Assembly (NCBI RefSeq): GCF_002157505.1
Contig: NZ_NFSC01000023.1
Coordinates: 1-64,000, forward strand
Length of the DNA stretch: 64,000 nt
Reading direction: 5' to 3'
Source: Arthrobacter agilis
GTDB lineage: Bacteria > Actinomycetota > Actinomycetes > Actinomycetales > Micrococcaceae
The notes under the pieces: model-generated
Seen by the model: only the letters and a program-made list of their open reading frames with translations
Databases searched by the model: none
What the model was told of the DNA's origin: nothing
Shown here: positions 1 through 64,000 of the stretch, piece by piece
Numbering within the stretch: position 1 is the stretch's first letter
How the letters are laid out: every line of letters begins with the position of its first letter
Position numbers and translations under genes: made by a program

Positions 1-159
1 GAATCCCTCGGCGTCCGGACCGGTGCCGCCGCCACCCCCGCCCCGGGCGGGTGCCCCTTCCGGTTGCGCTGCCCCCTGGCCACCGACCTGTGCCGCGACG
101 AACGCCCCGCACTGCGGCGGGTCGGCGCGTCCGACGTCGCCTGCCACTACGCGGCCTAA
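1..159 (+). CDS. Oligopeptide/dipeptide-type ABC transporter ATP-binding protein, C-terminal fragment
   Basis: Frame 1 from the window edge reads 52 codons to a TAA. The fragment carries the cysteine-rich C-terminal tail of Opp/Dpp-family importer ATPases (oligo_HPY): a CPF-x-x-RCP motif, a second cysteine a few residues on, an RPAL segment and a final CHY. The ATPase core lies outside the window. Transporters of this family often import plant oligosaccharides or glycosides in actinobacteria, which fits the rhamnosidase starting 82 bp downstream; that substrate is inferred from position only. A short inverted repeat (202-207 with 213-218) lies in the gap to the next gene. Confidence 0.8.
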   Translation, partial: ESLGVRTGAAATPAPGGCPFRLRCPLATDLCRDERPALRRVGASDVACHYAA

Positions 160-241
160 CCGTTCCCCCCACACCATCAGCACAACCCCTGACCTTCCCC
201 GCCGTCACGTGCTGACGGCCAAGCAGAACGGACTCCATTCG

Positions 242-2527
242 ATGACGCAGGCACCCTGGCGCGCCGCCATGATCTCCCCGGATGAGGACTTCGACGGAGC
301 CCCACTGCTCCGCAAGGAGTTCCGGCTCGAGGAGGGCCACGGCGCCGTGACAAAGGCGACGCTGCGCGCCACCGCGTACGGCGTCTACGAGGCCCTGATC
401 AACGGTGTCCCGGTGGGCGAGGACGTCCTGAGCCCGGGCTGGAGCTCCTACGAATGGCGGCTCCGCTACCGCAGCTACGACGTGACCTCCCTCGTGGGGC
501 CGACCACCGTGCTCGGCGTGGAACTCGGCAACGGCTGGTACCGGGGGCGCCTGGCCTGGCACGGCATGTCGAACCTGTACGGCAGCGAACTGGGCTTCTT
601 CGGCCAGCTGGACATCGAGTTCGCCGACGGCCACGTCCAGTCCGTCGCCTCGGACACCACCTGGCAGGCCGGGCCTTCCGCCACCGCCGCCAACGACCTC
701 TACAACGGGCAGAGAATCGACGCCCGCAGGGCTCAGGCAGGCTGGGCGGAGCCGGGCTTCGACACCGGCACCTGGGCCGGAACCCACACCGTGGAGTTCG
801 ACGTCGACCGACTCGCCGAACCGGTGGGCCCGCCGGTGGTGCGCACCGGCGTCGTCCGGCCCGTGGAGGTCTTCACCTCGCCCAGCGGCAGGACGCTGGT
901 GGACTTCGGCCAGAACCTCGTCGGGTGGCTCCGTTTCCGGATCCAGGGCGAGGCAGGGCACACCATCACGGTGCGCCACGCGGAAGTGCTCGAAGACGGC
1001 GAACTGGGCGTGCGTCCCCTGCGGTCCGCCAAGGCCACGGACACCTTCATCCTGTCCGGCGGCGAGGACTTCTTCGAACCGACCAGGACCTTCCACGGCT
1101 TCCGCTACGCGGAGGTGACCGGCTGGCCCGGAGCGCTGACCGAGGACTCCCTCGAGGCAGTGGTGGTCCACTCCGAGCTGGAACGGACCGGTACCTTCGA
1201 GTGCTCCAACGAACTCGTCAACCAGCTGCACCGCAACATCGTCTGGGGGCTGCGGGGCAACTTCCTGGACCTGCCCACCGACTGCCCGCAGCGCGACGAG
1301 CGCCTCGGCTGGACCGGCGACATCGCGGTCTTCGCACCGACGGCAGCGTTCCTCTACGACGTGAAGGGCTTCCTCCAGGACTGGCTGCTGGACCTCGCCG
1401 CCGAGCAGAAGGCGGCGGACGGGCTGGTGCCCATCACCGTTCCGGACGCCCTCAAGTACTGCCCCCAGCCCCCGGAGTTCCCGGCACCGGAATCCTCGGC
1501 CCTGTGGAGCGAGGCATCCGTCTGGGTGCCGTGGGCGCTCTGGGAAGCGTACGGCGATCTCACAGTGCTGAAGAACCAGTACGAATCGATGACCTCGCAC
1601 ACCCGGCGGGTGGAGGGACTGCTCTCGGACACGGGGCTGTGGGACGAGGGCTTCCAGTTCGGTGACTGGCTGGACCCCGACGCGGATCCGGACAAGCCCT
1701 GGGACGCGAAGGCGGACACCGGCGTCGTCGCCACGGTCTGCCTGTTCCGCACTGCCTCGATCACGGCCGAAACGGCCCGGCTGCTCGAACACCAGGACGA
1801 CGCCGAGTACTTCGAGCAGCTCGCCGCGCGGGTCCAGGCCTCGTTCCTGGAGCACTACGTGGCCACCGACGGCACCATCCGCAGCGACTGCACCACCGTC
1901 TACGCCCTCGCGATCGCCTTCGGCATCCTGCCCAGCGCCGAGCACCGCGACTTCGCAGGAGATCGCCTCGCGGACCTGGTCCGGAAGAACGAGTACCGCG
2001 TCTCCACCGGCTTCGCCGGCACCCCGTTCATCACCGGAGCCCTCACGGACACCGGCCACAGCGAGGACGCCTACCACCTGCTCCTGGAACAGGGCTGCCC
2101 GTCCTGGCTCTACCCGGTGACCATGGGAGCGACGACGGTTTGGGAACGCTGGGACTCCATGCTCCCGGACGGCACCATCAATCCCGGCGAGATGACCAGC
2201 TTCAACCACTACGCCCTGGGCGCCGTGGCCGACTGGCTCCACAAGGGGATCGGCGGCATCAGCCCGCTCACACCCGGGTACAGCAGAATCCGGATCGCGC
2301 CCGTACCCGGTGACGGCATCGACTGGGCCACCACCTCGCTGAAGACCCCGCACGGGGACGTGCGGGTGGAATGGCGGCTCGACGACGGCGCCCTCACCAT
2401 CGAGGCGACGGTCCCCGACGGCGTGGAGGCCGACGTCGAACTTCCCGGCGGCGAACGCTTCAGCGTCCGGGGTGGCACCCACCGCTTCACCTCGCCCGCC
2501 GCGCTCGCCGTCCCTACAGGGGTATAG
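242..2527 (+). CDS. GH78 alpha-L-rhamnosidase (first copy)
   Basis: Hydrolyses terminal alpha-L-rhamnose from glycosides. The 761-residue product has no signal peptide, so it probably acts in the cytoplasm on imported substrate. The N-terminal half has the beta-sandwich signature of Bac_rhamnosid_N (residues about 30-180). The catalytic (alpha/alpha)6 domain carries DCPQRDERLGW at about residue 347, with Glu353 as the likely general acid, and TVWERW at about 631-636, with Glu635 as the likely base. A C-terminal beta-sandwich closes the protein. The ATG at 242 was chosen because the frame upstream overlaps the transporter gene and encodes no family sequence; no strong ribosome site precedes it. 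The next gene starts directly after its stop codon. Confidence 0.9.
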   Translation: MTQAPWRAAMISPDEDFDGAPLLRKEFRLEEGHGAVTKATLRATAYGVYEALINGVPVGEDVLSPGWSSYEWRLRYRSYDVTSLVGPTTVLGVELGNGWYRGRLAWHGMSNLYGSELGFFGQLDIEFADGHVQSVASDTTWQAGPSATAANDLYNGQRIDARRAQAGWAEPGFDTGTWAGTHTVEFDVDRLAEPVGPPVVRTGVVRPVEVFTSPSGRTLVDFGQNLVGWLRFRIQGEAGHTITVRHAEVLEDGELGVRPLRSAKATDTFILSGGEDFFEPTRTFHGFRYAEVTGWPGALTEDSLEAVVVHSELERTGTFECSNELVNQLHRNIVWGLRGNFLDLPTDCPQRDERLGWTGDIAVFAPTAAFLYDVKGFLQDWLLDLAAEQKAADGLVPITVPDALKYCPQPPEFPAPESSALWSEASVWVPWALWEAYGDLTVLKNQYESMTSHTRRVEGLLSDTGLWDEGFQFGDWLDPDADPDKPWDAKADTGVVATVCLFRTASITAETARLLEHQDDAEYFEQLAARVQASFLEHYVATDGTIRSDCTTVYALAIAFGILPSAEHRDFAGDRLADLVRKNEYRVSTGFAGTPFITGALTDTGHSEDAYHLLLEQGCPSWLYPVTMGATTVWERWDSMLPDGTINPGEMTSFNHYALGAVADWLHKGIGGISPLTPGYSRIRIAPVPGDGIDWATTSLKTPHGDVRVEWRLDDGALTIEATVPDGVEADVELPGGERFSVRGGTHRFTSPAALAVPTGV

Positions 2528-3406
2528 GTGGATTCCGATGCTACTCCTCACCGCGATCCCGTGCGTCTCCTTCAGGGCCCGGCTGTGACAGCGGTCAAGC
2601 CAGCCGAGGAATTGCTCGTCATCGACAATGATTTCGGTGGTGATCCTGACGGGCTCGTCGCCCTCGCTCACATCCTTCTGCGCTGCGACCCGGGGTCAAC
2701 GATCCTGGTGACGACGTCGCCCCTGGACCCGGGACTGGCCGGAGCAGCAGGTGTCGACCCCACGACGACGGCCAGCCGCGGCCGGCACCTCGCCGAGCAC
2801 CTCGTGCAGCTCCTCGGGCTGAAGGACGTACGGGTGGTTCCGGGTGCTGAGACCACGGGGACCACCACGGGCCAGGTCAGCGCTGCGGCGCGCACGATCG
2901 TGGAGACGTCCGCTCGCTTCGAGCGGACCACCGTCCTCTGCGGGGGACCACTGACCAACGTGGCTGCTGCACTTCGACTGGACCTGTCGCTCGCGGACAG
3001 GGCGGCGCTGGTGTGGGTGGGTGGCACCAGGACCGAGGCGGGCCGGGGGGAGTACAACTCCGATACCGACGCCGGAGCGGCAGGGGAGGTCCTGGCATCA
3101 GGGATGACCCTTGTGCGGATCCCCTACGAGGAGTACACGCAGATGACCGTTGCGGTCGATGCAGTGAAGAACGAGCTCGCTGCCGCATCACCGGTAGGTT
3201 CCTGGCTGGCGGAGCGCCTGCTCGACGTCCCATCCTTCGTGGAGCTGGGCACGACGCTTACTCTCGGCGACAGCGTCCTGGTGCCGTTCGTACCGGGTCC
3301 CTCTACGCCGGGACGGCAGACTGCCCCAGGAGCGGGGACCGATCACCAGATCGACAGCATCGGGTCGTGGAACGACCTGATCCGCCGCCTCGTGGTGCAG
3401 GGGTAG
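2528..3406 (+). CDS. Inosine/uridine-preferring nucleoside hydrolase family protein
   Basis: This 292-residue protein belongs to the nucleoside hydrolase family, which cleaves N-ribosyl bonds using Ca2+. Visible signatures are an N-terminal DNDFGGDPDG segment in the place of the metal-binding DxDxxxDD motif, CGGPLTNVA in the middle and EYNSDTDAGAA further on. The aspartate cluster differs slightly from the canonical motif, so the substrate could differ. The GTG at 2528 follows the rhamnosidase TAG with no gap and has AGGGG just upstream inside the previous gene, so the two genes are probably translationally coupled. A GTG at 2585 is an alternative start. Its role beside rhamnosidases is not obvious. 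Confidence 0.75.
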   Translation: MDSDATPHRDPVRLLQGPAVTAVKPAEELLVIDNDFGGDPDGLVALAHILLRCDPGSTILVTTSPLDPGLAGAAGVDPTTTASRGRHLAEHLVQLLGLKDVRVVPGAETTGTTTGQVSAAARTIVETSARFERTTVLCGGPLTNVAAALRLDLSLADRAALVWVGGTRTEAGRGEYNSDTDAGAAGEVLASGMTLVRIPYEEYTQMTVAVDAVKNELAAASPVGSWLAERLLDVPSFVELGTTLTLGDSVLVPFVPGPSTPGRQTAPGAGTDHQIDSIGSWNDLIRRLVVQG

Positions 3407-3447
3407 CCAACGCGTCTCGCTGCGCCGGCTCGGTGGTGCAAGGGTAG
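3384..3447 (+). repeat. Imperfect direct repeat across the nucleoside hydrolase stop codon
   Basis: The last ~23 bp of the nucleoside hydrolase gene, ending in TGGTGCAGGGGTAG, recur at about 3423-3447 as TGGTGCAAGGGTAG after a similar CTCG lead-in. The second copy is untranslated. It looks like a small local duplication or slippage event. Confidence 0.5.
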
Positions 3448-3458
3448 GCGCTGCCGCG

Positions 3459-4289
3459 TCAGCCTTGGGAGTGGGTCCACACGTCGGAGCTGACCTCTGC
3501 CTGGTGGCCCAGGTTTCGGGAGACTGCCCTGGCGGCGGCACGCACCGCCGGGGCCAGGACGTTCGGGGGCGTGGAACCATCCGGGACCACGATGGACAGC
3601 GCGGCCGCCACGGAACCCTGGGCATCGAAGATGGGCGAGGCGACGGAGACCGTGCGCGAGGGTGCGGTGCGCCGGATCATGGCGATGCCGGTGCGCCGCA
3701 CGTCCGACAGCGTGCGCCGGACCTGGCCTTCGGGCAGAGCGGCGACCCCGGGCTCGTCCTCCGGGGGCTTCCGCAGGATGGCCTCCTGGAACTGGTGGTC
3801 GGCACCGGCCAACAGCACCAGTCCGACGGCGGTGGACCGCAGCGGCGCCCGGCCGCCCACCCGATAGGCCACTTCGGTGGCGTCCCTGGAGGAGAGCCGC
3901 TCGATCAGCACCGCCTGCTCGTTGTCCCGGACGGCCAGCAGGACGTGGTGGCGGGTGACCTCGAACAGATCCTCGAGGTACGGAAGCGCGATCTCCCGGA
4001 CGCCGTGCCCGCGGGGAGACAACGACGCGACTTCCCAAAGGCGGACCCCGACGACGTACCGCCCGTCGTCGAGCCTCTCCAGGGCGCCCCACGCGACCAG
4101 ACGTGCGATGAGCCGCAGCGCCGTGGGGGCGGGCATGTCCGCGTACCGCGCCAGCTCCGACAGGGTCAGCGCCCGGCGCCGGTCGGAGAAGACCGCGAGC
4201 AGGCTCAGCGCGCGGTCCACCACCGGCTCGCCCTGCTTGGGCCGCTTCCCGCGAACGGGAGGGGCGTCGGTCTCCGGAGGGATGGTCAT
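3459..4289 (-). CDS. IclR-family transcriptional regulator
   Basis: A 276-residue regulator of the IclR family. The N-terminal winged helix-turn-helix lies at about residues 20-80 (LTLSELARYADMPAPTALRL followed by a wing). The C-terminal effector-binding domain spans about 95-260. The start is the ATG whose complement ends at 4289; a longer open frame upstream has no family sequence. The gene is divergent from the second rhamnosidase, and an operator-like palindrome lies in the shared 136-bp gap, so autoregulation is likely. IclR proteins commonly control aromatic and sugar catabolism (PcaU, PobR, KdgR), and matching palindromes elsewhere in the window suggest this is the local master regulator. 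The effector is unknown. Confidence 0.9.
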   Translation of the reverse strand: MTIPPETDAPPVRGKRPKQGEPVVDRALSLLAVFSDRRRALTLSELARYADMPAPTALRLIARLVAWGALERLDDGRYVVGVRLWEVASLSPRGHGVREIALPYLEDLFEVTRHHVLLAVRDNEQAVLIERLSSRDATEVAYRVGGRAPLRSTAVGLVLLAGADHQFQEAILRKPPEDEPGVAALPEGQVRRTLSDVRRTGIAMIRRTAPSRTVSVASPIFDAQGSVAAALSIVVPDGSTPPNVLAPAVRAAARAVSRNLGHQAEVSSDVWTHSQG

Positions 4290-4338
4290 GCAGAAGGTCC
4301 TAGTGCCAGTGGTCTGTCGATAATGATGTGCCAATGCT

Positions 4339-4355
4339 ATTCCATCCAATGAAAG
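4339..4355 (+). promoter_or_regulatory. Operator-like palindrome, site 1 (IclR type)
   Basis: ATTCCATCCAATGAAAG is an imperfect inverted repeat with arms near TTCC and GGAA around a 7-bp centre. It lies 50-66 bp before the IclR gene start and 71-87 bp before the rhamnosidase start, so it can serve both. It matches sites 2 (10643) and 3 (26601) under the consensus WTTCCRTYCARTGRAAS. Binding is inferred, not shown. Confidence 0.65.
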
Positions 4356-4425
4356 AGCACTGTGGGGGCGGCCTGCGGGAAACGAAGCTTGAACCCTAGC
4401 TACCCCACGTTCAGGAGTCTGCCGC

Positions 4426-7155
4426 ATGACCTCCACCGTTCTCGACACCGGCGTCGAGGCTTCCCGCCTGACCGCCCCCACGCGGCTGCGGGTCGACCAC
4501 CTGCGGGAGGCCTTCGGGATCACCGCCGCCGAACCACGGCTCGGCTGGACGCCGTCCGCCGGAACGACCCGCCAGACGGCCTACCAGATCACCGCCACCA
4601 ACGGCTGGGACACCGGCAGGGTCCCCTCGTCCGGGCATCACCCGGTGCCCTACTCGGGCCCGGAGCTCGAATCCCGCAGCCGGTTCGCATGGCGCGTGCG
4701 CACTTGGAACACCTGCACCGACGGCACGGAGACGGTGAGCGATTGGTCCGATCCGATGGCCGTCGAACTGGGGCTCCTGCATCCCTCGGACTGGACCGCC
4801 CAGTGGATCGGGCCGGACGAGCCTGACGTCCCCGCGCCCGGCGACCGACCCGGCCATGCGCTGGAGACGACCTTCACCCTGGCCGCCGTCCCGGACTCCG
4901 CCCGCGCCTACGCCACCGCCCACGGCGTGTACGAGCTGTTCCTCAACGGGCAGCGGGTCGGGGACCAGCAGCTCACCCCCGGCTCGACCAGCTACCACAC
5001 CACCCTGCAGGTCCAGGCATTCGACGTCACGGCGCTCCTGCGCCGAGGCACCAATACCCTCCGTGCCGTCCTCACGGACGGCTGGTACCGCGGCACCTTC
5101 GGGTACACGCGCGACGCCGACATGTACGGCGGGCAGACGGCGTTCCTGGCACAGCTGGAACTGGAGTCCGGGACGGGCCGGACAGTCCTCGGCACCGACG
5201 CGTCCTGGCTCGTCTCGCCGACCGAGATCCTCGGCGCGGACCTGATGGCGGGCCAGCGGGTCGACTTCCGGGTGCCGGCCTCAGCATCCGGGGCGAGGCC
5301 CGCCGTCGTACGCTCCTGCAGCTTCGACACCCTGGCCGGTCCCACGGCGCCACCCACCCGCGTCGTGCAGGAACTCGCTCCGGTGTCCATCACCCGCCTC
5401 GCGAGCGGCCACCAGGTGGTGGATTTCGGCCAGAACATCCACGGCTGGGTGCGGCTCGGCAGGCTGGGTGCGGCAGGCGAGACAGTCGTCCTGGAGTACG
5501 GCGAGGCACTGGACGGCGCTTCGGGCAGAGGCGACGTCACCCGGGACCACCTGCGCCCGCACGACTTCCGCACACCCGGCGCGTTCCTGGACGCGGGGCA
5601 GGTGGACTCCGTCATCTCATCGGGCACTTCCGGGGAGGTTTTCGAGCCCCGGCACACGACGCATGGCTTCCGGTACGTCTCGGTCCAGGGCCTCGGGCCG
5701 GACCTGCAGGCGGCGGACATCACCGGCTGCCTGGTCCAGACCGACCTGGAACGGATCGGGACCTTCACCTGCAGCAACGAGCGGCTGAACAGGCTGCACG
5801 AGATCGTGGAGTGGAGCTTCCGGGACAACTCGTGCGAGGTCCCCACCGACTGCCCGCAACGCGAGAAGGCCGGCTGGACGGGGGACTGGCAGCTTTTCGT
5901 CCCGACCGCCGCGTACCTGTTCGACGTGGCCGGATTCTCGCGCAAGTGGCTCAACGACGTCCGCGCCGACCAGTGGGACAACGGCGTCATCGCCAACATC
6001 ACGCCGTCGCCCGGACCGCAGGCCACGTCCGCCGACTTTATGGCCTTCGTCCACGGGTCGGCGGGCTGGGGCGACGCGATCGTGATGGTGCCGTGGGAGC
6101 TGTACCTGGCGACGGGGGACACCGGCATCCTCACGGAGAACTGGGCCGCGATGAACCGGTGGCTGGGCTTCGTGCGGACGACCGCGGAATCGCAGCGGCA
6201 CGCCTCCCGTGCTGCCGCCCGCCCGGTTCCGGCCCCGCACGAGCAGTACCTGTGGGACACGGGATTTCATTGGGGTGAATGGATGGAACCGGACGGCCCG
6301 GAGCCGGACCTCTTCGCCGCCCGTACCGCTGATTCCGGCATCGTGGCCACCGCCTACTACCGGAACACCACATCGCTGATGGCACGCATCGCATCCGTCC
6401 TCGGTTCGGAGGAGGAGGGGAAGGCACTGGCGGAGCTCTCGGAACGTATCCGGGAGGCCTGGGAGACCGAATACCTCGATTCCACTGGGCACGTCACCCA
6501 GGCCACCCAGGCCAACTGCGTCCGCGCCCTGGCCTTCGACCTGGTCAGCGCGGAGCACCGCGGCACCGTCACCGCACAGCTGGCCTCACTGATCCGCGAT
6601 GCGGACACCCACGTGGGAACCGGCTTCCTGGCCACGCCCTACCTGCTGCCCGTCCTCGCCGACAACGGCGACCTGCAGCTGGCGTACGAGCTCCTGATGC
6701 AGGACTCGGAGCCGTCGTGGCTGGCGATGGTGGACCGCGGCGCCACGACCATGTGGGAGCTGTGGAACGGGGTGGACGCCGACGGCAACCCGCACCAGTC
6801 CCTCAACCACTACAGCAAGGGCGCCGTAGTGTCCTTCCTGCACCGTTACGCGGCCGGGCTGCGGCAGGCGCCGGGCAGTGCCGGGTACGAGCGGATCATC
6901 ATCGAGCCGCGCCCCGGTGCCGGACTGACCTCGGCCCGCACGTCCCACCGGGGCCCGAGGGGCGTCATCGAGGTGCAGTGGAGGATGGACGACGACGGCA
7001 TGCTGGCACTCACTGCTACCGTGCCCGCCGGCACCATCGCCGAGGTGCGGCTGCGCGGCGGGCCGCCCGCCGTCGTCGGGCCCGGCACGCATTCCTTCCT
7101 TGCCGCCGCCGGCGCGGGATCCCAGCAACCAGAACTAGCAAGGAGCACCTCATGA
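4426..7155 (+). CDS. GH78 alpha-L-rhamnosidase (second copy, long form)
   Basis: A 909-residue GH78 enzyme that removes alpha-L-rhamnose, with an extra N-terminal fibronectin-like domain (about residues 20-125) absent from the first copy. The beta-sandwich follows at about 140-310. The catalytic barrel carries [10 protein letters not shown] at about residue 475, with Glu480 as likely acid, and MWELW at about 776-780, with Glu778 as likely base. No signal peptide is visible. AGGAG lies 11 bp before the ATG. This gene opens a four-gene operon joined by 4-bp stop/start overlaps: rhamnosidase, esterase, degenerate esterase, GH43. The two rhamnosidases differ enough in sequence and architecture to suggest different substrates, for example terminal rhamnose in rutin versus quercitrin. 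Confidence 0.92.
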
Positions 7156-8123
7156 CAGTCGATGAAGCTGTAGTCGATCCCTCCCGTCCGGGCGGGGTGG
7201 ACGTCCCACCCTTTCCCGTCTTCGACGCCCCCGGGAAACCGGAGCAGGTCTCGGACGTCTCCCTGGTGCACCGCGAACTCACCTATGCCCGGGCTCTCGG
7301 CTTCCGGCCGCTGAAGATGGACGTCTGGCTTCCGCGCCAGGCTTCCGCACCGACCGCGCTGGTCCTCTGGGTCCACGGCGGTGCCTTCCAGCTGGGGGAC
7401 CGCCGTGAACTGCCGCCAACCTTCGCGCCGGACTCCGTCTTCCGCCTGCTCAACGAGGCCGGGATCGCGTGTGCCACGGTGGACTACCGGCACGCCCTGG
7501 AGGCACCCTTCCCGGCACAGCTGCATGACCTCAAGGCTGCCATCCGTTACCTGCGCGAATTCGCGGAGGACCTGGGCGTCGACCCGGGCCGGTTCGGGGC
7601 GTGGGGCGAGTCGGCCGGGGGCCACCTCGTGGCGATGCTGGGACTGACCGGGAACCGGGAGGACCTTCAGGGCGGTCTCGGTGCGCAGGGGCACTCGAGT
7701 GCCATCAGCGCCGTCGTCGACTTCTACGGTGTCTCCTCCCTGGGCGACATCCCCCTCATGGACATGCCGGACGGGCTGTTCCCCGCTGCCCTGACGGCGG
7801 CTGTCCCGGCCGGGGTGTCCCTGCAGCCCGAACACATGCTGGTGGGCGGCTCCGACGACCCCGCGCTCCTGGCCGCTGCAAGCCCTGTCAGCTATGCGAC
7901 CGCAGGAGCACCGCCATTCCTGCTCATCCATGGCGACAGGGACGGACTGGTGCCGCATTCCCAGACAGATCTCCTTGCAGCCGCGCTCGCGGGTGCGGGC
8001 GTGGAGCATGAGGTGGTGACCATCGAGGGTGGCGACCACTGCTTCTTCGGGGCGGAGGACCAGCTGGACACCATCCTGGCCACCGCCGTCTCCTACTTCA
8101 CGCGAAAGCTGGGGAGGCCGTGA
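7152..8123 (+). CDS. Alpha/beta-hydrolase esterase (BD-FAE-like)
   Basis: A 323-residue carboxyl-ester hydrolase. The oxyanion motif is HGGAFQLG, the nucleophile elbow WGESAGG, the acid lies in [12 protein letters not shown] and the catalytic histidine in GGDHCFFG, so the triad looks complete. The family includes acetyl-xylan and feruloyl-type esterases, so it may deacylate acylated plant glycosides; the exact substrate is unknown. The ATG at 7152 overlaps the rhamnosidase stop (ATGA) and has AAGGAG just upstream. The following gene overlaps its stop in turn. No signal peptide is seen. Confidence 0.85.
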
Positions 8124-9079
8124 CGTCCCGCCAGACGGAGCCCTCCGCTCCCGGAGCTCCCGCGGCAGGCAGCGGCCTGGATGCCGGTTTCGCCGAGTAC
8201 CTGGCCTCCCCGGAAGGGCCGCGCGTCCTGAACGCGGACGCCGTCCGGCTCCCGGGTCCGGACGTTCCCGTCCGCACGGTCTCCGCCGAGGGCCGGCACG
8301 GCCCGGTAAGGATCCGGATCTACGGCGAACCGGCTTCGCCGGGCAGTCCCGCGCTGGTGTGGCTGCACGGCGGGGGGTTCGTCAGTGGCGGCCTGGACAT
8401 GCTGGAATCGGACTATCTTGCCCGAGTATTGGCCGACGCGGGGACACCGGTGCTCTCCGTCGACTACCGACTGGCCCGGAACGGTGTGTGCTTTCCGGTG
8501 CCCCACGAGGACGCGCTGACCGGATGGTTCTGGGCCCGGGGAAACGCGGAGTCCCTGGGGCTGGACCCGGACCTGCTGTGCCTTGGCGGGGCGGGCGCCG
8601 GCGGCAACCTCGCGGTGGGCGCGGGGCTCTACCTGATCGATGCCGGCAAGCCGGTGCCGGCGAAGCTCCTGCTGGCCTATCCCTTCCTGCACGCCGAACT
8701 GCCGCCACCGGCCCGGGGCCTCGACGAGGAGGTGATGGCGGGACTGCCGCGCCATCTGCGGTTCACCCCGGAGGACTGCGTCCGGCAGGCAGAGAACTAC
8801 GTGGGCGGCCCGGTGAGCATGGCGTCGTCGTACGCGATGCCCGGCTATGCCGACCCCACGGGGCTTCCGCCCACTGCGCTGCTCGCGTGTGAGTACGACG
8901 ACGCGCGCGGCTCGTCCGAGCTGTTCGCCTCGACCCTTCAACGGGCCGGAGTGCCGTTGACGTACTTCCTCGCGGAGGGAGCGTTCCACGGGCATCTGAA
9001 CCACACGGCCGGGCTGCCCGAAGGGCAGGCGGCCCTGGATTTCCTGGTACGGGAGCTGGGTGCGGTGCGCGGGCAGTGA
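8120..9079 (+). CDS. HSL-like alpha/beta hydrolase with the nucleophile serine replaced
   Basis: A 319-residue protein of the hormone-sensitive-lipase type. The oxyanion loop HGGGF, the VDYRLA strand, the acid in CEYDD and the histidine in FHGHLNH are all present. At the nucleophile elbow, where the family has GDSAGGN, this protein reads GAGAGGN, so residue 159, the catalytic serine, is glycine (codon GGC at 8594-8596). It is therefore probably not a serine esterase; it may bind ligand, assist its neighbour or be decaying without frame damage. It starts at GTG 8120, overlapping the upstream stop, with GGGGAGG as ribosome site. It sits between an intact esterase and GH43 in a coupled operon. 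Confidence 0.8.
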
Positions 9080-10584
9080 ATAGCTCTGTCACGCCCGTCA
9101 TTTCGGGGTTCTTTCCCGACCCCACCATCTGCAGGGTGGGTGAGGATTTCTACCTGGCCACCTCCAGCTTCGAGTACTTCCCCGGAGCGCCGATTTTCCG
9201 CAGCCGCGACCTCCTGCAGTGGGAACAGATCGGGAACATCCTGACCCGGCGGACCCAGTTCGCCCTGGGAGACGGGCGCGCGTCCGGAGGCATCTTCGGT
9301 TCCACTCTCCGCCACCACGACGGCGAGTTCTGGTTCGTCACCACGAACATGAGTGACTTCGGTGGGGGACACCTGCTGTTCCGGGCGGAAGATCCTGCCG
9401 GCCCGTGGAGCGAACCGCAGCAGATCGCCGGGACTCTCGGCATCGACCCGGACATCGCCTGGGACCGGGACGGGACCTGCTACCTGACGTGGGTCGGATT
9501 CGGTCCCGGCGAGGACGCATCGGGCATCGTCCAGGCACGCCTCGATCCTTCGACCGGGGAACTGCTGGAAAGCCCGAGGAAGCTCTGGCAGGGATCGGGC
9601 CTGGCCTACCCGGAAGGCCCGCACCTGTACTCCGCCGACGGCTGGTGGTACCTGATGCTCGCCGAAGGCGGCACCGACCGGGGCCACGTCGTGTCCGTCA
9701 GCCGCGGCACGTCGCCGTCCGGGCCCTTCGAGCCGTGCCCGCGCAATCCGGTCTTCACCCACCGGAGCCTGGACACGCCGGTACACAACGCGGGACACGC
9801 GGACCTCGTGGAGGGTGCGGACGGGACGTGGGCTGCCGTCTACCTCGCCGTGCGGAGCCGCGGTTCCACGCCGGGCTACCACGTGCTGGGGCGCGAGACA
9901 TTCCTGGCAGGTATCACCTGGGAGGACGGCTGGCCCCGGTTCGACGACGACCGGTATCCGGTGCCGACAGCGGACACTTCGTTCACGGACGACTTCACCT
10001 CGCCGGAGCTGCACCCGCGCTGGATATCGCCCGGCGACGAACCGGCGTCCTTCACCGGGCCCGCCGGTCCCGGCTCCCCGGGGGTGCCGGGCGGACTGGT
10101 CCTGACTGCCAACGGGCAGGAGGAGAGTCCGCTTCTGGCCACGCGTATCCGGGACGAGGCCTGGACCGGGACGGCCACCGTGAGTTCGGTGGAAGGGACA
10201 GCGGGACTGATCCTCAGGATCGACGAATCCCACTGGTACGCGGTCCGGATCGACGGTGAGATTGTGCGGGCACTCGCCAGGATCGGCCCGTTGGAGCAGG
10301 AGGTGGCGACGGCACAACGTCGCGGAGCAGGACCCCTGCAGCTCGAGATCAGCGCGTTCCCGTCGGCGGAGCAGCCGGGCGTGAATTCGGGGCCGGACGA
10401 CGTGGTCCTCGGCTTCCGCGAGGCGGGGCAGTTCAGGGAGCTCGCCCGGCTCGACGGCCGCTACCTGTCCACCGAGGTGGCGGGCGGGTTCACGGGCAGG
10501 GTCATCGGCGTGTCGGCCGGTGGCGGCAGAACGGTGCTGGAGCGCTTCGAGTACCGCCCAACTGATCATGGCACCCCGCGCTGA
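9076..10584 (+). CDS. Glycoside hydrolase family 43 protein (beta-xylosidase / arabinofuranosidase type)
   Basis: A 502-residue GH43 enzyme of the beta-xylosidase-like subfamily. The five-bladed propeller carries the base Asp15 in FPDP, the pKa-modulating Asp126 in GIDPD and the acid Glu180 in YPEGPH. A C-terminal beta-sandwich (about residues 315-500, GH43_C2-like) follows. It would release xylose or arabinose from plant glycosides, complementing the rhamnosidases. The start is GTG 9076, overlapping the preceding stop (GTGA). It is the last gene of the operon, and a strong hairpin follows 11 bp after its stop. Family members cannot be assigned a substrate by eye. Confidence 0.88.
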   Translation: MNSSVTPVISGFFPDPTICRVGEDFYLATSSFEYFPGAPIFRSRDLLQWEQIGNILTRRTQFALGDGRASGGIFGSTLRHHDGEFWFVTTNMSDFGGGHLLFRAEDPAGPWSEPQQIAGTLGIDPDIAWDRDGTCYLTWVGFGPGEDASGIVQARLDPSTGELLESPRKLWQGSGLAYPEGPHLYSADGWWYLMLAEGGTDRGHVVSVSRGTSPSGPFEPCPRNPVFTHRSLDTPVHNAGHADLVEGADGTWAAVYLAVRSRGSTPGYHVLGRETFLAGITWEDGWPRFDDDRYPVPTADTSFTDDFTSPELHPRWISPGDEPASFTGPAGPGSPGVPGGLVLTANGQEESPLLATRIRDEAWTGTATVSSVEGTAGLILRIDESHWYAVRIDGEIVRALARIGPLEQEVATAQRRGAGPLQLEISAFPSAEQPGVNSGPDDVVLGFREAGQFRELARLDGRYLSTEVAGGFTGRVIGVSAGGGRTVLERFEYRPTDHGTPR

Positions 10585-10594
10585 TCCGGGCAGT

Positions 10595-10616
10595 GCCCGG
10601 GTCGAAGGACCCGGGC
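10595..10616 (+). terminator. Hairpin terminator after the rhamnosidase-GH43 operon
   Basis: A perfect 9-bp stem, GCCCGGGTC / GACCCGGGC, closes a GAAG tetraloop 11 bp after the GH43 stop. No T-tract follows, as is common for actinobacterial terminators. Confidence 0.65.
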
Positions 10617-10642
10617 GGACGTGACCGACGCCACCCGAACGC

Positions 10643-10659
10643 TTTCCATTCAGTGAAAC
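10643..10659 (+). promoter_or_regulatory. Operator-like palindrome, site 2 (IclR type)
   Basis: TTTCCATTCAGTGAAAC lies 119-135 bp before the esterase start at 10778, in the gap after the previous terminator. It fits the same consensus as sites 1 and 3, which suggests the IclR regulator at 3459 controls this second operon. Binding is inferred. Confidence 0.65.
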
Positions 10660-10777
10660 CAGCCGCGCACACGCCGTCTCGATGCCCGAAAGTTGACTCA
10701 GGACGCGGTTCGGATGACAGGACGGCGCATTGCAGAGAACCACGGGACAGAACGGCGCGGAACACATGGAGTCGACG

Positions 10778-11644
10778 ATGACGGCAGGGCCGATCCTTCG
10801 AGGGATCGAGTTCGCACACCCCGAGGGTTCGGTCCCGTTGCTGCTGGACCTCTACCTGCCCGCCGGCGCATCCGCCGGTACCACCTTCCCCGCCGTCGTC
10901 CATTTCCATGGCGGTGGGTGGCGGACCGGCGAGCGCTCTTCTCTGGGACCCACCGTGGACGGGTTCGGACTCGGTCCGATCGAGCAGCTGGTGGATGCGG
11001 GCTTCGTGGTTGCGTCGGCCGACTACCGCCTGAGCGCGGTGGCCACTTTCCCGGCCCAGATACTCGACGCCAAAGCTGCCGTGCGGTGGCTTCGGGCGCA
11101 CTCCGCCGACTACGGTGTGGACCCGGACCGCATCTACGCGTGGGGTGATTCGGCCGGTGGCCACCTCGCAAGCCTGGTCGGCCTGACCGCCGGGGTGGAG
11201 GGGTTCGGGGAACCGGGCACCACCGACGACGACGTAGCGGCGGTCGCTGCCTGGTACCCGCCCACCGACCTGGTGCGGATGGGCGGTCAGGCCCGGCCGG
11301 ACGCCGTGGCCCGGGCCGACGATCCGGGCTCACGCGAGGCGCTGCTTCTCGGCGCCCAGCCGTCGGAGGCACCGGACAAGGCCGCCGCAGCCAGCCCCAT
11401 CACGTACGTGCACGCCGGCGCTCCGCCCTTCTTCCTGGCCCATGGAGCGGCCGACCGCTTCGTCCCTGCAGCCCAGTCCGCCACGCTGGCCGAGGCGCTG
11501 GAAGGCGCGGGTGCCGCCGTCGAACTTCTCCTGGTGGAGGACGCGGACCACATGTGGTCACAGCCCGACGGCGGCACCGCGGCCGCTGTGCAGGCGACCG
11601 CCGCCACCATCGATTTCTTCCGCCGGCAGGCACACGACTCCTGA
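10778..11644 (+). CDS. Alpha/beta-hydrolase esterase (BD-FAE-like)
   Basis: A 288-residue esterase with HGGGWRTGE as oxyanion motif, WGDSAGG at the nucleophile, acid in HGAADRFVP and histidine in DADHMW; the triad is intact. The ATG at 10778 is preferred because GGAG lies 6 bp upstream; ATGs at 10730 and 10766 are in frame but less well placed. It opens a second operon: esterase, FAH-family protein, FAD monooxygenase, DUF3500 protein, carboxylesterase. A depside- or ester-cleaving role in the aromatic part of the pathway is possible but not shown by sequence. Confidence 0.83.
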   Translation: MTAGPILRGIEFAHPEGSVPLLLDLYLPAGASAGTTFPAVVHFHGGGWRTGERSSLGPTVDGFGLGPIEQLVDAGFVVASADYRLSAVATFPAQILDAKAAVRWLRAHSADYGVDPDRIYAWGDSAGGHLASLVGLTAGVEGFGEPGTTDDDVAAVAAWYPPTDLVRMGGQARPDAVARADDPGSREALLLGAQPSEAPDKAAAASPITYVHAGAPPFFLAHGAADRFVPAAQSATLAEALEGAGAAVELLLVEDADHMWSQPDGGTAAAVQATAATIDFFRRQAHDS

Positions 11645-11692
11645 GTCGGAACCGGCCCGGCACCATGCCCGGACACACCTGAAAGGCTTTTC

Positions 11693-12559
11693 ATGCAGTT
11701 CATCGGAATCCTCCACGCAGGCCAACCATGGGCAGCGGCCCTGGTGGACTCGCGCGTCTTCCCGCTCGCCCCGGTTCCCGACTTCTGGGCCGACCCGGAA
11801 GGCTGGCAGGACAAGTCCGCCTCGCTGGTATCGGACGCTTCCGGCGCCGGCAGCTCGCTGGAACGCGGTAGCGTTACGGAAGTACCGCTTGTCCCGGCTG
11901 CCGCGCGGGTCATCTGCGTGGGGCTGAACTATCGGGCCCATGTTGCCGAGGGCAGCTACAGGGACCAGGAACTCCCGCCGTACCCGACCCTGTTCGGCCG
12001 CTGGACGGCCTCCCTCTCGGTGGGCGACGTCCCCGTCCCCGTGCCTGCCGGCGAGGCAGGCCTGGACTGGGAAGGCGAAGTGGCGGCCTACATCGGCCGA
12101 CGCGTGGAATCAGCGGACGAGGCGACCGCGGCCGAGGCCGTCTTCGGGTACTCGACCTTCAACGACATCACCTCCCGCAGGGCCCAGAAGCTCACCTCTC
12201 AGTGGACGCTGGGCAAGAACGGAGACTTCAGCGGGCCGCTGGGTCCGCTCGTGTCCCGCGACGAAGTGGGCGACCTCCGCGACGGTCTGCAGGTCCGGAC
12301 CCGCGTGAACGGCGTCGAGGCGCAGAACGGCAACACGCGGGACATGATCTTCTCCGTTCCCGCGATCATCTCGCTGATCAGCGAGACCTTCACCCTCCAC
12401 CCGGGGGACATCATCGCCACCGGCACCCCGGAGGGCGTCGGCTATGCACGCACACCGCAGTGGCTGCTCCAGCCCGGCGACACCGTCGAGGTGGAGATCG
12501 AGAAGCTCGGTACCCTGACCACCCCTGTCGGCGAACTATCGCTCCGGAGCCGGGCCTGA
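11693..12559 (+). CDS. Fumarylacetoacetate hydrolase family protein
   Basis: A 288-residue FAH-fold protein. The family hydrolyses C-C bonds of ring-cleavage products, decarboxylates 2-oxo acids or hydrates dienoates, using Mg2+ or Mn2+. Visible motifs are VGLNYRAHVAE, the metal-binding DWEGEVA (two glutamates) and FNDITSRRAQ (aspartate), and the C-terminal ATGTPEGVGYAR. AAAGG precedes the ATG. The stop codon shares one base with the ATG of the monooxygenase gene, which argues for a shared pathway: hydroxylation, ring opening, then C-C hydrolysis. The true substrate is unknown; an A-ring (phloroglucinol-type) product is my inference from neighbours. Confidence 0.88.
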   Translation: MQFIGILHAGQPWAAALVDSRVFPLAPVPDFWADPEGWQDKSASLVSDASGAGSSLERGSVTEVPLVPAAARVICVGLNYRAHVAEGSYRDQELPPYPTLFGRWTASLSVGDVPVPVPAGEAGLDWEGEVAAYIGRRVESADEATAAEAVFGYSTFNDITSRRAQKLTSQWTLGKNGDFSGPLGPLVSRDEVGDLRDGLQVRTRVNGVEAQNGNTRDMIFSVPAIISLISETFTLHPGDIIATGTPEGVGYARTPQWLLQPGDTVEVEIEKLGTLTTPVGELSLRSRA

Positions 12560-14286
12560 TGGCAGCCCTCCAGGTGTTCCCCGCAGACGAGATCCCCGGA
12601 CAGGCGGAGGTCCTGATCTCCGGTGGCGGTCCCAGCGGGCTGTTCCTGGCGCTGGACCTGGCGGCCCGGGGCATCCCCAGCACCGTCGTCGAGCCCCGGG
12701 TCGTCGTGGACCCCACCCGGCCGCGGGCCAAGACCACCAACGCGCGGACCATGACGCACCTGCACCGGCTGGGACTGGCCGACGCACTGCGTGCCGCTTC
12801 GCCGCTCCCGGTGGAGTACTCGCAGGACGTCATCTTCTGCACCGGCCTCACCGGTGAGACTGCGCTCGAGCTGCGCCGGTTCCGGAACGCCTTCCAGCTG
12901 GTCCCCGGACGGTACGGCCCCCAGCCGGAATGCGGTCAGCAGGTTCCGCAGCCGGTCCTGGAGGAGGTGCTCCGGGCCGCCGTCGCTGCGAATCCGCTCG
13001 TCACCTTCGCGGCGGGCTGGAGCGTGGTCGAGGTCCACGGGGCGCGGGCACCCCATGGCGTCGTCGTCTCCGACGCCTCCGGCGGCAACCGGACCATCAC
13101 CGCGGACTTCGTGATCGGGGCCGACGGCGGTTCATCCGTCGTCCGCCGCAGCCTGGGCATCCGCCTCGAGGGAGGGTCCGCGGCGCTGTCCAACATCAGC
13201 ATCCTCTTCCGCTCGGAGGGCCTCGCCTCGGCAGTCGCGCTCGACCCTGCCGTCCAGTACTGGGTGGTGGGTTCGGACACGGCCGGCATGGTGGGGCCCA
13301 TGGACAGGGCGGACACGTGGTGGGCCATCATCCAGGGTGTGGACGCTGACGTACCGGTCAGCAGCGAGGACGCCGGCGTAATGGTCCGCTCGCTGGTCGG
13401 CTCGGACGTGGACGTCGACGTGCTGGCCACGGACCCCTGGACGGCCCGCATGCTGCTGGCCCCCGAGTACAGCCGCGGCAGCATCTTCCTGGTGGGCGAC
13501 GCCGCCCACCTGAACCCGCCCTGGGGCGGCCACGGCTTCAACACCTGTATCGGAGACGCCGCCAACCTGGCCTGGAAGCTCGCCGCCGCCATCGACGGCT
13601 GGGGAGGCCCCGCTCTCCTGGCCAGCTATGGGGAGGAACGCCGGCCGGTGGCCGCGCGGACCATCCGTGACGCGGCAGCCAACGGCAAGGCGCTCGCGTA
13701 CCACTTCGCCGACCCCGATCTGGCCACCGCCGGTGCCGCCGGAGAGGCAGCACGCCAGGCCGCCTACGAAGCACTGGCCGTGAAACAGAGCGAGTTCGAC
13801 TCCCTGGGCCTGGTGCTCGGCTACACCTACGGCGATTCGCCCCTGGTCGTGCCGGACGGCTCGCCCGTTCCGCCCGAGGACGCCATCCGCTATGTCCCGT
13901 CCGCCAGCCCCGGTGCACTGCTCCCGCACGCCTGGCTGGAGGACTCGACCTCCGTGTACAGCCGGCTGGGCCAGGGCTTCACACTGCTGGCCGACGCCGG
14001 CGCGCTGGGCGGTATGTCCGCAGTGCAGGTCTTCGCACCGGTGCTGGACGCCGCTCGCCGGCAGGGCATCCCGGTGACGGTCACCGCCGTCGGACCGTCC
14101 GACGACGGCAGGCACCTCTCCGACGTGTGGGGGGCCGATGCCGTGCTGGTCCGCCCGGACCAGCACGTGGCGTGGCGGGGCAGTTCCGCCGAGGAAGCTG
14201 CCGCAGCACTATCCGTCGCCGCCGGCTGGGCGACGACGTCCATCGACGAATCCAGGAGCACCCGTGTCGACGCCGTCCTTCCGTGA
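12559..14286 (+). CDS. FAD-dependent aromatic monooxygenase (PheA/TfdB/MhpA type)
   Basis: A 575-residue flavoprotein hydroxylase for phenolic rings, using NAD(P)H and O2. It has the Rossmann motif SGGGPSGLFLALDLAARG near residue 20, the DG motif VIGADGGSS, the GD motif LVGDAAHLNPPWGGHGFNT and a C-terminal thioredoxin-like domain ending in VLVRPDQHVAWRG, typical of phenol-2-monooxygenase-like enzymes. The start at 12559 overlaps the FAH stop; the DUF3500 gene starts 23 bp before its own stop. Given the quercetinase nearby, a phloroglucinol or 2,4,6-trihydroxybenzoate hydroxylase is a reasonable guess. Other phenols are not excluded. Confidence 0.88.
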   Translation: MAALQVFPADEIPGQAEVLISGGGPSGLFLALDLAARGIPSTVVEPRVVVDPTRPRAKTTNARTMTHLHRLGLADALRAASPLPVEYSQDVIFCTGLTGETALELRRFRNAFQLVPGRYGPQPECGQQVPQPVLEEVLRAAVAANPLVTFAAGWSVVEVHGARAPHGVVVSDASGGNRTITADFVIGADGGSSVVRRSLGIRLEGGSAALSNISILFRSEGLASAVALDPAVQYWVVGSDTAGMVGPMDRADTWWAIIQGVDADVPVSSEDAGVMVRSLVGSDVDVDVLATDPWTARMLLAPEYSRGSIFLVGDAAHLNPPWGGHGFNTCIGDAANLAWKLAAAIDGWGGPALLASYGEERRPVAARTIRDAAANGKALAYHFADPDLATAGAAGEAARQAAYEALAVKQSEFDSLGLVLGYTYGDSPLVVPDGSPVPPEDAIRYVPSASPGALLPHAWLEDSTSVYSRLGQGFTLLADAGALGGMSAVQVFAPVLDAARRQGIPVTVTAVGPSDDGRHLSDVWGADAVLVRPDQHVAWRGSSAEEAAAALSVAAGWATTSIDESRSTRVDAVLP

Positions 14287-15508
14287 CTTCCTCTTCTCCC
14301 CGGACCACCCCCGCGTCGCGGAGATCCGCGGGCTGGATGCCCGTGAATATGCCGAAGCGGCGACGAGGGATTCCTTCGCGGGTCCCATGATCGAGGGCTG
14401 GAAGAAGCTCTACCCCCAGCCGTTCACCGGGATCACCAGCGACGGGAGCCGCCGCGAGGGCCTGTACCCGCTGGCCCCCGCACGCGCCGGCGAGGAGGCC
14501 CCCACCGCGGAGATGGTAGCAGCCGCCCGGAAGCTGCTGGGCGTGGCCACACCGGACCAGGCGCGAAGCCTCAGCTACGCCGTGGACGCCCCCGAGTGGC
14601 AGAGCTGGGCGAACCCCGAGTTTCTGCAGCACGACACCGGACTCCGACTGGACGAGCTGGATGACGCAGTCCGTGACGCCGTGCTCGCCCTCGTGGAGGC
14701 CAGCCTGAGCATCGAAGGCTTCGAGCTGGTCCGGAACCTCATGCGCATCAACGGCTTCCTGGGCGACCTGGTGGACCTGCCGCTCCTCATGAACGAGTTC
14801 AGCTACAACTTCGCACTCTATGGCGAGCCGTCCGAATCCGAGCCCTGGGGGTGGCAGATCTTCGGCCACCACGCGGCGATGAACTGCCTTGTCGTCGGGA
14901 CGCAGCTGGTCATCTCGCCCGTGTTCCTCGGTGCCGAACCGGACAGGATCGACGACGGCCCCCATCAGGGCGTCGTCGTGTTCAAGGAGCGCATCCGCCT
15001 GGCCCGGCACGTGATGGGGGCGCTCCCGGAGAACCTGCGGGAGAAAGCCACGGTGTACGAGGCGATGGTGGACCCGGCCATGCCGGAAGGCCGGATCCAC
15101 CCCGGCGACGAACGGCACCTGGGCGGCTGTTTCCAGGACAACCGGGTGATCCCGTACGAGGGCATTCGCGTTCCGGACATGCCCGCGCAGGCGCGCGAGG
15201 TGCTGGACGCCGTCGTCGAGGACTTCATCGCCTACCTTCCCGATGGGCCGCGTGCCGCCCGCCGCCGGGAGATCCAGGAGAACTACGGCGAGAGCTTCTT
15301 CAGCTGGATCGGCGGCTGGGAGGGCCAGGAGCCGTTCTACTTCCGGCTGCAGAGCCCGGTGGTGGTGCTGGAACTGGACCACCACACCGGCGTCTTCCTC
15401 AGCAACGATGAGCCCGCGCCCTTCCACATGCACACCGTGGTGCGTACCCCCAACGGGAACGACTACGGCCGGGAACTGGTGAAGCAATTCCCGGCGGTTG
15501 CTGAGTGA
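14264..15508 (+). CDS. DUF3500 domain protein
   Basis: A 414-residue protein recognised as DUF3500, a family without an assigned reaction. Conserved-looking blocks are MNEFSYNFALYGEPS, WGWQIFGHHAAMNC, VVLELDHHTGVF and a C-terminal PFHMHTVVRTPNGNDYG. The paired histidines and late acidic residues look like a metal site. The GTG start at 14264 has AGGAG 5 bp before it. The gene overlaps the monooxygenase and is 7 bp from the carboxylesterase, so all belong to one transcript. No classical intradiol or extradiol dioxygenase is found in this operon, so DUF3500 is a candidate for the missing ring-opening or a hydrolytic step. That is inference only. Confidence 0.8.
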   Translation: MSTPSFRDFLFSPDHPRVAEIRGLDAREYAEAATRDSFAGPMIEGWKKLYPQPFTGITSDGSRREGLYPLAPARAGEEAPTAEMVAAARKLLGVATPDQARSLSYAVDAPEWQSWANPEFLQHDTGLRLDELDDAVRDAVLALVEASLSIEGFELVRNLMRINGFLGDLVDLPLLMNEFSYNFALYGEPSESEPWGWQIFGHHAAMNCLVVGTQLVISPVFLGAEPDRIDDGPHQGVVVFKERIRLARHVMGALPENLREKATVYEAMVDPAMPEGRIHPGDERHLGGCFQDNRVIPYEGIRVPDMPAQAREVLDAVVEDFIAYLPDGPRAARRREIQENYGESFFSWIGGWEGQEPFYFRLQSPVVVLELDHHTGVFLSNDEPAPFHMHTVVRTPNGNDYGRELVKQFPAVAE

Positions 15509-15515
15509 CCCCGAC

Positions 15516-17048
15516 ATGACCCTGGTTACCACGTCCGCAGGAATCGTCCGTGGCACCGCAGCACTAGTTGACGGCCAGAAGGTCAGGTCCTTCCGTGGTA
15601 TTCCGTATGCGGGCTCTCCTGCAGGAGGGCTCCGGTTCCTCCCGCCGGTCCCCGACGTCGGCTGGACCGGCATCCGGGACTGCACGGCGCCGGGCCCCGC
15701 GGCCCCGCAGAATCCGGAAACTCCCGCTCCGCCCGGTCGCAAGCCCCGGACCTGGAGCGAAAGCGGTTGCCTGAACCTGAATGTCTGGACGCCGGACGGC
15801 GGGTCCCGATTGCCGGTTCTGGTGTGGATCCATGGCGGTGCGTACCTGTCCGGTTCCGGCAGCGACGCACTGTACGACGGCGCCCACCTCGCGGCTGCAA
15901 CCCGCACGGTCGTGGTCACCATCAACTACCGGCTGGGCGCGCTCGGTTTCCTCTATCTGGGTGAGCTGCTGGGCGCAGACTATACCGACTCCTCCAACCT
16001 CGCTCTTCTCGACCAACTCGAGGCGCTGCGCTGGGTCAGCAGGAACATCGAGGCTTTCGGCGGAGACCCCGACAATGTGACGGTCTTCGGCGAGTCTGCC
16101 GGCGCTGCCGCCGTGGGTACATTGCTGGGAATGCCTGCCTCCCGCGGGCTGTTCCGGCGGGCGATCATGCAGAGTGGCACGGCTGAAAGGCACCGCAGCA
16201 CGGAGGACTCCTCGCGCACCAGCCTCGAGTTCCTGGAGCTCTGTGGGCTGGACCGCGCGCACGCTGCGGAACTGCTGACGGTTCCGGTGGACCACCTGCT
16301 CGACGCCCAGGAGAAACTGGTACAGCGCGCCGGGGCACGGACGTTTGCCGTTCCGCTGCCGTTCCAGCCAACCGTTGGAACGCCGTCGCTTCCGGTGCCC
16401 CCGTTGGAGTCGGTACGGAATGGCATCAATTCCGAGGTCGACCTGCTGATCGGGACGAACCTGAACGAGGGATCGTTTGCTGTGCAGATGCGCCCGGCAC
16501 ATCCGTCGGACCCGTCCTACGCGGAGCGAGCTGCAGCCGTGCTGGCGGACGGTGGGGCCGTCCCGGGACGGGAGGAGGAGTACGCTCGGGCTCTCCGTTC
16601 CGCAGTGGGCGCCGTCCCCAGCGGCAAGGAGCTCCTGGAAGCGGCCATCTCCGACGCCGTGTACCGGCAGCCCAGCAACCGTCTCCTGGACGCCCGCCAA
16701 GGATCTTCGGGCAAGACCTTCTCCTACCTGTTCAGCTGGCGCAGCCCTGCCATGGGCGGGAAGTTGGGCGCCTGCCACGCCCTCGACGTTCCGTTCGTGT
16801 TCCGGCAGCTGGGCTCGCCCGACGCGGCGTTCCTCACCGGAGGGACAGCGCCGCACGGTCTGAGTGTCATGATGAGCGCCGCGTGGGCCGGGTTCGCGCG
16901 CACCGGCCGGCCTGCTGCCGAGGAGTTACCCGCCTGGCCGCTCTACGCGCCGGGCCGCAGGACGATGGTCCTGGACGAAGTTCCACGAGTGGCGGATGAT
17001 CCGCGCCGGGAGCTCCGCGAGTTCTGGCACGGAGTGCCGGCAGGGTAA
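15516..17048 (+). CDS. Type B carboxylesterase
   Basis: A 510-residue carboxylesterase/para-nitrobenzyl-esterase family enzyme. It shows FRGIPYA near the N terminus, oxyanion HGGAYLSGSG, nucleophile GESAGA, acid in NLNEGSF and histidine in CHALDVPFVF, so the triad is complete. The ATG at 15516 is chosen; an in-frame TTG at 15498 lies inside the DUF3500 gene. Quercetinase converts quercetin to a depside (an aromatic ester) that needs an esterase to give protocatechuate plus a trihydroxybenzoate, and this enzyme is a good candidate for that depsidase. It ends the operon; a 13-bp hairpin separates it from the convergent quercetinase gene. Confidence 0.88.
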   Translation: MTLVTTSAGIVRGTAALVDGQKVRSFRGIPYAGSPAGGLRFLPPVPDVGWTGIRDCTAPGPAAPQNPETPAPPGRKPRTWSESGCLNLNVWTPDGGSRLPVLVWIHGGAYLSGSGSDALYDGAHLAAATRTVVVTINYRLGALGFLYLGELLGADYTDSSNLALLDQLEALRWVSRNIEAFGGDPDNVTVFGESAGAAAVGTLLGMPASRGLFRRAIMQSGTAERHRSTEDSSRTSLEFLELCGLDRAHAAELLTVPVDHLLDAQEKLVQRAGARTFAVPLPFQPTVGTPSLPVPPLESVRNGINSEVDLLIGTNLNEGSFAVQMRPAHPSDPSYAERAAAVLADGGAVPGREEEYARALRSAVGAVPSGKELLEAAISDAVYRQPSNRLLDARQGSSGKTFSYLFSWRSPAMGGKLGACHALDVPFVFRQLGSPDAAFLTGGTAPHGLSVMMSAAWAGFARTGRPAAEELPAWPLYAPGRRTMVLDEVPRVADDPRRELREFWHGVPAG

Positions 17049-17116
17049 AACCCGTCGGATGCTCCGTAACCCCTCCGGTGTCGACAAGGGCACGACGGAA
17101 CGGTCCGTAGAAACCG

Positions 17117-17154
17117 GAATGGCCCGGACCTCCTCTCGGAAGTCCGGGCCATTC
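17117..17154. terminator. Bidirectional hairpin terminator between convergent operons
   Basis: A perfect 13-bp stem, GAATGGCCCGGAC / GTCCGGGCCATTC, with a 12-base loop. It sits between the carboxylesterase stop (17048) and the quercetinase stop (17171), and can terminate transcription from both sides. Confidence 0.8.
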
Positions 17155-17170
17155 GCCGTTTGCCTGCGGG

Positions 17171-18241
17171 TCAGGAGATGTCGAGTGCCGCGCGGCGCTG
17201 CGGCGGGGGACCCACCACGGTCAGGTCCATCTCGGCCTGGGCGCGACCGAAGCCTTCCATGTCCATGTAGGGCTGCCCGCCCTCCGTGTACATGTAGTCC
17301 TCGGTCGGCTTGTTGAAGTACTCGAAGAAGCCGTTGAAGACCGACGGCGTCAGGAAGCCCATCATCTGCGTGTTGTGCGCATCGAAGGCGAACGAGTGGA
17401 TGGTGCCGGCCGGGGCGTGGACGAAATCACCCTTGGTCAGCAGCATCTCCCGCCCGTTGGCGTAGAGCCACATCCGGCCCTCCGTGCACAGGAAGTTCTC
17501 CGTGTGCTCGGAGTGGAAGTGCAGCGGGATGTAGGGCGACTTGGCGCCCTTGGCGTGGACGGCGAAGTAGTTGGAGCCGGTGTTGGCGGGCCGGGACAGG
17601 TAGGTGAACATGGTCTGGTAGCTGACCAGGCGCTCGCCTTCACCGGCACTGAGGAAGTAGGGGCTCTGCGCGGGAGGCAGGCCGGCGTCGTGCCGGAAGG
17701 ACGGGGCTACGCGCTCGACGTCGGGGAACGTGATGCCGAACTCGGCGCCCACCGCGGCCTGCTCCTCGAGGCCGGCTTTGCGGCCGGCGCGGACGGGCGG
17801 AACGTGGGAGTCGATGGGGGTGCCGACACGCTCGTAGAAGGCCTCCGCGCCACCGGGTGTCATCCAGTTCAGGAAGCGTGTGTAGTGGCTGGCCATGCGG
17901 TAGGCATGCGGAGTGTTGGGCGGGATGACGACCGAGTCGCCCGGCGTGAGGATCCGGCTCTCACCGGGTAGCCAGACGTGCAGGATGCCGTCGAAGACGT
18001 AGAGGGTCTTGTGCTCTACCGTGTGGGTGACGAACGGAGACTCGGCTCCCATTCCCCCGGAGATGTAGGCAGCACTGAAGATTCCCCCGGTGTCGGCGGC
18101 GCGCGCGATGACCGTGACCAGCTGGCCGTTGAGTTCGTAGCGGGCACCCTCGCCCGAGGCCATGTAATAGGGAACCGCCTCGCCGGGCAGCACATTGGCA
18201 AGCGGGAGCTGCGTATTCATTTCCTCAACGCTGAGGGACAT
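17171..18241 (-). CDS. Quercetin 2,3-dioxygenase-type bicupin (flavonol dioxygenase)
   Basis: A 356-residue two-cupin protein resembling Bacillus QdoI along its whole length, including YYMASGEGARY and YFLSAGEGERL at the start of each cupin. The family opens the flavonol C ring with O2, releasing CO and a depside. The C-terminal cupin has all four usual metal ligands: His241, His243, Glu248, His282. In the N-terminal cupin only His73 and His112 remain at ligand positions; the expected first histidine is Val71 and the glutamate is Lys78. AAGGAA precedes the ATG. It lies 139 bp downstream of pcaJ on the same strand, so it can be read as the tail of the pobA-pca operon or from its own promoter. 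Confidence 0.85.
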   Translation of the reverse strand: MSLSVEEMNTQLPLANVLPGEAVPYYMASGEGARYELNGQLVTVIARAADTGGIFSAAYISGGMGAESPFVTHTVEHKTLYVFDGILHVWLPGESRILTPGDSVVIPPNTPHAYRMASHYTRFLNWMTPGGAEAFYERVGTPIDSHVPPVRAGRKAGLEEQAAVGAEFGITFPDVERVAPSFRHDAGLPPAQSPYFLSAGEGERLVSYQTMFTYLSRPANTGSNYFAVHAKGAKSPYIPLHFHSEHTENFLCTEGRMWLYANGREMLLTKGDFVHAPAGTIHSFAFDAHNTQMMGFLTPSVFNGFFEYFNKPTEDYMYTEGGQPYMDMEGFGRAQAEMDLTVVGPPPQRRAALDIS

Positions 18242-18324
18242 GGTTTCCTTCTTTCCAGTCGGCCGGCCCGTGCCGGGCATGACCTACATTCTGGCTGACC
18301 CGGCTCTCCCGCCACGAGGGAGGA

Positions 18325-18339
18325 TTTCAATAGCCGGAA
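18325..18339 (-). promoter_or_regulatory. Weak operator-like site 4 upstream of the quercetinase
   Basis: Read on the minus strand, TTCCGGCTATTGAAA matches 12 of 15 positions of the core consensus TTCCRTYCARTGRAA from sites 1-3. It lies 84-98 bp before the quercetinase start, a distance similar to the other sites. It is degenerate in the centre, so it could be chance. Confidence 0.35.
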
Positions 18340-18380
18340 CTAAATCTGTACCGCTCCGGTCGCGGCATCGTCCTGTCGAC

Positions 18381-19094
18381 TCAGGGTCCGACGGCAGCCG
18401 TGAGGGGGACGGGCACGAGGTCCTGGAGTTCCTCGAGGGTGCAGCCGAAGGTCTCGCGCACCGTGACGCCCTGGGGTCCGGTGAAGAACACTGCTTTGTC
18501 GGTGTAGACCCGGGTCACGCAGCCCACCCCGGTGAGGGGGTAGGTGCAGGTTTCGACGATCTTCGAGGCGCCTTCCCTGGTCAGGAGGGTCATCATGACG
18601 AAGACGTCCCTGGCGCCGGTGGCCAGGTCCATGGCGCCGCCGACGGCGGGGATGGCTCCGGGTGCCCCGGTGTGCCAGTTCGCGAGGTCGCCGGTGGCGG
18701 AGACCTGGAAGGCGCCCAGGACGCAGATGTCCAGGTGTCCTCCGCGCATCATGGCGAAGGAGTCGGCGTGGTGGAAGTAGGACGCGCCAGGGAGTTCGGT
18801 GACGGGGATCTTTCCGGCGTTGATGAGGTCGCCGTCGATGTCCTCCCCGTGGGCTTCGGGTCCCATGCCGAGCATCCCGTTCTCGGTATGGAGGGTGATG
18901 TCCTGTTCCTCGGTGAGGTAGTTGGAGACCAGCGTGGGCTGACCGATGCCGAGGTTCACGAAGGAGCCGGGGGCGATGTCCGCCGCGACCAGGCGTGCCA
19001 GGTCGTTCCGGCCGAGCGGGGCATCGGCGGTCTTGATGTCGGGCCTCTTGATGTCGGAGGTCGTGAGGGACTTTTCGTTGGACTGGAAGCTCAT
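18381..19094 (-). CDS. pcaJ: 3-oxoadipate CoA-transferase subunit B
   Basis: A 237-residue beta subunit of the CoA-transferase that moves CoA from succinyl-CoA to 3-oxoadipate. Family I CoA-transferase motifs are present: GIGQPTLVSNYL, then the catalytic glutamate in HTENGMLGMGP and the glycine-rich GGAMDLATGA. The ATG lies 1 bp after the pcaI stop. It is the penultimate step of the protocatechuate branch, just before thiolysis by PcaF. Context rather than sequence alone separates it from acetoacetate CoA-transferase. Confidence 0.93.
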   Translation of the reverse strand: MSFQSNEKSLTTSDIKRPDIKTADAPLGRNDLARLVAADIAPGSFVNLGIGQPTLVSNYLTEEQDITLHTENGMLGMGPEAHGEDIDGDLINAGKIPVTELPGASYFHHADSFAMMRGGHLDICVLGAFQVSATGDLANWHTGAPGAIPAVGGAMDLATGARDVFVMMTLLTREGASKIVETCTYPLTGVGCVTRVYTDKAVFFTGPQGVTVRETFGCTLEELQDLVPVPLTAAVGP

Positions 19095-19095
19095 G

Positions 19096-19806
19096 TCAGG
19101 CTACCTTTTCCGCTGTACCCGCGGTGGTGCCGGCACTGTCTGTCCGGCCGGTGACGCGGACGATGCTGTTGACGTAGATTCCGGGGGTCACGACGGTCTC
19201 CGGGTCCAGTGCCCCCGTGGGCACGATGTCGGATACCTGGACGATGGTGTGCCGTGCGGCGGCGGCCATGATCGGGCCGAAGTTGCGGGCGGTCTTGCGG
19301 TAGACGAGGTTGCCTTTCCGGTCTGCGGTGAGGGCCTTGATCAGGGCGACGTCGGCGGAGAGGGGCGTCTCGAACACGTGGCCGCGTCCGTCGATGATGC
19401 GGGTCTCCTTGCCGTCGGCCAGCATGGTGCCGTACCCGGTGGGTGTGAAGAACCCGCCGAGGCCGGCCCCGGCGGCGCGGATGCGTTCCGCGAGGTTGCC
19501 CTGCGGCACCAGTTCGAGTTCGATCTCGCCGGCCGTGTATTTCGCGTCGAAGTGCCAGGAGTCGGACTGCCGCGGGAAGGAGCAGATCATCTTCCTCACC
19601 CGGCCTTCCCTGATGAGCAGGGCCAGGCCCTGATCGCCCTGGCCCGCGTTGTTGTTCACCACGGTGAGGTCCGTGGCGCCGCAGTCCAGCAGCGCGTCGA
19701 TCAGCTCGAAGGGCTGCCCGGCGTTGCCGAACCCGCCGATCATCACGGTGGAGCCGTCCTTGATCCCGGCCACGGCGGTCTCGACGGTGTCGACGAAGTC
19801 CAGCAT
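19096..19806 (-). CDS. pcaI: 3-oxoadipate CoA-transferase subunit A
   Basis: A 236-residue alpha subunit, with MIGGFGNAGQP and NNNAGQGDQGLALLI near the N terminus and TPTGYGTMLADGKE in the middle, all typical of SCOT-type A subunits. It pairs with the adjacent pcaJ product to activate 3-oxoadipate with CoA. It starts 3 bp after the pcaF stop codon, inside the pca operon. Confidence 0.93.
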   Translation of the reverse strand: MLDFVDTVETAVAGIKDGSTVMIGGFGNAGQPFELIDALLDCGATDLTVVNNNAGQGDQGLALLIREGRVRKMICSFPRQSDSWHFDAKYTAGEIELELVPQGNLAERIRAAGAGLGGFFTPTGYGTMLADGKETRIIDGRGHVFETPLSADVALIKALTADRKGNLVYRKTARNFGPIMAAAARHTIVQVSDIVPTGALDPETVVTPGIYVNSIVRVTGRTDSAGTTAGTAEKVA

Positions 19807-19809
19807 CGC

Positions 19810-21045
19810 CTAGGCCTTCCCTGTGCTGGTGCTGGTGCTGGTGGACGTGACGTTCTCGAGGACCACGGCGAGGCCCTGGCCTACGCCGATGCAGATGGCC
19901 GCGACGCCCCAGCGTTCTCCCGACGCCTCCAGGCTGCGGGCGAGCGTGCCGAGGATCCGGGTGCCGGAGGCGCCGAGGGGATGGCCCATGGCGATCGCGC
20001 CGCCGTGGCGGTTGACGATGGCCGGGTCGATGCCCCACGCGTCGATGCAGGCCAGGGCTTGCGCGGCGAATGCCTCGTTGAGTTCGACGGCGCCCACCTG
20101 GTCCCAGCCGATGCCCGCTCTCGCGAGGGCCTTGTTCGCCGCTTCCACGGGGGCGTAGCCGAAGTACTGGGGGTCGTTGCCGTGAGCGCCGCGCCCGGCG
20201 ATGCGCGCCAGCGGCTCCAGCCCGAGCAACCCGGCGGCCCTCTCGCTGCCGATCCAGGCGGCGGAGGCGCCGTCGGACAGGGGGGACGCGTTGCCGGCGG
20301 TGACCGTTCCGCCCACTTCGGCGCCCTCGGGGTCGTTGCGGAAGACGGTCTTCAGGGCGGCCAGCTTCTCGGCGGTGGAACCGGGGCGGATGCCTTCATC
20401 CCGGACCAGGTCCGTGCCCGGGACGGGTGCCACGAGGACGTCGTAGAAGCCCTCGTCCCACGCCGCGGCGGAGAGGTTGTGGGAGTTCGCGGCGAAGTCG
20501 TCCTGTGCCTGGCGGCTCACGGCGTACTTCTCCCGGAGCCGTTCGGTGGCCTCGCCCAGGGAGATGGTCCATTCCTTGGGCATCGCCTCGTTGACCAGGC
20601 GCCAGCCCAGTGTGGTGGACGCGAGCGTCATGTCACCGGCGGGGTAGGGCTTGGTGGTCTTGGGCAGCACCCATGGGGCCCGGCTCATCGACTCGGCGCC
20701 GCCGACGAGCATCAGGTCGGCGTCGCCGGCGTTGATCTGCCGGGAGGCGATGATCGCCGCATCCAGTGAGGACCCGCACAGGCGGTTCACAGTGGTCCCG
20801 GGGATGGACACCGGCAGGCCGGCCAGGAGGGTGCCCATCCGGGCAATGTTGCGGTTCTCCTCGCCGGCGCCGTTCGCATTGCCGAACACCACTTCGTCGA
20901 TCCGTTCGACATCGAGCCCGGGGGCCCGCTTCACGGACTCTTTGATGACGTGCGCGGCGAGGTCGTCCGGGCGGACCCCGGCGAGGCCGCCACCGTACTT
21001 GCCGAAAGGAGTGCGCACCGCGTCGTACACGAAAGCCTGGTTCAT
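19810..21045 (-). CDS. pcaF: 3-oxoadipyl-CoA thiolase
   Basis: A 411-residue thiolase that splits 3-oxoadipyl-CoA into acetyl-CoA and succinyl-CoA, the last step of the pathway. The acyl-accepting cysteine is in NRLCGSS, the histidine in NRHGGAIAMGHPLGASG and the second cysteine in CIGVGQG. The ATG overlaps the pcaC stop (ATGA). The last residues include a (Thr-Ser)n run encoded by a short CTGGTG-type repeat near 19826-19845, a low-complexity tail beyond the normal thiolase end. Context (pcaIJ, pcaC) supports the specific name over a generic acetyl-CoA acetyltransferase. Confidence 0.93.
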   Translation of the reverse strand: MNQAFVYDAVRTPFGKYGGGLAGVRPDDLAAHVIKESVKRAPGLDVERIDEVVFGNANGAGEENRNIARMGTLLAGLPVSIPGTTVNRLCGSSLDAAIIASRQINAGDADLMLVGGAESMSRAPWVLPKTTKPYPAGDMTLASTTLGWRLVNEAMPKEWTISLGEATERLREKYAVSRQAQDDFAANSHNLSAAAWDEGFYDVLVAPVPGTDLVRDEGIRPGSTAEKLAALKTVFRNDPEGAEVGGTVTAGNASPLSDGASAAWIGSERAAGLLGLEPLARIAGRGAHGNDPQYFGYAPVEAANKALARAGIGWDQVGAVELNEAFAAQALACIDAWGIDPAIVNRHGGAIAMGHPLGASGTRILGTLARSLEASGERWGVAAICIGVGQGLAVVLENVTSTSTSTSTGKA

Positions 21046-21494
21046 GATCTGTTGTCCGTCTCTTCGATATCCATGTCCCGGAAGACCTGTTGCGCGGTCC
21101 TGAAGGCCGTGTTCGCGGAGGGGACGCCGCAGTAGATGGCGGTCTGCAGCAGGATTTCCTTGATCTCGTCCCGGCTCAGGCCATTGGTGACAGCGGCCCG
21201 GATGTGCATGGCCAGCTCGTCCCAGTGGCCGTGCGCCACCATGGCGGTGATGGTCACCGCGGAGCGCATCTGCCGGGACAAGCCGGGCCGGGTCCAGATC
21301 CCACCCCACGCGATCCGTGTGATCATGTCCTGGAAGTCCTCGGTGAAGGCGTCCTTGGCGGCATTGGCACGGTCCACATGCGCGTCGCCCAGGACTTCCC
21401 GCCGGACCGCCATGCCGCCGTCGTAGATGTCCTGGCTGGTGGCATCGGGCTGGACCACTCCGTTGCCGGAAGTGCCTCCGGTCGTGCTGCTCAT
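21042..21494 (-). CDS. pcaC: 4-carboxymuconolactone decarboxylase
   Basis: A 150-residue AhpD-like fold enzyme that decarboxylates gamma-carboxymuconolactone to the 3-oxoadipate enol-lactone. It has the family segment RSAVTITAMVAHGHWDELAMH and ends with IKEILLQTAIYCGVPSANTA. In some actinobacteria pcaC and pcaD are fused (pcaL); here they are separate genes sharing a 4-bp overlap. An N-terminal ~20-residue Gly/Ser/Thr-rich leader precedes the fold. Confidence 0.93.
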   Translation of the reverse strand: MSSTTGGTSGNGVVQPDATSQDIYDGGMAVRREVLGDAHVDRANAAKDAFTEDFQDMITRIAWGGIWTRPGLSRQMRSAVTITAMVAHGHWDELAMHIRAAVTNGLSRDEIKEILLQTAIYCGVPSANTAFRTAQQVFRDMDIEETDNRS

Positions 21495-22345
21495 GCGCCT
21501 GCTTCCTTCGATCCCTGCCGTGATCCCTGCCGTGATTCCACCCAGGAGATGAGGCTCCGCATCAGTTCTGCGACGTGCGCGGGCGCTTCGGCGGGAGCAA
21601 GATGCGCCACTCCCTCCAGCGTGACGGCAGTGGCGGTGCCCCCGCCGGCGGTGATTCCCGTGGCGATCTCGCCGGCCAGCGACGGTGGTGCCACACCATC
21701 CAGGGCGCCGGCGATCACCTGCGTGGGGACGCGGATGCCGCCCAGTTCTCCGCGGACGTCGAAGGCGGCCAGAGCCTCGCAGCAGAAGGCGTAGCTGAAG
21801 CGGTCGGCGTCCCGCAGGACGTGCAGGAGGCGGCTGCCGAGCTCCGGTTCGCGGTCCAGGAAACCCGGGGCGAACCAGCGCTGCGCCGAGCCCTGGATCA
21901 GCACCGGCGTGCCCTGGGCACGCACGGTCTCGGCACGTTCCAGCCAGCCTTCGGCGGTTCCGATCCGAGCCCCGCTGCACTGGACCGACAGGCTCCTGAG
22001 CCTGTCGCCGTGCTGGACCCCGAGTTGCAGGCCGGTGGCCCCGCCCAGGGAGACCCCGGCGTAGTGGAAGGACCGGCCGGGGACGATGGAGTCCACGAGG
22101 TGTACCACGGCATCGGCCAGGGCGGCGACGTCGAACCCCTCCGCCGCGACCGGTGAGACCCCGTGCCCGGGCAGGTCCCACGCAACCACGTCGTAATCGG
22201 CGCCCAGCAGGGACGCGGCCCGCTCCCACAGGAGGGAGGAGGTGCCGAGGGACGGCCCCACCACCAGCAGGGGGTGGTCGCCCAAGGGTCGCTGGGGCGA
22301 CAGCAGGACGGCTTTCACGGCAGGTTCAGCCACGGCGGGCTCCAT
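21491..22345 (-). CDS. pcaD: 3-oxoadipate enol-lactonase
   Basis: A 284-residue alpha/beta hydrolase that opens the enol-lactone to 3-oxoadipate. It has GPSLGTSSLLWE as oxyanion region, AGVSLGGATGLQLG at the nucleophile, an aspartate in GALDGVAPP and a histidine in EGVAHLAPAEAP. Its start overlaps the 3' end of pcaB by 20 bp. The C terminus carries a small repeated ESRQGSRQGS segment. Confidence 0.92.
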   Translation of the reverse strand: MEPAVAEPAVKAVLLSPQRPLGDHPLLVVGPSLGTSSLLWERAASLLGADYDVVAWDLPGHGVSPVAAEGFDVAALADAVVHLVDSIVPGRSFHYAGVSLGGATGLQLGVQHGDRLRSLSVQCSGARIGTAEGWLERAETVRAQGTPVLIQGSAQRWFAPGFLDREPELGSRLLHVLRDADRFSYAFCCEALAAFDVRGELGGIRVPTQVIAGALDGVAPPSLAGEIATGITAGGGTATAVTLEGVAHLAPAEAPAHVAELMRSLISWVESRQGSRQGSKEAGA

Positions 22346-23831
22346 TCGCGTCGGTAGCTGGGAAGGGGACGGGAGCCGGGGAGGCGAAGTCGGGGAATGC
22401 CGCCAGGATGCGCCGGGAGATCTCTGCAGCCTGGCCCAGGTAGCCTGCAGGGTCCAGGAGATCCTCCAGCTGGAGGTCGGTCAGCAGGTCGGCCGGTACC
22501 GCAGCCCGGAGGAACGTGCGGTAGGCGGCGCCCTGCTCCGCCGGGGGTGACTGCAGCGTCCGGTCCACCACGGCCTGGAGCTGCTGCCTGCCGCTGCGGC
22601 CGTCCTTCTCCTCGAGCAGGGGTGCCACCGCCGCGTGGACGCCTTCGGCCAGCAGCAGCGGACCAGCGAGGTCCAGGTTGCGGCGCATGGCGTCGGGGAA
22701 GACCTGCAGGCCTTCCGTGAGTTCCCGGACGTGGCGGGCGGCGCCGAGGGCCAGGGCCAGGAGCTGCCGGAGTGCGGGCCACTCGGTATGCCACGCGCCA
22801 TCGGGGCGTTCGTCGTTGAAGGTGGCGGCCGCCAGGTGCAGCTGGGCGGCCAGGTTCGGCGCCTGCAGGGCGGCGCTGCGGACCAGCACCGACAGGACGG
22901 GGTTCTGCTTCTGCGGCATCGCCGAGGAGACGCCACGGCCGGCGGCGCGTGGTTCGGCCAGCTCCGCGACCTCGGGCCTGCTGAGGAACAGGACATCCGC
23001 CGCGACCTTGCCCAGGGCATCCAGCACTGCTGCCAGGGCGTCACCCAGCGACGTGACCGCCAGGCGGTTCGTGTGCCACGGCGCCGGGGCGGCGGCGAGG
23101 CCCAGCTGCCGGGCCAGGGCGTCGGCCAGGCTGAACGGCGTGGCGGACGAGCCGGCGGTGAGGGCGCTTCCGGCGGCCAATGTTCCTGCGGCACCGCCGA
23201 ACTGGACCGGGAGCTCCAGGCTCTCCAGCTGGCGGCCCGCGGCGGCGACGCCGTGGAACCACTGCGCTGCGCGGAGCCCGAAGGTATAGGGCAGCGAGTG
23301 CTGCGTCAGGCTCCTAGCCACGCACAGCGTCTCTCCGTGCTGTTTGGCGAGGACCGCCAGCGCCGCCGTCGTGCCCTCCAGGTCTCCGAGCAGTGCGTCC
23401 ACGGTGGTGCGGGCCAGCAGCATCAGCGCCGTGTCCAGCACGTCCTGGCTGGTCAGCGAGGCGTGGACCGCCTGTCCGGCGCCGATGTTCGCGGTGTCCA
23501 GCGCTGCCACCTGTGTCCGCAGGTCCGCCACGAGGGGGATCACCGGGTTGCCGCCGTCCTGGGCGCGGATCGCGATGCCGGAGGCGTCATACCGGTCCGG
23601 CTCGGCTGCAGCAGCCACGACGGCGGCGGATCCAGTGGGCGCGAGGCCGGCCTCCTCCAGCACTACGGCCCAGCCCGACTCGACGGCGAGGAGAGCCGCG
23701 AGCACGGCAGTGTCCCCCGTCAGCAGCGCCACCCGGGGCGACGCGGAGACCGGACGCAGCAGGCCGACGTCGGCCCCCTGGCCGGAAGGGGCCGTCGGCA
23801 GGGCGGCGGTGTGCAAGGGGGTATCCGTCAC
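22326..23831 (-). CDS. pcaB: 3-carboxy-cis,cis-muconate cycloisomerase
   Basis: A 501-residue member of the fumarase/argininosuccinate lyase superfamily that lactonises 3-carboxymuconate. The superfamily signature SSAMPQKQNP is present at about residues 300-310, and LTSQDVLDTA earlier. The GTG at 23831 is chosen because it overlaps the pcaG stop (GTGA), the same coupling used elsewhere in this operon. It follows protocatechuate 3,4-dioxygenase in both gene order and reaction order. Confidence 0.93.
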   Translation of the reverse strand: MTDTPLHTAALPTAPSGQGADVGLLRPVSASPRVALLTGDTAVLAALLAVESGWAVVLEEAGLAPTGSAAVVAAAAEPDRYDASGIAIRAQDGGNPVIPLVADLRTQVAALDTANIGAGQAVHASLTSQDVLDTALMLLARTTVDALLGDLEGTTAALAVLAKQHGETLCVARSLTQHSLPYTFGLRAAQWFHGVAAAGRQLESLELPVQFGGAAGTLAAGSALTAGSSATPFSLADALARQLGLAAAPAPWHTNRLAVTSLGDALAAVLDALGKVAADVLFLSRPEVAELAEPRAAGRGVSSAMPQKQNPVLSVLVRSAALQAPNLAAQLHLAAATFNDERPDGAWHTEWPALRQLLALALGAARHVRELTEGLQVFPDAMRRNLDLAGPLLLAEGVHAAVAPLLEEKDGRSGRQQLQAVVDRTLQSPPAEQGAAYRTFLRAAVPADLLTDLQLEDLLDPAGYLGQAAEISRRILAAFPDFASPAPVPFPATDANGARRG

Positions 23832-24394
23832 TGGAAGTCCAGGAACACTGTTTCGCCCTCGCCCTGGAGGCGGACGTCCCAGGTGAGGCCGCCGTCGGGG
23901 TCCCGCCGGGCGAGAAGGGTCCTGCGCCGCTCGGGCTCGAGCGAAGCCAGCAGCGGGTCCCGGGCGAGTGCCTCCTCGTTCTCCGGGAGGTAGATGCGGG
24001 TGAAGAGGCGGTTGGTCAGGCCGCGGGCGAAGACGACCACCGAGATGAACGGTGCGGCCCCGGGGGAGGTGGGGCCCGGATTGACGGTGGTGAAGGTGAA
24101 CACGCCACTGTAGCCCACGGCGCCGCGGCCCCAGCCCGTAAAGGTGTAGCCGTCGCGGCGCAGCGACCCTGTTCTCTGGACGATCCTGCCGTCGGCGTCC
24201 GGCTGCCAGATCTCCAGGATGGCGTCCGGCACGGTCTCTCCGGCGCCGTCGTACACGGTGCCGGAGAGGCGGATCGAGCCGGCCGAGCCGGGGGCGAGGA
24301 GTTCGTTGTCCTTCTCGAACGGCAGCGCGTACCCGTAGAACGGGCCCACGGTCTGGCCGGGAGTGGGGACGAGCTGGGTGATCGGGTTGCTCAT
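23828..24394 (-). CDS. pcaG: Protocatechuate 3,4-dioxygenase alpha subunit
   Basis: A 188-residue alpha subunit of the intradiol dioxygenase. It has TPGQTVGPFYGYALPF at the N terminus, GTVYDGAGETVPDAILEIWQ in the core and the conserved RIYLPENEEAL. The alpha chain lacks the iron ligands but forms the active site jointly with the beta chain (pcaH), whose gene ends 6 bp upstream. Confidence 0.95.
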   Translation of the reverse strand: MSNPITQLVPTPGQTVGPFYGYALPFEKDNELLAPGSAGSIRLSGTVYDGAGETVPDAILEIWQPDADGRIVQRTGSLRRDGYTFTGWGRGAVGYSGVFTFTTVNPGPTSPGAAPFISVVVFARGLTNRLFTRIYLPENEEALARDPLLASLEPERRRTLLARRDPDGGLTWDVRLQGEGETVFLDFQ

Positions 24395-24400
24395 GTCTGC

Positions 24401-25270
24401 CTATTCGCTGTCGTCGCCTGCGGTACCAAGTGCTTCGTTCTCCGTCCAGGTCCGCTTCGGGCCGGTCAGGACGATGTCCCAGTTGTATCCCAGCGCCCAC
24501 TCGGGTTGGGTCAGGCCGTGGTCGTAGTTCGCCACGAGCCGGTCGCGGGCCTCCTGGTCGACGATGGTCTGGTAGATGGGGTCGAGCGGAAAGAGCTGGT
24601 CACCCGGGAAGTACATCTGGGTGATGATGCGCTGCGTGAATTCGGTGCCGAACAGGGAGAAGTGGATGTGGGCGGGCCGCCAGGCGTTCAGGTGGTTCTT
24701 CCAGGGGTAGGCGCCGGGCTTGATGGTGGTGAACCGGTAGGAGCCGTCGGGGCCCGTGATGCAGCGGCCGATGCCGGTGAAGTTGGGATCCAGCGGTGCC
24801 GGGTGCTGGTCGCGCTTGTGCATGTACCGGCCGGAGGCGTTGGCCTGCCAGATCTCCACCAGCTGGCCGGCCACGGGCCGGCCGTCGCCGTCGAGGACCT
24901 TGCCCGCCACGATGATCCGCTCGCCCTGGGGTTCCCCGTTGTGCTGGATCGTCAGGTCGGATTCCAGCGCGTGCACGTCCTGGTGGCCGAAGGCGGGCGA
25001 GAACAGCTCGATGGTCTCCGGGTCCGCGTGATGGAGGCTCTTGGTGGGGTGCCGCAGGATGCTGCTGCGGTACGGCGGATAGTCCAGCCGTGGCTGGATC
25101 TCGGCCGGAGCGCCGTCCTTTCGGGCTCGCGCGTACGCGTCGGCCAGTCCGTTGATCTCCGCGCTGAGGTCCTGCTGGGTCTCCACGGCTGCGTCCAGGG
25201 GAGCGCGTGCTGCCTGGACCTCGGCAGCGGGTACGAGCTCGTCCGTCGGGGCGTCGGTGTCGCGTGGCAC
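24401..25270 (-). CDS. pcaH: Protocatechuate 3,4-dioxygenase beta subunit
   Basis: A 289-residue catalytic subunit that cleaves protocatechuate between its hydroxyls to 3-carboxymuconate. The four Fe(III) ligands are visible: Tyr149 in GRYMH, Tyr188 in GAYPW, and His201 and His203 in RPAHIHF. About 45 residues precede the usual DYPPYRSS start, a helical extension also seen in relatives. The start is GTG at 25270, with AAAGGAG 6 bp upstream. It is separated from pobA by 46 bp. Confidence 0.95.
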   Translation of the reverse strand: MPRDTDAPTDELVPAAEVQAARAPLDAAVETQQDLSAEINGLADAYARARKDGAPAEIQPRLDYPPYRSSILRHPTKSLHHADPETIELFSPAFGHQDVHALESDLTIQHNGEPQGERIIVAGKVLDGDGRPVAGQLVEIWQANASGRYMHKRDQHPAPLDPNFTGIGRCITGPDGSYRFTTIKPGAYPWKNHLNAWRPAHIHFSLFGTEFTQRIITQMYFPGDQLFPLDPIYQTIVDQEARDRLVANYDHGLTQPEWALGYNWDIVLTGPKRTWTENEALGTAGDDSE

Positions 25271-25316
25271 GGCCGGCTCCTTTCTGAAGGTTCGGGTGGG
25301 GGAGGTGGTACGGGGG

Positions 25317-26507
25317 CTAGTGCGGATCCGGCCAGCCGGTGTAGGCCTCCGCGAGGTAGGCCATGCCGTGCCGGGAGGAGACCACCGAGTTGAGTTCGCC
25401 CAGCTGGCGGGCGCGGGAGAAGTCGTTCGCGTCGGCGGGCGTGTGGAGCAGTGTCGTCATCCAGTAGGAGAACTGCTGGGCCTTCCAGACCCGGTCCAGC
25501 GCGCGGTCGCTGTAGGTCTCCAGAAGGTGGTGCGACCGGGCGTTGTAGTGGCTGTCGAGTCCCTCGAAGAGGACCTGGACGTCGTGAATGGCCAGGTTGA
25601 GGCCCTTGGCGCCGGTGGGCGGCACGGTGTGTGCGGCGTCGCCGACCAGGAAGAGGTTGCCGTGGCGCATCGGCGTGGAGACGAAGCTGCGGAACGGCAG
25701 CACCATCTTGCTGATGATGGGCCCCTCCTTCAGTTCGAAGCCGTTCCCGTTCACCCTGCCGCGGAACTCGGCCCAGATCCTGTCGTCGTCCCAGCCGGCC
25801 ACGTCCTCCCGGGGGTCGCACTGGAAGTACATCCTCTGCACCGTCTCAGTGCGCTGGCTGATCAGGGCGAAGCCGTTGGCGGAATTGGCGTAGATGAGTT
25901 CGTCGGAGCTTCTGGGCGCCTCGGCGAGGATGCCGAACCAGGCGAAGGGGTACTCGTGGAAGTACCACGTGCGCTGAGCTTCCGGGACCAGGGGCCGGCA
26001 GGAGCTGCGCGAGCCGTCCGCGCCCACCACGAAGTCGGCCCGGATCTCGAACTCTCCGCCCTCGGAGTCGGTGAACCAGACCTTCGGGCTGCCCTCCACG
26101 TCGTGCACGCTCGTATCGGTGACGCCGTAGCGCACGTCGCCGCCGTCGGCGGCCCGTCGAGCAGCGAGATCCAGGAAGACGTCGGTCTGCGGGTAGAGCC
26201 ACACCGACTCCCCGACCAGGTCCTTGAAATCGACCCGGTGGCTCTCGCCGTGGAAGCGCAGCTCGATGCCGTCGTGCCTGTCGCCCTCGAGCAGCACGCG
26301 GTCGGAGACTCCGCTGTCCACCAGGAGGTTCACCGTGCCGTGCTCCAAGATTCCCGCGCGGACGGTCCCGGCAATGTCCTGGTGGGTGCGGACCTCGATG
26401 ACGATGGATTCGACTCCCGCACGGGCCAGCAGGTGCGACAGCATCAGCCCCGCCGGGCCGGCCCCCAGGATGGCCACCTGGGTGGAGAGGATCTTTCGCG
26501 CTGCCAT
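25317..26507 (-). CDS. pobA: 4-hydroxybenzoate 3-monooxygenase
   Basis: A 396-residue flavoprotein, the usual PobA length, converting 4-hydroxybenzoate to protocatechuate. It has GAGPAGLMLSHLLARAG for FAD binding, VVGADGSRSSCR as DG motif and FLVGDAAHTVPPTGAKG as GD motif. The ATG at 26507 is preferred over an in-frame start 60 bp upstream because the family N terminus begins there. It is the first gene of the ten-gene minus-strand run ending in the quercetinase, and operator-like site 3 lies 94-110 bp upstream. 4-Hydroxybenzoate is what kaempferol-type flavonols would yield from the B ring. Confidence 0.95.
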   Translation of the reverse strand: MAARKILSTQVAILGAGPAGLMLSHLLARAGVESIVIEVRTHQDIAGTVRAGILEHGTVNLLVDSGVSDRVLLEGDRHDGIELRFHGESHRVDFKDLVGESVWLYPQTDVFLDLAARRAADGGDVRYGVTDTSVHDVEGSPKVWFTDSEGGEFEIRADFVVGADGSRSSCRPLVPEAQRTWYFHEYPFAWFGILAEAPRSSDELIYANSANGFALISQRTETVQRMYFQCDPREDVAGWDDDRIWAEFRGRVNGNGFELKEGPIISKMVLPFRSFVSTPMRHGNLFLVGDAAHTVPPTGAKGLNLAIHDVQVLFEGLDSHYNARSHHLLETYSDRALDRVWKAQQFSYWMTTLLHTPADANDFSRARQLGELNSVVSSRHGMAYLAEAYTGWPDPH

Positions 26508-26600
26508 GGTCTGTCTCGCTTCGTTGCGGGCCCGCAGGGCGTGCCGGACTGGTACGTCTGCATCCAATCTGCAGCACGCACCGCGCCTGCCGGAACACCG

Positions 26601-26617
26601 ATTCCGTTCAATGGAAC
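26601..26617 (-). promoter_or_regulatory. Operator-like palindrome, site 3 (IclR type)
   Basis: ATTCCGTTCAATGGAAC is the best of the set: TTCC(G)TT-C-AA(T)GGAA is an almost perfect 15-bp inverted repeat. It lies 94-110 bp before pobA and 119-135 bp before the divergent response regulator gene. Sites 1 and 2 match it at nearly all positions. A link to the IclR regulator at 3459 is inferred. Confidence 0.7.
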
Positions 26618-26735
26618 AGGGGTGAGCTGGGCGCTGTCCTCCCGAACGAAGGCCAGTGCGGCGGCCCGCCAGAAAATCGGGAGCACGGCCCGGATGAACT
26701 CGGTGGTTGTTCCATCATCTGGCAGTGTGTGAATC

Positions 26736-27533
26736 ATGACATCCGACCCCGATTCGCGTGTTGCACTCGTCATCGAAGATGACGCTGACGTGCGGCAGCT
26801 GCTGGTCATGACGCTGGGCATGAACGGCTTCACCACTCTCGAGGCCGAGAACGGACGGCAGGGCGTTGCGCTCGTGCGGGAACGCCAGCCGGACCTCGTG
26901 ACCCTCGACCTCAATCTCCCGGATATCGACGGCGTGGAGGTGTGCCGTCAGATCCGGCCGCTGACCGATGCCTACGTCATCATGATCACGGCACGGCAGG
27001 ACGAGATCGACAGGCTGATCGGGCTCGAGATCGGCGCGGACGACTTCGTGGTCAAGCCCTTCAGCCCACGCGAGGTCGGCGCACGCGTGAACGCGATGTT
27101 CCGCCGTCCGCGGAGTACCGTCCGCAGCGTGTCGCAGCCCCTGCTCGGGACCGGAAGCGACGCGGGAGAAGCACCGCAGGTGACATCCACGACAACGGTT
27201 GTAGCGCCGGAACAGGTGGAGGGGCTGCTGATCCACGGGCCGATCAGCATCGACACCGAGGGCCGGATCGCGATGCTCGACGGCGTCGAGCTCCCGCTGA
27301 CCCGGATCGAGTTCGATCTCCTGGCCACGCTCGTGTCCGGCCCGCGCCGGGTCTGGCAGCGGGAGACCCTGCTCGCCCGCATCTGGGGTGACGGCTGGGT
27401 CAACGACCAGCACCTCGTCGAGGTGCACATCCGGAACCTGCGGAAGAAGCTGGGCGAGGACACGAAGGCCCCGCGGTTCATCCGCACGGTCCGCGGTGTC
27501 GGCTACCGGATGATGCCGCCCAGCGCGGACTGA
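26736..27533 (+). CDS. OmpR/PhoB-family response regulator (paralogue 1)
   Basis: A 265-residue DNA-binding response regulator. The receiver domain (about residues 8-125) has the acidic pair EDD, the phospho-acceptor Asp in LVTLDLNLPD, Thr/Ala in MITARQDE and Lys in VVKPF. The C-terminal winged helix (about 165-260) ends in FIRTVRGVGYRMMP. No histidine kinase gene is adjacent. It is highly similar to the regulator at 44983, including the ARQDEIDRLIGLEIGADDF stretch. Its 3' end overlaps the convergent Hpt-like gene by 31 bp. Divergent from pobA, it is probably unrelated to catabolism. Confidence 0.92.
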   Translation: MTSDPDSRVALVIEDDADVRQLLVMTLGMNGFTTLEAENGRQGVALVRERQPDLVTLDLNLPDIDGVEVCRQIRPLTDAYVIMITARQDEIDRLIGLEIGADDFVVKPFSPREVGARVNAMFRRPRSTVRSVSQPLLGTGSDAGEAPQVTSTTTVVAPEQVEGLLIHGPISIDTEGRIAMLDGVELPLTRIEFDLLATLVSGPRRVWQRETLLARIWGDGWVNDQHLVEVHIRNLRKKLGEDTKAPRFIRTVRGVGYRMMPPSAD

Positions 27534-27931
27534 AATTCTGTTCCGAGGCGCTGCAGCCGCAGGGCGAGCGCCGGGTGCGCCGAGGGCTCGTCGAGGAGCT
27601 CCAGGGCTGAGGACGATGCCTCCACGAGTCGGAGTGCTCCCACCATCGAGGCGCTCGCCTTGAGGCTGAGGAGTGCGACGACGGCGGCGTCCTCGTCGCG
27701 CGCGGCGAGGGCGTCTTCGACGGAGCGGATCCGCTGCGGAAGCATCTCTCCGAACAGCTCGGCGAACCGGACCGCGCACGCCTGGCTGGAAAGCTCCGTC
27801 CCGAGGTCGTCGAGGATTCGCGGGTCGAGCACGGGAAGCTGCACATCGGTCCTGTCAGTTGCGGTCTGGCCCGGTCGGCGCGCGCCCGTCCGAGGTTCGG
27901 AGGTGGTGGACGGAAGACCGATCGTCGTCAC
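27503..27931 (-). CDS. Hpt-domain-like protein lacking the phospho-accepting histidine
   Basis: A 142-residue protein with about 30 low-complexity residues, then a helical domain resembling histidine phosphotransfer (Hpt) proteins: VLDPRILDDLG, a FAELFGEML helix and LLSLKASASMVGALRL. Family members have His-x-Leu-Lys-Gly at that point; here the histidine position is Leu88 and the glycine is Ala92. The GTG at 27931 is supported by AAGGAG 7 bp upstream. Its 3' end overlaps the response regulator gene tail to tail by 31 bp. It may bind the regulator without phosphotransfer, but the fold assignment is by pattern only. Confidence 0.6.
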   Translation of the reverse strand: MTTIGLPSTTSEPRTGARRPGQTATDRTDVQLPVLDPRILDDLGTELSSQACAVRFAELFGEMLPQRIRSVEDALAARDEDAAVVALLSLKASASMVGALRLVEASSSALELLDEPSAHPALALRLQRLGTEFQSALGGIIR

Positions 27932-28003
27932 GCCTGCTCCTTGTCCTGCCGGTGGTCCCTGCTGGTCCGATCCCTTCCGGCAGAACGCCGGGGGTGGAAG
28001 CTG

Positions 28004-28039
28004 CCTGCCGGCTCCGGTGGACGGTCCGGAGCCGGCAGG
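28004..28039. terminator. Strong hairpin, orphan terminator
   Basis: A perfect 13-bp stem, CCTGCCGGCTCCG / CGGAGCCGGCAGG, with a 10-base loop, upstream of the Hpt-like gene. No intact gene ends here on either strand, so it may be left from a gene lost from the neighbouring interval. Confidence 0.55.
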
Positions 28040-28197
28040 AAGATCGCGGAGTGCTTGCTCCTGACCTCCAGTCTGCTCGGCGTCGCTCAATGGCGCCGTA
28101 GCCGAAGGGCGAAAGAAAACCGAAGAAAGAGCGAAGGCCGCCCGCCCTGCCCCGGCGCACGGGTAGGAAAGAGTCCCTCCCGTCCCCGCATCAGGAC

Positions 28198-28398
28198 ATG
28201 GATGAAGCTCGAGCAGTGGGTGGCGCTGGCGGTCAGCGGCAAGGCCGACGACGGGACAGGCCGCCGGAGAAGTCTGCACAGCAGGTCGCGCAGGCGCTCA
28301 CCAATGCGCAGTTCGCCACGAACCAGAAGGGTCGGCGCCCGACCAGCGCGCAGATCATCCCTGTCGAAAAGGCCAGGAAGGCCGAGCGGTGCTGGTAA
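28198..28398 (+). pseudogene. Possible remnant of a small gene
   Basis: Two overlapping frames look partly protein-like. One starts MKLEQWVALAVSGKADDGT at about 28202. A second continues as EKSAQQVAQALTNAQ then GRRPTSAQI, to a stop at 28398. The second part vaguely recalls the helix-turn-helix tail of large serine recombinases. A frameshift would join them. I do not recognise a specific family and the call is weak. Confidence 0.2.
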
Positions 28399-28739
28399 GG
28401 GCCAGCTGAGACAGTGCCCTCGTGATCACCGAGTGAGGGCATCGGCTTCGAGAAAGCTTCAGGGTCAGGAATTAGGTGTTCCTCCCGGGAAGCCGGCTTC
28501 TTGACTGCGAGGGAGGAACCCACCGCCACAATCGCGTTCCGGCAATGTCTCCGACTGAATCATGCATACCGTCTCCGGCAACAGCCAAGTAGTCCCAGTG
28601 TGCGCCGTGCTCCTCCATATCACCGCATCCAGGCGCTTTTGCCGGTCATCGGGGCCTGTCCGGAAGTGGGAGGTGGACCGCACAATTCCGGGCACGCTTG
28701 TGCGGGGTGGTTATGGTGGGTTATAGGGGAAGGAAGTAG
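28399..28739. other. Gene-poor interval with inverted repeats
   Basis: No convincing gene. Two inverted repeats are visible: TGCCCTC / GAGGGCA (28415-28421 with 28435-28441), and GTTCCTCCC / GGGAGGAAC (28478-28486 with 28511-28519). The loop of the second contains the self-complementary GAAGCCGGCTTC. Base composition is visibly more AT-rich than in flanking operons. Confidence 0.5.
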
Positions 28740-28884
28740 GTGCACGTCAATACAGCTCACTGGACCACCCAGTCGCTTGCTCAGCACGGCCGCCCGACTG
28801 AACGACCACACCACCAACATGCGCTTGGTGAATTTGGGTGTCACCCAATCAAGTGCCTCCCACTACAGCGGATCACTTCCGTAG
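28740..28884 (+). pseudogene. MarR-family regulator fragment
   Basis: In one frame the DNA encodes SRLLSTAARLNDHTTNMRLV followed by NLGVT. This aligns without gaps to SRLLTTAARLVDHAWNERLL followed by DIGIT at the N terminus of the intact MarR gene at 43490-43933. Just upstream, in another frame, HWTT matches the EWST that precedes SRLL there, so a frameshift lies between. After about 10 more codons similarity ends at a TAG (28882-28884). The rest of the regulator, including the recognition helix, is missing. Confidence 0.5.
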
Positions 28885-28914
28885 CTGAGTTTGCGCCGAC
28901 CAAACGGAGATCCA

Positions 28915-29205
28915 ATGCGAGATCTAGCCCCGAAATTTCCTCCCACCCCAGATCGGCGCTCGGATTCGCGTCCGCCGCCTACACCCGTCAATCCGCTGGA
29001 CTCCCTCCAGGACATCCGCACCTCCCTCGCAGGGGATGTCCTGGCTTTCCTGACAGCCACCACGCCAAGACCGCCGCTGCCACACAGTGACGTACTTTCT
29101 GAGGATCAAACCGATCAACGCGGAAGCGAACGGCAAGCTCTTCTTCGGGCAGCGATCACCAACCTCAAGGTCATGGACGTTCGGCTCTATCACGACCGCC
29201 ACTAG
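28915..29205 (+). CDS. Hypothetical protein, 96 residues
   Basis: An ATG with GGAG 5 bp upstream opens a 96-codon frame. The N-terminal half is rich in proline and arginine; the C-terminal half (ERQALLRAAITNLKVMDVRL) could form an amphipathic helix. No family is recognised. Codon choice is less G/C-biased at third positions than in neighbouring operons. It may be a genuine small gene, or debris in this decayed interval. Confidence 0.35.
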   Translation: MRDLAPKFPPTPDRRSDSRPPPTPVNPLDSLQDIRTSLAGDVLAFLTATTPRPPLPHSDVLSEDQTDQRGSERQALLRAAITNLKVMDVRLYHDRH

Positions 29206-29763
29206 GACATCACCATGGGAGAAAGCGGCCGGCGATGGAGCTCGGGTGGCAAGCGCATACTGAGGCCATGGCCGCCCACCCGAACGTCAACGATCCGCCC
29301 GTGCCTTCCATTGTCCTACCTACACCGATCCCGGCAAGCATCCGACGTTATCCATCCCCCGGGCAACTGAATCCAAGAACTCCCTGCGGACGCTCGCCGG
29401 GCGCCGTTCGGACTCGATGACAGAACTGGGGGCTCGAGCAAACTCCCGCGGTCAACAGCCCGACGCTGTACCTGTCGCGGTCACCACAGGCAACGAAGGA
29501 GGCGAGAAGCTGATGCACATCTCCACAGGTCACAGAATCGAGCGGCCGCCAGCTAGCGGTGTTCGTGCTTTCCGTTCGATTCGGTCAGGGTCGGTCTCGA
29601 CGCCACCCCTCCAGGGCGATTCTGCAGTGTCTACCGCCGGGGTGCAGGGATCACCTCGATCCTCCGGCACGCCGACCGTCGTCAGCCGGGCCGGACACCG
29701 CGTCAGGATAGGAACAGGGCACCTGATCGAGCGTGCCCGCGGGTCTGTGCATCGAAGGTTCCC
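29206..29763. other. Intergenic stretch upstream of the universal stress gene, with a direct repeat
   Basis: No supported gene. A 20-bp element occurs twice with 16 of 20 matches: ACAGGTCACAGAATCGAGCG at 29525-29544 and ACAGGGCACCTGATCGAGCG at 29714-29733. The second copy lies about 30 bp before the universal stress protein start, so it could be regulatory. An open frame across both copies has poor coding character. Confidence 0.4.
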
Positions 29764-30777
29764 ATGCTGACGGCTACTACTGAACCTCACTCCGATCCCA
29801 CGGCTGCGCATGAGCGTCTTTCGATACTGGTTGCAGTGCGCGGTGGCTCCTCGCTGAATCCCGCCCTCGAGTGGGCTGCGCGTCGTGCACGTGATACCGA
29901 TCGTGCCCTGATGCTCGTCCATGCTGTTCCTAGCGCGGACCTGATACCACCCGGCACCCGCTACGGGCCCATCGTTGAGCGCGGCGAAGCTCTTCTGCAG
30001 GCCGAAGCGGTGCGCATCGAAGCACGATTACCTGGCCTGAGGACGACCACCTATCTGCACTACGGAGATGTCGTCCACGCTCTGGTGGGCCTGTCTGCGG
30101 GAGCCTCGCTGCTCGTCGTCGGAGCGGACAGGATGAACACCCAGACGGGCGTCTTCCAGGGATCTGTAGCGATCGAAATTGCCCAGGGGTCGGGAGCTCC
30201 CGTGCTCATCGTCCCAACCGGTCATCGCGGTGGTGGCCAGAACGGGACAGGCCCAGGCCACGTCGTGACCGGAGTCGACGGATCCGCGGAGTCCTACGCA
30301 GCACTAAGACGAGCAGCTTTCGAAGCGAACCGGATGCAGACACCCCTGAGGGTCGTAGCGGCAGTCCGCCCGTCCTCACCTGTCGATGAGGCGCGCACGT
30401 TCAGCACATCGGCAATTCTGATCGCGCTCCGGACTGCCTATCCGTCCCTGATCGTGAATTGGATCGTCGATACAGTGCACGCTCCTGCCCGAGCCCTGGC
30501 TCGACACAGCCGTGATGCCTCGCTGCTGGTCATCGGGCGACACGGGAAAGGCGCAAGAGCCGGCATGGAACTCGGATCTGTCACCCACGCGGTTCTGCTG
30601 CGGCCACCCTGCCTGACCCTCGTGATCCCGTCGCCCAGTCCGACGGACATAAACCGCCATCTCAGCGTATCCACCCGTGAGCACGTTCCAACGTTCGCGC
30701 CGAAGCCCCTCGTCCGCCGCGTGCAATCTGCAATGGCGGCGAATGCCCAGATGCATGAGGCGAAACTTGAGCGCTAG
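29764..30777 (+). CDS. Universal stress protein with two Usp domains
   Basis: A 337-residue tandem UspA-type protein. Domain 1 (about residues 18-155) begins LSILVAVRGGSSLNPALEWA and ends APVLIVPTG. Domain 2 (about 165-300) begins VVTGVDGSAESYAALRRA and contains the ATP-binding pattern IGRHGKGARAGMELGS before the last strand. Tandem Usp proteins of this type are common in actinobacteria and respond to hypoxia or starvation. A 37-residue basic tail follows domain 2. GAAGG precedes the ATG. The gene stands alone; a weak direct repeat upstream may be regulatory. Codon use is slightly less GC-rich than average here. Confidence 0.9.
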   Translation: MLTATTEPHSDPTAAHERLSILVAVRGGSSLNPALEWAARRARDTDRALMLVHAVPSADLIPPGTRYGPIVERGEALLQAEAVRIEARLPGLRTTTYLHYGDVVHALVGLSAGASLLVVGADRMNTQTGVFQGSVAIEIAQGSGAPVLIVPTGHRGGGQNGTGPGHVVTGVDGSAESYAALRRAAFEANRMQTPLRVVAAVRPSSPVDEARTFSTSAILIALRTAYPSLIVNWIVDTVHAPARALARHSRDASLLVIGRHGKGARAGMELGSVTHAVLLRPPCLTLVIPSPSPTDINRHLSVSTREHVPTFAPKPLVRRVQSAMAANAQMHEAKLER

Positions 30778-30838
30778 TTCTGTCGGGGACCAGGACACCG
30801 CCTGTCCTTACCTAGGAACCTAGCCTCGGGCACCGGGG

Positions 30839-31131
30839 TCAGAGAGGCCTGTAGACACTGGATCGATGTTCGATGCGGTGGACTAGAGGACGTGGTCTTC
30901 GACATCGGGGGTGAACAGCACCCGGTAATCACCACGGCGCGCCGTGCGCAAGCCCAGGAGTTCATTCGTGAGCGGCCTGCTGAGCCGGTGAGGATTATCG
31001 GCCAGAACCCCGGTGACGAATTCGACGATCGCGGCAGCAGCCTTCTCGGGTAGCTGACGGAATGCCCTCAGCGCGGGACTGGTAATTTCAACTTCCCACG
31101 AACCCGGATCGTCTGGTGGTGTTTCACTCAC
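30839..31131 (-). pseudogene. RelE/ParE-family toxin, frameshifted near the C terminus
   Basis: The open frame from GTG 31131 encodes 82 residues of a RelE-type mRNA interferase (ITSPALRAFRQLPEKAAAAI, then NPHRLSRPLTNELLGL and RRGDYRVLF) and stops at TAG 30883-30885. Immediately after, in another frame, the DNA reads VHRIEHRSSVYRPL and then TGA at 30839-30841. This is the conserved C-terminal strand and tail of the family. One missing base next to the stop therefore truncates the toxin by 14 residues that carry conserved basic and tyrosine positions. It overlaps the antitoxin frame by 4 bp, the normal antitoxin-toxin arrangement. Confidence 0.75.
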
Positions 31132-31355
31132 CTCGGCGGCAGTCCGAACTCGCGGCGCAAGTCATCGCCACTGACTGTTGAGCCTTCCGTAATGTCCTGC
31201 CTAGCCTGTGCCAGATCTTCCCTGATGCCCGGCTGCGAGAGCCAATGGATGGTTTCCTGCAGGGACTCCAAATCATCGGCGGACATCAGAACGGCGGACG
31301 GATGCCCGTGCCTGGTGATCTGGATGATCTCATGCGTCTTGTCGGCTTCATCGAC
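31128..31355 (-). pseudogene. Phd/YefM-family antitoxin, 5'-truncated
   Basis: The recognisable part begins at VDEADKTHEIIQITRHGHPS and runs through SADDLESLQETI to EFGLPPR, matching Phd/YefM antitoxins from about residue 20 onward. The usual N-terminal DNA-binding strand and helix (M..xLSExxxxLSxL) are absent; the preceding codons read GSDGWRSS. Between there and the divergent DUF4193 gene no ATG, GTG or TTG occurs in frame, so normal translation of this part is doubtful. With the toxin frameshift, the module looks inactive. Confidence 0.6.
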
Positions 31356-31510
31356 ACTGCTCCTCCACCCGTCCGATCCGGACGCGCCAGGACGTCCCGA
31401 CCAATACCGGATAGTCCAGAAATCGGCTGCCAGCGCAACCGCACCAGGCCACCTCGTGTGCGCAGGTACCCTGTTGCGACACCCCCACGACGATTGGACT
31501 GAGACACACC

Positions 31511-31813
31511 ATGGCAACCGACTACGACGAGCCACGCGTCCGCCCGGAAGACCAGCCGGCCAACGAGTCGCTCGAGGCCATCCAGGCCCAGCGCAGCAGT
31601 ACCACGCAGACCGCTGTCATCGACGCCGAGGACGGCGACACCGCCGAAGGGTTCGACCTGCCCGGCGCCATCCTCGAGGAAGAACTCCTGGTGCAGGTCA
31701 TCCCCGTCCAGGAGGACGAGTTCACCTGCATGTCGTGCTTCCTGGTCCACCACCGGACCCAGCTCGCACGCGAGAAGAACGGTGACAAGTACTGCGCCGA
31801 ATGTGAGGGCTGA
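31511..31813 (+). CDS. DUF4193 family protein
   Basis: A 100-residue protein of the actinobacterial DUF4193 family. It starts MATDYDEPRVRPEDQP, is acidic in the middle, and ends with a Cys-rich motif: CMSCFLVHHRTQLAREKNG followed by CAEC. The four cysteines (two CxxC) look like a zinc ribbon. Proteins of this family are conserved, widespread and of unknown function. The gene is divergent from the decayed antitoxin. Confidence 0.9.
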   Translation: MATDYDEPRVRPEDQPANESLEAIQAQRSSTTQTAVIDAEDGDTAEGFDLPGAILEEELLVQVIPVQEDEFTCMSCFLVHHRTQLAREKNGDKYCAECEG

Positions 31814-31922
31814 CAGCCGACCAGCCGGAAGACCGCTGGGGGACGCGCGGAATCACCCGAGAGAGGTCACCGCATGACCTTCCCGGTAGCCCCACGATGA
31901 GCGGTAGCCGGCACGCCACTTC

Positions 31923-32867
31923 CTAGGCGATGACTGCCTCGCGCGCCACATGGGTGGCGTCCCGGGTCGTGGTGCGGATGCGGTAGAGGCTGGAACTGGC
32001 CGTGACGTAGAGGGTGCGGCCGTCGTCGCCGCCGAAGCAGAGGTTTCCGATCTTCTCCGGCACCGCGATCCGCAGGATCCGCTCACCGGAGGGCGCGAAG
32101 ACCTGGACGGCATCCAGGCTCGAGCTCCACACGTTGCCGTGCTCGTCGACGCGGATCCCGTCAGGCAACCCGGGCGAGACCTCGGTGAAGACCCGGCCGT
32201 TCTTCGCGTGCCGACCTCCATAGACGTCGTAGGCGTGGATCGCGTGCCCTGCCCGCCGGTCCGGGTCCACCTCGCCGCTCGCCGGGGAGGCGGAGGAGTC
32301 CGTGACGTAGAGGGTTTTCTCATCCGGGGAGAAAGCGAGCCCGTTGGGGGCTTCGACATCGATCACGACGGGCACGAGCGAGCTGTTGCTCGGGTCGAAG
32401 CGGAACACGTACCGGTCCCCGTACTCCTCCTCGCCGGCGTGCCCCTCTTCGGGCCGCATGATCCCGTAGGACGGGTCGCTGAACCAGATGGTGCCGTCGG
32501 ACTTCACGACGACGTCGTTGGGTGAGTTGAACCGTACGTCGCCGAACCGGTCCACCAGCGTGTGCGGCGCCGGGCCCTCGCCCGGCCGTACAGCGGTGTC
32601 GTGCTGGACGGCGCGGCGGCCGTGGGAGCACTCGACGACGTTCCCGTCGAGGTCGAGGGTACGTCCGTTGGTGAATTCCGCATCGTCGTCGAAGACCGTC
32701 AGGTCACCCGTTTCCTCACTGAATTCGACGATCCGGTTGCTATGGATGTCGCTGAAGCGGACGCAGCGGCGCTGAGACAGCCATACCGGTCCTTCCGCCC
32801 ACACGGCGCCGGTGGCGACCCGCTGGAGCGCGGCGCCCTGCTCGAGAAGAGGTGATGAAGCCGTCAT
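31923..32867 (-). CDS. SMP-30/gluconolactonase-family lactonase
   Basis: A 314-residue six-bladed propeller hydrolase. Metal-binding positions are visible as Glu in WAEGPVW, Asn in FNSPNDVVV, Asn in EAPNGLAF and Asp in LPDGIRVD. The family hydrolyses sugar lactones such as gluconolactone, xylonolactone or rhamnonolactone. Rhamnonolactone is of interest given the rhamnosidases, but the gene is 25 kb away, so the link is speculative. It lies 9 bp downstream of the LLM flavoprotein gene, suggesting co-transcription. The start is ATG at 32867. Confidence 0.88.
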   Translation of the reverse strand: MTASSPLLEQGAALQRVATGAVWAEGPVWLSQRRCVRFSDIHSNRIVEFSEETGDLTVFDDDAEFTNGRTLDLDGNVVECSHGRRAVQHDTAVRPGEGPAPHTLVDRFGDVRFNSPNDVVVKSDGTIWFSDPSYGIMRPEEGHAGEEEYGDRYVFRFDPSNSSLVPVVIDVEAPNGLAFSPDEKTLYVTDSSASPASGEVDPDRRAGHAIHAYDVYGGRHAKNGRVFTEVSPGLPDGIRVDEHGNVWSSSLDAVQVFAPSGERILRIAVPEKIGNLCFGGDDGRTLYVTASSSLYRIRTTTRDATHVAREAVIA

Positions 32868-32876
32868 GAGCAGATC

Positions 32877-33908
32877 CTAGGCGAGCATGTCCCGGACCAT
32901 CGGGATGACCTTCGTTCCGTAGAGCTCGATGCTGTGCATGAGCTTCTCGTGCGGCAGGGGACCGGCGCTGTACTTCATGTCGAAGCGGTCGATCCCGAGG
33001 GTCTGTGCCGTCGCCGCGATCTTCCGAGCGACCGTCTCCGGGGATCCGACGTAGAGGGAGCCGAAGTCCGCCTCCTGGTCGAACTCCGCGCGCGTCGTCG
33101 GGCCCCAGCCGCGCTCGCGGCCGATGCGGTCGCGCATGATCCGGTTGTCCGGCCACAGTTCCTCGCGGGCCTGCTCGTCGGAGTCGGCGATATAGCCGGG
33201 GGAGTGGACGCCGATGGGCAGCGTGGGCTGGCCGAGCTGGGTCAGCGCCCGGTGGTACAGGTCCACGTAGGGGGCGAAGCGCGCAGGATCGCCGCCGATG
33301 ATGGCGAGCATGAGGGGCATGCCGTAGCGGGCCGCCCGCACCACGGATTCAGGACTGCCGCCGACGCCGATCCAGGTCTTGAGGCGACCGCCGTCGGTCT
33401 TGGGGTACACCTCGTGGTTGTCCAGGCCGGGGCGGGTGGTGCCGGACCAGGTGACCGGGCCCTCCTTGATCAGCTCGGAGAAGAGGTCGAGCTTCTCCTC
33501 GAAGAGGCGCTCGTAGTCGGAGAGTTCGTAGCCGAAGAGCGGGAAGGATTCCGTGAAGGACCCGCGGCCCAGGATGACCTCGGCGCGGCCGTTGGAGGCG
33601 GCGTCAAGCGTGGCAAACCGCTGGTAGACGCGCACCGGGTCGTCCGAACTGAGGACCGTCACGGCGGAGCCGAGGCGGATGCGCCTCGTCTGCCCTGCGA
33701 TGGCGGCGAGGACGGTCTCGGGTGCGGAGACGGCGAAATCGTCACGGTGGTGCTCGCCGACACCGATGAAGTCGACGCCGACCTCGTCGGCGAGGACGGC
33801 CTCGGCGATCACATTGCGGATGACCTGCGGGTAGGGGACGGGGTTGCCGTCCTGCCCGCGCGTGACATCACCGAAGGTGTCGAGTCCGAGTTCCAGTTCG
33901 CGTGCCAT
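32877..33908 (-). CDS. LLM-class flavin-dependent oxidoreductase
   Basis: A 343-residue bacterial-luciferase-like monooxygenase using reduced flavin (F420H2 or FMNH2). The family pattern is clear: LELGLDTFGDV at the N terminus, VDFIGVGEHHRDDFAVSAP, a TVLSSDDPVRVYQRFATLD strand-helix and AEVILGRGSF. The substrate is unknown. Upstream is a 233-bp gap without recognised features, then the divergent peroxiredoxin-like gene. Confidence 0.9.
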   Translation of the reverse strand: MARELELGLDTFGDVTRGQDGNPVPYPQVIRNVIAEAVLADEVGVDFIGVGEHHRDDFAVSAPETVLAAIAGQTRRIRLGSAVTVLSSDDPVRVYQRFATLDAASNGRAEVILGRGSFTESFPLFGYELSDYERLFEEKLDLFSELIKEGPVTWSGTTRPGLDNHEVYPKTDGGRLKTWIGVGGSPESVVRAARYGMPLMLAIIGGDPARFAPYVDLYHRALTQLGQPTLPIGVHSPGYIADSDEQAREELWPDNRIMRDRIGRERGWGPTTRAEFDQEADFGSLYVGSPETVARKIAATAQTLGIDRFDMKYSAGPLPHEKLMHSIELYGTKVIPMVRDMLA

Positions 33909-34141
33909 GGTGTCGCTCCCGTGCTTGGTGTTCCGGCCACGTCGGGCCTGCTAGGAGAACCCGCCCGCCGTCGGGGTTATTCCATGCAAACGTATGCGTC
34001 TCCCCCACGCCGTCGTCCGACGGCTGCACCCGGTGCTGCCCGCCATGTGTCTGCGTGTGACAGGGGCCGGCCTCCTCCTCCGGTGGTGGCCCTATCCTTC
34101 GAGCGGGAGCCGCCCGGTTCCATGACGCAGAGGAGACAGCC

Positions 34142-34798
34142 GTGCCCCACACCAGCATCGAGTCGCAGGTCGCAGAATTCAACGAGGGATTCGAGGCCCA
34201 GATCGGTCCGGACCTCGCCAGGACGTTCGCCCGGGAGCAGGAGGCACTGCGGTCCGCCGGCGTTCCGTCGTCGGTGGTCTCTACGGGCGACGTGCTGCCG
34301 GAGGCCATGCTCCTGACGGCATCCTCTGAGGAGGTCCGGCTGTCGGACGCCCTCTCCGCCGCGCCGACCGTGCTGGTGTTCTACCGCGGCGCCTGGTGCC
34401 CCTACTGCAACATCACGCTCAGGACGTACCAGCGTGAACTCCTCCCCGCGCTCGCCGAGCAGGGCATCAGGCTTGTAGCGGTGAGCCCACAGCATCCCGA
34501 GGGTAGCGAGGCCACGAGCCAGGGCGGGCAGCTCGGCTTCGATGTCCTGTCCGATCCTGCCAACACGCTCGCTTCCGCACTGGGTATCGTGACCGCCCCG
34601 AGTCCTGAAGCCCGCCGTGCCCATACGCAACTCGGCTTCGAGGTGTCGGATAGCAACGCGGACGGCACAGCGGCGGTTCCCTTCCCCACCGTCCTCCTCG
34701 TGGACGCCGCGGGGGTGGTCCGGTTCGTCGACATCCGCACCGACTACACGTCGCGGACCGAGGTCTCCGACATCGTCCTGGCCACGCAGCGCCTCTGA
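34142..34798 (+). CDS. Peroxiredoxin-like / AhpC-TSA family protein
   Basis: A 218-residue thioredoxin-fold protein. After an N-terminal helical segment (residues 1-60) it has VLVFYRGAWCPYCNITLRTY, with both cysteines of a CxxC in the position of the peroxidatic cysteine. This is typical of the peroxiredoxin-like, redoxin-domain group that removes peroxides or acts as a thiol reductant. The GTG at 34142 is preceded by AGGAG. A hairpin (34802-34830) separates it from the convergent secreted hydrolase. Confidence 0.88.
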   Translation: MPHTSIESQVAEFNEGFEAQIGPDLARTFAREQEALRSAGVPSSVVSTGDVLPEAMLLTASSEEVRLSDALSAAPTVLVFYRGAWCPYCNITLRTYQRELLPALAEQGIRLVAVSPQHPEGSEATSQGGQLGFDVLSDPANTLASALGIVTAPSPEARRAHTQLGFEVSDSNADGTAAVPFPTVLLVDAAGVVRFVDIRTDYTSRTEVSDIVLATQRL

Positions 34799-34801
34799 TC
34801 A

Positions 34802-34830
34802 GTGGAGGAGACCCTTCGGGTCCCCTCCAC
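34802..34830. terminator. Bidirectional hairpin between convergent genes
   Basis: GTGGAGG-A-GACCC / GGGTC-C-CCTCCAC around a 3-base TTC loop, with one mismatch. It lies just after the peroxiredoxin-like stop and 28 bp before the end of the minus-strand SGNH hydrolase, serving both. Confidence 0.6.
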
Positions 34831-34857
34831 CCTGTCCGTCCAGGGCCTCCGGCCGGG

Positions 34858-35907
34858 TCAGCCCTGCCGTGCGCAGTTCTGCCGGACCTCCGCCGCGCGG
34901 TCGGCGCGATCGATGCTCGCGGGGTCGGCGAGGTCGACGCCCGCCCGCGCCGCTGCAGCCCGTGCCGCCGGGCTCTTCAGGTCCGGCGCCACGAATTTCT
35001 TCGGTGTGATCCTCGCGTCCTCCGCCGCGTAGCCCTGCTGCTGCTGCGCGAGCGCAGGGGCCGACAGCTCTGCGGACTGCACGGTCGCCTGCGTGACACT
35101 GACACGGCTTCCGGTGAGGGAAGCGCTGAGCAGCGGCACGTATCCCGAGGCATGCCCTGTCCTGTTCGGGTGGTAGGACTCCGACGTCGGACTCGAGAGC
35201 CCGTTGAGCCATTCGACGTCGTCGCATACCGCGTGGCCCACGAAGGGGACGGTGGGGTTGCCGAAGGTGAAGCCGGCCGCGGTTGCCGCCGTCGCCGTCG
35301 TGCGATTGAGCAGGTCCGCGGTCGCGTTCAGCCGCGCTTCCTCCGTGGGCGAGAACCAGGTGCCCGCATTGCAGTCCTCCCCGTTGAAAAGCCGCGGGTA
35401 TCCGGCGATCGTCACGGAGGCCTGCGGCGCACGCGCCCGGATCTGCGCGTACAGCGACGCGAGGCCGGCCGGCAGCTGGTTGACGATGAAGGCCTGGGCG
35501 CGGTCGATGGCGGCGTTGCAGTTGCTCATCCATGCCGGCTTCGCGCACTCCGTGAGGACGGGGACGAAGGAGGCGTCATTCCCGCCGACGCTCAGCGAGA
35601 CGTAGGACGTCGTAGGGGACAGGGCGCCGAGCTGTGTCGCGACGACGTCGGGGACCGTCGCCCCCGAGCAGGCGCGGAAGTTGAGGGCGTAGCCTCTGGC
35701 GCTCGCGATGAGCGAGGGATACGCGTAGACGGAGCGCTGGCAGGAGGTCCCGTCCGCAAGGTACGAGCGCGTTCCTGTCCCTGAGGAGTAGGAGTCACCG
35801 AGGGCGACGTAGGACGCACCCGCCGCGCTTGCAGGCGGCGCGGGCACCATGACGGCGGCTACCAGCGCCAGGGCGACGGCGGCCGAGCGGAGGCGGGGAA
35901 TCGGCAT
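34858..35907 (-). CDS. Secreted SGNH/GDSL hydrolase (lipase/esterase)
   Basis: A 349-residue exported esterase. A signal peptide is clear: basic start, a hydrophobic stretch at about residues 8-22, and a probable cut after PPASA. The mature part has the GDSL block ALGDSYSSGTG (nucleophile Ser), GGND (oxyanion Asn) and SYHPNRTGH (Asp/His replaced by the YHPN variant seen in secreted actinobacterial lipases). Six cysteines could form disulfides. About 80 residues after the hydrolase domain have no recognised role. It is a single gene ending at a shared terminator. Confidence 0.9.
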   Translation of the reverse strand: MPIPRLRSAAVALALVAAVMVPAPPASAAGASYVALGDSYSSGTGTRSYLADGTSCQRSVYAYPSLIASARGYALNFRACSGATVPDVVATQLGALSPTTSYVSLSVGGNDASFVPVLTECAKPAWMSNCNAAIDRAQAFIVNQLPAGLASLYAQIRARAPQASVTIAGYPRLFNGEDCNAGTWFSPTEEARLNATADLLNRTTATAATAAGFTFGNPTVPFVGHAVCDDVEWLNGLSSPTSESYHPNRTGHASGYVPLLSASLTGSRVSVTQATVQSAELSAPALAQQQQGYAAEDARITPKKFVAPDLKSPAARAAAARAGVDLADPASIDRADRAAEVRQNCARQG

Positions 35908-36046
35908 TGAGACTCCAGGTGCTCGAGAGGCGTGTAGTCCACGCTAGTCCTGCTGTGCCGCGGGCGACAGGACCTCGGGGAGGTTTCCGCAACCCTTCCC
36001 CGGTACCGGTGCAGGGGCTATTGTTCGGCCTCGGACTCCGCTATCT

Positions 36047-36076
36047 TTGCCTCCGATCCGCCCGGCACGGTAAGCT
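36047..36076 (+). promoter_or_regulatory. Possible promoter of the gcv operon
   Basis: TTGCCT (36047-36052) and TAAGCT (36071-36076), separated by 18 bp, are a plausible sigma-70-like pair about 55 bp before the riboswitch. The match is moderate and unproven. Confidence 0.3.
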
Positions 36077-36128
36077 GTGTGGCGGCTCACATGCCGCAAA
36101 ACCCCAACTGAATATGCCACTGATCTGC

Positions 36129-36317
36129 AGCGGGAGAGTTCTGCCGTTGACACAAGCCGGCAGGCGCCGTAGGAGCAAATCCTCCCCAGGAATCTCTCAG
36201 GCCCAGTACCGCTGCGGATAGGCAACTCTGGAAAGCAGCATCGGGCACGCCCGGCGCTCACCGACGGTGCAAGCAGGCGCGGAGCCCTGCGGAAACTCTC
36301 AGGTCCCACACAGAGCG
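36129..36317 (+). ncRNA. Tandem glycine riboswitch
   Basis: Two consecutive glycine aptamers precede gcvP. The first (about 36129-36214) has GCGGGAGAG at its 5' side, GGCGCCGTAGGAGCAA in the core, GGAATCTCTCAGG on the 3' side and a closing CCGCT. The second (about 36215-36317) has GCTCACCGACGGTGCAAGC in the core and GGAAACTCTCAGG on the 3' side. Tandem aptamers of this class normally switch on glycine cleavage genes when glycine is high, which fits gcvP 60 bp downstream. Exact boundaries are approximate. Confidence 0.93.
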
Positions 36318-36377
36318 GGGAGGAACCCGACCAGGCACGCGCGCCACCGCGCTCTCTTCTGACGTACGGAGTTCCCC

Positions 36378-39272
<2,895 letters not shown>

Positions 39273-39281
39273 GAACCCGAC

Positions 39282-40415
39282 GTGAGCGAGCAGAGCAAGC
39301 ACACAGCCCTGTACACCCAGCACCAGGCGCACGGCGCGTCCTTCACGGACTTCGGCGGCTGGCAGATGCCCCTCAAATACCGCAGCGAGCTGGAGGAACA
39401 CCACACCGTCCGGAACGCCGCGGGCCTCTTCGACCTGTCCCACATGGGCGAGGTCCTCGTGAGCGGACCGCAGGCAGCGCAGTTCCTGAACTACGCCCTG
39501 GTCAGCAACCTCGCGGTTCTCGCCGTGGGCAAGGCCAAGTACTCGCTGATCTGCACCGCCGAGGGCGGCGTGATCGATGACCTCATCACGTACCGTCTCG
39601 CCGAGGAATCCTTCCTCGTGGTGCCCAACGCCTCCAACGCGCCCCTCGTCGCCGAGGAACTGCGCCTCCGCGCCAAGGGCTTCGACGTCGCCGTGGAGGA
39701 CCAGTCGGACGTCACGGCCCTCATCGCCGTGCAGGGACCGACGGCCGAAGCCGTCCTCCTCGATCTCGCGCGACCTGAGGGCGCCGGCATCATCCGTGAG
39801 CTGAAGTACTACGCCGTGGTGGAGCTCGAGCTCGCCGGCCTTCCCGTGCTCCTCGCCCGGACGGGCTACACCGGTGAGGACGGCTTCGAGATCTTCATCG
39901 GCAACAATCTGGCAGTGCGCCTCTGGGACGCCGCACTGCAGGCCGGGGGCCCGCACGGGCTGCTGCCCTGCGGTCTCGCAGCACGCGACTCGCTGCGCCT
40001 CGAGGCCGGGATGCCCCTGTACGGGCATGAGCTCTGCCTCGACACCAACCCCTTCGAGGCAGGCCTCGGGCCCGTGGTCAGCACCAAGAAGGCCGAGGAC
40101 TTCGTGGGACGCTCCGTGCTCGAGCCGCTGAAGGCCGTCGAGCCGGCGCGGCGCCTAGTCGGCCTCCGGGCCGTCGGACGACGGTCGGCACGCGCCGGGT
40201 ACGCCGTCGTCGCCGACGGCAGGACCGTCGGCACCGTGACCTCGGGACTGCCGAGCCCCACCCTGGGGTACCCTGTGGCACTCGCCTACGTCGAATCGGA
40301 GTACGCAGCCGTCGGCACCGAGATCCAGGTGGACCTTCGCGGACGACCCGAACCCTTCACCGTGATCGCCAGGCCGTTCTACAAGCGCGCGAAGCCCGCC
40401 GGGACAGCCCAGTGA
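39282..40415 (+). CDS. gcvT: Glycine cleavage system T protein (aminomethyltransferase)
   Basis: A 377-residue THF-dependent T protein that releases ammonia and forms 5,10-methylene-THF. It shows [13 protein letters not shown] near the N terminus, [10 protein letters not shown], then [13 protein letters not shown], and [19 protein letters not shown] in the second domain. The start is GTG at 39282. The next gene, sdaA, overlaps its stop (GTGA). No gcvH gene lies between or beside them in this window. Confidence 0.96.
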
Positions 40416-41785
40416 CGATCAGCGCCTTCGACCTGTTCAAGATCGGCATCGGGCCCTCGAGCTCCCACACGGGCGGACCGATGACGGCGGCCTACCTCTT
40501 CACGGAAGTGCTGCGCACCGGGAGCCTGCTGTCCGACGTGCAGCGTGTGCAGGTGGACCTCTTCGGATCACTCGGGTCCACCGGCCACGGGCACGGTACC
40601 GTCAAGGCCGTGCTGCTCGGGCTCGAGGGCGAGCAGCCGCACCTGGTGGATCCGACGTCCGCGGACGCCCGCATCACCCGCATCGGCGAGGTCCGGTCGC
40701 TTAACCTCGGGGGGAAGCATCCGATTCCGTTCCAGCCCGATACGGATGTCGTCCTGCACCGCCGCAAGCGCCTCGACTACCACACCAATGGTATGCGCTT
40801 TTCGGCATATTCAGCCGCGGGGGATGTTATGCAAACGAGGGAATACTTCTCCGTCGGCGGTGGATTCGTGCTCGACGAGGACCAGATCGGTTCGGAGACG
40901 GCGGTCCTCAAGCCCGTACCGGTGTCCCACCCCTTCGGCACCGCCGACCAGTTGCTGGGCATCTGCCGGGCCACCGGGCAGTCCTTCTCCGACGTCGTCC
41001 TGGCCAACGAACTGGCCTGGCGCACCGAGGACGAGGTGCGCGCGGGGCTGCTGGAGATCTGGGGCGTCATGCAGGACACCATCCGGCGCGGTACGACGAC
41101 GGGCGGGATCCTGCCCGGCGGACTGAAAGTCCGGCGCCGAGCAGAACGGCAGCGGCAGCTGCTGGAGAAGGCCGACGACCCGAACGACCGCCTCGGCACC
41201 ATGGAGTGGGTCACCCTCTTCGCCCTGGCCGTCAACGAGGAGAACGCAGCGGGCGGGCGCGTGGTGACGGCGCCGACCAACGGGGCCGCCGGCATCATCC
41301 CCGCGGTCCTGAAGTACTACGTGGACTTCGTCCCGGGAGCCGACGACGACGGCGTCGTCCGGTTCCTGCTCGCCGCCACGGCGATCGGCTCGCTCTTCAA
41401 GAAGAACGCCTCGATCTCCGGGGCCGAGGTGGGCTGCCAGGGCGAGGTCGGCTCCGCCTGCGCCATGGCCGCCGGAGCGCTGGCCGAGGTCCTGGGAGGG
41501 ACCCCGGAGCAGGTCGAGAACGCCGCAGAGATCGGGATCGAACACAACCTCGGGCTGACCTGCGACCCCGTGGGCGGCCTCGTGCAGATCCCCTGCATCG
41601 AGCGGAACGCCGTCGGCGCGATGAAGGCCATCACCGCGGCACGCATGGCCGTGCGCGGTGACGGCCAGCACCACGTCTCGCTCGATGTCGCCATCAAGAC
41701 CATGCGGGACACCGGCGCGGACATGATGGACAAGTACAAGGAGACCGCCCGCGGCGGGCTCGCCCTGAACGTGGTGGAGTGCTGA
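40412..41785 (+). CDS. sdaA: L-serine ammonia-lyase (single-chain, iron-sulfur)
   Basis: A 457-residue Fe-S serine dehydratase converting serine to pyruvate and ammonia. The beta domain begins with [20 protein letters not shown] and the alpha domain carries [18 protein letters not shown] and [19 protein letters not shown], with cluster-binding cysteines including Cys in [17 protein letters not shown] start overlapping gcvT. Together with GcvPT it would drain glycine via serine (by glyA elsewhere) to pyruvate. Confidence 0.95.
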
Positions 41786-41791
41786 CAGCGC

Positions 41792-42601
41792 GTGGCTGAC
41801 CTGCCGGTCCGGATAGAGGTGATCCCCGGGGAGGGCCTGGTGGAGCGGCTCCAGGCGCACCTGCCCGCTCCCGCCGTCGTGACCGTCACCTGCCTGCCGC
41901 ACCACGGTCCGCGCCAGGCCGTGGACATGGCGGTGGACCTGGCCCGCGCCGGGTACACGGCTGTTCCGCACCTTGCAGCCCGGTCGGTGGCGGGCCGAGC
42001 GGAGCTGGCAGAGTACGTCGCGCAGTGCACCAAGGCGGGCATCACCGACGTGTTCGTGATCGGCGGTGACGCAGCGGACGCGGCCGGACCCTATGCCTGG
42101 AGCGGCGCGCTCATGGAGGACATCGCGGACCTGTCCGGGGGAGCCCTCCGCATGGGCATCGCCGTCTATCCGGAGGGGCACCCGGGGACAGCGCAGGAGG
42201 AGCTGGCGAGGACGTTGAGGGCCAAGCAGGAGCTGGCGTCCTGGTGCGTCACGCAGCTCTGCTTCTCTCCGGACACCCTCCGGGCCTTCCCTTCGGTGCT
42301 GCGGCTCGACGGCATCACCCTGCCCGTCTGGGCAGGCATCCCGGGCCCTGTGAGGATGTCCCGGCTGCTCCGCCTCGCCGGGCGGATCGGAGTGGGCCAG
42401 TCCCTCGGATTCCTGAAGCGCTCGGCCGGCAGCGCCAACACCGGATCCGTGGTGAGGCAGCTGCTGTCGTCGGCCTCCTATGACCCGGCACCGCTGGTGG
42501 ATGCGCTGGACGGCGCCGGATACGCAGGACTGCACCTCTACAGCTTCAACGACCTCGCCGAACTGGCCGCATCGGAGCTGGCCGGGCAGGGCAGGGCCTG
42601 A
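41792..42601 (+). CDS. Methylenetetrahydrofolate reductase family protein
   Basis: A 269-residue MetF-like TIM-barrel flavoprotein, slightly shorter than usual. It has VTVTCLPHHGPRQAVDMAVDL, VFVIGGDA, GIAVYPEGHP, CVTQLCFSPDT and LPVWAGIPGPV in family order. It would reduce 5,10-methylene-THF, the product of glycine cleavage, to 5-methyl-THF. GTG start, 6 bp after the sdaA stop, so it appears to be the fourth gene of the riboswitch-controlled operon. Divergence from classical MetF leaves some doubt about the exact reaction. Confidence 0.82.
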   Translation: MADLPVRIEVIPGEGLVERLQAHLPAPAVVTVTCLPHHGPRQAVDMAVDLARAGYTAVPHLAARSVAGRAELAEYVAQCTKAGITDVFVIGGDAADAAGPYAWSGALMEDIADLSGGALRMGIAVYPEGHPGTAQEELARTLRAKQELASWCVTQLCFSPDTLRAFPSVLRLDGITLPVWAGIPGPVRMSRLLRLAGRIGVGQSLGFLKRSAGSANTGSVVRQLLSSASYDPAPLVDALDGAGYAGLHLYSFNDLAELAASELAGQGRA

Positions 42602-42638
42602 CCGCGATACCCGAAAACTGCACGCGGGGCCTGTCCCG

Positions 42639-43370
42639 CTAGTGCGAGAAGTGCGTCTCCGCCGGCTCGGTGGTGATCCCGCTGACGATGCGGTGCGCGA
42701 TCTCCCGGACCTTGACGTTCTGGGCGTTCGAGGCCCGGCTCAGCATCGTGTACGCCTCGCGCTGCGTGCAGCGGTTCTGGCCCATGATGATCCCGATCGC
42801 GATGTCGATGGTGGTCCTCGACTCCATTGCGGCCAACAGGTTCGACGACGTGGTGGCATGCTGGGACACGCGGAGCACCATCTGCAGCGCCTTCGCTGCC
42901 TGCGTCGCGAAGCCTTCCGCGAGGTCCTGGGCGCTGCTCGTGAAGGTACGGGGGTTCGCGGCGTAGAAGTTCAGCGAGGCCCCGCCCCCGGAGCCGAGCA
43001 CGAGGGGGACGCCCATCATGGCGAAGTACTCGTGATCGGCGACGACCTCGAAGTACTCGGGCCAGCGGCTGTCGGTGCGGACGTCGTCGACGATCACGGT
43101 GGAGCCCGTGCTGATCGCGTGCAGGCACGGCCCGTCGCCGAAGCCGTACTGGATCTCATCCAGGACCCGTGCCTCGTCGCTGCTGCACGCCACGGTGGTC
43201 GCGAGGTCCCGGTGGCGGTAGGTCACACCGCACTGCACCTTCACCGATCCACCGAGGATCCGTGAGGAGAGGCGTGCCAGGTCTTCCAGGAACTGGTCCA
43301 CGTTCTCATTGCTGAGCATGAGGTCCTGGAGCTCGGCCACTGCTGCAGCGTTCAGTTGTTCGGCGTTCAC
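42639..43370 (-). CDS. GAF-ANTAR domain regulator
   Basis: A 243-residue protein with an N-terminal GAF sensor domain (about residues 30-165, including GPCLHAISTGSTVIVDD) and a C-terminal ANTAR RNA-binding domain (about 180-235, SRTTIDIAIGIIMGQNRCTQ followed by REAYTMLSRAS). Such proteins act as transcription antiterminators in actinobacteria. GTG start at 43370. It is transcribed toward the gcv operon end and is separated from it by 37 bp containing a small GC hairpin. Confidence 0.9.
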   Translation of the reverse strand: MNAEQLNAAAVAELQDLMLSNENVDQFLEDLARLSSRILGGSVKVQCGVTYRHRDLATTVACSSDEARVLDEIQYGFGDGPCLHAISTGSTVIVDDVRTDSRWPEYFEVVADHEYFAMMGVPLVLGSGGGASLNFYAANPRTFTSSAQDLAEGFATQAAKALQMVLRVSQHATTSSNLLAAMESRTTIDIAIGIIMGQNRCTQREAYTMLSRASNAQNVKVREIAHRIVSGITTEPAETHFSH

Positions 43371-43436
43371 CCGGTCATTTTACGACGGATAGTTAGTCTG
43401 TCTAGCAAACCCGGGAAGGGGAACAGCTGCACGGAA

Positions 43437-43463
43437 GAACGGCCGCCCTGAGGACGGCCGTTC
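43437..43463 (-). terminator. Terminator after the marR gene
   Basis: A perfect 9-bp stem, GAACGGCCG / CGGCCGTTC, with a 9-base loop, 26 bp past the marR stop. On the minus strand it is followed by TTCTTCC. Confidence 0.7.
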
Positions 43464-43489
43464 CCTGGAAATTCTGTGAACCCGAGGGC

Positions 43490-43933
43490 TCAGACGGCCG
43501 CGACCGCCGGCCGCTGGCGCTGGGGGGCGAGTTCCCCGACGATGCCGCGGAGCAGGCTCCGCAGCTCGAAGGATTCCAGGCCTTCTCCCACCATCAGTGT
43601 GCGCTCGATGTCCTCTGCCTTGGCGAGGGCTTCGACGCCGGTCGGGGTGATCGTGATCCGCTGGCTGCGGCGGTCGACGCTGTCGCGGATACGGGAGATG
43701 AAGCCCTGCCGCTCGAGCTTCTCGATGGTCTTGCCGATCGTCTGCGCCTGCACGTGCACTGCGAGGGCCAGCTTGGCGCCCGTCATGGTGCCCTGGCGGG
43801 AGAGCACGCCGAGGGTGGTGTAGCCGGCATGGGTGATCCCGATGTCGAGCAGCCTTTCGTTCCATGCGTGGTCCACGAGACGGGCGGCGGTGGTGAGCAG
43901 GCGGCTGGTCGACCACTCTTCCAAGTCAGGCAT
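43490..43933 (-). CDS. MarR-family transcriptional regulator
   Basis: A 147-residue winged-helix regulator. The helix-turn-helix and wing are at about residues 50-100 (TMTGAKLALAVHVQAQTIGK, then IRDSVDRRSQRITITPTG). ATG at 43933 with AAGGA upstream. The hydrophobic-ligand effector is unknown; the adjacent alpha/beta hydrolase gene (same strand, upstream) could be a partner. A MarR fragment at 28740 is clearly related to its N terminus. A 12-bp hairpin lies in its leader. Confidence 0.9.
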   Translation of the reverse strand: MPDLEEWSTSRLLTTAARLVDHAWNERLLDIGITHAGYTTLGVLSRQGTMTGAKLALAVHVQAQTIGKTIEKLERQGFISRIRDSVDRRSQRITITPTGVEALAKAEDIERTLMVGEGLESFELRSLLRGIVGELAPQRQRPAVAAV

Positions 43934-43958
43934 GCGATGTTCCTTCAGAGGTTCTGGA

Positions 43959-43997
43959 ACACCCGGCCGGTGCTGCTGGGCAACGCCGGCCGGGTGT
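43959..43997 (-). terminator. Hairpin between the hydrolase and marR
   Basis: A perfect 12-bp stem, ACACCCGGCCGG / CCGGCCGGGTGT, with a 15-base loop, placed between the hydrolase stop and the marR start. It can terminate the hydrolase transcript or structure the marR leader. Confidence 0.55.
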
Positions 43998-44064
43998 CGT
44001 GTCTTTGCAGCCGGTCGCAACTACAGGGGGGACGGGACCAACCGCAATATGTCTACTATGCGCT

Positions 44065-44880
44065 TCAATCTTCAAGTTTTCCCATCGCCCAGGCCGAAGC
44101 TTCGGGCAAGGGAGGCACGCCGGCGGGAACGGGGAACCCGCGGAACGCGATGATCCCGTCCGCGACGGCGCGGGCCGCCGAGTGCTGCACGACGTGCGGC
44201 TGGCCCTCGATCTCGAGAAACGAACCGAACCGCGCCCGCTCCGCCAGTTCCCTGCACCAGCGGCGCCGTGCCACCGGATCCCGGCCTCCCCGCACCACCA
44301 GGACGGGGCACTGGACCCGCTCGACGGCGCGCTCCAGGGGGTACTCCATCATGGGCAGCAGCTGGCGGAGGTACCAGCGCATGCCCGTCCGGAGGTAGTC
44401 GGTGTAGACCGTGAAATTCGCCGAGGGGGTTTCGCGGAGCGTGTCGTGTCCGAGGGAGATCGCCTGCTGCAGGACGGTCCGGCGACGCCTGTCCACGACG
44501 GGTCCGATGAGGACGATCCGTTCGGCGAGGGCCGGGAACTGCAGGGCGACCGCTGTGACGAATTGCACGCCCATGGAATGGCCTACGAGCGTGCAGGAGG
44601 TGATCCCGAGTGCGGTGAGGGCCTCGCCGATGAGTGCGGCGTGGTCCTCGACGCCGAGCTCCCTCCGGGGCTGCGAGTCCGGCCCGTATCCGGGCAGGTC
44701 GATCGAGTGCACGACGGCGTCCGCGGCGAGTTCGCCCCGGAGGCGGTCGAGGTAGCGATGCGTCATGCCCAGTCCATGGACGAGGACGTACGGGCTCCGG
44801 GCGGTGTCGGGTCCCGGCGTCGTGAGTACGCGGACGGTCAGGTTGTCGACCTGCACGGTGCTGAGGATGGTCGTTAGCAT
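44065..44880 (-). CDS. Alpha/beta-fold hydrolase
   Basis: A 271-residue hydrolase with VLVHGLGMTHRYLDRL at the oxyanion loop, LVGHSMGVQF at the nucleophile, an aspartate in VVRGGRDPVA and a histidine in GQPHVVQHSA. The triad looks complete. It resembles epoxide-hydrolase/esterase-type enzymes, with no specific substrate evident. ATG at 44880. It lies between marR and a divergent response regulator. Confidence 0.82.
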   Translation of the reverse strand: MLTTILSTVQVDNLTVRVLTTPGPDTARSPYVLVHGLGMTHRYLDRLRGELAADAVVHSIDLPGYGPDSQPRRELGVEDHAALIGEALTALGITSCTLVGHSMGVQFVTAVALQFPALAERIVLIGPVVDRRRRTVLQQAISLGHDTLRETPSANFTVYTDYLRTGMRWYLRQLLPMMEYPLERAVERVQCPVLVVRGGRDPVARRRWCRELAERARFGSFLEIEGQPHVVQHSAARAVADGIIAFRGFPVPAGVPPLPEASAWAMGKLED

Positions 44881-44982
44881 CCGGGCAGTCTACGGGTGCG
44901 ATTGCCGGGATTCTCAAGATTTGTTCAAGGCAAATCCGTGCCCGGGGCGCCAAGGAACACCGATGTGTGAAACCCTTGTTTC

Positions 44983-45723
44983 ATGTCCGTTCCTCCGTCC
45001 CAGCGCACCGCGCTGATCGTCGAGGACGATCCGGACATCCGCGAACTGCTCGCCACGACGTTGCGCATGAACGGATTCACCATCGTCGAGGCCTCGTCGG
45101 GGCTCGAGGGACTGGCGGCGCTGAAGGAACACCGGCCCGACCTGGTCACCCTCGACCTCAACCTGCCGGATCTCGACGGCGTCGAAGTGTGCCGGCAGTG
45201 CCGCGCCGTCAGTGACGCGTACATCGTGATGGTGACGGCACGGCAGGACGAGATCGACCGCCTGATCGGCCTCGAGATCGGTGCGGACGACTTCATCGGC
45301 AAGCCCTTCAGCCCCCGGGAGCTCTCCGCACGCGTGTCGGCGATGTTCCGCCGTCCCCGCACCGGCGCCGGCGCCGGCAATGTCCAGCCGCCGGAACTCG
45401 GCGGCAACGAGCTGCTGCGCCACAACGGCCTGGTCATGGACGTCGAGGGTCGCGTCGTCACCCTTGCCGGCCAGGAGCTCGCACTGACCCGCATCGAGTT
45501 CGACCTGCTGGAGACACTCCTGACGGGGGCCCAGCGGGTGTGGACCCGCGAGGCACTGCTGAACCGGGTGTGGGGGGACGGCTGGAGCCAGGACCACCAC
45601 CTCGTCGAGGTGCACATCCGCAACCTCCGCAAGAAGCTCGGGGAGGACATCACCAATCCCCGATTCATCCGGACGGTGCGCGGCGTGGGGTACCGCATGA
45701 TGCCGGGCGACCAGCAGGACTGA
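44983..45723 (+). CDS. OmpR/PhoB-family response regulator (paralogue 2)
   Basis: A 246-residue response regulator: receiver domain with VEDD, LVTLDLNLPD (phospho-Asp), MVTARQDE and IGKPF, then a winged helix ending FIRTVRGVGYRMMP. It is close to paralogue 1 at 26736 but has a shorter linker and Gly in place of Val before the conserved Lys. No kinase gene is adjacent. The inverted repeat TGAAAC-CCTT-GTTTCA (44968-44983) runs into the start codon and could occlude it or bind a regulator. Confidence 0.92.
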   Translation: MSVPPSQRTALIVEDDPDIRELLATTLRMNGFTIVEASSGLEGLAALKEHRPDLVTLDLNLPDLDGVEVCRQCRAVSDAYIVMVTARQDEIDRLIGLEIGADDFIGKPFSPRELSARVSAMFRRPRTGAGAGNVQPPELGGNELLRHNGLVMDVEGRVVTLAGQELALTRIEFDLLETLLTGAQRVWTREALLNRVWGDGWSQDHHLVEVHIRNLRKKLGEDITNPRFIRTVRGVGYRMMPGDQQD

Positions 45724-45781
45724 CGGCGGCCGGTCCCGCGGGTGCATCCACCGGTTTGTCTGTGGATGAAACACTGGATAC

Positions 45782-47464
45782 GTGGCTCATCTCGACGTAT
45801 CCGGCATCGATTACTTTCTCTCCGACGGCAGGCAACTGCTCAACGGCGTGGCCTTCAAGGTCGGCGACGGCCATAAGACGGCGCTGATCGGGCCGAACGG
45901 CACAGGGAAGACCACCCTTCTGCGCATCATCGGCGGTGACCTCACGCCCGACGAAGGGGCGGTGAGCCGCTCGGGGACCATGGGGATCATGCGGCAGTTC
46001 GTCGGCCAGGTGCGCGACGACACGACCGTCCGCGACCTGCTCGTCTCGGCCGCACCACCGGTGCTGGCAGCCGCGGCCAAGAGGATCGACGACGCCGAAC
46101 TCGCCATGATGGAAGCCGATGACGAGCCCACCCAGATGAACTACGCCCAGGCCATCGCGGACTGGGGCGATGCCGGCGGCTACGAACTCGAGACCACGTG
46201 GGACGAGGTCACGATGGCTGCCCTCGGCGTCCCGTTCGACCGCGCGCAATACCGGGCGGCGTCGTCGCTCTCGGGTGGCGAGCAGAAGCGGCTGGTGCTC
46301 GAAGCGCTGTTCTCGGGTCCTGACGAGTTCCTGCTCCTCGACGAGCCGGACAACTACCTCGACGTCCCCGGCAAGCGCTGGCTCGAGGCGAAGCTGCGTG
46401 AGTCGAAGAAGTCCGTGCTGTTCGTCAGCCACGACCGCGAATTGCTCGCCAATGCCGCGACGCGCATCGTGACGCTCGAGCCGGGCGCCCTGGGGGCGTC
46501 GTCGTGGACCCACGGCGGCGGGTTCGAGACCTACCTGAAGGCGCGCGAGGACCGGAACGCGCGCTTCGAGGAGCTGCGCAAGCGCTGGGACGAGGAGCAC
46601 ATCAAGCTCAAGGAACTCGTCAACATGTACAAGAACAAGGCGGCGTTCCGCTCGGACATGGCCAACCGGTACCACGCGGCGCAGACCCGCCTCGCGAAGT
46701 TCCTGGAGGCGGGGCCGCCGGAAGCGATCCCGCTGGAGCAGAACGTGTCCATGCGGCTGCAGGGCGGGCGGACCGCCAAGCGCGCCGTCGTGGCCCAGAA
46801 GCTCGAACTGACGGGCCTCATGAAGCCGTTCAGCACCGAGATCTGGTTCGGCGACCGTGTGGGAGTACTCGGGTCCAACGGCTCCGGCAAGTCGCACTTC
46901 CTGCGCCTGCTGGCCGGTGGCGGGTCGGACCCGGACAAGGAGCACCTGCCCGTGTCCGACGTCGATATCGCGCCGGTTCCCCACGAGGGTTCCGTGAAGC
47001 TGGGGGCGCGCATCCGGCCGGGGTTCTTCGCCCAGACGCACTCGCGCCCCGACCTCCTCGGGCGCACGCTCATCGACATCCTCCACCGGGGCGACGAGCA
47101 CCGGTCCGGCCTGGGCCGCGAGGCAGCGTCCGCCGTCCTCGACCGCTATGGGCTGGCAGCACAGGCCGAGCAGCCCTACGACTCCCTGTCGGGCGGTCAG
47201 CAGGCCCGCCTGCAGATCCTCCTGCTGGAGCTGTCGGGTGCAACCCTGCTGCTGCTCGACGAGCCGACGGACAACCTCGACCTGCATTCGGCGGAGGCTC
47301 TCGAGCGCGCCATCGATGCCTTCGAGGGCACGGTCATGGCCGTGACGCACGACCGCTGGTTCGCCCGGAGTTTCGACCGGTTCCTCGTCTTCGGCTCCGA
47401 TGGCAAGGTGTACGAGACGAAGGAATCCGTGTGGGACGAGAGCCGGGTCGTCCGCGCCCGCTGA
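45782..47464 (+). CDS. ABC-F family ATPase (ribosome-associated type)
   Basis: A 560-residue soluble protein with two ABC domains and no membrane segment. Domain 1: GPNGTGKTT, LSGGEQKR, LLLDEPDNYLD. Domain 2: GSNGSGKSH, LSGGQQARL, LLLDEPTDNLD. A charged helical linker (ARFEELRKRWDEEHIKLKEL) joins them. ABC-F proteins act on the ribosome as translation factors or antibiotic-protection factors; which applies here cannot be said. GTG start at 45782. A DnaA-box palindrome follows 30 bp after its stop. Confidence 0.9.
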   Translation: MAHLDVSGIDYFLSDGRQLLNGVAFKVGDGHKTALIGPNGTGKTTLLRIIGGDLTPDEGAVSRSGTMGIMRQFVGQVRDDTTVRDLLVSAAPPVLAAAAKRIDDAELAMMEADDEPTQMNYAQAIADWGDAGGYELETTWDEVTMAALGVPFDRAQYRAASSLSGGEQKRLVLEALFSGPDEFLLLDEPDNYLDVPGKRWLEAKLRESKKSVLFVSHDRELLANAATRIVTLEPGALGASSWTHGGGFETYLKAREDRNARFEELRKRWDEEHIKLKELVNMYKNKAAFRSDMANRYHAAQTRLAKFLEAGPPEAIPLEQNVSMRLQGGRTAKRAVVAQKLELTGLMKPFSTEIWFGDRVGVLGSNGSGKSHFLRLLAGGGSDPDKEHLPVSDVDIAPVPHEGSVKLGARIRPGFFAQTHSRPDLLGRTLIDILHRGDEHRSGLGREAASAVLDRYGLAAQAEQPYDSLSGGQQARLQILLLELSGATLLLLDEPTDNLDLHSAEALERAIDAFEGTVMAVTHDRWFARSFDRFLVFGSDGKVYETKESVWDESRVVRAR

Positions 47465-47493
47465 ACGGCCTTCGTCCACAGGTCCTCCACAGG

Positions 47494-47515
47494 GTTATCC
47501 ACAATCGTGGATAAC
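47494..47515. promoter_or_regulatory. Inverted pair of DnaA-box sequences
   Basis: GTTATCCAC-AATC-GTGGATAAC is a perfect 9-bp inverted repeat. It contains the consensus DnaA box TTATCCACA on the plus strand (47495-47503) and TTATCCACG on the minus strand (47506-47514). Two TCCACAG half-sites lie just upstream (47475-47491). It could also fold as a weak terminator for the ABC-F gene. Confidence 0.55.
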
Positions 47516-47591
47516 GTGGTCGCCGCGAACCCGGATCGGCGGCCCTTGTAAGGTGAACGGCGGGACACCGCAGCGCGGCGATGGGGGAATC

Positions 47592-48635
47592 ATGCGGACT
47601 CGGAGAAGTACGCGTATGAAGGGCGGCGCCGCCGTCGTGGTGGTACTGATCGCGGCGGTGGCGGTCAAGCTGGTCGACCAGTCGGTCTTCGGACCCGACA
47701 AGCCGGTCGAGGCCTACCTCGACGCCCTCGTCGCAGGCGACGCCGAGGCCTCCAGGAGCCTCCTCGGAAGAACCGCCGTCGACGGGCAGGACGCCCTGCT
47801 GGCGAACGCCGTGTACGGTGCGGCCGATCACCGCATCACGGGTTACGAGCTCGGTGACATCTCGGTGAACGATGACACCGCCACGGTGGTCGCTGACCTG
47901 ACGCAGGACGGAAGCACCAGCACCCTCGAGTTCACCCTGACCCGGACCGGGTTCACCGGCGTGTTCTTCGGCGAGTGGCGCCTGGACGGGCCGGAACCCG
48001 TCACCGACATCAGCATGGTGATCCCCGAGGACCTGCAGGCCATCACCGTCAACGGAGCCGACGTGGCTCTTCCTCCAGGAGAGGCCAGTCCGTACCCGGG
48101 ACTGCGTTCCGTGGTCCTCCCGGCGCTTCCCGGAGAGTACGTCGTTCCGCCGCCGGCGCCCTCCCGGTACCTGTCCTACGGGACCCAGCAAGCGGTCACG
48201 GTTCCGGCGGACGGGGTGGCATCACGCGGAGTGCTGGTGAAGCCGGCTGCGACCCCTGCGGTCATGGCCGACGCCGTCGCCGAGGTCACCGCGGCCCTCG
48301 ACCGGTGCATCGCCTCCACGGAGGCCGCTCCGAGCGGCTGCCCGAACAGCTCCTACATGTTCGGGGATCCCGAGGATGTCCGCAGTCCACGCTGGACACT
48401 GGTCAAGGAGCCGACCTTCACGCTCGAGCAGTCCTACGAGCCCGGAATGTACCGGCTCTGGTCCGACGACGCCGAGGCCACCTTCTCGTACGAGCGCAAC
48501 GCGGAGTTCGACAGCGCAGAACCACCGCGCTGGACGCGCGAGGAGGACACCCGAAGGATCTCCCTGGGTGCGACCGTGACCGTGACGGCCGAGGATATCG
48601 AGGTGGAACTGGACCAGGCGGCTCCGGGACAGTAG
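47592..48635 (+). CDS. Membrane-anchored protein of unknown function
   Basis: A 347-residue protein with a basic N terminus, one membrane helix (about residues 10-28, AAVVVVLIAAVAVKLVDQSV) and a large extracytoplasmic part. Residues about 35-110 (KPVEAYLDALVAGDAEASRS) resemble the DUF4878/NTF2-like lumazine-type fold seen in actinobacterial lipoproteins and anchored proteins. The rest is unassigned. A GGGGGAA ribosome site precedes the ATG at 47592; no partner gene is evident. Confidence 0.75.
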   Translation: MRTRRSTRMKGGAAVVVVLIAAVAVKLVDQSVFGPDKPVEAYLDALVAGDAEASRSLLGRTAVDGQDALLANAVYGAADHRITGYELGDISVNDDTATVVADLTQDGSTSTLEFTLTRTGFTGVFFGEWRLDGPEPVTDISMVIPEDLQAITVNGADVALPPGEASPYPGLRSVVLPALPGEYVVPPPAPSRYLSYGTQQAVTVPADGVASRGVLVKPAATPAVMADAVAEVTAALDRCIASTEAAPSGCPNSSYMFGDPEDVRSPRWTLVKEPTFTLEQSYEPGMYRLWSDDAEATFSYERNAEFDSAEPPRWTREEDTRRISLGATVTVTAEDIEVELDQAAPGQ

Positions 48636-48654
48636 CCCGGGCGACGATCGGCCG

Positions 48655-49287
48655 TTATCGTGCGGCGACGGCCAGGAAGGTGATGGGCAGGTCCAGCAGT
48701 TCCAGGGGACCGTGGGGACCTTCTCCCTCCAGGAGGAGTGCGTCGCCGGCCTCCATCGTGTATTCGTAGGCTCCGTGGCCGTAGGTCATCCGCCCTGAGA
48801 GCATGTAGATGAACTCCGTGCCGGGGTGCTGGAACAGCGGAAAGATGTCCGACGCATCCGTCAGGGTCACCAGCGTCGGTTCGATGGCGTCGCTGCGCCC
48901 TTTGAGGACCCCCAGCACGCGGTACTCGTGGCCGTGCTGCGTTCCGCTGCGCACGGTCACGCTGCCCTGCCCGTTCTTCGTGAAGGCAGCGTCCCGGTCC
49001 GTGTCGGCACCGCGGAACAGCGCCGTGACCGGGATCTCGAGCCCGTCCGCCAGTCGCTGCAGCGTCGTCAGGGAACAGGACGTGCTGGCCGTCTCGATCT
49101 TCGACACCATGGCCTTCGACATCCCGGTGCGCAGGGCGAGTTCCGAGGCGGAGATCCCCTGGGCCAGCCTGTACCGGCGGACTTGGCCGGCGATGACCCG
49201 TTCCAGCTTCCCTGTCACGCTGTCGTCCGCGTCGTCCGCCCTGGTGTCCGCCGTTATGTCTCCCGTCCCGCCGGCCCGCCTCATCAT
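48655..49287 (-). CDS. XRE-family regulator with C-terminal cupin
   Basis: A 210-residue regulator: helix-turn-helix at about residues 30-90 (LAQGISASELALRTGMSKAM, then KIETA) and a cupin at about 130-205 (QHPGTEFIYMLSGRMTYGHG). This PuuR/HipB-cupin type usually senses amines or amino acids. It is the last gene of the seven-gene nitrogen operon; its ATG overlaps the amidohydrolase stop. The first 25 residues are acidic and low-complexity. Confidence 0.9.
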   Translation of the reverse strand: MMRRAGGTGDITADTRADDADDSVTGKLERVIAGQVRRYRLAQGISASELALRTGMSKAMVSKIETASTSCSLTTLQRLADGLEIPVTALFRGADTDRDAAFTKNGQGSVTVRSGTQHGHEYRVLGVLKGRSDAIEPTLVTLTDASDIFPLFQHPGTEFIYMLSGRMTYGHGAYEYTMEAGDALLLEGEGPHGPLELLDLPITFLAVAAR

Positions 49288-50606
49288 CCCGCCATCATAG
49301 GTGCGTGCAGGGGAGATGCCGGGGTGCCGGCCGCTTCCAGCAGGCCCTGGAGGACGTCCGCGAGCGCTCGTGCTCCTGCTTCCGCATCGGCATCCTCAAC
49401 CCATTCCTCCGGTGAGTGCGAGATGCCGCTCGGGTTCCGGACGAACAGCATGGCGGTGGGGAGACGGCCGGCCAGCACGCCCGCGTCGTGGCCGGCGCCC
49501 GTGTCCAGGACCGGTGCCACCGGAAGGAGCGTCCGGAGCCGGTCCCGCAGGCCTGGATCGAAGTGCACGGTGGGGCTGAGGGACTCGGCGTCGAGTGTGA
49601 CCGTGCAACCCTCCTCCGCCGCGATGAGGCGGGCCCGGGAGTGGATCGATTCGACGAGGGAGGCCGTCACCTCGTCCCGCGGGTGCCGGGCGTCGATCCA
49701 CAGGTCCACACGGGACGGGATGACATTGGTGCCGCCCGGGACAGGCTGGAGCCGGCCCACCGTCGCGCGTGCATCCCGGTACTGCAGGGCGATGTTCCTG
49801 ATCTCCACCATCATGCGGGCGGCGGCGACCATCGGGTCGCGGCGGTCGGTCATGAGGGTGGTCCCTGCGTGGTTGCCCTGGCCGTGGACCGACAGCCTCC
49901 ACCGGCCGTGGCCGAGGATGGACGTGCCGACAGCCACCGGCTGGTCGAGGTCGATCAGTCCCCTGCCCTGTTCGACGTGCAGCTCGACGAACACCCCCAG
50001 CTGGTCGAGCGCTGCGGGGTCCGCTCCGATCCGCCGGGGGTCCTGCCCGTTCGCCGCGGCCACGTCGGCGTAGGTGTCGCCATCGGCGTCCTTGAGGCTG
50101 CGGGCCTTGTCCGGATCCAGGGCGCCCGTGAGCAGCCGGGAGCCCAGGCACGCCACCCCGAACCGGGAGCCTTCCTCCTCGGGGAAGACGGCGATGGCCA
50201 GCGGACGCCCGGGACGGAACCGGCGGCTCCGCAGGATGTCGACGGCGACGAGCGCTGATGCCACGCCGAGTGGACCGTCGAACTCCCCGCCGCCGGGAAC
50301 GGAGTCGAGGTGACTGCCGGTGACGACGGCGTCCCTGCGCTCGCCGTCGTCCGTGTCCCACCATGCCCAGACGATCCCATTCGCGTCGGTGGAGACGTCC
50401 AGTCCCCGGCGTCGGGCCTGCTCGGTGAACCAGCAGCGGAGTTCCGTTTCGGCGCTCGAGAAGACCGGCCTGGAGTAGCCGCCGCGACGGGCGTCCGTTC
50501 CGACGCCGGAGATGTCCCGCAGGAGACCCGATACGGTGCCTGCCGCCGGGTCTGCTGTCGGGTCTGCTGTCGGGTCTGCTACCGGGTCGTCGGTCGAGGG
50601 GCGCAC
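49284..50606 (-). CDS. M20-family amidohydrolase (N-carbamoyl amino acid hydrolase / allantoate amidohydrolase type)
   Basis: A 440-residue metalloenzyme that removes N-carbamoyl groups from amino acids. Metal ligands are visible: His in TGSHLDSVPGGG, Asp in FDGPLGVAS, Glu in FPEEEGSRFG, His in VELHVEQGRG and His in GISHSPEEW. GTG at 50606 with AGGAAGG upstream. Residues about 8-22 are an Asp-Pro repeat coded by three 12-bp tandem units. Next to a sarcosine-oxidase-like gene, N-carbamoylsarcosine is a possible substrate. Confidence 0.87.
   Translation of the reverse strand: MRPSTDDPVADPTADPTADPAAGTVSGLLRDISGVGTDARRGGYSRPVFSSAETELRCWFTEQARRRGLDVSTDANGIVWAWWDTDDGERRDAVVTGSHLDSVPGGGEFDGPLGVASALVAVDILRSRRFRPGRPLAIAVFPEEEGSRFGVACLGSRLLTGALDPDKARSLKDADGDTYADVAAANGQDPRRIGADPAALDQLGVFVELHVEQGRGLIDLDQPVAVGTSILGHGRWRLSVHGQGNHAGTTLMTDRRDPMVAAARMMVEIRNIALQYRDARATVGRLQPVPGGTNVIPSRVDLWIDARHPRDEVTASLVESIHSRARLIAAEEGCTVTLDAESLSPTVHFDPGLRDRLRTLLPVAPVLDTGAGHDAGVLAGRLPTAMLFVRNPSGISHSPEEWVEDADAEAGARALADVLQGLLEAAGTPASPLHAPMMAG
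50548..50589 (+). repeat. 12-bp tandem repeat in the amidohydrolase 5' end
   Basis: GGGTCTGCTGTC occurs twice in full, then once with the end changed to ACC, then partly. It codes for repeated Ala-Asp-Pro-Thr units in the N terminus of the minus-strand protein. It may vary in copy number. Confidence 0.7.
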
Positions 50607-50671
50607 TGGCTGAACCTTCCTGGAGGGAACGGGAGGAATCTAGACGGGAGGAACCGACTCGCGGGTCCGGA

Positions 50672-51808
50672 TCAGCGCGCGCTGATCCGGGTGGTGGCCT
50701 GCCGGAACCGCGGGGGGAGATCCGCCGAGCCGGTTGCGAGATCGGCCGCCCAGTGACCGATGAGGGGTGCGAATTTCGCGCCGTGGCCGGAGCAGGGGGA
50801 GACGACCGTCAGTCCGTCTGCCCGATCGAGGAAGAACTCCTCGTCGGGGGTGTTCGTGAAGAGGCAGGTGGTCTCCGCGTAGGGCTCGGGGTCGAGGCCC
50901 GGCAGGTACCGCCGCACGTAATCGACGACCCGGTGCCGGTTCGCAGGATCGATGACGCCGTCCTGCTGTGCCGCGGACGGGAGAACCTTGCCCCCGTTGA
51001 ATTCGGCCACCTTCTGGCCCGAGAAGTCCGCGTCCCGCCCGCCGGGCAGCCCGTAGACCTGGATGTCCGCGGCCTTGTGGATGAACGTGGGCCAGGGGCC
51101 GGCGTCGCGGTACCGGAAGTGGAAGGCCTGTTCCTGCCGCACCGTGATCTCCGGGATGCCGGAGAGGAACCCCTTCGGCAGCGGGAGGTTTCCCAGCAGG
51201 TCCGGGAGCCAGCCGCCGGCAGCGACGACGACGTTCCCGGTGACCACAGAGGTGCCGGTGTCGGACAGGACACGGTAGGCGTCGCCCTCCTGTTCCACTC
51301 CGGTGACGGTCCAGCCGGTCCTGAGTTCCGCGCCGAGTCCGACGGCCAGGTCCACCATCGCGGTGACCGAGGTCTCGGCGTCGATCACCCCCGCTCCCGG
51401 GTGCCACAGCACCGGGGTGTCGAAGGCGATGGCGGGCCAGCGGGACCTCGCCTCGTCCGCGCTGAGGACTTCATGGTCGACGCCGGCCCCGGCGAGGATC
51501 CCTGCCAGCAGCTCGGGCTGCCGACCTGCGCCGTAGTCGACGGCACCGGTCGGGGTGATGAGCTGCTTCCCACTCGTCCGCTCGAGCTCGTCCCAGAGGC
51601 TCTTCGACTCCACGACCGCCCCCGTGTAGAAGGGATCAGGGTAGGCGTAGCGGAAGATGCGCGCGGATCCGTGGGAGCTGCCGCCATGGCTGGCCGGTAC
51701 GTCGCGTTCCAGGATGGTCACCGAGTGGCCGCGCGCGGCGAGCTGCCAGGCGGCGGCGGCACCGGCCAGCCCGGCGCCGACCACGACGAAGTCGGAGGAA
51801 TCGGTCAT
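50672..51808 (-). CDS. solA: Monomeric sarcosine oxidase / N-methyl amino acid oxidase-like flavoprotein
   Basis: A 378-residue FAD oxidase of the MSOX/SolA type, which demethylates N-methyl amino acids to give formaldehyde and H2O2. It has VVGAGLAGAAAAWQLAARGH at the N terminus, GSSHGSARIFRYAY, and TTCLFTNTPDEEFF with the cysteine that binds FAD covalently in MSOX, then SGHGAKFAP. It is fifth in an operon after glnT-glxBCD, 9 bp after glxD. It may oxidise N-methylglutamate or sarcosine. The gene symbol is by similarity. Confidence 0.85.
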   Translation of the reverse strand: MTDSSDFVVVGAGLAGAAAAWQLAARGHSVTILERDVPASHGGSSHGSARIFRYAYPDPFYTGAVVESKSLWDELERTSGKQLITPTGAVDYGAGRQPELLAGILAGAGVDHEVLSADEARSRWPAIAFDTPVLWHPGAGVIDAETSVTAMVDLAVGLGAELRTGWTVTGVEQEGDAYRVLSDTGTSVVTGNVVVAAGGWLPDLLGNLPLPKGFLSGIPEITVRQEQAFHFRYRDAGPWPTFIHKAADIQVYGLPGGRDADFSGQKVAEFNGGKVLPSAAQQDGVIDPANRHRVVDYVRRYLPGLDPEPYAETTCLFTNTPDEEFFLDRADGLTVVSPCSGHGAKFAPLIGHWAADLATGSADLPPRFRQATTRISAR

Positions 51809-51817
51809 GGAGGAACC

Positions 51818-53197
51818 CTAGCCTGCGCCGGGGATCCAGCTGGTCCCTGCGAGGGGAACCCGTGCCATGGCCGATGCCTCGATCGTGAGGGCCACGAGGT
51901 CCTCGGGTTCGAGGTTGTGCAGGTGCGACTTCCCGCAGGCCCGGGCGATGGTCTGGGCCTCCATGGTGAGGACGCGGAGGTAGTTGGCCAGACGGCGGCC
52001 AGCGGCGACCGGGTCGAGCCGCGAGGCGAGGTCCGGGTCCTGGGTGGTGATGCCGGCAGGGTCGCGGCCGTCCTGGAAATCGTCGTAGAAGCCGGCGGCG
52101 GACCCGAGTGCCGAATATTCGGCCGCGTACCGGGGGTCATTGTCGCCGAGGGCGATGAGTGCCGCGGTGCCAATCGCGACGGCGTCGGCCCCCAGGGCCA
52201 GAGCCTTGGCGACATCGGCACCGGTGCGGATGCCACCGGAGACGATGAGCTGGACCTTCCGGTGGACGCCCAGTTCCTGCAGAGCCTGGACCGCCTGGGG
52301 GATGGCGGCGAGGGTCGGGATGCCCACGTTCTCGATGAAGACCTGCTGCGTCGCTGCCGTCCCTCCCTGCATGCCGTCGACCACCACCACGTCGGCGCCG
52401 GACTTCACGGCGAGGGCGGTGTCGTAGTACGGGCGTGAGGCGCCGATCTTGACGTAGATGGGTGTCTTCCAGTCGGTGATCTCCCGGAGCTCGCCGATCT
52501 TGATCTCGAGGTCGTCCGGTCCGGTCCAGTCCGGGTGGCGGCTGGCCGAGCGCTGGTCGATACCCACGGGCAGGGTCCTCATCCCGGCCACGCGCTCGGT
52601 GATCTTCTGGCCCAGCAGCATGCCGCCGCCGCCGGGCTTGGCGCCCTGGCCCAGAACGATCTCAATGGCGTCCGCCTTGCGCAGGTCGTCCGGGTTCATG
52701 CCGTAGCGGGACGGGAGGTACTGGTACACCAGGTGCCTGGACTGGCCGCGCTCCTCGGGCGTCATGCCGCCGTCGCCCGTGGTGGTCGAGGTGCCGACCT
52801 CGCTCGCCCCGCGGCCGAGCGCTTCCTTCGCATTGGCCGACAGGGCGCCGAAGCTCATGCCGGCGATGGTCACCGGGGTCTGCAGGTGCAGGGGCCTGCT
52901 GGCGTGCCGGTCGCCGAGGACGACGTCGGTATCGCACTTCTCGCGGTAGCCCTCCAGCGGATAGCGGGACATGGACGCGCCGAGGAAGAGCAGGTCGTCG
53001 AAGTGCGGGACCCGGCGCTTCGCACCCCAGCCGCGGATGTCATAGACCCCGGTGGCGGCGGCCCGCTGGATGTCGGCGATGGTCGCCCGGTCGAAGGTGG
53101 CGGATTCGCGCAGGCCCAGCGCGGCGATGTCCTGGGCAGGGAGCTCCTGGACGGGAACCTGTGCGGGAATGTCCTGCTGGATCGGGGTGAGGGTCAT
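51818..53197 (-). CDS. glxD: Glutamate-synthase-like FMN protein (GlxD / N-methylglutamate synthase subunit C type)
   Basis: A 459-residue FMN-binding protein equivalent to the central synthase domain of GltB. FMN and iron-sulfur motifs are seen: TPVTIAGMSFGALSANAKEA, GDGGMTPEERGQSRHLVYQY, GAKPGGGGMLLG, VVDGMQGGTAATQQ and GGIRTGADVAKALALGADA. As a separate subunit it works with GlxB and GlxC. In methylotrophs the equivalent three-gene set makes N-methylglutamate from methylamine and glutamate. The upstream gene glxC ends 13 bp before it. Confidence 0.9.
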   Translation of the reverse strand: MTLTPIQQDIPAQVPVQELPAQDIAALGLRESATFDRATIADIQRAAATGVYDIRGWGAKRRVPHFDDLLFLGASMSRYPLEGYREKCDTDVVLGDRHASRPLHLQTPVTIAGMSFGALSANAKEALGRGASEVGTSTTTGDGGMTPEERGQSRHLVYQYLPSRYGMNPDDLRKADAIEIVLGQGAKPGGGGMLLGQKITERVAGMRTLPVGIDQRSASRHPDWTGPDDLEIKIGELREITDWKTPIYVKIGASRPYYDTALAVKSGADVVVVDGMQGGTAATQQVFIENVGIPTLAAIPQAVQALQELGVHRKVQLIVSGGIRTGADVAKALALGADAVAIGTAALIALGDNDPRYAAEYSALGSAAGFYDDFQDGRDPAGITTQDPDLASRLDPVAAGRRLANYLRVLTMEAQTIARACGKSHLHNLEPEDLVALTIEASAMARVPLAGTSWIPGAG

Positions 53198-53210
53198 GGA
53201 TTCGTCCTTG

Positions 53211-53951
53211 CTAGTACGACGTCGAGTTGTCGACGTGGAAGTGGTACAGGTTCCGGGCGGAGCCGTAGCGCCGGAAACCTGCGGGGTCCTCGGTCCGGCC
53301 GGCCGCCGCGAGCAGTCCGGCGAGTTCTTCGAGGTGCTCCGCCCTCATGGGTTTCTCGATGCAGTCCGCACCCAGGGAAGCGACGGAGCCTTTGACGTAG
53401 ATCCGCGCCTCGTAGATGGAGTCCCCGAGGGCGTCGCCGGCATTGCCGCAGACCACCAGGCGGCCTGCCTGGGCCATGAAGGCGGACATGTGGCCGATGT
53501 CCCCACCCACCACGATGTCCACGCCCTTCATGGAGATCCCGCAGCGGGCCCCGGCATTGCCGTCGATGACGACCAGGCCGCCGTGGCCCGTGGCCGCCGC
53601 CGACTGCGAGGCGTCGCCCTTCACGTGGACGCTGCCGGACATGATGTTCTCCGCCAGTCCCACGCCGGCATTGCCGGTGATGGTCACCCTGCCCTTCTGG
53701 TGCATCCCCGCCGCGTAGTAGCCGGCGTGGCCCTCGATGGTGACGTCGACGTCGGCATCGATCCCCACGGCGAGGCTGTGCTTCCCGCCGGGGCTGGTGA
53801 CGGTCCAGGACTGGCCGTCGACGGCGTCGTGCAGCGCCTGGTTCAGCTCGCGGACCGGGCTGTCGTCGAGGTCGACTCCGATGCCTGCAGGGATGCCTTC
53901 AGGGGCTGTGGCTGGGGGCATGTCGGCCTCGGGAATTGTCAGAGTGACCAT
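53211..53951 (-). CDS. glxC: GltB C-terminal-domain-like protein (GlxC)
   Basis: A 246-residue beta-helix protein matching the GXGXG C-terminal domain of glutamate synthase. Repeats of G-x-x-G-x-x-x are visible (GHAGYYAAGMHQKGRVTITG, GNAGARCGISMKG, GNAGDALGDSIYEARIYVKG). It is a structural subunit of the three-part enzyme formed with GlxB and GlxD. It overlaps glxB by 13 bp. Confidence 0.88.
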   Translation of the reverse strand: MVTLTIPEADMPPATAPEGIPAGIGVDLDDSPVRELNQALHDAVDGQSWTVTSPGGKHSLAVGIDADVDVTIEGHAGYYAAGMHQKGRVTITGNAGVGLAENIMSGSVHVKGDASQSAAATGHGGLVVIDGNAGARCGISMKGVDIVVGGDIGHMSAFMAQAGRLVVCGNAGDALGDSIYEARIYVKGSVASLGADCIEKPMRAEHLEELAGLLAAAGRTEDPAGFRRYGSARNLYHFHVDNSTSY

Positions 53952-54847
53952 GTGTAGACCTTTCCGGGTTCCGGTTCGAAGATGCGGGCGTGATCGATGC
54001 CGGGCAGGGACGCGAGCGCCCGGTACTCGGAGGCCATGGCGACGTAGTCGTGGGTCTCGGCGATGATCGCCGGCTTGCAGGCGATCGGGTCGCGGACCAC
54101 GGCCATGCTGTCCGCGGTCGTGACGACGAGGGTGTAGAACCCGTCGAGGACCTTGCCGAGGTTGACCAGGGCCTCCTGCAGGGTGTCGCCCTGCTTCAAC
54201 CGTGACGCGATGTACCGTGCGCCCACCTCGGTGTCGTTCTCGGAATCGAACACCGCGCCTTCGCGCTTCAGCTCACGCCGGACCGTCGCATGGTTGGAGA
54301 AGGAGCCGTTGTGGACCAGGCAGAGGTCGTCGGCGACGGAGAAGGGGTGCGAGCCACCCGCGGTGACCGCGGACTCCGTGGCCATCCTGGTGTGGGACAG
54401 GCCCTGGCTGCCCGCCATCGCTGCCAGGCCGTGATCTGCCGCGATCTCCATGGGATGCCCCACACTCTTCATCACGGCGACGTGCTGTCCGCGGCCGATG
54501 ATGGTGGCGCCGGGCAGGGTCCCACCCACCGCCTTCGCCAGCAGGTCGGTGTCGACGGCGGCGCTCACCAGGGTGGTGTCGCCCACCACCTGGACCGCGG
54601 TCCCTGCGTCAGCGGGGAGCAGATCGGCGATGCCATCGGTGATCCCGGCAAGGCTGAGGCCCTGGTCCTTGCCCAGCAGGCTGAGGGTGGAGGTGCCCTG
54701 CTTCACCAGTTCCGGCGAGTTGTACACCGCCAGGCCGGCGGAGTCGGGTCCCCGGTCCACGATCTGGCAGAGCATCGAGGACAGCAGGCTGCCAAGCTGG
54801 GGATGCAGGAGGGGGTTGCGCAACTGCAGCGCGGCGATTCCGCACAT
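53939..54847 (-). CDS. glxB: Class II glutamine amidotransferase (GlxB)
   Basis: A 302-residue Ntn-type glutaminase domain with the nucleophile Cys2 (MCGIAALQ), DRGPDSAGLAVY, SHTRMATESAV, CLVHNGSFSNH and DTEVGARYIA. It would release ammonia (or accept gamma-glutamylmethylamide to release methylamine) for the synthase subunit GlxD. ATG at 54847, 38 bp after glnT. Confidence 0.9.
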   Translation of the reverse strand: MCGIAALQLRNPLLHPQLGSLLSSMLCQIVDRGPDSAGLAVYNSPELVKQGTSTLSLLGKDQGLSLAGITDGIADLLPADAGTAVQVVGDTTLVSAAVDTDLLAKAVGGTLPGATIIGRGQHVAVMKSVGHPMEIAADHGLAAMAGSQGLSHTRMATESAVTAGGSHPFSVADDLCLVHNGSFSNHATVRRELKREGAVFDSENDTEVGARYIASRLKQGDTLQEALVNLGKVLDGFYTLVVTTADSMAVVRDPIACKPAIIAETHDYVAMASEYRALASLPGIDHARIFEPEPGKVYTWSL

Positions 54848-54885
54848 GGGAGTCCTTTACGGGAAGTAGGTGTGGTCGGGTCGGG

Positions 54886-56259
54886 TCAGATCGAGGTCAG
54901 GTACGTGCGGATCTCCCAGTCACTCACCTGGTTGTGCCACTGGAGGAATTCCTCCTCCTTGGCGTCCGCGTAGTAGGTGCCGATTCCCGCGTCACCACTC
55001 AGGCTGGCCAGGATCACAGGGTCCCTGCGGAGTGCCTCGACGGCGTGGAGCAGGGTGGCGGGAAGAGAGTGGGCGTCCGGCCGGGACTCGCCCGGGCCGG
55101 ACGGGTGGCCAGGGTCGAGGGATTTCTGCACGCCGTCCAGGCCGGCCGCGAGGGCGGTGGCGATGGCGAGGTACGGATTGGCGGAACCGTCCCCGGAGCG
55201 CAGTTCGATCCGCTTGTCGTCCGGGACCCGGATCATGTGCGTTCTATCGTTCCCGCCGAAGGACGCCTTCCGGGGTGACCACGTGGCTCCGGAGGAGCTG
55301 GTGGTGGCCCCGGTGCGCTTGTATGAGTTGACGGTCGGTGCGAGGAACGCCTGCAGGGCCGGCGCATGCTCCAGGACCCCGCCGATGAAGGAGTAGGCGA
55401 GCTCCGACAGCCCGAGGCCCCGCTCGCCGTCCTCGCCCGGGAACAGCGCCTCGGCACCGGACCACAGCGAGAGATGGAAGTGCAGGCCAGTGCCGGTACG
55501 GTCCGTGAACGGCTTCGGCATGAACGTCGCGGTCATGCCCCGCTGCTCGGCCAGGATGTTCAGGATGTACCGCAGGGAGATCACGCGGTCGGCCGTGGTC
55601 AGGGCATCCGCATAGTTGAAATTCTGCTCGAACTGCCCTGCCGCATCCTCATGGTCGTTGGCGTAGTTGCCCCATCCCAGGCTGTTCATCGCCGTGGAGA
55701 TCGACGTGAGGTGCTCGTACATGCGGGTGACGCCGCGGGCGTCGTAGCAGGGACGGGGTGAGTCGTCGAGGGGGTCGGCGGTGCTGAGGGTGCCGTCGGC
55801 ATTCTTCGTGACGAGGAAGTACTCGACCTCGGCACCGATCTTCGCCTGCATCCCCTGGTCGGCGAGGCGGGCCAGGATGTTCTTGAGGATGACGCGGGGT
55901 GCATAGGGCCAGGGCTTGCCGTCGACGTGGGGGTCGCAGTGGATGATCGCCAGGCCCTCCTTGATGAAGGGAACCGGGGTGAAGGAGGCGAGGTCCGGTA
56001 CGGCGATCAGGTCGGAATCCTGCGGTTTCTGGCCGATGAGGCCTGCGGCGTAGCCGGCGAACCCCATCGCTCCGGCCTCAAGCTCGTGGGCTGCTTCGAC
56101 GGGAACGAGTTTGGCGCACGGTTTGCCCGTCATGTCGACGAAGGTGGCCAGCAGGAACCGCACATCGTGGGCCCTCGCGATGTCCGCCAGGGAGATCGGC
56201 CCGGCCCCGAGTTGGGTGTCGGGGAGGGTTGCCGGCTCGGGGTTCGCAAGACTTGTCAT
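54886..56259 (-). CDS. glnT: Type III (GlnT-like) glutamine synthetase / gamma-glutamylmethylamide synthetase family
   Basis: A 457-residue member of the glutamine synthetase family in the GlnT/GmaS group. It has DMTGKPCAKLVPVE, EVEYFL for metal binding, NHD-type NYANDHEDAAGQFEQNF, GTGLHFHLSLW and the ATP loop SYKRTGA with RKASFGGNDRTHMIR. It ligates ammonia or methylamine to glutamate. As first gene of the glnT-glxBCD-solA run it may be a GmaS; the choice between the two substrates cannot be made from sequence. The start is ATG at 56259 with AGGACA upstream. Confidence 0.9.
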   Translation of the reverse strand: MTSLANPEPATLPDTQLGAGPISLADIARAHDVRFLLATFVDMTGKPCAKLVPVEAAHELEAGAMGFAGYAAGLIGQKPQDSDLIAVPDLASFTPVPFIKEGLAIIHCDPHVDGKPWPYAPRVILKNILARLADQGMQAKIGAEVEYFLVTKNADGTLSTADPLDDSPRPCYDARGVTRMYEHLTSISTAMNSLGWGNYANDHEDAAGQFEQNFNYADALTTADRVISLRYILNILAEQRGMTATFMPKPFTDRTGTGLHFHLSLWSGAEALFPGEDGERGLGLSELAYSFIGGVLEHAPALQAFLAPTVNSYKRTGATTSSSGATWSPRKASFGGNDRTHMIRVPDDKRIELRSGDGSANPYLAIATALAAGLDGVQKSLDPGHPSGPGESRPDAHSLPATLLHAVEALRRDPVILASLSGDAGIGTYYADAKEEEFLQWHNQVSDWEIRTYLTSI

Positions 56260-56317
56260 CGGAACTGTCCTGTTCGATTCGTGATGCCTGGATTGTGTTA
56301 CCTGCAGGGAAACGCTG

Positions 56318-56346
56318 TTGACTCATAGTAATCAGTGCCGTGTTAC
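56318..56346 (+). promoter_or_regulatory. Possible promoter for the hutD-like gene
   Basis: TTGACT (56318-56323) and TGTTAC (56341-56346), with 17 bp between them, lie about 50 bp before the hutD-like start. The second hexamer lies within one of two GTGTTAC repeats (56295-56301, 56340-56346), so regulators could act here and on the divergent glnT promoter. Confidence 0.35.
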
Positions 56347-56396
56347 AGGCGTGTGTACTGGGCGTTAAAAGTGCCCACCCGTGGAATGCTGGATCG

Positions 56397-56996
56397 ATGG
56401 ACGGCACCCCGCAGTACCCGGTCGCTCCGCACGCCCGGATCATCGACCCCCTCCTGCTCGAGGGCAGCCCGTGGGCGAACGGGGGCGGCATCACGTACGA
56501 AGTCCTCAAGGCGCCCCCGGGCACTGGCTACTCCGACTTCGACTGGCGCCTCAGCATCGCCGAGATCGTGCAGGACGGTCCCTTCTCCTCCCTGCCGGGA
56601 GTGGACCGTACCTTCGTGATGGGCTCCGAAGGACTGCTGCGGATGTCGGTCGACGGTGAAAGCCGCGACCTGAGGCTGGGCGCGCTCGCAGCATTCCCCG
56701 GCGAGGTCGACGTCAGCGTCCGGGTCCTGGAGGGACCAACCCGGAACCTCAACCTGATGACCCGGCGGACGGTGTGCGAGGGGTCCATCGACGTGCAGCG
56801 CGTCAGCGGCGCGCTGCATGTCGGCGGTACCAACGGCCCCGCCGCCCTGGTCGTACTGTCGGGGACCGTGCGGCTGGGCGGGGACGGAGTGCTGCAGCCG
56901 TTGCAGGTGCTCGTTCCTGGCTGCTCCGAAGAGGAACTCTCCTGCGAGCACGCGCTGCTCGCTGCCGTCCACGTCCGGTTCCGCCCGCAAACCTGA
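56397..56996 (+). CDS. HutD-family protein
   Basis: A 199-residue cupin-like protein of the HutD/Ves family: SPWANGGGITYEV near the N terminus, DFDWRLSIAEIVQDGPFSS and LPGVDRTFVM are family hallmarks. HutD is thought to limit histidine-utilisation activity, but no other hut gene is in the window. It is divergent from glnT, so it may belong to nitrogen control. ATG at 56397 was chosen; an in-frame start at 56340 adds unrelated residues. Confidence 0.85.
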   Translation: MDGTPQYPVAPHARIIDPLLLEGSPWANGGGITYEVLKAPPGTGYSDFDWRLSIAEIVQDGPFSSLPGVDRTFVMGSEGLLRMSVDGESRDLRLGALAAFPGEVDVSVRVLEGPTRNLNLMTRRTVCEGSIDVQRVSGALHVGGTNGPAALVVLSGTVRLGGDGVLQPLQVLVPGCSEEELSCEHALLAAVHVRFRPQT

Positions 56997-57075
56997 CCTT
57001 CCGCAGGGTTCGGGAAGCCCGCCGCCCCGCCGCGCCCGTTTGTAGAGCAAGGCGACACCCGCCTACGGTTGCAGG

Positions 57076-58290
57076 GTGAAACCCCCCGTCCGCGCCGCCA
57101 TGTTCGCCGCCTATGCCATCTTCGCGCTCAATGGCCTCGTCTTCGCGAGTTGGGCGGCCCGAATCCCCGCTGCGGCAAAGACCCTGGGGCTGGGCTCAGG
57201 CCAGATGGGGACCCTCCTGCTCGTGGGCGCCATCGGCTCGATGCTGTCCCTTCCCCTCGCCGGCATCGTCGCCGCCCGTTTCGGCACCGCCAACACGGTC
57301 CGTCTGGGCGGGACTGCGGCGGCTGGAGCAGCAAGCGCCGTCGCACTGGGGCTGGTGAATGGCTCGGTGTCCGTGGTCGCCGTCGGGCTGTTCCTCTTCG
57401 GGTGCGGGATCGCGCTGTGGGATGTGGCGCAGAACATCGAGGGGGCCCACGTCGAACACCGGGTGGGGCGGACGATCATGCCACGCTTCCACGCCGCGTT
57501 CAGCGGAGGGGCATTCGTGGGCGCGCTCGTCGGGGCGGGACTGTCGGCAATGGACGTGGGCCTGCCGGTCCATCTCGTCGCCGTCGCCGTGCTCAGCCTC
57601 GTCGTTTCGCTGTGGATACCGCGCTACTTCCTCCCCCGCGCGGAGGAGCACGTGGTCGGGGCGCAGGCGGGTGGAACCCGCACCAAGGGCATCGGTGCGT
57701 GGGGTGAGCCCCGTACCCTGCTGATCGGCCTCGTGGTCCTCGGCGCCGCCCTGACCGAGGGAGCTGCGAACGACTGGGTAGCGAAGGCCAGCGTCGACGG
57801 CCTGGGCACGTCGGAGAGCACCGGGGCGGTCATGTTCGCGGTCTTCGTCGCCGCGATGACGGCATTGCGCTTCGTGGGCGGCGGCCTCATCGACCGTTTC
57901 GGCCGCGTCCGTGTCCTGCAGGCCAGCCTCGGGTCCTCGCTCGTGGGGCTCGTGGTCTTCGTCGTGGCGCCGAACGTGCCGCTTGCCGCCGTCGGAGCGA
58001 TCCTCTGGGGCGCGGGTGCGGCCCTCGGATTCCCCATGGGGATGTCCGCCGCCGCGGACGAGCCCGATCGTGCCGCAGCCCGCGTCTCGGTCGTCTCCAC
58101 CATCGGGTACACCGCCTTCCTCGCGGGTCCGCCCCTCATCGGTTTCCTCGGCGACCTCGTGGGTATCCGGACAGCGCTGCTCGCCGTCGGAGTCGCCGTC
58201 CTCGCCTCCTTCCTGGTTGCTCCGGCCGCCCGCGAGCGGTCGAAGGAAACGCCCGAACCATTGCGGACAGCTTCTGACCGAAGCGCCTAG
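57076..58290 (+). CDS. MFS transporter (YbjJ-like)
   Basis: A 404-residue 12-helix major facilitator. Hydrophobic stretches start with AAMFAAYAIFALNGLVFASW, and the loop between helices 2 and 3 has GIVAARFGTANTVRLGG. DVAQNIEGAHVEH and FHAAFSGGAFVGAL match the YbjJ/inner-membrane subgroup with unknown substrate. GTG start at 57076 (a ribosome site is not obvious). A 79-bp gap separates it from hutD. Sugars or drugs are both possible substrates. Confidence 0.85.
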   Translation: MKPPVRAAMFAAYAIFALNGLVFASWAARIPAAAKTLGLGSGQMGTLLLVGAIGSMLSLPLAGIVAARFGTANTVRLGGTAAAGAASAVALGLVNGSVSVVAVGLFLFGCGIALWDVAQNIEGAHVEHRVGRTIMPRFHAAFSGGAFVGALVGAGLSAMDVGLPVHLVAVAVLSLVVSLWIPRYFLPRAEEHVVGAQAGGTRTKGIGAWGEPRTLLIGLVVLGAALTEGAANDWVAKASVDGLGTSESTGAVMFAVFVAAMTALRFVGGGLIDRFGRVRVLQASLGSSLVGLVVFVVAPNVPLAAVGAILWGAGAALGFPMGMSAAADEPDRAAARVSVVSTIGYTAFLAGPPLIGFLGDLVGIRTALLAVGVAVLASFLVAPAARERSKETPEPLRTASDRSA

Positions 58291-58322
58291 GAGTCCCGGA
58301 CCCACGGTCCTACCCTTTCTGC

Positions 58323-59309
58323 ATGGCGATCATCGAGGCAGAAGGTCTGAAGAAGACCTATTCGTCGAAGAGCGGGCCCGTCCACGCTCTCGACGGTATG
58401 AATCTCTCCGTTCCCCAGGGAACAGTCAAGGCCCTGCTGGGCCCGAATGGTGCAGGCAAGACCACCGTGGTGAAGATCCTGACCACCCTCATCCAGCCGA
58501 CGGCGGGTACAGCGCACATCGACGGCATCGACGTCCTGCGGAACCCCAAGGCCGCCCGGCGCATCATCGGCGTCTCCGGGCAGTACGCGGCGGTCGATGA
58601 AGGCCTCACCGGCCTCGAGAACCTCGAGATGGTGGGGAGGCTCTACCACCTGGGCGCCCGGGAAGCGAAGCGCCGGGCGCAGGAACTCATCGACCAGTTC
58701 GAACTGACGGAGGCAGGCAACCGACCCGTCAAGGGGTTCTCCGGCGGCATGAGGCGCCGCATCGACCTCGCCGGGGCCCTGGTGATCAACCCGAAGATCC
58801 TGTTCCTGGACGAGCCGACCACGGGCCTCGACCCCCGGAGCCGCCTCGCCCTGTGGGGCATCATCAAGGACCTGGTCGACGCCGGCACTACCCTGCTCCT
58901 GACCACGCAGTACCTCGAGGAAGCGGACCAGCTCTCCGACGACATCGCAGTGATCGACGGCGGCAGGACCATCGCCGAGGGGACGGCGGACCAGCTGAAG
59001 GCGCAGATCGGCGGGCACCGCGTGGTGGTGTCCCTCGTCGAGGCCGCCGACGCCCCTGCGGCCCGCGTCATCCTGGGGCGGCATGGCGACGGCGAGCCGG
59101 GGATCGGCGGCGACGGACGGACCGTGGAGGTAGCGGTCACGGACGGGCCGCGTGCCCTCCAGTACATCCTGTCGGAGCTCGGCGAGCGCAACATCGCACT
59201 GCACGACGCCGGCATGAGGCGCCCGAGCCTCGATGACGTCTTCCTCACGCTCACCGGCCGCCGGGCCGAGGAGACCGAAGAGGCAGCCACGAAGGAGGTA
59301 GCAGCATGA
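58323..59309 (+). CDS. DrrA-type ABC exporter ATPase (system 1)
   Basis: A 328-residue ATPase of the daunorubicin-resistance group. Walker A GPNGAGKTT, signature FSGGMRRRIDLAG (family variant of LSGGQ), Walker B ILFLDEPTTGLDP, switch His replaced by Gln in LTTQYLEEADQLS as in DrrA, and the C-terminal tail PSLDDVFLTLTGR. It drives the permease encoded directly downstream, whose ATG overlaps its stop. Substrate unknown; toxin or drug export is the family role. Confidence 0.92.
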   Translation: MAIIEAEGLKKTYSSKSGPVHALDGMNLSVPQGTVKALLGPNGAGKTTVVKILTTLIQPTAGTAHIDGIDVLRNPKAARRIIGVSGQYAAVDEGLTGLENLEMVGRLYHLGAREAKRRAQELIDQFELTEAGNRPVKGFSGGMRRRIDLAGALVINPKILFLDEPTTGLDPRSRLALWGIIKDLVDAGTTLLLTTQYLEEADQLSDDIAVIDGGRTIAEGTADQLKAQIGGHRVVVSLVEAADAPAARVILGRHGDGEPGIGGDGRTVEVAVTDGPRALQYILSELGERNIALHDAGMRRPSLDDVFLTLTGRRAEETEEAATKEVAA

Positions 59310-60184
59310 GCGTCCTGGTGCCCGAAGGCAGGCAGCCGGAGAACCAGCGGTTCCGGCCCGAAGACGATGCCCGCTCCGTACCGCCGTCGGAGCTTGCGAT
59401 GTGGTTCTCCGATGGCTGGACGGTGACCAAGCGGAATCTGACCAAGCTCAAGCGCTCGCCGGACATGCTGGTCTTCGCCGTGCTGCAGCCCGTCATGTTC
59501 GTGCTGCTGTTCAGCCAGATCTACGGTGGCTCCATCCAGGTGGCGGGAACCGACTACACCCAGTACCTCATGGCGGGAATCTTTGCGCAGACGGTGATCT
59601 TCGGGTCCACCTTCTCCGGCTCGGCGATGGCGCAGGATCTGAAGGACGGCATCATCGACCGCTTTCGCACCCTGCCCATGAGTTCCTCGGCCGTGCTGAT
59701 CGGTCGCACCAACAGCGACCTCGTGCTCAACGTGCTGTCGGTGGTCATCATGATGGCAACCGGCTTCGCGGTGGGGTGGCGCGTCAACGCATCGATGGGC
59801 AGTTTCTTCGCCGGCCTCGGGCTCCTGCTGCTGTTCTCCTACGCGTTCAGCTGGGTCATGGCACTGCTGGGCATGTCGGTGAAGTCTCCCGAGGTGATCA
59901 ACAACGCGTCCTTCATGATCCTGTTCCCGTTCACGTTCATCTCCAACGCCTTCGTGCAGTCGCAGACCCTGCCCAGCGCGCTCGAGACCTTCGCGAACTG
60001 GAATCCGGTGTCCGCGCTCGTCCAGGCGGTACGCGAACTGTTCGGCAACGTGGGATCGGAACCACTCCCGGACGCCTGGCCCATGCAGAACGCGGTTCCG
60101 ATGGTGCTGATAGGGGCCATCCTGATGCTGGTGGTCTTCGTGCCGCTGTGCATCCGGAAGTTCGCATCGATCAGCTCACGCTAG
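59306..60184 (+). CDS. DrrB-type ABC-2 permease (system 1)
   Basis: A 292-residue membrane protein with about 35 cytoplasmic N-terminal residues and six hydrophobic segments, including PVMFVLLFSQIYGG, MMATGFAVGWRV, FAGLGLLLLFSYAFSWVMAL and ILMLVVFVPLCI. The ABC-2 motif NPVSALVQAVRELFGN is at about residue 230. It overlaps the ATPase stop by 4 bp. A 10-bp hairpin follows its stop. Confidence 0.92.
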   Translation: MSVLVPEGRQPENQRFRPEDDARSVPPSELAMWFSDGWTVTKRNLTKLKRSPDMLVFAVLQPVMFVLLFSQIYGGSIQVAGTDYTQYLMAGIFAQTVIFGSTFSGSAMAQDLKDGIIDRFRTLPMSSSAVLIGRTNSDLVLNVLSVVIMMATGFAVGWRVNASMGSFFAGLGLLLLFSYAFSWVMALLGMSVKSPEVINNASFMILFPFTFISNAFVQSQTLPSALETFANWNPVSALVQAVRELFGNVGSEPLPDAWPMQNAVPMVLIGAILMLVVFVPLCIRKFASISSR

Positions 60185-60236
60185 GGCGGCGTCGTCGTCC
60201 GAAAGACGTACTGAGCCCTGACCGGTGATCATCCCT

Positions 60237-60261
60237 GGGGCCGGTGACCTCCACCGGCCCC
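60237..60261 (+). terminator. Terminator after the first DrrAB pair
   Basis: A perfect 10-bp stem, GGGGCCGGTG / CACCGGCCCC, with a 5-base loop, 52 bp after the permease stop. A second hairpin, GGGCCCGC-AGTT-GCGGGCCC (60280-60299), lies in the leader of the next gene. Confidence 0.7.
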
Positions 60262-60327
60262 GGGCCTACTGTTGGGAACGGGCCCGCAGTTGCGGGCCCC
60301 ATGTCATCGACAGCTGAAGGATGCACC

Positions 60328-61275
60328 ATGATCGAGGCCCAGGCCCTCTCGAAGAGGTACGGTGCGAAAGCTGCCGTCGACGCCGTCTCATTCACCGTGC
60401 AGCCCGGCAGGGTCACGGGCTTCCTCGGTCCGAACGGCGCGGGCAAGTCCACCACGATGCGCATGATCATGGGCCTCGACAATCCGACATCGGGGGGCGT
60501 GACCGTCAATGGCCGGCCCTATGCCCAGCACCGGGCACCGCTGCGCGAGGTCGGCGCACTCCTGGACGCCAAAGCCGTCCACCCCAAGCGCTCCGCCTAC
60601 AACCACCTCCGCGCGATGGCGGCGACCCACGGCATCCCCAACAGCCGGGTCAGGGACGTCATCGAACTGACGGGCCTCGGACCCGTGGCGAGGAAGCGGG
60701 TCGGCGGTTTCTCGCTCGGCATGGGCCAGCGGCTCGGTATCGCCGCAGCCCTCCTGGGCGATCCCCACACGGTCATCCTCGACGAGCCGGTCAACGGACT
60801 GGACCCCGAGGGCGTCCAGTGGGTGCGTCACCTCGCGAAGGGCCTCGCCGCCGAGGGCCGGACCGTCTTCCTGTCCTCGCACCTGATGTCGGAGATGGCG
60901 CTGACGGCGGACCATCTCATCGTCATCGGACGCGGACGCATCATCGCGGACGCCCCGATCCAGTCCATCATCGACGGTCAGGGCAGGGCCCGGGTCCGCG
61001 TCCGCGCCGATCGCCCGCACGACCTCCTCGGGAGCCTCGCCGGGAACGGCGTCACCTCGCAGGTCCTCGAACCGGAGCTGATCGAGATCACCGGCGTGGA
61101 ACCCCGGCGGATCGCCGAGGTGGCCCTGCGTGAACGCGTCCTCGTGTACGAGCTGACGCCGCTCCAGGTGTCCCTGGAGGACGCCTACATGGAACTGACC
61201 CAGACCGAAGTCGAGTACCAGTCGCACAGCCTGCCCAGCGGCAACCAGGGTGCCGCACCAGTGGAAGGACGCTGA
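60328..61275 (+). CDS. ABC exporter ATPase (system 2)
   Basis: A 315-residue ABC-2-type ATPase. Walker A GPNGAGKST, signature FSLGMGQRLGIAAAL, Walker B VILDEPVNGLDPEG, switch His in LSSHLMSEMALTA. The C-terminal part ends LEDAYMELTQ. ATG at 60328 is preferred because AAGGA lies 7 bp upstream; an in-frame ATG at 60301 is an alternative. It pairs with the permease encoded 2 bp downstream. It is unlike the DrrA at 58323, so this is a second system rather than a duplication. Confidence 0.92.
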   Translation: MIEAQALSKRYGAKAAVDAVSFTVQPGRVTGFLGPNGAGKSTTMRMIMGLDNPTSGGVTVNGRPYAQHRAPLREVGALLDAKAVHPKRSAYNHLRAMAATHGIPNSRVRDVIELTGLGPVARKRVGGFSLGMGQRLGIAAALLGDPHTVILDEPVNGLDPEGVQWVRHLAKGLAAEGRTVFLSSHLMSEMALTADHLIVIGRGRIIADAPIQSIIDGQGRARVRVRADRPHDLLGSLAGNGVTSQVLEPELIEITGVEPRRIAEVALRERVLVYELTPLQVSLEDAYMELTQTEVEYQSHSLPSGNQGAAPVEGR

Positions 61276-61277
61276 CC

Positions 61278-62183
61278 ATGGCAACGTCATCATCAACACC
61301 TGCACCGGCCCTGTCCGCGCCAGCTCGGCAACGGCCGCGGCAGGATCGGGGCGCAGGACCCGGCGTCACCTTCGGCCGGGTCCTGAAGTCCGAGTGGATC
61401 AAGATCACCACGGTCCCCTCGACCGTCATCCTGATCGCCTGCACCGTGGTCGTGATGGTGGGTCTCGCTGCGCTCTTCGCTTGGTCGCTGACGATCATGG
61501 CACAGTCGGTCGGTGACGCGAACGCCCCGTCGGGTTTCCAGCCGCCGCCGGATGGTCCGGAAAGTGTGGCCGGCCAGGTGCTCACCGTGCCGTCGTCGGG
61601 CCTGGCCTTCGGGCAGCTGCTGATCGCATCGCTCGCTGTGGTCCTGATCGCCAGCGAGTGGACGACCGGCATGATCCGCTCCACCATGATCGCCGTGCCC
61701 AAGCGCATCCCGGCCCTCCTGGCCAAGGCGGTCATCATCGCCGGAGTCGCCTTCCTCGTCGGATTCGGCAGCGCCCTGGTGTCCTACCTCGTCGCCCAGC
61801 CCATCCTCGCTGGTGAGGACCTCGGCTTCGCGCTGACCGACGACAACGTTCTGGCCAGCATCATCAACACCGGCACCTTCCTCGCGCTCGTCGCCGTGAT
61901 CTCCATGGCCATCGGGATCCTGCTGCGCAACACCGCCGGTGGCGTGGTCACCGCAGTCGGCGTCTTCTTCGTACTGCCGATCATCGTCCAGCTGATCTCG
62001 GGCCTGGCCGACTGGATCCCCAAGGCCGCCCGCTTCCTGCCCGCAGATGCCGGGAACCAGATGGTCGCGATCACGACCGCCGACGACGCCCTGACGCAGT
62101 GGGAGGGCGGCCTTGTGATGGGGGCCTGGGCACTCGTGCTCCTCGTCCTGGCACTGGTCGCCGCGAAGAAGCGGGATGTCTAG
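61278..62183 (+). CDS. ABC-2 permease (system 2)
   Basis: A 301-residue membrane protein with about 40 N-terminal cytoplasmic residues and six hydrophobic segments. It includes ILIACTVVVMVGLAALFAW, the ASLAVVLIASEWTTGMIRST segment typical of ABC-2 membrane partners, AKAVIIAGVAFLVGFGSALV, and AGGVVTAVGVFFVLPIIVQL. Two bp separate it from the ATPase gene. The histidine kinase follows after 24 bp, so pump and two-component system may be co-transcribed. Confidence 0.9.
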   Translation: MATSSSTPAPALSAPARQRPRQDRGAGPGVTFGRVLKSEWIKITTVPSTVILIACTVVVMVGLAALFAWSLTIMAQSVGDANAPSGFQPPPDGPESVAGQVLTVPSSGLAFGQLLIASLAVVLIASEWTTGMIRSTMIAVPKRIPALLAKAVIIAGVAFLVGFGSALVSYLVAQPILAGEDLGFALTDDNVLASIINTGTFLALVAVISMAIGILLRNTAGGVVTAVGVFFVLPIIVQLISGLADWIPKAARFLPADAGNQMVAITTADDALTQWEGGLVMGAWALVLLVLALVAAKKRDV

Positions 62184-62207
62184 GCATCCTGGCAACCGGC
62201 ACCGGTG

Positions 62208-63536
62208 ATGAGTGACGGGCCCCAGGTGAGGGAGACCGCGGAACGGACGGCCGCGGTCTCCTTCAGTGAACTCAATGCACGTCGGCTTGGCCCCATCCGG
62301 CGGTTCTTCCGCAGGCATCCGCGGGCCATGGACGCCGTCGTCATCCTCGCGTTCCTCATCGCAGCCTTCCCCAACGCGCTGATGATGATCATCGAGCGCG
62401 GCAACTGGCTGGCCCTGCCCGCCGTGGGCCTGGCTGCCGGAGCACTGGCGTTCCGTCGTGACCGGCCACTGCTCGTCCTGGCCTTCCTCGCACTCCTGGA
62501 TCCACCAGCCAGCTTCCTCACGGAGGGCGCGGGCAGCGTCGGGGTCGGGACGATGATCGCCCTGTACACGGTTGCCGCGACCTACCCGCTGAGGAAGACC
62601 CTGATCGCAGCCGCCGCAGCCATTGTGTTGTCCGTCGGAGCGCTCTTCCTCATCCCGCCCGCGATGTTCGCCGAAGCCCCCGGGGTGGTCTGGCTCCTCA
62701 GTGGCTTCGTCGTCATGTTCCTCGCCGTGGCGGTGGGCGTCGGGGTCACGGTGCGGCGCGACCGCGAACACGAGAGCGAGTTGCGTGAGTGGGCGGCGCG
62801 GAACGCCGAGCTCGCATCGGCGGGGGAGCGGAACCGCATCGCACGCGAGATGCACGACGTCGTCGCACACTCGCTCACGGTGATGGTCGCCCTCTCGGAC
62901 GGCGCCGCCGTCGTGATGAAGCGGGACCCGGACCGCGCCGTCGCGGTGCTCCGTGAATTGTCGGGCGCCGGACGCACCGCCATCGCCGACATGCGGCGCG
63001 TCCTCGGGGTACTTCGCGCGGAGGCCGGCACGGACTCGCTCGAACCCCTGCCGGCGTCGAGTTCGTTGGCGCAGCTCCTCGACGGCTTCCGCGCCGCGGG
63101 CCTGCCGTTGCGGGTAACCACCAGTGGGCCACGACTGCCCGACGATCCCGCTTTCCAGCTCACCGTGTACCGGATTCTGCAGGAGTCACTGACGAACGTC
63201 CTGCGGTACGGCAAGGGGGTTACGCTGGTCGACATCTCGATCATCAGGACGGGTGACTGCGTGTCCCTGCGCGTCGCCGACGACGGCCGGGGCGCCATGG
63301 GCCCGGTGGTATCGCTCGGATCGGGGCAGGGCATCGCGGGCATGCGCGAGCGCGCCGCCATCTACTCGGGCTCGGTCGAATGCGGCAGCCGTCCCTCGGG
63401 CGGCTGGACAGTGGACGTGCAACTGACAGTGCCCGACGCCTACGGCGGAGCGGGCAACCAACGGGGGAAGGACAAACATGACCATGCACAGCATGTTGGG
63501 CACGCCGGGCACGCCCATCAGGGTCCTGCTCGCTGA
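62208..63536 (+). CDS. NarL-type sensor histidine kinase
   Basis: A 442-residue kinase with four or five N-terminal membrane segments (about residues 40-185), a HisKA_3 helix with phospho-His in AREMHDVVAHSLTVMVALSD, and a HATPase domain with FQLTVYRILQESLTNVLRYG and RVADDGRG. The ATG at 62208 was chosen; a GTG at 62205 adds one residue. It overlaps the response regulator gene by 59 bp; the overlap codes for a histidine-rich C-terminal tail (HDHAQHVGHAGHAH). It is next to two exporters, so it may sense the exported compound or envelope stress. Confidence 0.9.
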   Translation: MSDGPQVRETAERTAAVSFSELNARRLGPIRRFFRRHPRAMDAVVILAFLIAAFPNALMMIIERGNWLALPAVGLAAGALAFRRDRPLLVLAFLALLDPPASFLTEGAGSVGVGTMIALYTVAATYPLRKTLIAAAAAIVLSVGALFLIPPAMFAEAPGVVWLLSGFVVMFLAVAVGVGVTVRRDREHESELREWAARNAELASAGERNRIAREMHDVVAHSLTVMVALSDGAAVVMKRDPDRAVAVLRELSGAGRTAIADMRRVLGVLRAEAGTDSLEPLPASSSLAQLLDGFRAAGLPLRVTTSGPRLPDDPAFQLTVYRILQESLTNVLRYGKGVTLVDISIIRTGDCVSLRVADDGRGAMGPVVSLGSGQGIAGMRERAAIYSGSVECGSRPSGGWTVDVQLTVPDAYGGAGNQRGKDKHDHAQHVGHAGHAHQGPAR

Positions 63537-64000
63537 CGACCAACCACTGCTGAGGATGGGCTTCCGGCTCATCCTCGAGGGCGAGCCGGACCTGGTGATC
63601 GCCGGGGAGGCCTCCACGGGAAGTGAGGCCGTCCGCCTTGCCGCGGAACTGTCACCCGACGTCGTGCTGATGGATGTGCGGATGCCGCAGGGCGACGGTA
63701 TCGAGGCCACACGCCACATCACAGCGTCGGGTTCGCCTGTGCGCATCATCATCCTGACCACCTTCGATCTCGACGAATACGCGTTCGCAGGGCTGCAGGC
63801 GGGCGCGTCGGCGTTCCTGCTGAAGGACGTGGCGCCCGAGGACCTGGTGCACGCGGTGCGGGTCGTTGCCAGCGGTGATGCCGTCGTCGCCCCGCGCGTC
63901 ACCCAGCGGCTGCTGGAGACCTACGTCCGGTCGCTTCCGCCGGCGCACGCAGCGACGGTGCCGGACAGGCGGCTGGCCGGGCTGACCCCGAGGGAGCGCG
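63478..64000 (+). CDS. NarL/LuxR-family response regulator, 3'-truncated by the window edge
   Basis: 174 codons are visible before the window ends. The receiver domain (about residues 13-130) shows LLADDQPLLRMGF, phospho-Asp in VVLMDVRMPQGDG, and the conserved Lys in LLKDVAPEDL. The beginning of the LuxR helix-turn-helix, LTPRER, is the last segment seen. ATG at 63478 has GGGGGAAGGA upstream. It begins inside the kinase gene, so the two are translationally coupled. Confidence 0.92.
   Translation, partial: MTMHSMLGTPGTPIRVLLADDQPLLRMGFRLILEGEPDLVIAGEASTGSEAVRLAAELSPDVVLMDVRMPQGDGIEATRHITASGSPVRIIILTTFDLDEYAFAGLQAGASAFLLKDVAPEDLVHAVRVVASGDAVVAPRVTQRLLETYVRSLPPAHAATVPDRRLAGLTPRER

Follow-up and report, generated by a model that had tools for sequence, protein, structure and literature searches.

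The N-methylglutamate pathway, as it occurs in methylotrophs and marine bacteria, is made up of gamma-glutamylmethylamide synthetase (GmaS), N-methylglutamate synthase (MgsABC) and N-methylglutamate dehydrogenase, which in the usual scheme is a four-subunit enzyme, MgdABCD. Genome surveys judge methylamine use from gmaS, mgsABC and mgdABCD. For SAR11, the available excerpt of the relevant study proposes glnT and glxBCD for methylamine and a soxBDAG set as the N-methylglutamate dehydrogenase (PMC3160333). The genome considered here and SAR11 have in common glnT-glxBCD and a gene of the monomeric sarcosine oxidase type, but in SAR11, according to the same excerpt, the latter adjoins an aminomethyltransferase and a betaine transporter, and not glx (PMC3160333). 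Among the Actinobacteria, Mycobacterium has gma-mgsABC clusters for which mgdA-D were proposed to provide the dehydrogenase step; they share GmaS and MgsABC with the locus described below, and the excerpted text makes no mention of a single-chain partner for them (PMC5023230).

Organization of the operon

The locus lies in a stretch of 64,000 nucleotides from Arthrobacter agilis (from here on, the window) and consists of seven genes on the minus strand, with an eighth that diverges from the first of them:

GlnT, 54886..56259, minus strand: type III glutamine-synthetase-like protein, predicted GmaS (TIGR03105, 587 bits, cut-off 470)
GlxB, 53939..54847, minus strand: subunit with a class II glutamine amidotransferase domain (GATase_6/GATase_7), by synteny a predicted N-methylglutamate synthase subunit
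GlxC, 53211..53951, minus strand: GXGXG-domain subunit (PF01493, 38 bits)
GlxD, 51818..53197, minus strand: subunit with an FMN glutamate-synthase domain (PF01645, Glu_synthase, 307 bits)
MSOX-type flavoprotein, 50672..51808, minus strand: single-chain FAD oxidase of 378 aa, predicted N-methylglutamate oxidase (DAO domain, 163 bits)
M20 amidohydrolase, 49284..50606, minus strand: hydantoinase/carbamoylase type (NF006770, 613 bits, cut-off 372; 3n5f, 207 bits)
XRE-cupin protein, 48655..49287, minus strand: probable operon regulator (HTH_3 and Cupin_2)
HutD-family gene, 56340..56996, plus strand: divergent from GlnT (PF05962, 120 bits)

The original prediction of a glnT-glxBCD operon joined to a flavoprotein and an M20 hydrolase is thereby confirmed, all seven genes lying where it had placed them, and the intergenic gaps, from GlnT down to the XRE-cupin gene (38, -13, 13, 9, 65 and -4 bases), are compatible with a single transcription unit. 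As in the described N-methylglutamate pathway, and judging by family and gene order, a GlnT/GmaS-like gene is clustered with those of a three-subunit GlxBCD/MgsABC-like synthase; unlike there, the operon contains no MgdABCD, and instead a single-chain MSOX-type flavoprotein, an M20 hydrolase and an XRE-cupin regulator.

On balance, the operon probably serves the assimilation of nitrogen from methylamine, or from another small primary amine, via N-methylglutamate, with the MSOX-type oxidase replacing MgdABCD. GlnT would form gamma-glutamylmethylamide from the amine, glutamate and ATP, GlxBCD would turn it into N-methylglutamate, and the flavoprotein, one chain in place of the four-subunit dehydrogenase, would oxidise this with oxygen to glutamate and formaldehyde, with hydrogen peroxide as by-product. 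What is established directly is the order and families of the genes, the conserved residues, the match in fold and the recurrent linkage; every reaction and substrate is predicted. Were this correct, Actinobacteria with gmaS and mgsABC but without mgdABCD would have a complete pathway, the use of methylamine in soil may be underestimated, the oxidative step of the pathway would have been replaced more than once, and a one-protein, oxygen-using N-methylglutamate oxidase would be a handy assay enzyme. In the open-licence PMC literature searched, outside which most subscription papers lie, no paper was found that directly describes an N-methylglutamate oxidase made of one chain.

The MSOX-type flavoprotein

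The predicted structure of the flavoprotein (pLDDT 92.8) matches Bacillus monomeric sarcosine oxidase (2gb0) with a Z of 45.3 and an rmsd of 2.2 A over 359 residues, and in this model the whole chain adopts the fold of monomeric sarcosine oxidase (MSOX), which N-methyltryptophan oxidase (2uzz) and 7exs share. Its identity to these three is 24-34% in structural alignments, and it scores below both curated MSOX cut-offs (NF008425, 236 bits against 257; TIGR01377, 200 bits against 480). The catalytic set of the Bacillus enzyme (Arg49, Arg52, Tyr254, Lys265, His269, Cys315 and Lys348) is kept at six of its seven positions (R50, R53, Y252, K266, C315 and K345) in all 92 MSOX rows of an alignment that, like the tree, leaves out L069 and L070 (open frame 829 aa). 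The window protein shares with monomeric sarcosine oxidases the Cys for covalent FAD and the equivalents of Arg49, Arg52, Lys265 and Lys348, and differs from them in its Phe for His269 (the position holds Tyr or Phe in 88 of the 92 rows), in a Lys at the Glu247 position and in its genetic coupling to GlnT-GlxBCD.

Recurrence of the arrangement in other Actinobacteria

The linkage was followed across 94 MSOX loci gathered by similarity to the window MSOX, a non-random sample with near-duplicates, in which the neighbours of the window's own gene were entered by hand and which leaves out L076 (a fragment), L075, L079, L183 and L185. Genes in relatives were called with a simple caller based on codon-position G+C, so that starts are approximate and some missed genes were recovered by tblastn. 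At least two of GlnT, GlxB, GlxC and GlxD lie within 9 kb of the MSOX in 33 of the 94 loci (L145, whose contig carries only the end of GlxD, being scored as Glx and not as M20-only), and the grouping is consequently not due to chance. These 33 loci span Arthrobacter, Pseudarthrobacter, Sinomonas, Microbacterium, Nocardioides, Paractinoplanes and others, the Glx linkage forces at least eight gains or losses on the MSOX tree, and the arrangement is common among relatives of Arthrobacter. The earlier proposal that a single-chain MSOX-like oxidase occupies the place of MgdABCD draws support from a coupling to GlnT-GlxBCD that recurs from relative to relative in the position expected for MgdABCD. 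The other contexts of the MSOX include OCD (14 loci) and M20 alone, adjacent to the MSOX without Glx (7 loci). One OCD protein is encoded at L149:8784-9986.

Seen from the synthase, the oxidase partner is variable. GlxD is 93-99% identical in Arthrobacter and Pseudarthrobacter, where 22 loci have it, and 91% in Sinomonas; among 27 close GlxD loci, a single-chain DAO flavoprotein adjoins GlxD in nine, an Fe-S/ETF(-DAO) set is the partner in ten and a four-subunit-type set in three, the MSOX lies elsewhere in two and no partner was found in the remaining three. Two genomes (G121 and G201) have GlnT-GlxBCD without an adjoining oxidase, yet encode the same MSOX elsewhere, and in further actinobacterial Glx operons the same slot is taken by other single-chain DAO flavoproteins. 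A broader and more tentative reading, possible but short of likely, would make the single-chain N-methylglutamate oxidase the fixed core of a modular actinobacterial methylamine shuttle, fed either by the ATP-driven GlnT-GlxBCD or by an SbnB/alanine-dehydrogenase-like enzyme (NF004848; several Microbacteriaceae and Brevibacterium), which would couple methylamine directly to 2-oxoglutarate without ATP. The oxidase slot behind GlnT-GlxBCD would in turn be swapped among the MSOX, other single-chain DAO proteins, ETF-linked DAO dehydrogenases and MgdABCD. Against the N-methylglutamate reading, 41 of the 92 MSOX rows belong to genomes that gave no hit for GlxD or OCD, and there the substrate must be supplied in another way.

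A lysine that follows the upstream module

In an exploratory comparison that speaks for the N-methylglutamate route, K245 of the MSOX goes together with a Glx or OCD module: it is found in 45/45 rows with an adjoining upstream module, in 6/6 whose genome carries one at another site and in 12/41 with neither. This residue was picked after inspecting some 19 hand-chosen active-site neighbours, among which Q250 also stood out, and by mutual information over all 378 positions it ranks tenth, behind Q250, H41, N192, F60 and five C-terminal positions. Sister contrasts, counted by hand on the MSOX tree, gave seven in favour (the window's Arthrobacter clade/L137, L172/L174, L051/L043+L058, L042+L056/L049+L063, L154/L062, L164+L171/L163 and L155/L060) and no contrary one; L057/L064 is a tie, and two cases are mixed, namely L167 next to the Brevibacterium clade and four Actinomadura loci without a module, of which L158 and L170 have Lys and L169 and L173 have Gly. 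A scan of the 378 positions for a Glx-specific residue (at least 95% in Glx rows, below 30% in the others) found none.

The amine predicted for GlnT

The best solved relatives of GlnT are 7cql (388 bits) and 9qur, a glutamate--methylamine ligase (334 bits), other glutamine synthetases reaching at most 191 bits, and these scores place GlnT nearer to gamma-glutamylmethylamide synthetase than to glutamine synthetase. Although 7cql was deposited as a type III glutamate--ammonia ligase, we treat it as RhGmaS, since all nine residue letters named in the excerpted text of PMC7948447 fit it at an offset of 20. These nine line the amine pocket or distinguish GmaS from glutamine synthetase: Lys30, Ala48, Tyr147, Gln175, Asp177, Glu179, Glu186, Asn188 and Trp300 (PMC7948447, as excerpted). 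GlnT keeps eight of them, in line with the GmaS role that had been proposed for it, and has Ala for Gln175, a pattern identical in 30/30 GlnT rows; the aligned glutamine synthetase 8ool also has Ala there (positions in 7cql, 8ool and Bacillus MSOX were assigned by eye from alignments).

Because Gln175 belongs to the amine pocket, its replacement suggests that the amine of GlnT may be other than methylamine. If it were a larger one (ethylamine, isopropylamine or similar), GlnT would form a gamma-glutamyl-alkylamide, GlxBCD an N-alkylglutamate, and the MSOX would yield the matching aldehyde and glutamate. Aldehyde dehydrogenase genes near L057, L128, L130, L132 and L155 would suit such a route, but they are frequent neighbours in any case; moreover, the other eight GmaS residues are kept, and an Amt-type transporter, a type that carries methylammonium, lies near 23 of the 33 Glx-MSOX loci and fits that substrate better than bulky amines, all of which makes a larger amine unlikely.

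The M20 hydrolase and other enzymes of the genome

N-carbamoylsarcosine had been put forward as a second entry, through the M20 hydrolase. In its full form, this would make the flavoprotein an ordinary sarcosine oxidase supplied by the M20, with GlnT-GlxBCD as an independent function encoded alongside, and the MSOX fold, the resemblance of the M20 to N-carbamoyl-L-amino acid hydrolase (3n5f) and the adjacency of MSOX and M20 without Glx as well (the 7 M20-only and 14 OCD loci of the 94) speak for it. However, the M20 is 64.6% identical to that of the same genome's hut operon (hutU-M20-hutF-hutI), and it is missing from 3/33 Glx-MSOX loci that retain the MSOX. Hydantoinase-B (PF02538; HyuA/HyuB-type N-methylhydantoin amidohydrolase), detected in 6/14 controls, was not found in the genome, which already has a sarcosine oxidase in a betaine-type cluster. 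The second entry finds no support here and the whole reading is improbable; in the best explanation, the M20 is an accessory enzyme.

That sarcosine oxidase bears equally on the claim that the four-subunit enzyme is absent, which is true of the operon and does not extend to the genome, since a search for mgdABCD leads to one SoxB/SoxA/SoxG set on contig 22, with the sole SoxA found. It shares its cluster with GlyA, L-serine ammonia-lyase, a BetI-like regulator and a DMGDH-like protein, no Glx gene being among them, and this betaine-type setting indicates a heterotetrameric sarcosine oxidase. As evidence against the earlier proposal, such a homologue of MgdABCD is ambiguous. Being homologous to MgdABCD, this SoxBDAG might oxidise N-methylglutamate in trans, leaving the MSOX another substrate, and mgdA-D homologues in two Arthrobacter strains without gma-mgs clusters, reported in 2015 (PMC5023230, as excerpted), would agree with it; nevertheless, we give this little credence, given the sarcosine context of the set and the recurrent Glx-MSOX coupling, which it leaves unexplained.

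Least probable is that the MSOX oxidises N-methylglutamate twice, to N-formylglutamate, from which the M20 would remove formate and so avoid free formaldehyde: no PF05013 deformylase was found in this genome, whose hut operon has the related M20, HutD-like genes lie near the MSOX in 17/94 loci (window counted) and formate-THF ligase in 8/94, but the M20 is absent from the three loci mentioned, and its role as deformylase, favoured at first on the hut gene order and the missing PF05013, was lowered after a Streptomyces avermitilis COG0624 protein, which may or may not be of the same M20 subfamily, proved inactive as an alternative N-formylglutamate deformylase (PMC3223725, as excerpted).

For the preferred assimilation via N-methylglutamate, points against, besides the replaced His269 and the SoxBDAG enzyme, come from two copper amine oxidases in the genome, which could oxidise methylamine directly. 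Regulation of the operon probably falls to the XRE-cupin protein; a relative of it lies within 9 kb of the MSOX in 33 of the 94 loci, and such relatives also adjoin many Glx operons with other partners.

Layout and overall reading

The operon represents a variant N-methylglutamate pathway that is spread through Arthrobacter relatives, and not a new kind of system. Where the usual pathway ends in the four-subunit N-methylglutamate dehydrogenase (MgdABCD), the window operon would have a single-chain protein of the monomeric sarcosine oxidase (MSOX) type instead, a best reading that we hold with moderate confidence and that is supported by comparison, not by assay. No paper describing such a single-chain replacement was found in the open-licence PMC literature, where most subscription papers are missing. 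The family group of the window (f1) also includes a genome whose MSOX row equals that of Zhihengliuella salsuginis (L065 and L181), so that the window probably belongs to Micrococcaceae. The window lies on contig 16 (analysis numbering) of a genome of 3.88 Mb in 31 contigs, and its relevant features are:

48655-56259, minus strand: GlnT, GlxB, GlxC, GlxD, MSOX-like flavoprotein, M20 hydrolase and XRE-cupin regulator
50672-53197, within this unit: GlxD and MSOX
49284-50606, minus strand: the M20 amidohydrolase (M20)
36378-41785, plus strand: GcvP, GcvT and L-serine ammonia-lyase in succession, forming a glycine/one-carbon cluster some 7 kb away from the operon

The genes and order of this seven-gene unit are as originally predicted, and since neighbours are separated by -13 to 65 bases, the seven fit a predicted single transcript. 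A gene of the HutD family runs divergently from GlnT. Rates within this one operon are very unequal: GlxD shares 93-99% identity with its relatives in Arthrobacter and Pseudarthrobacter, the neighbouring MSOX only 68-75%.

The flavoprotein and the four-subunit alternative

The AlphaFold model of the window MSOX, built on 38 sequences, has a pLDDT of 92.8, and a re-examination of its Foldseek matches placed monomeric sarcosine oxidases as the best solved ones (Z 45.3 over 359 residues); the heterotetrameric enzyme's beta subunit reaches Z 38.9. Six residues of Bacillus MSOX (Arg49, Arg52, Tyr254, Lys265, Cys315 and Lys348) are conserved in the window protein and in all 92 orthologue rows, and the His269 position is Tyr or Phe in 88 of them. 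Because the equivalents of Lys265, the oxygen-activating residue, and of Cys315, the site of FAD attachment, are retained, the protein is likely an oxidase with covalent FAD. Against two named curated families (NF008425 and TIGR01377) it scored under both cut-offs.

The original prediction had MgdABCD missing, to be checked by a genome search, and this is true for the operon only, given that homologues are present elsewhere in the genome, in a neighbourhood that fits betaine breakdown. Of the genome's five GCV_T matches, one is SoxA (1253 bits, cut-off 1164), together with SoxB (629 bits, cut-off 529) and a SoxG-like protein (134 bits, cut-off 144), in a cluster that also holds GlyA, L-serine ammonia-lyase, a BetI-like regulator below cut-off and an FAD/GcvT fusion of the DMGDH type. 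The best reading of this set is a putative sarcosine oxidase serving the breakdown of betaine. Two copper amine oxidases are encoded as well, the class of the methylamine oxidase described as an alternative route in Arthrobacter in PMC5023230.

Partners of GlxD

GlxD is rare, occurring in 17 of 396 order genomes and one of five same-genus genomes (E 1e-100), and in 51 of 396 phylum genomes with a looser cut (E 1e-60). The 27 loci from these searches with GlxD at least 78% identical had the following partners: MSOX beside GlxD in four (window, L051, L055, L057); a SoxB-like single-chain DAO protein in four (L081, L082, L084, L085); another DAO protein, with M20, in one (L083); an Fe-S protein accompanied by ETF subunits, within the reach of each contig, in ten (L103-L112); SoxA with or without SoxB in three (L087, L088, L090); and MSOX elsewhere in the genome in two (L101, L102). 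No partner was found within the stretch at E 1e-15 in L086, L089 and L091, with a 27% MSOX-like fragment in L089 once the cut is relaxed. By these counts, the four-subunit enzyme is a minority partner of GlxD in this set. In L103-L112, GlnT-GlxBCD is followed by an Fe-S protein of about 710 aa, EtfB and EtfA, and then by a DAO protein in six loci, the other four running off the contig; in these loci the pathway probably runs through an ETF-linked dehydrogenase. SoxA/SoxB sets become commoner further away, at GlxD identities of 52-69% (e.g., L092, L094, L097, L098, L115, L118).

Linkage of MSOX to Glx genes and their replacement

Some MSOX match (E 0.001) occurs in 240 of 297 order genomes, and the orthogroup (at least 50% identity over nearly the whole chain) in 34; a 35th (G125) has a fragment at 66%, and the next full-length matches reach at most 42%. 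A scan of named genomes gave 60 MSOX loci, in which GlxD adjoins MSOX in 22 of 24 from Arthrobacter and Pseudarthrobacter, with M20 nearby in 21 of those 22, Amt in 19, and the XRE gene following M20 in most and preceding GlnT in four. Glx genes lie nearby in 33 of 94 usable MSOX loci (L145 counted as Glx), an ornithine-cyclodeaminase-family (OCD) gene without Glx in 14, formate-tetrahydrofolate ligase in eight (Brevibacterium-type genomes; L045-L048, L050, L052, L061, L168), M20 only in seven, and none of these in 32; the orthogroup clearly also exists apart from Glx. On a tree of 92 MSOX rows, the Glx label requires nine changes, at least eight on well-supported branches, versus 27 with shuffled labels. 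The coupling has thus been gained or lost several times, which suggests that Glx and MSOX are functionally linked. In Kocuria dechangensis (L148), MSOX is preceded only by pieces of GlxB and GlxC, and the genome gave no match to GlxD; this Glx operon is probably decayed.

Microbacterium, Agromyces, Gulosibacter and Brevibacterium are among the taxa in which GlnT-GlxBCD gives way to an NF004848-type protein as the neighbour of MSOX, M20 and Amt, the last two being present in all 14 OCD (ornithine-cyclodeaminase/SbnB-like) loci:

L147, L149, L154, L156, L164, L165, L171, L180, L184, L040, L041, L053, L069, L070

NF004848 is named tyramine oxidase subunit B. The nearest solved relative of the L149 protein is the putative ornithine cyclodeaminase 4m54 (112 bits), followed by alanine dehydrogenase (94 bits) and pyrroline-2-carboxylate reductase (90 bits), its next-best curated family being SbnB, under cut-off. 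Enzymes of this kind form or break a link between an amine and an oxo acid, and a putative direct formation of N-methylglutamate by the OCD protein would explain the swap.

Lys245 of the window MSOX aligns with Glu247 of the Bacillus enzyme, two residues past the Met245 position. In related rows, whose counts are not independent, Lys occupies it in 45/45 with adjoining Glx or OCD, in 6/6 with either elsewhere in the genome, and in 12/41 from genomes without detected Glx or OCD. Of the six, L045 and L054 come from genomes (G230 and G114) in which a second MSOX is the neighbour of the OCD module, L073 is counted on the strength of an OCD relative at 53% identity, and L167 has M20 only beside MSOX and GlxD elsewhere. 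We infer, from a pattern noticed after the fact, that a cation here could bind N-methylglutamate through its side-chain carboxylate.

GlnT and M20

The top solved match of GlnT is 7cql (388 bits), deposited as a type III glutamate-ammonia ligase, ahead of the glutamate-methylamine ligase 9qur (334 bits) and the best other glutamine synthetase (191 bits). We take 7cql as RhGmaS because all nine residue letters named for that enzyme in PMC7948447, including Ala48 and Trp300, which separate GmaS from glutamine synthetase, fit at offset 20. Eight of the nine, both of these included, are kept in the window GlnT and Gln175 is replaced by Ala, a pattern common to all 30 aligned GlnT rows; GlnT thus looks like GmaS, but the amine that it uses may differ.

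As for M20, the same genome has a hut operon, hutU-M20-hutF-hutI (contig 18, L186:8480-14028), in which an M20 protein 64.6% identical to that of the window sits where the final hut enzyme would be expected. This order, together with the failure to find PF05013 in the genome, would point to N-formylglutamate as the predicted substrate; against it stands the negative assay of a Streptomyces protein of the same broad family, in PMC3223725. M20 is the more dispensable part of the Glx-MSOX loci, being absent from three of the 33 (L139, L148 with its mere pieces of Glx genes, and L172).
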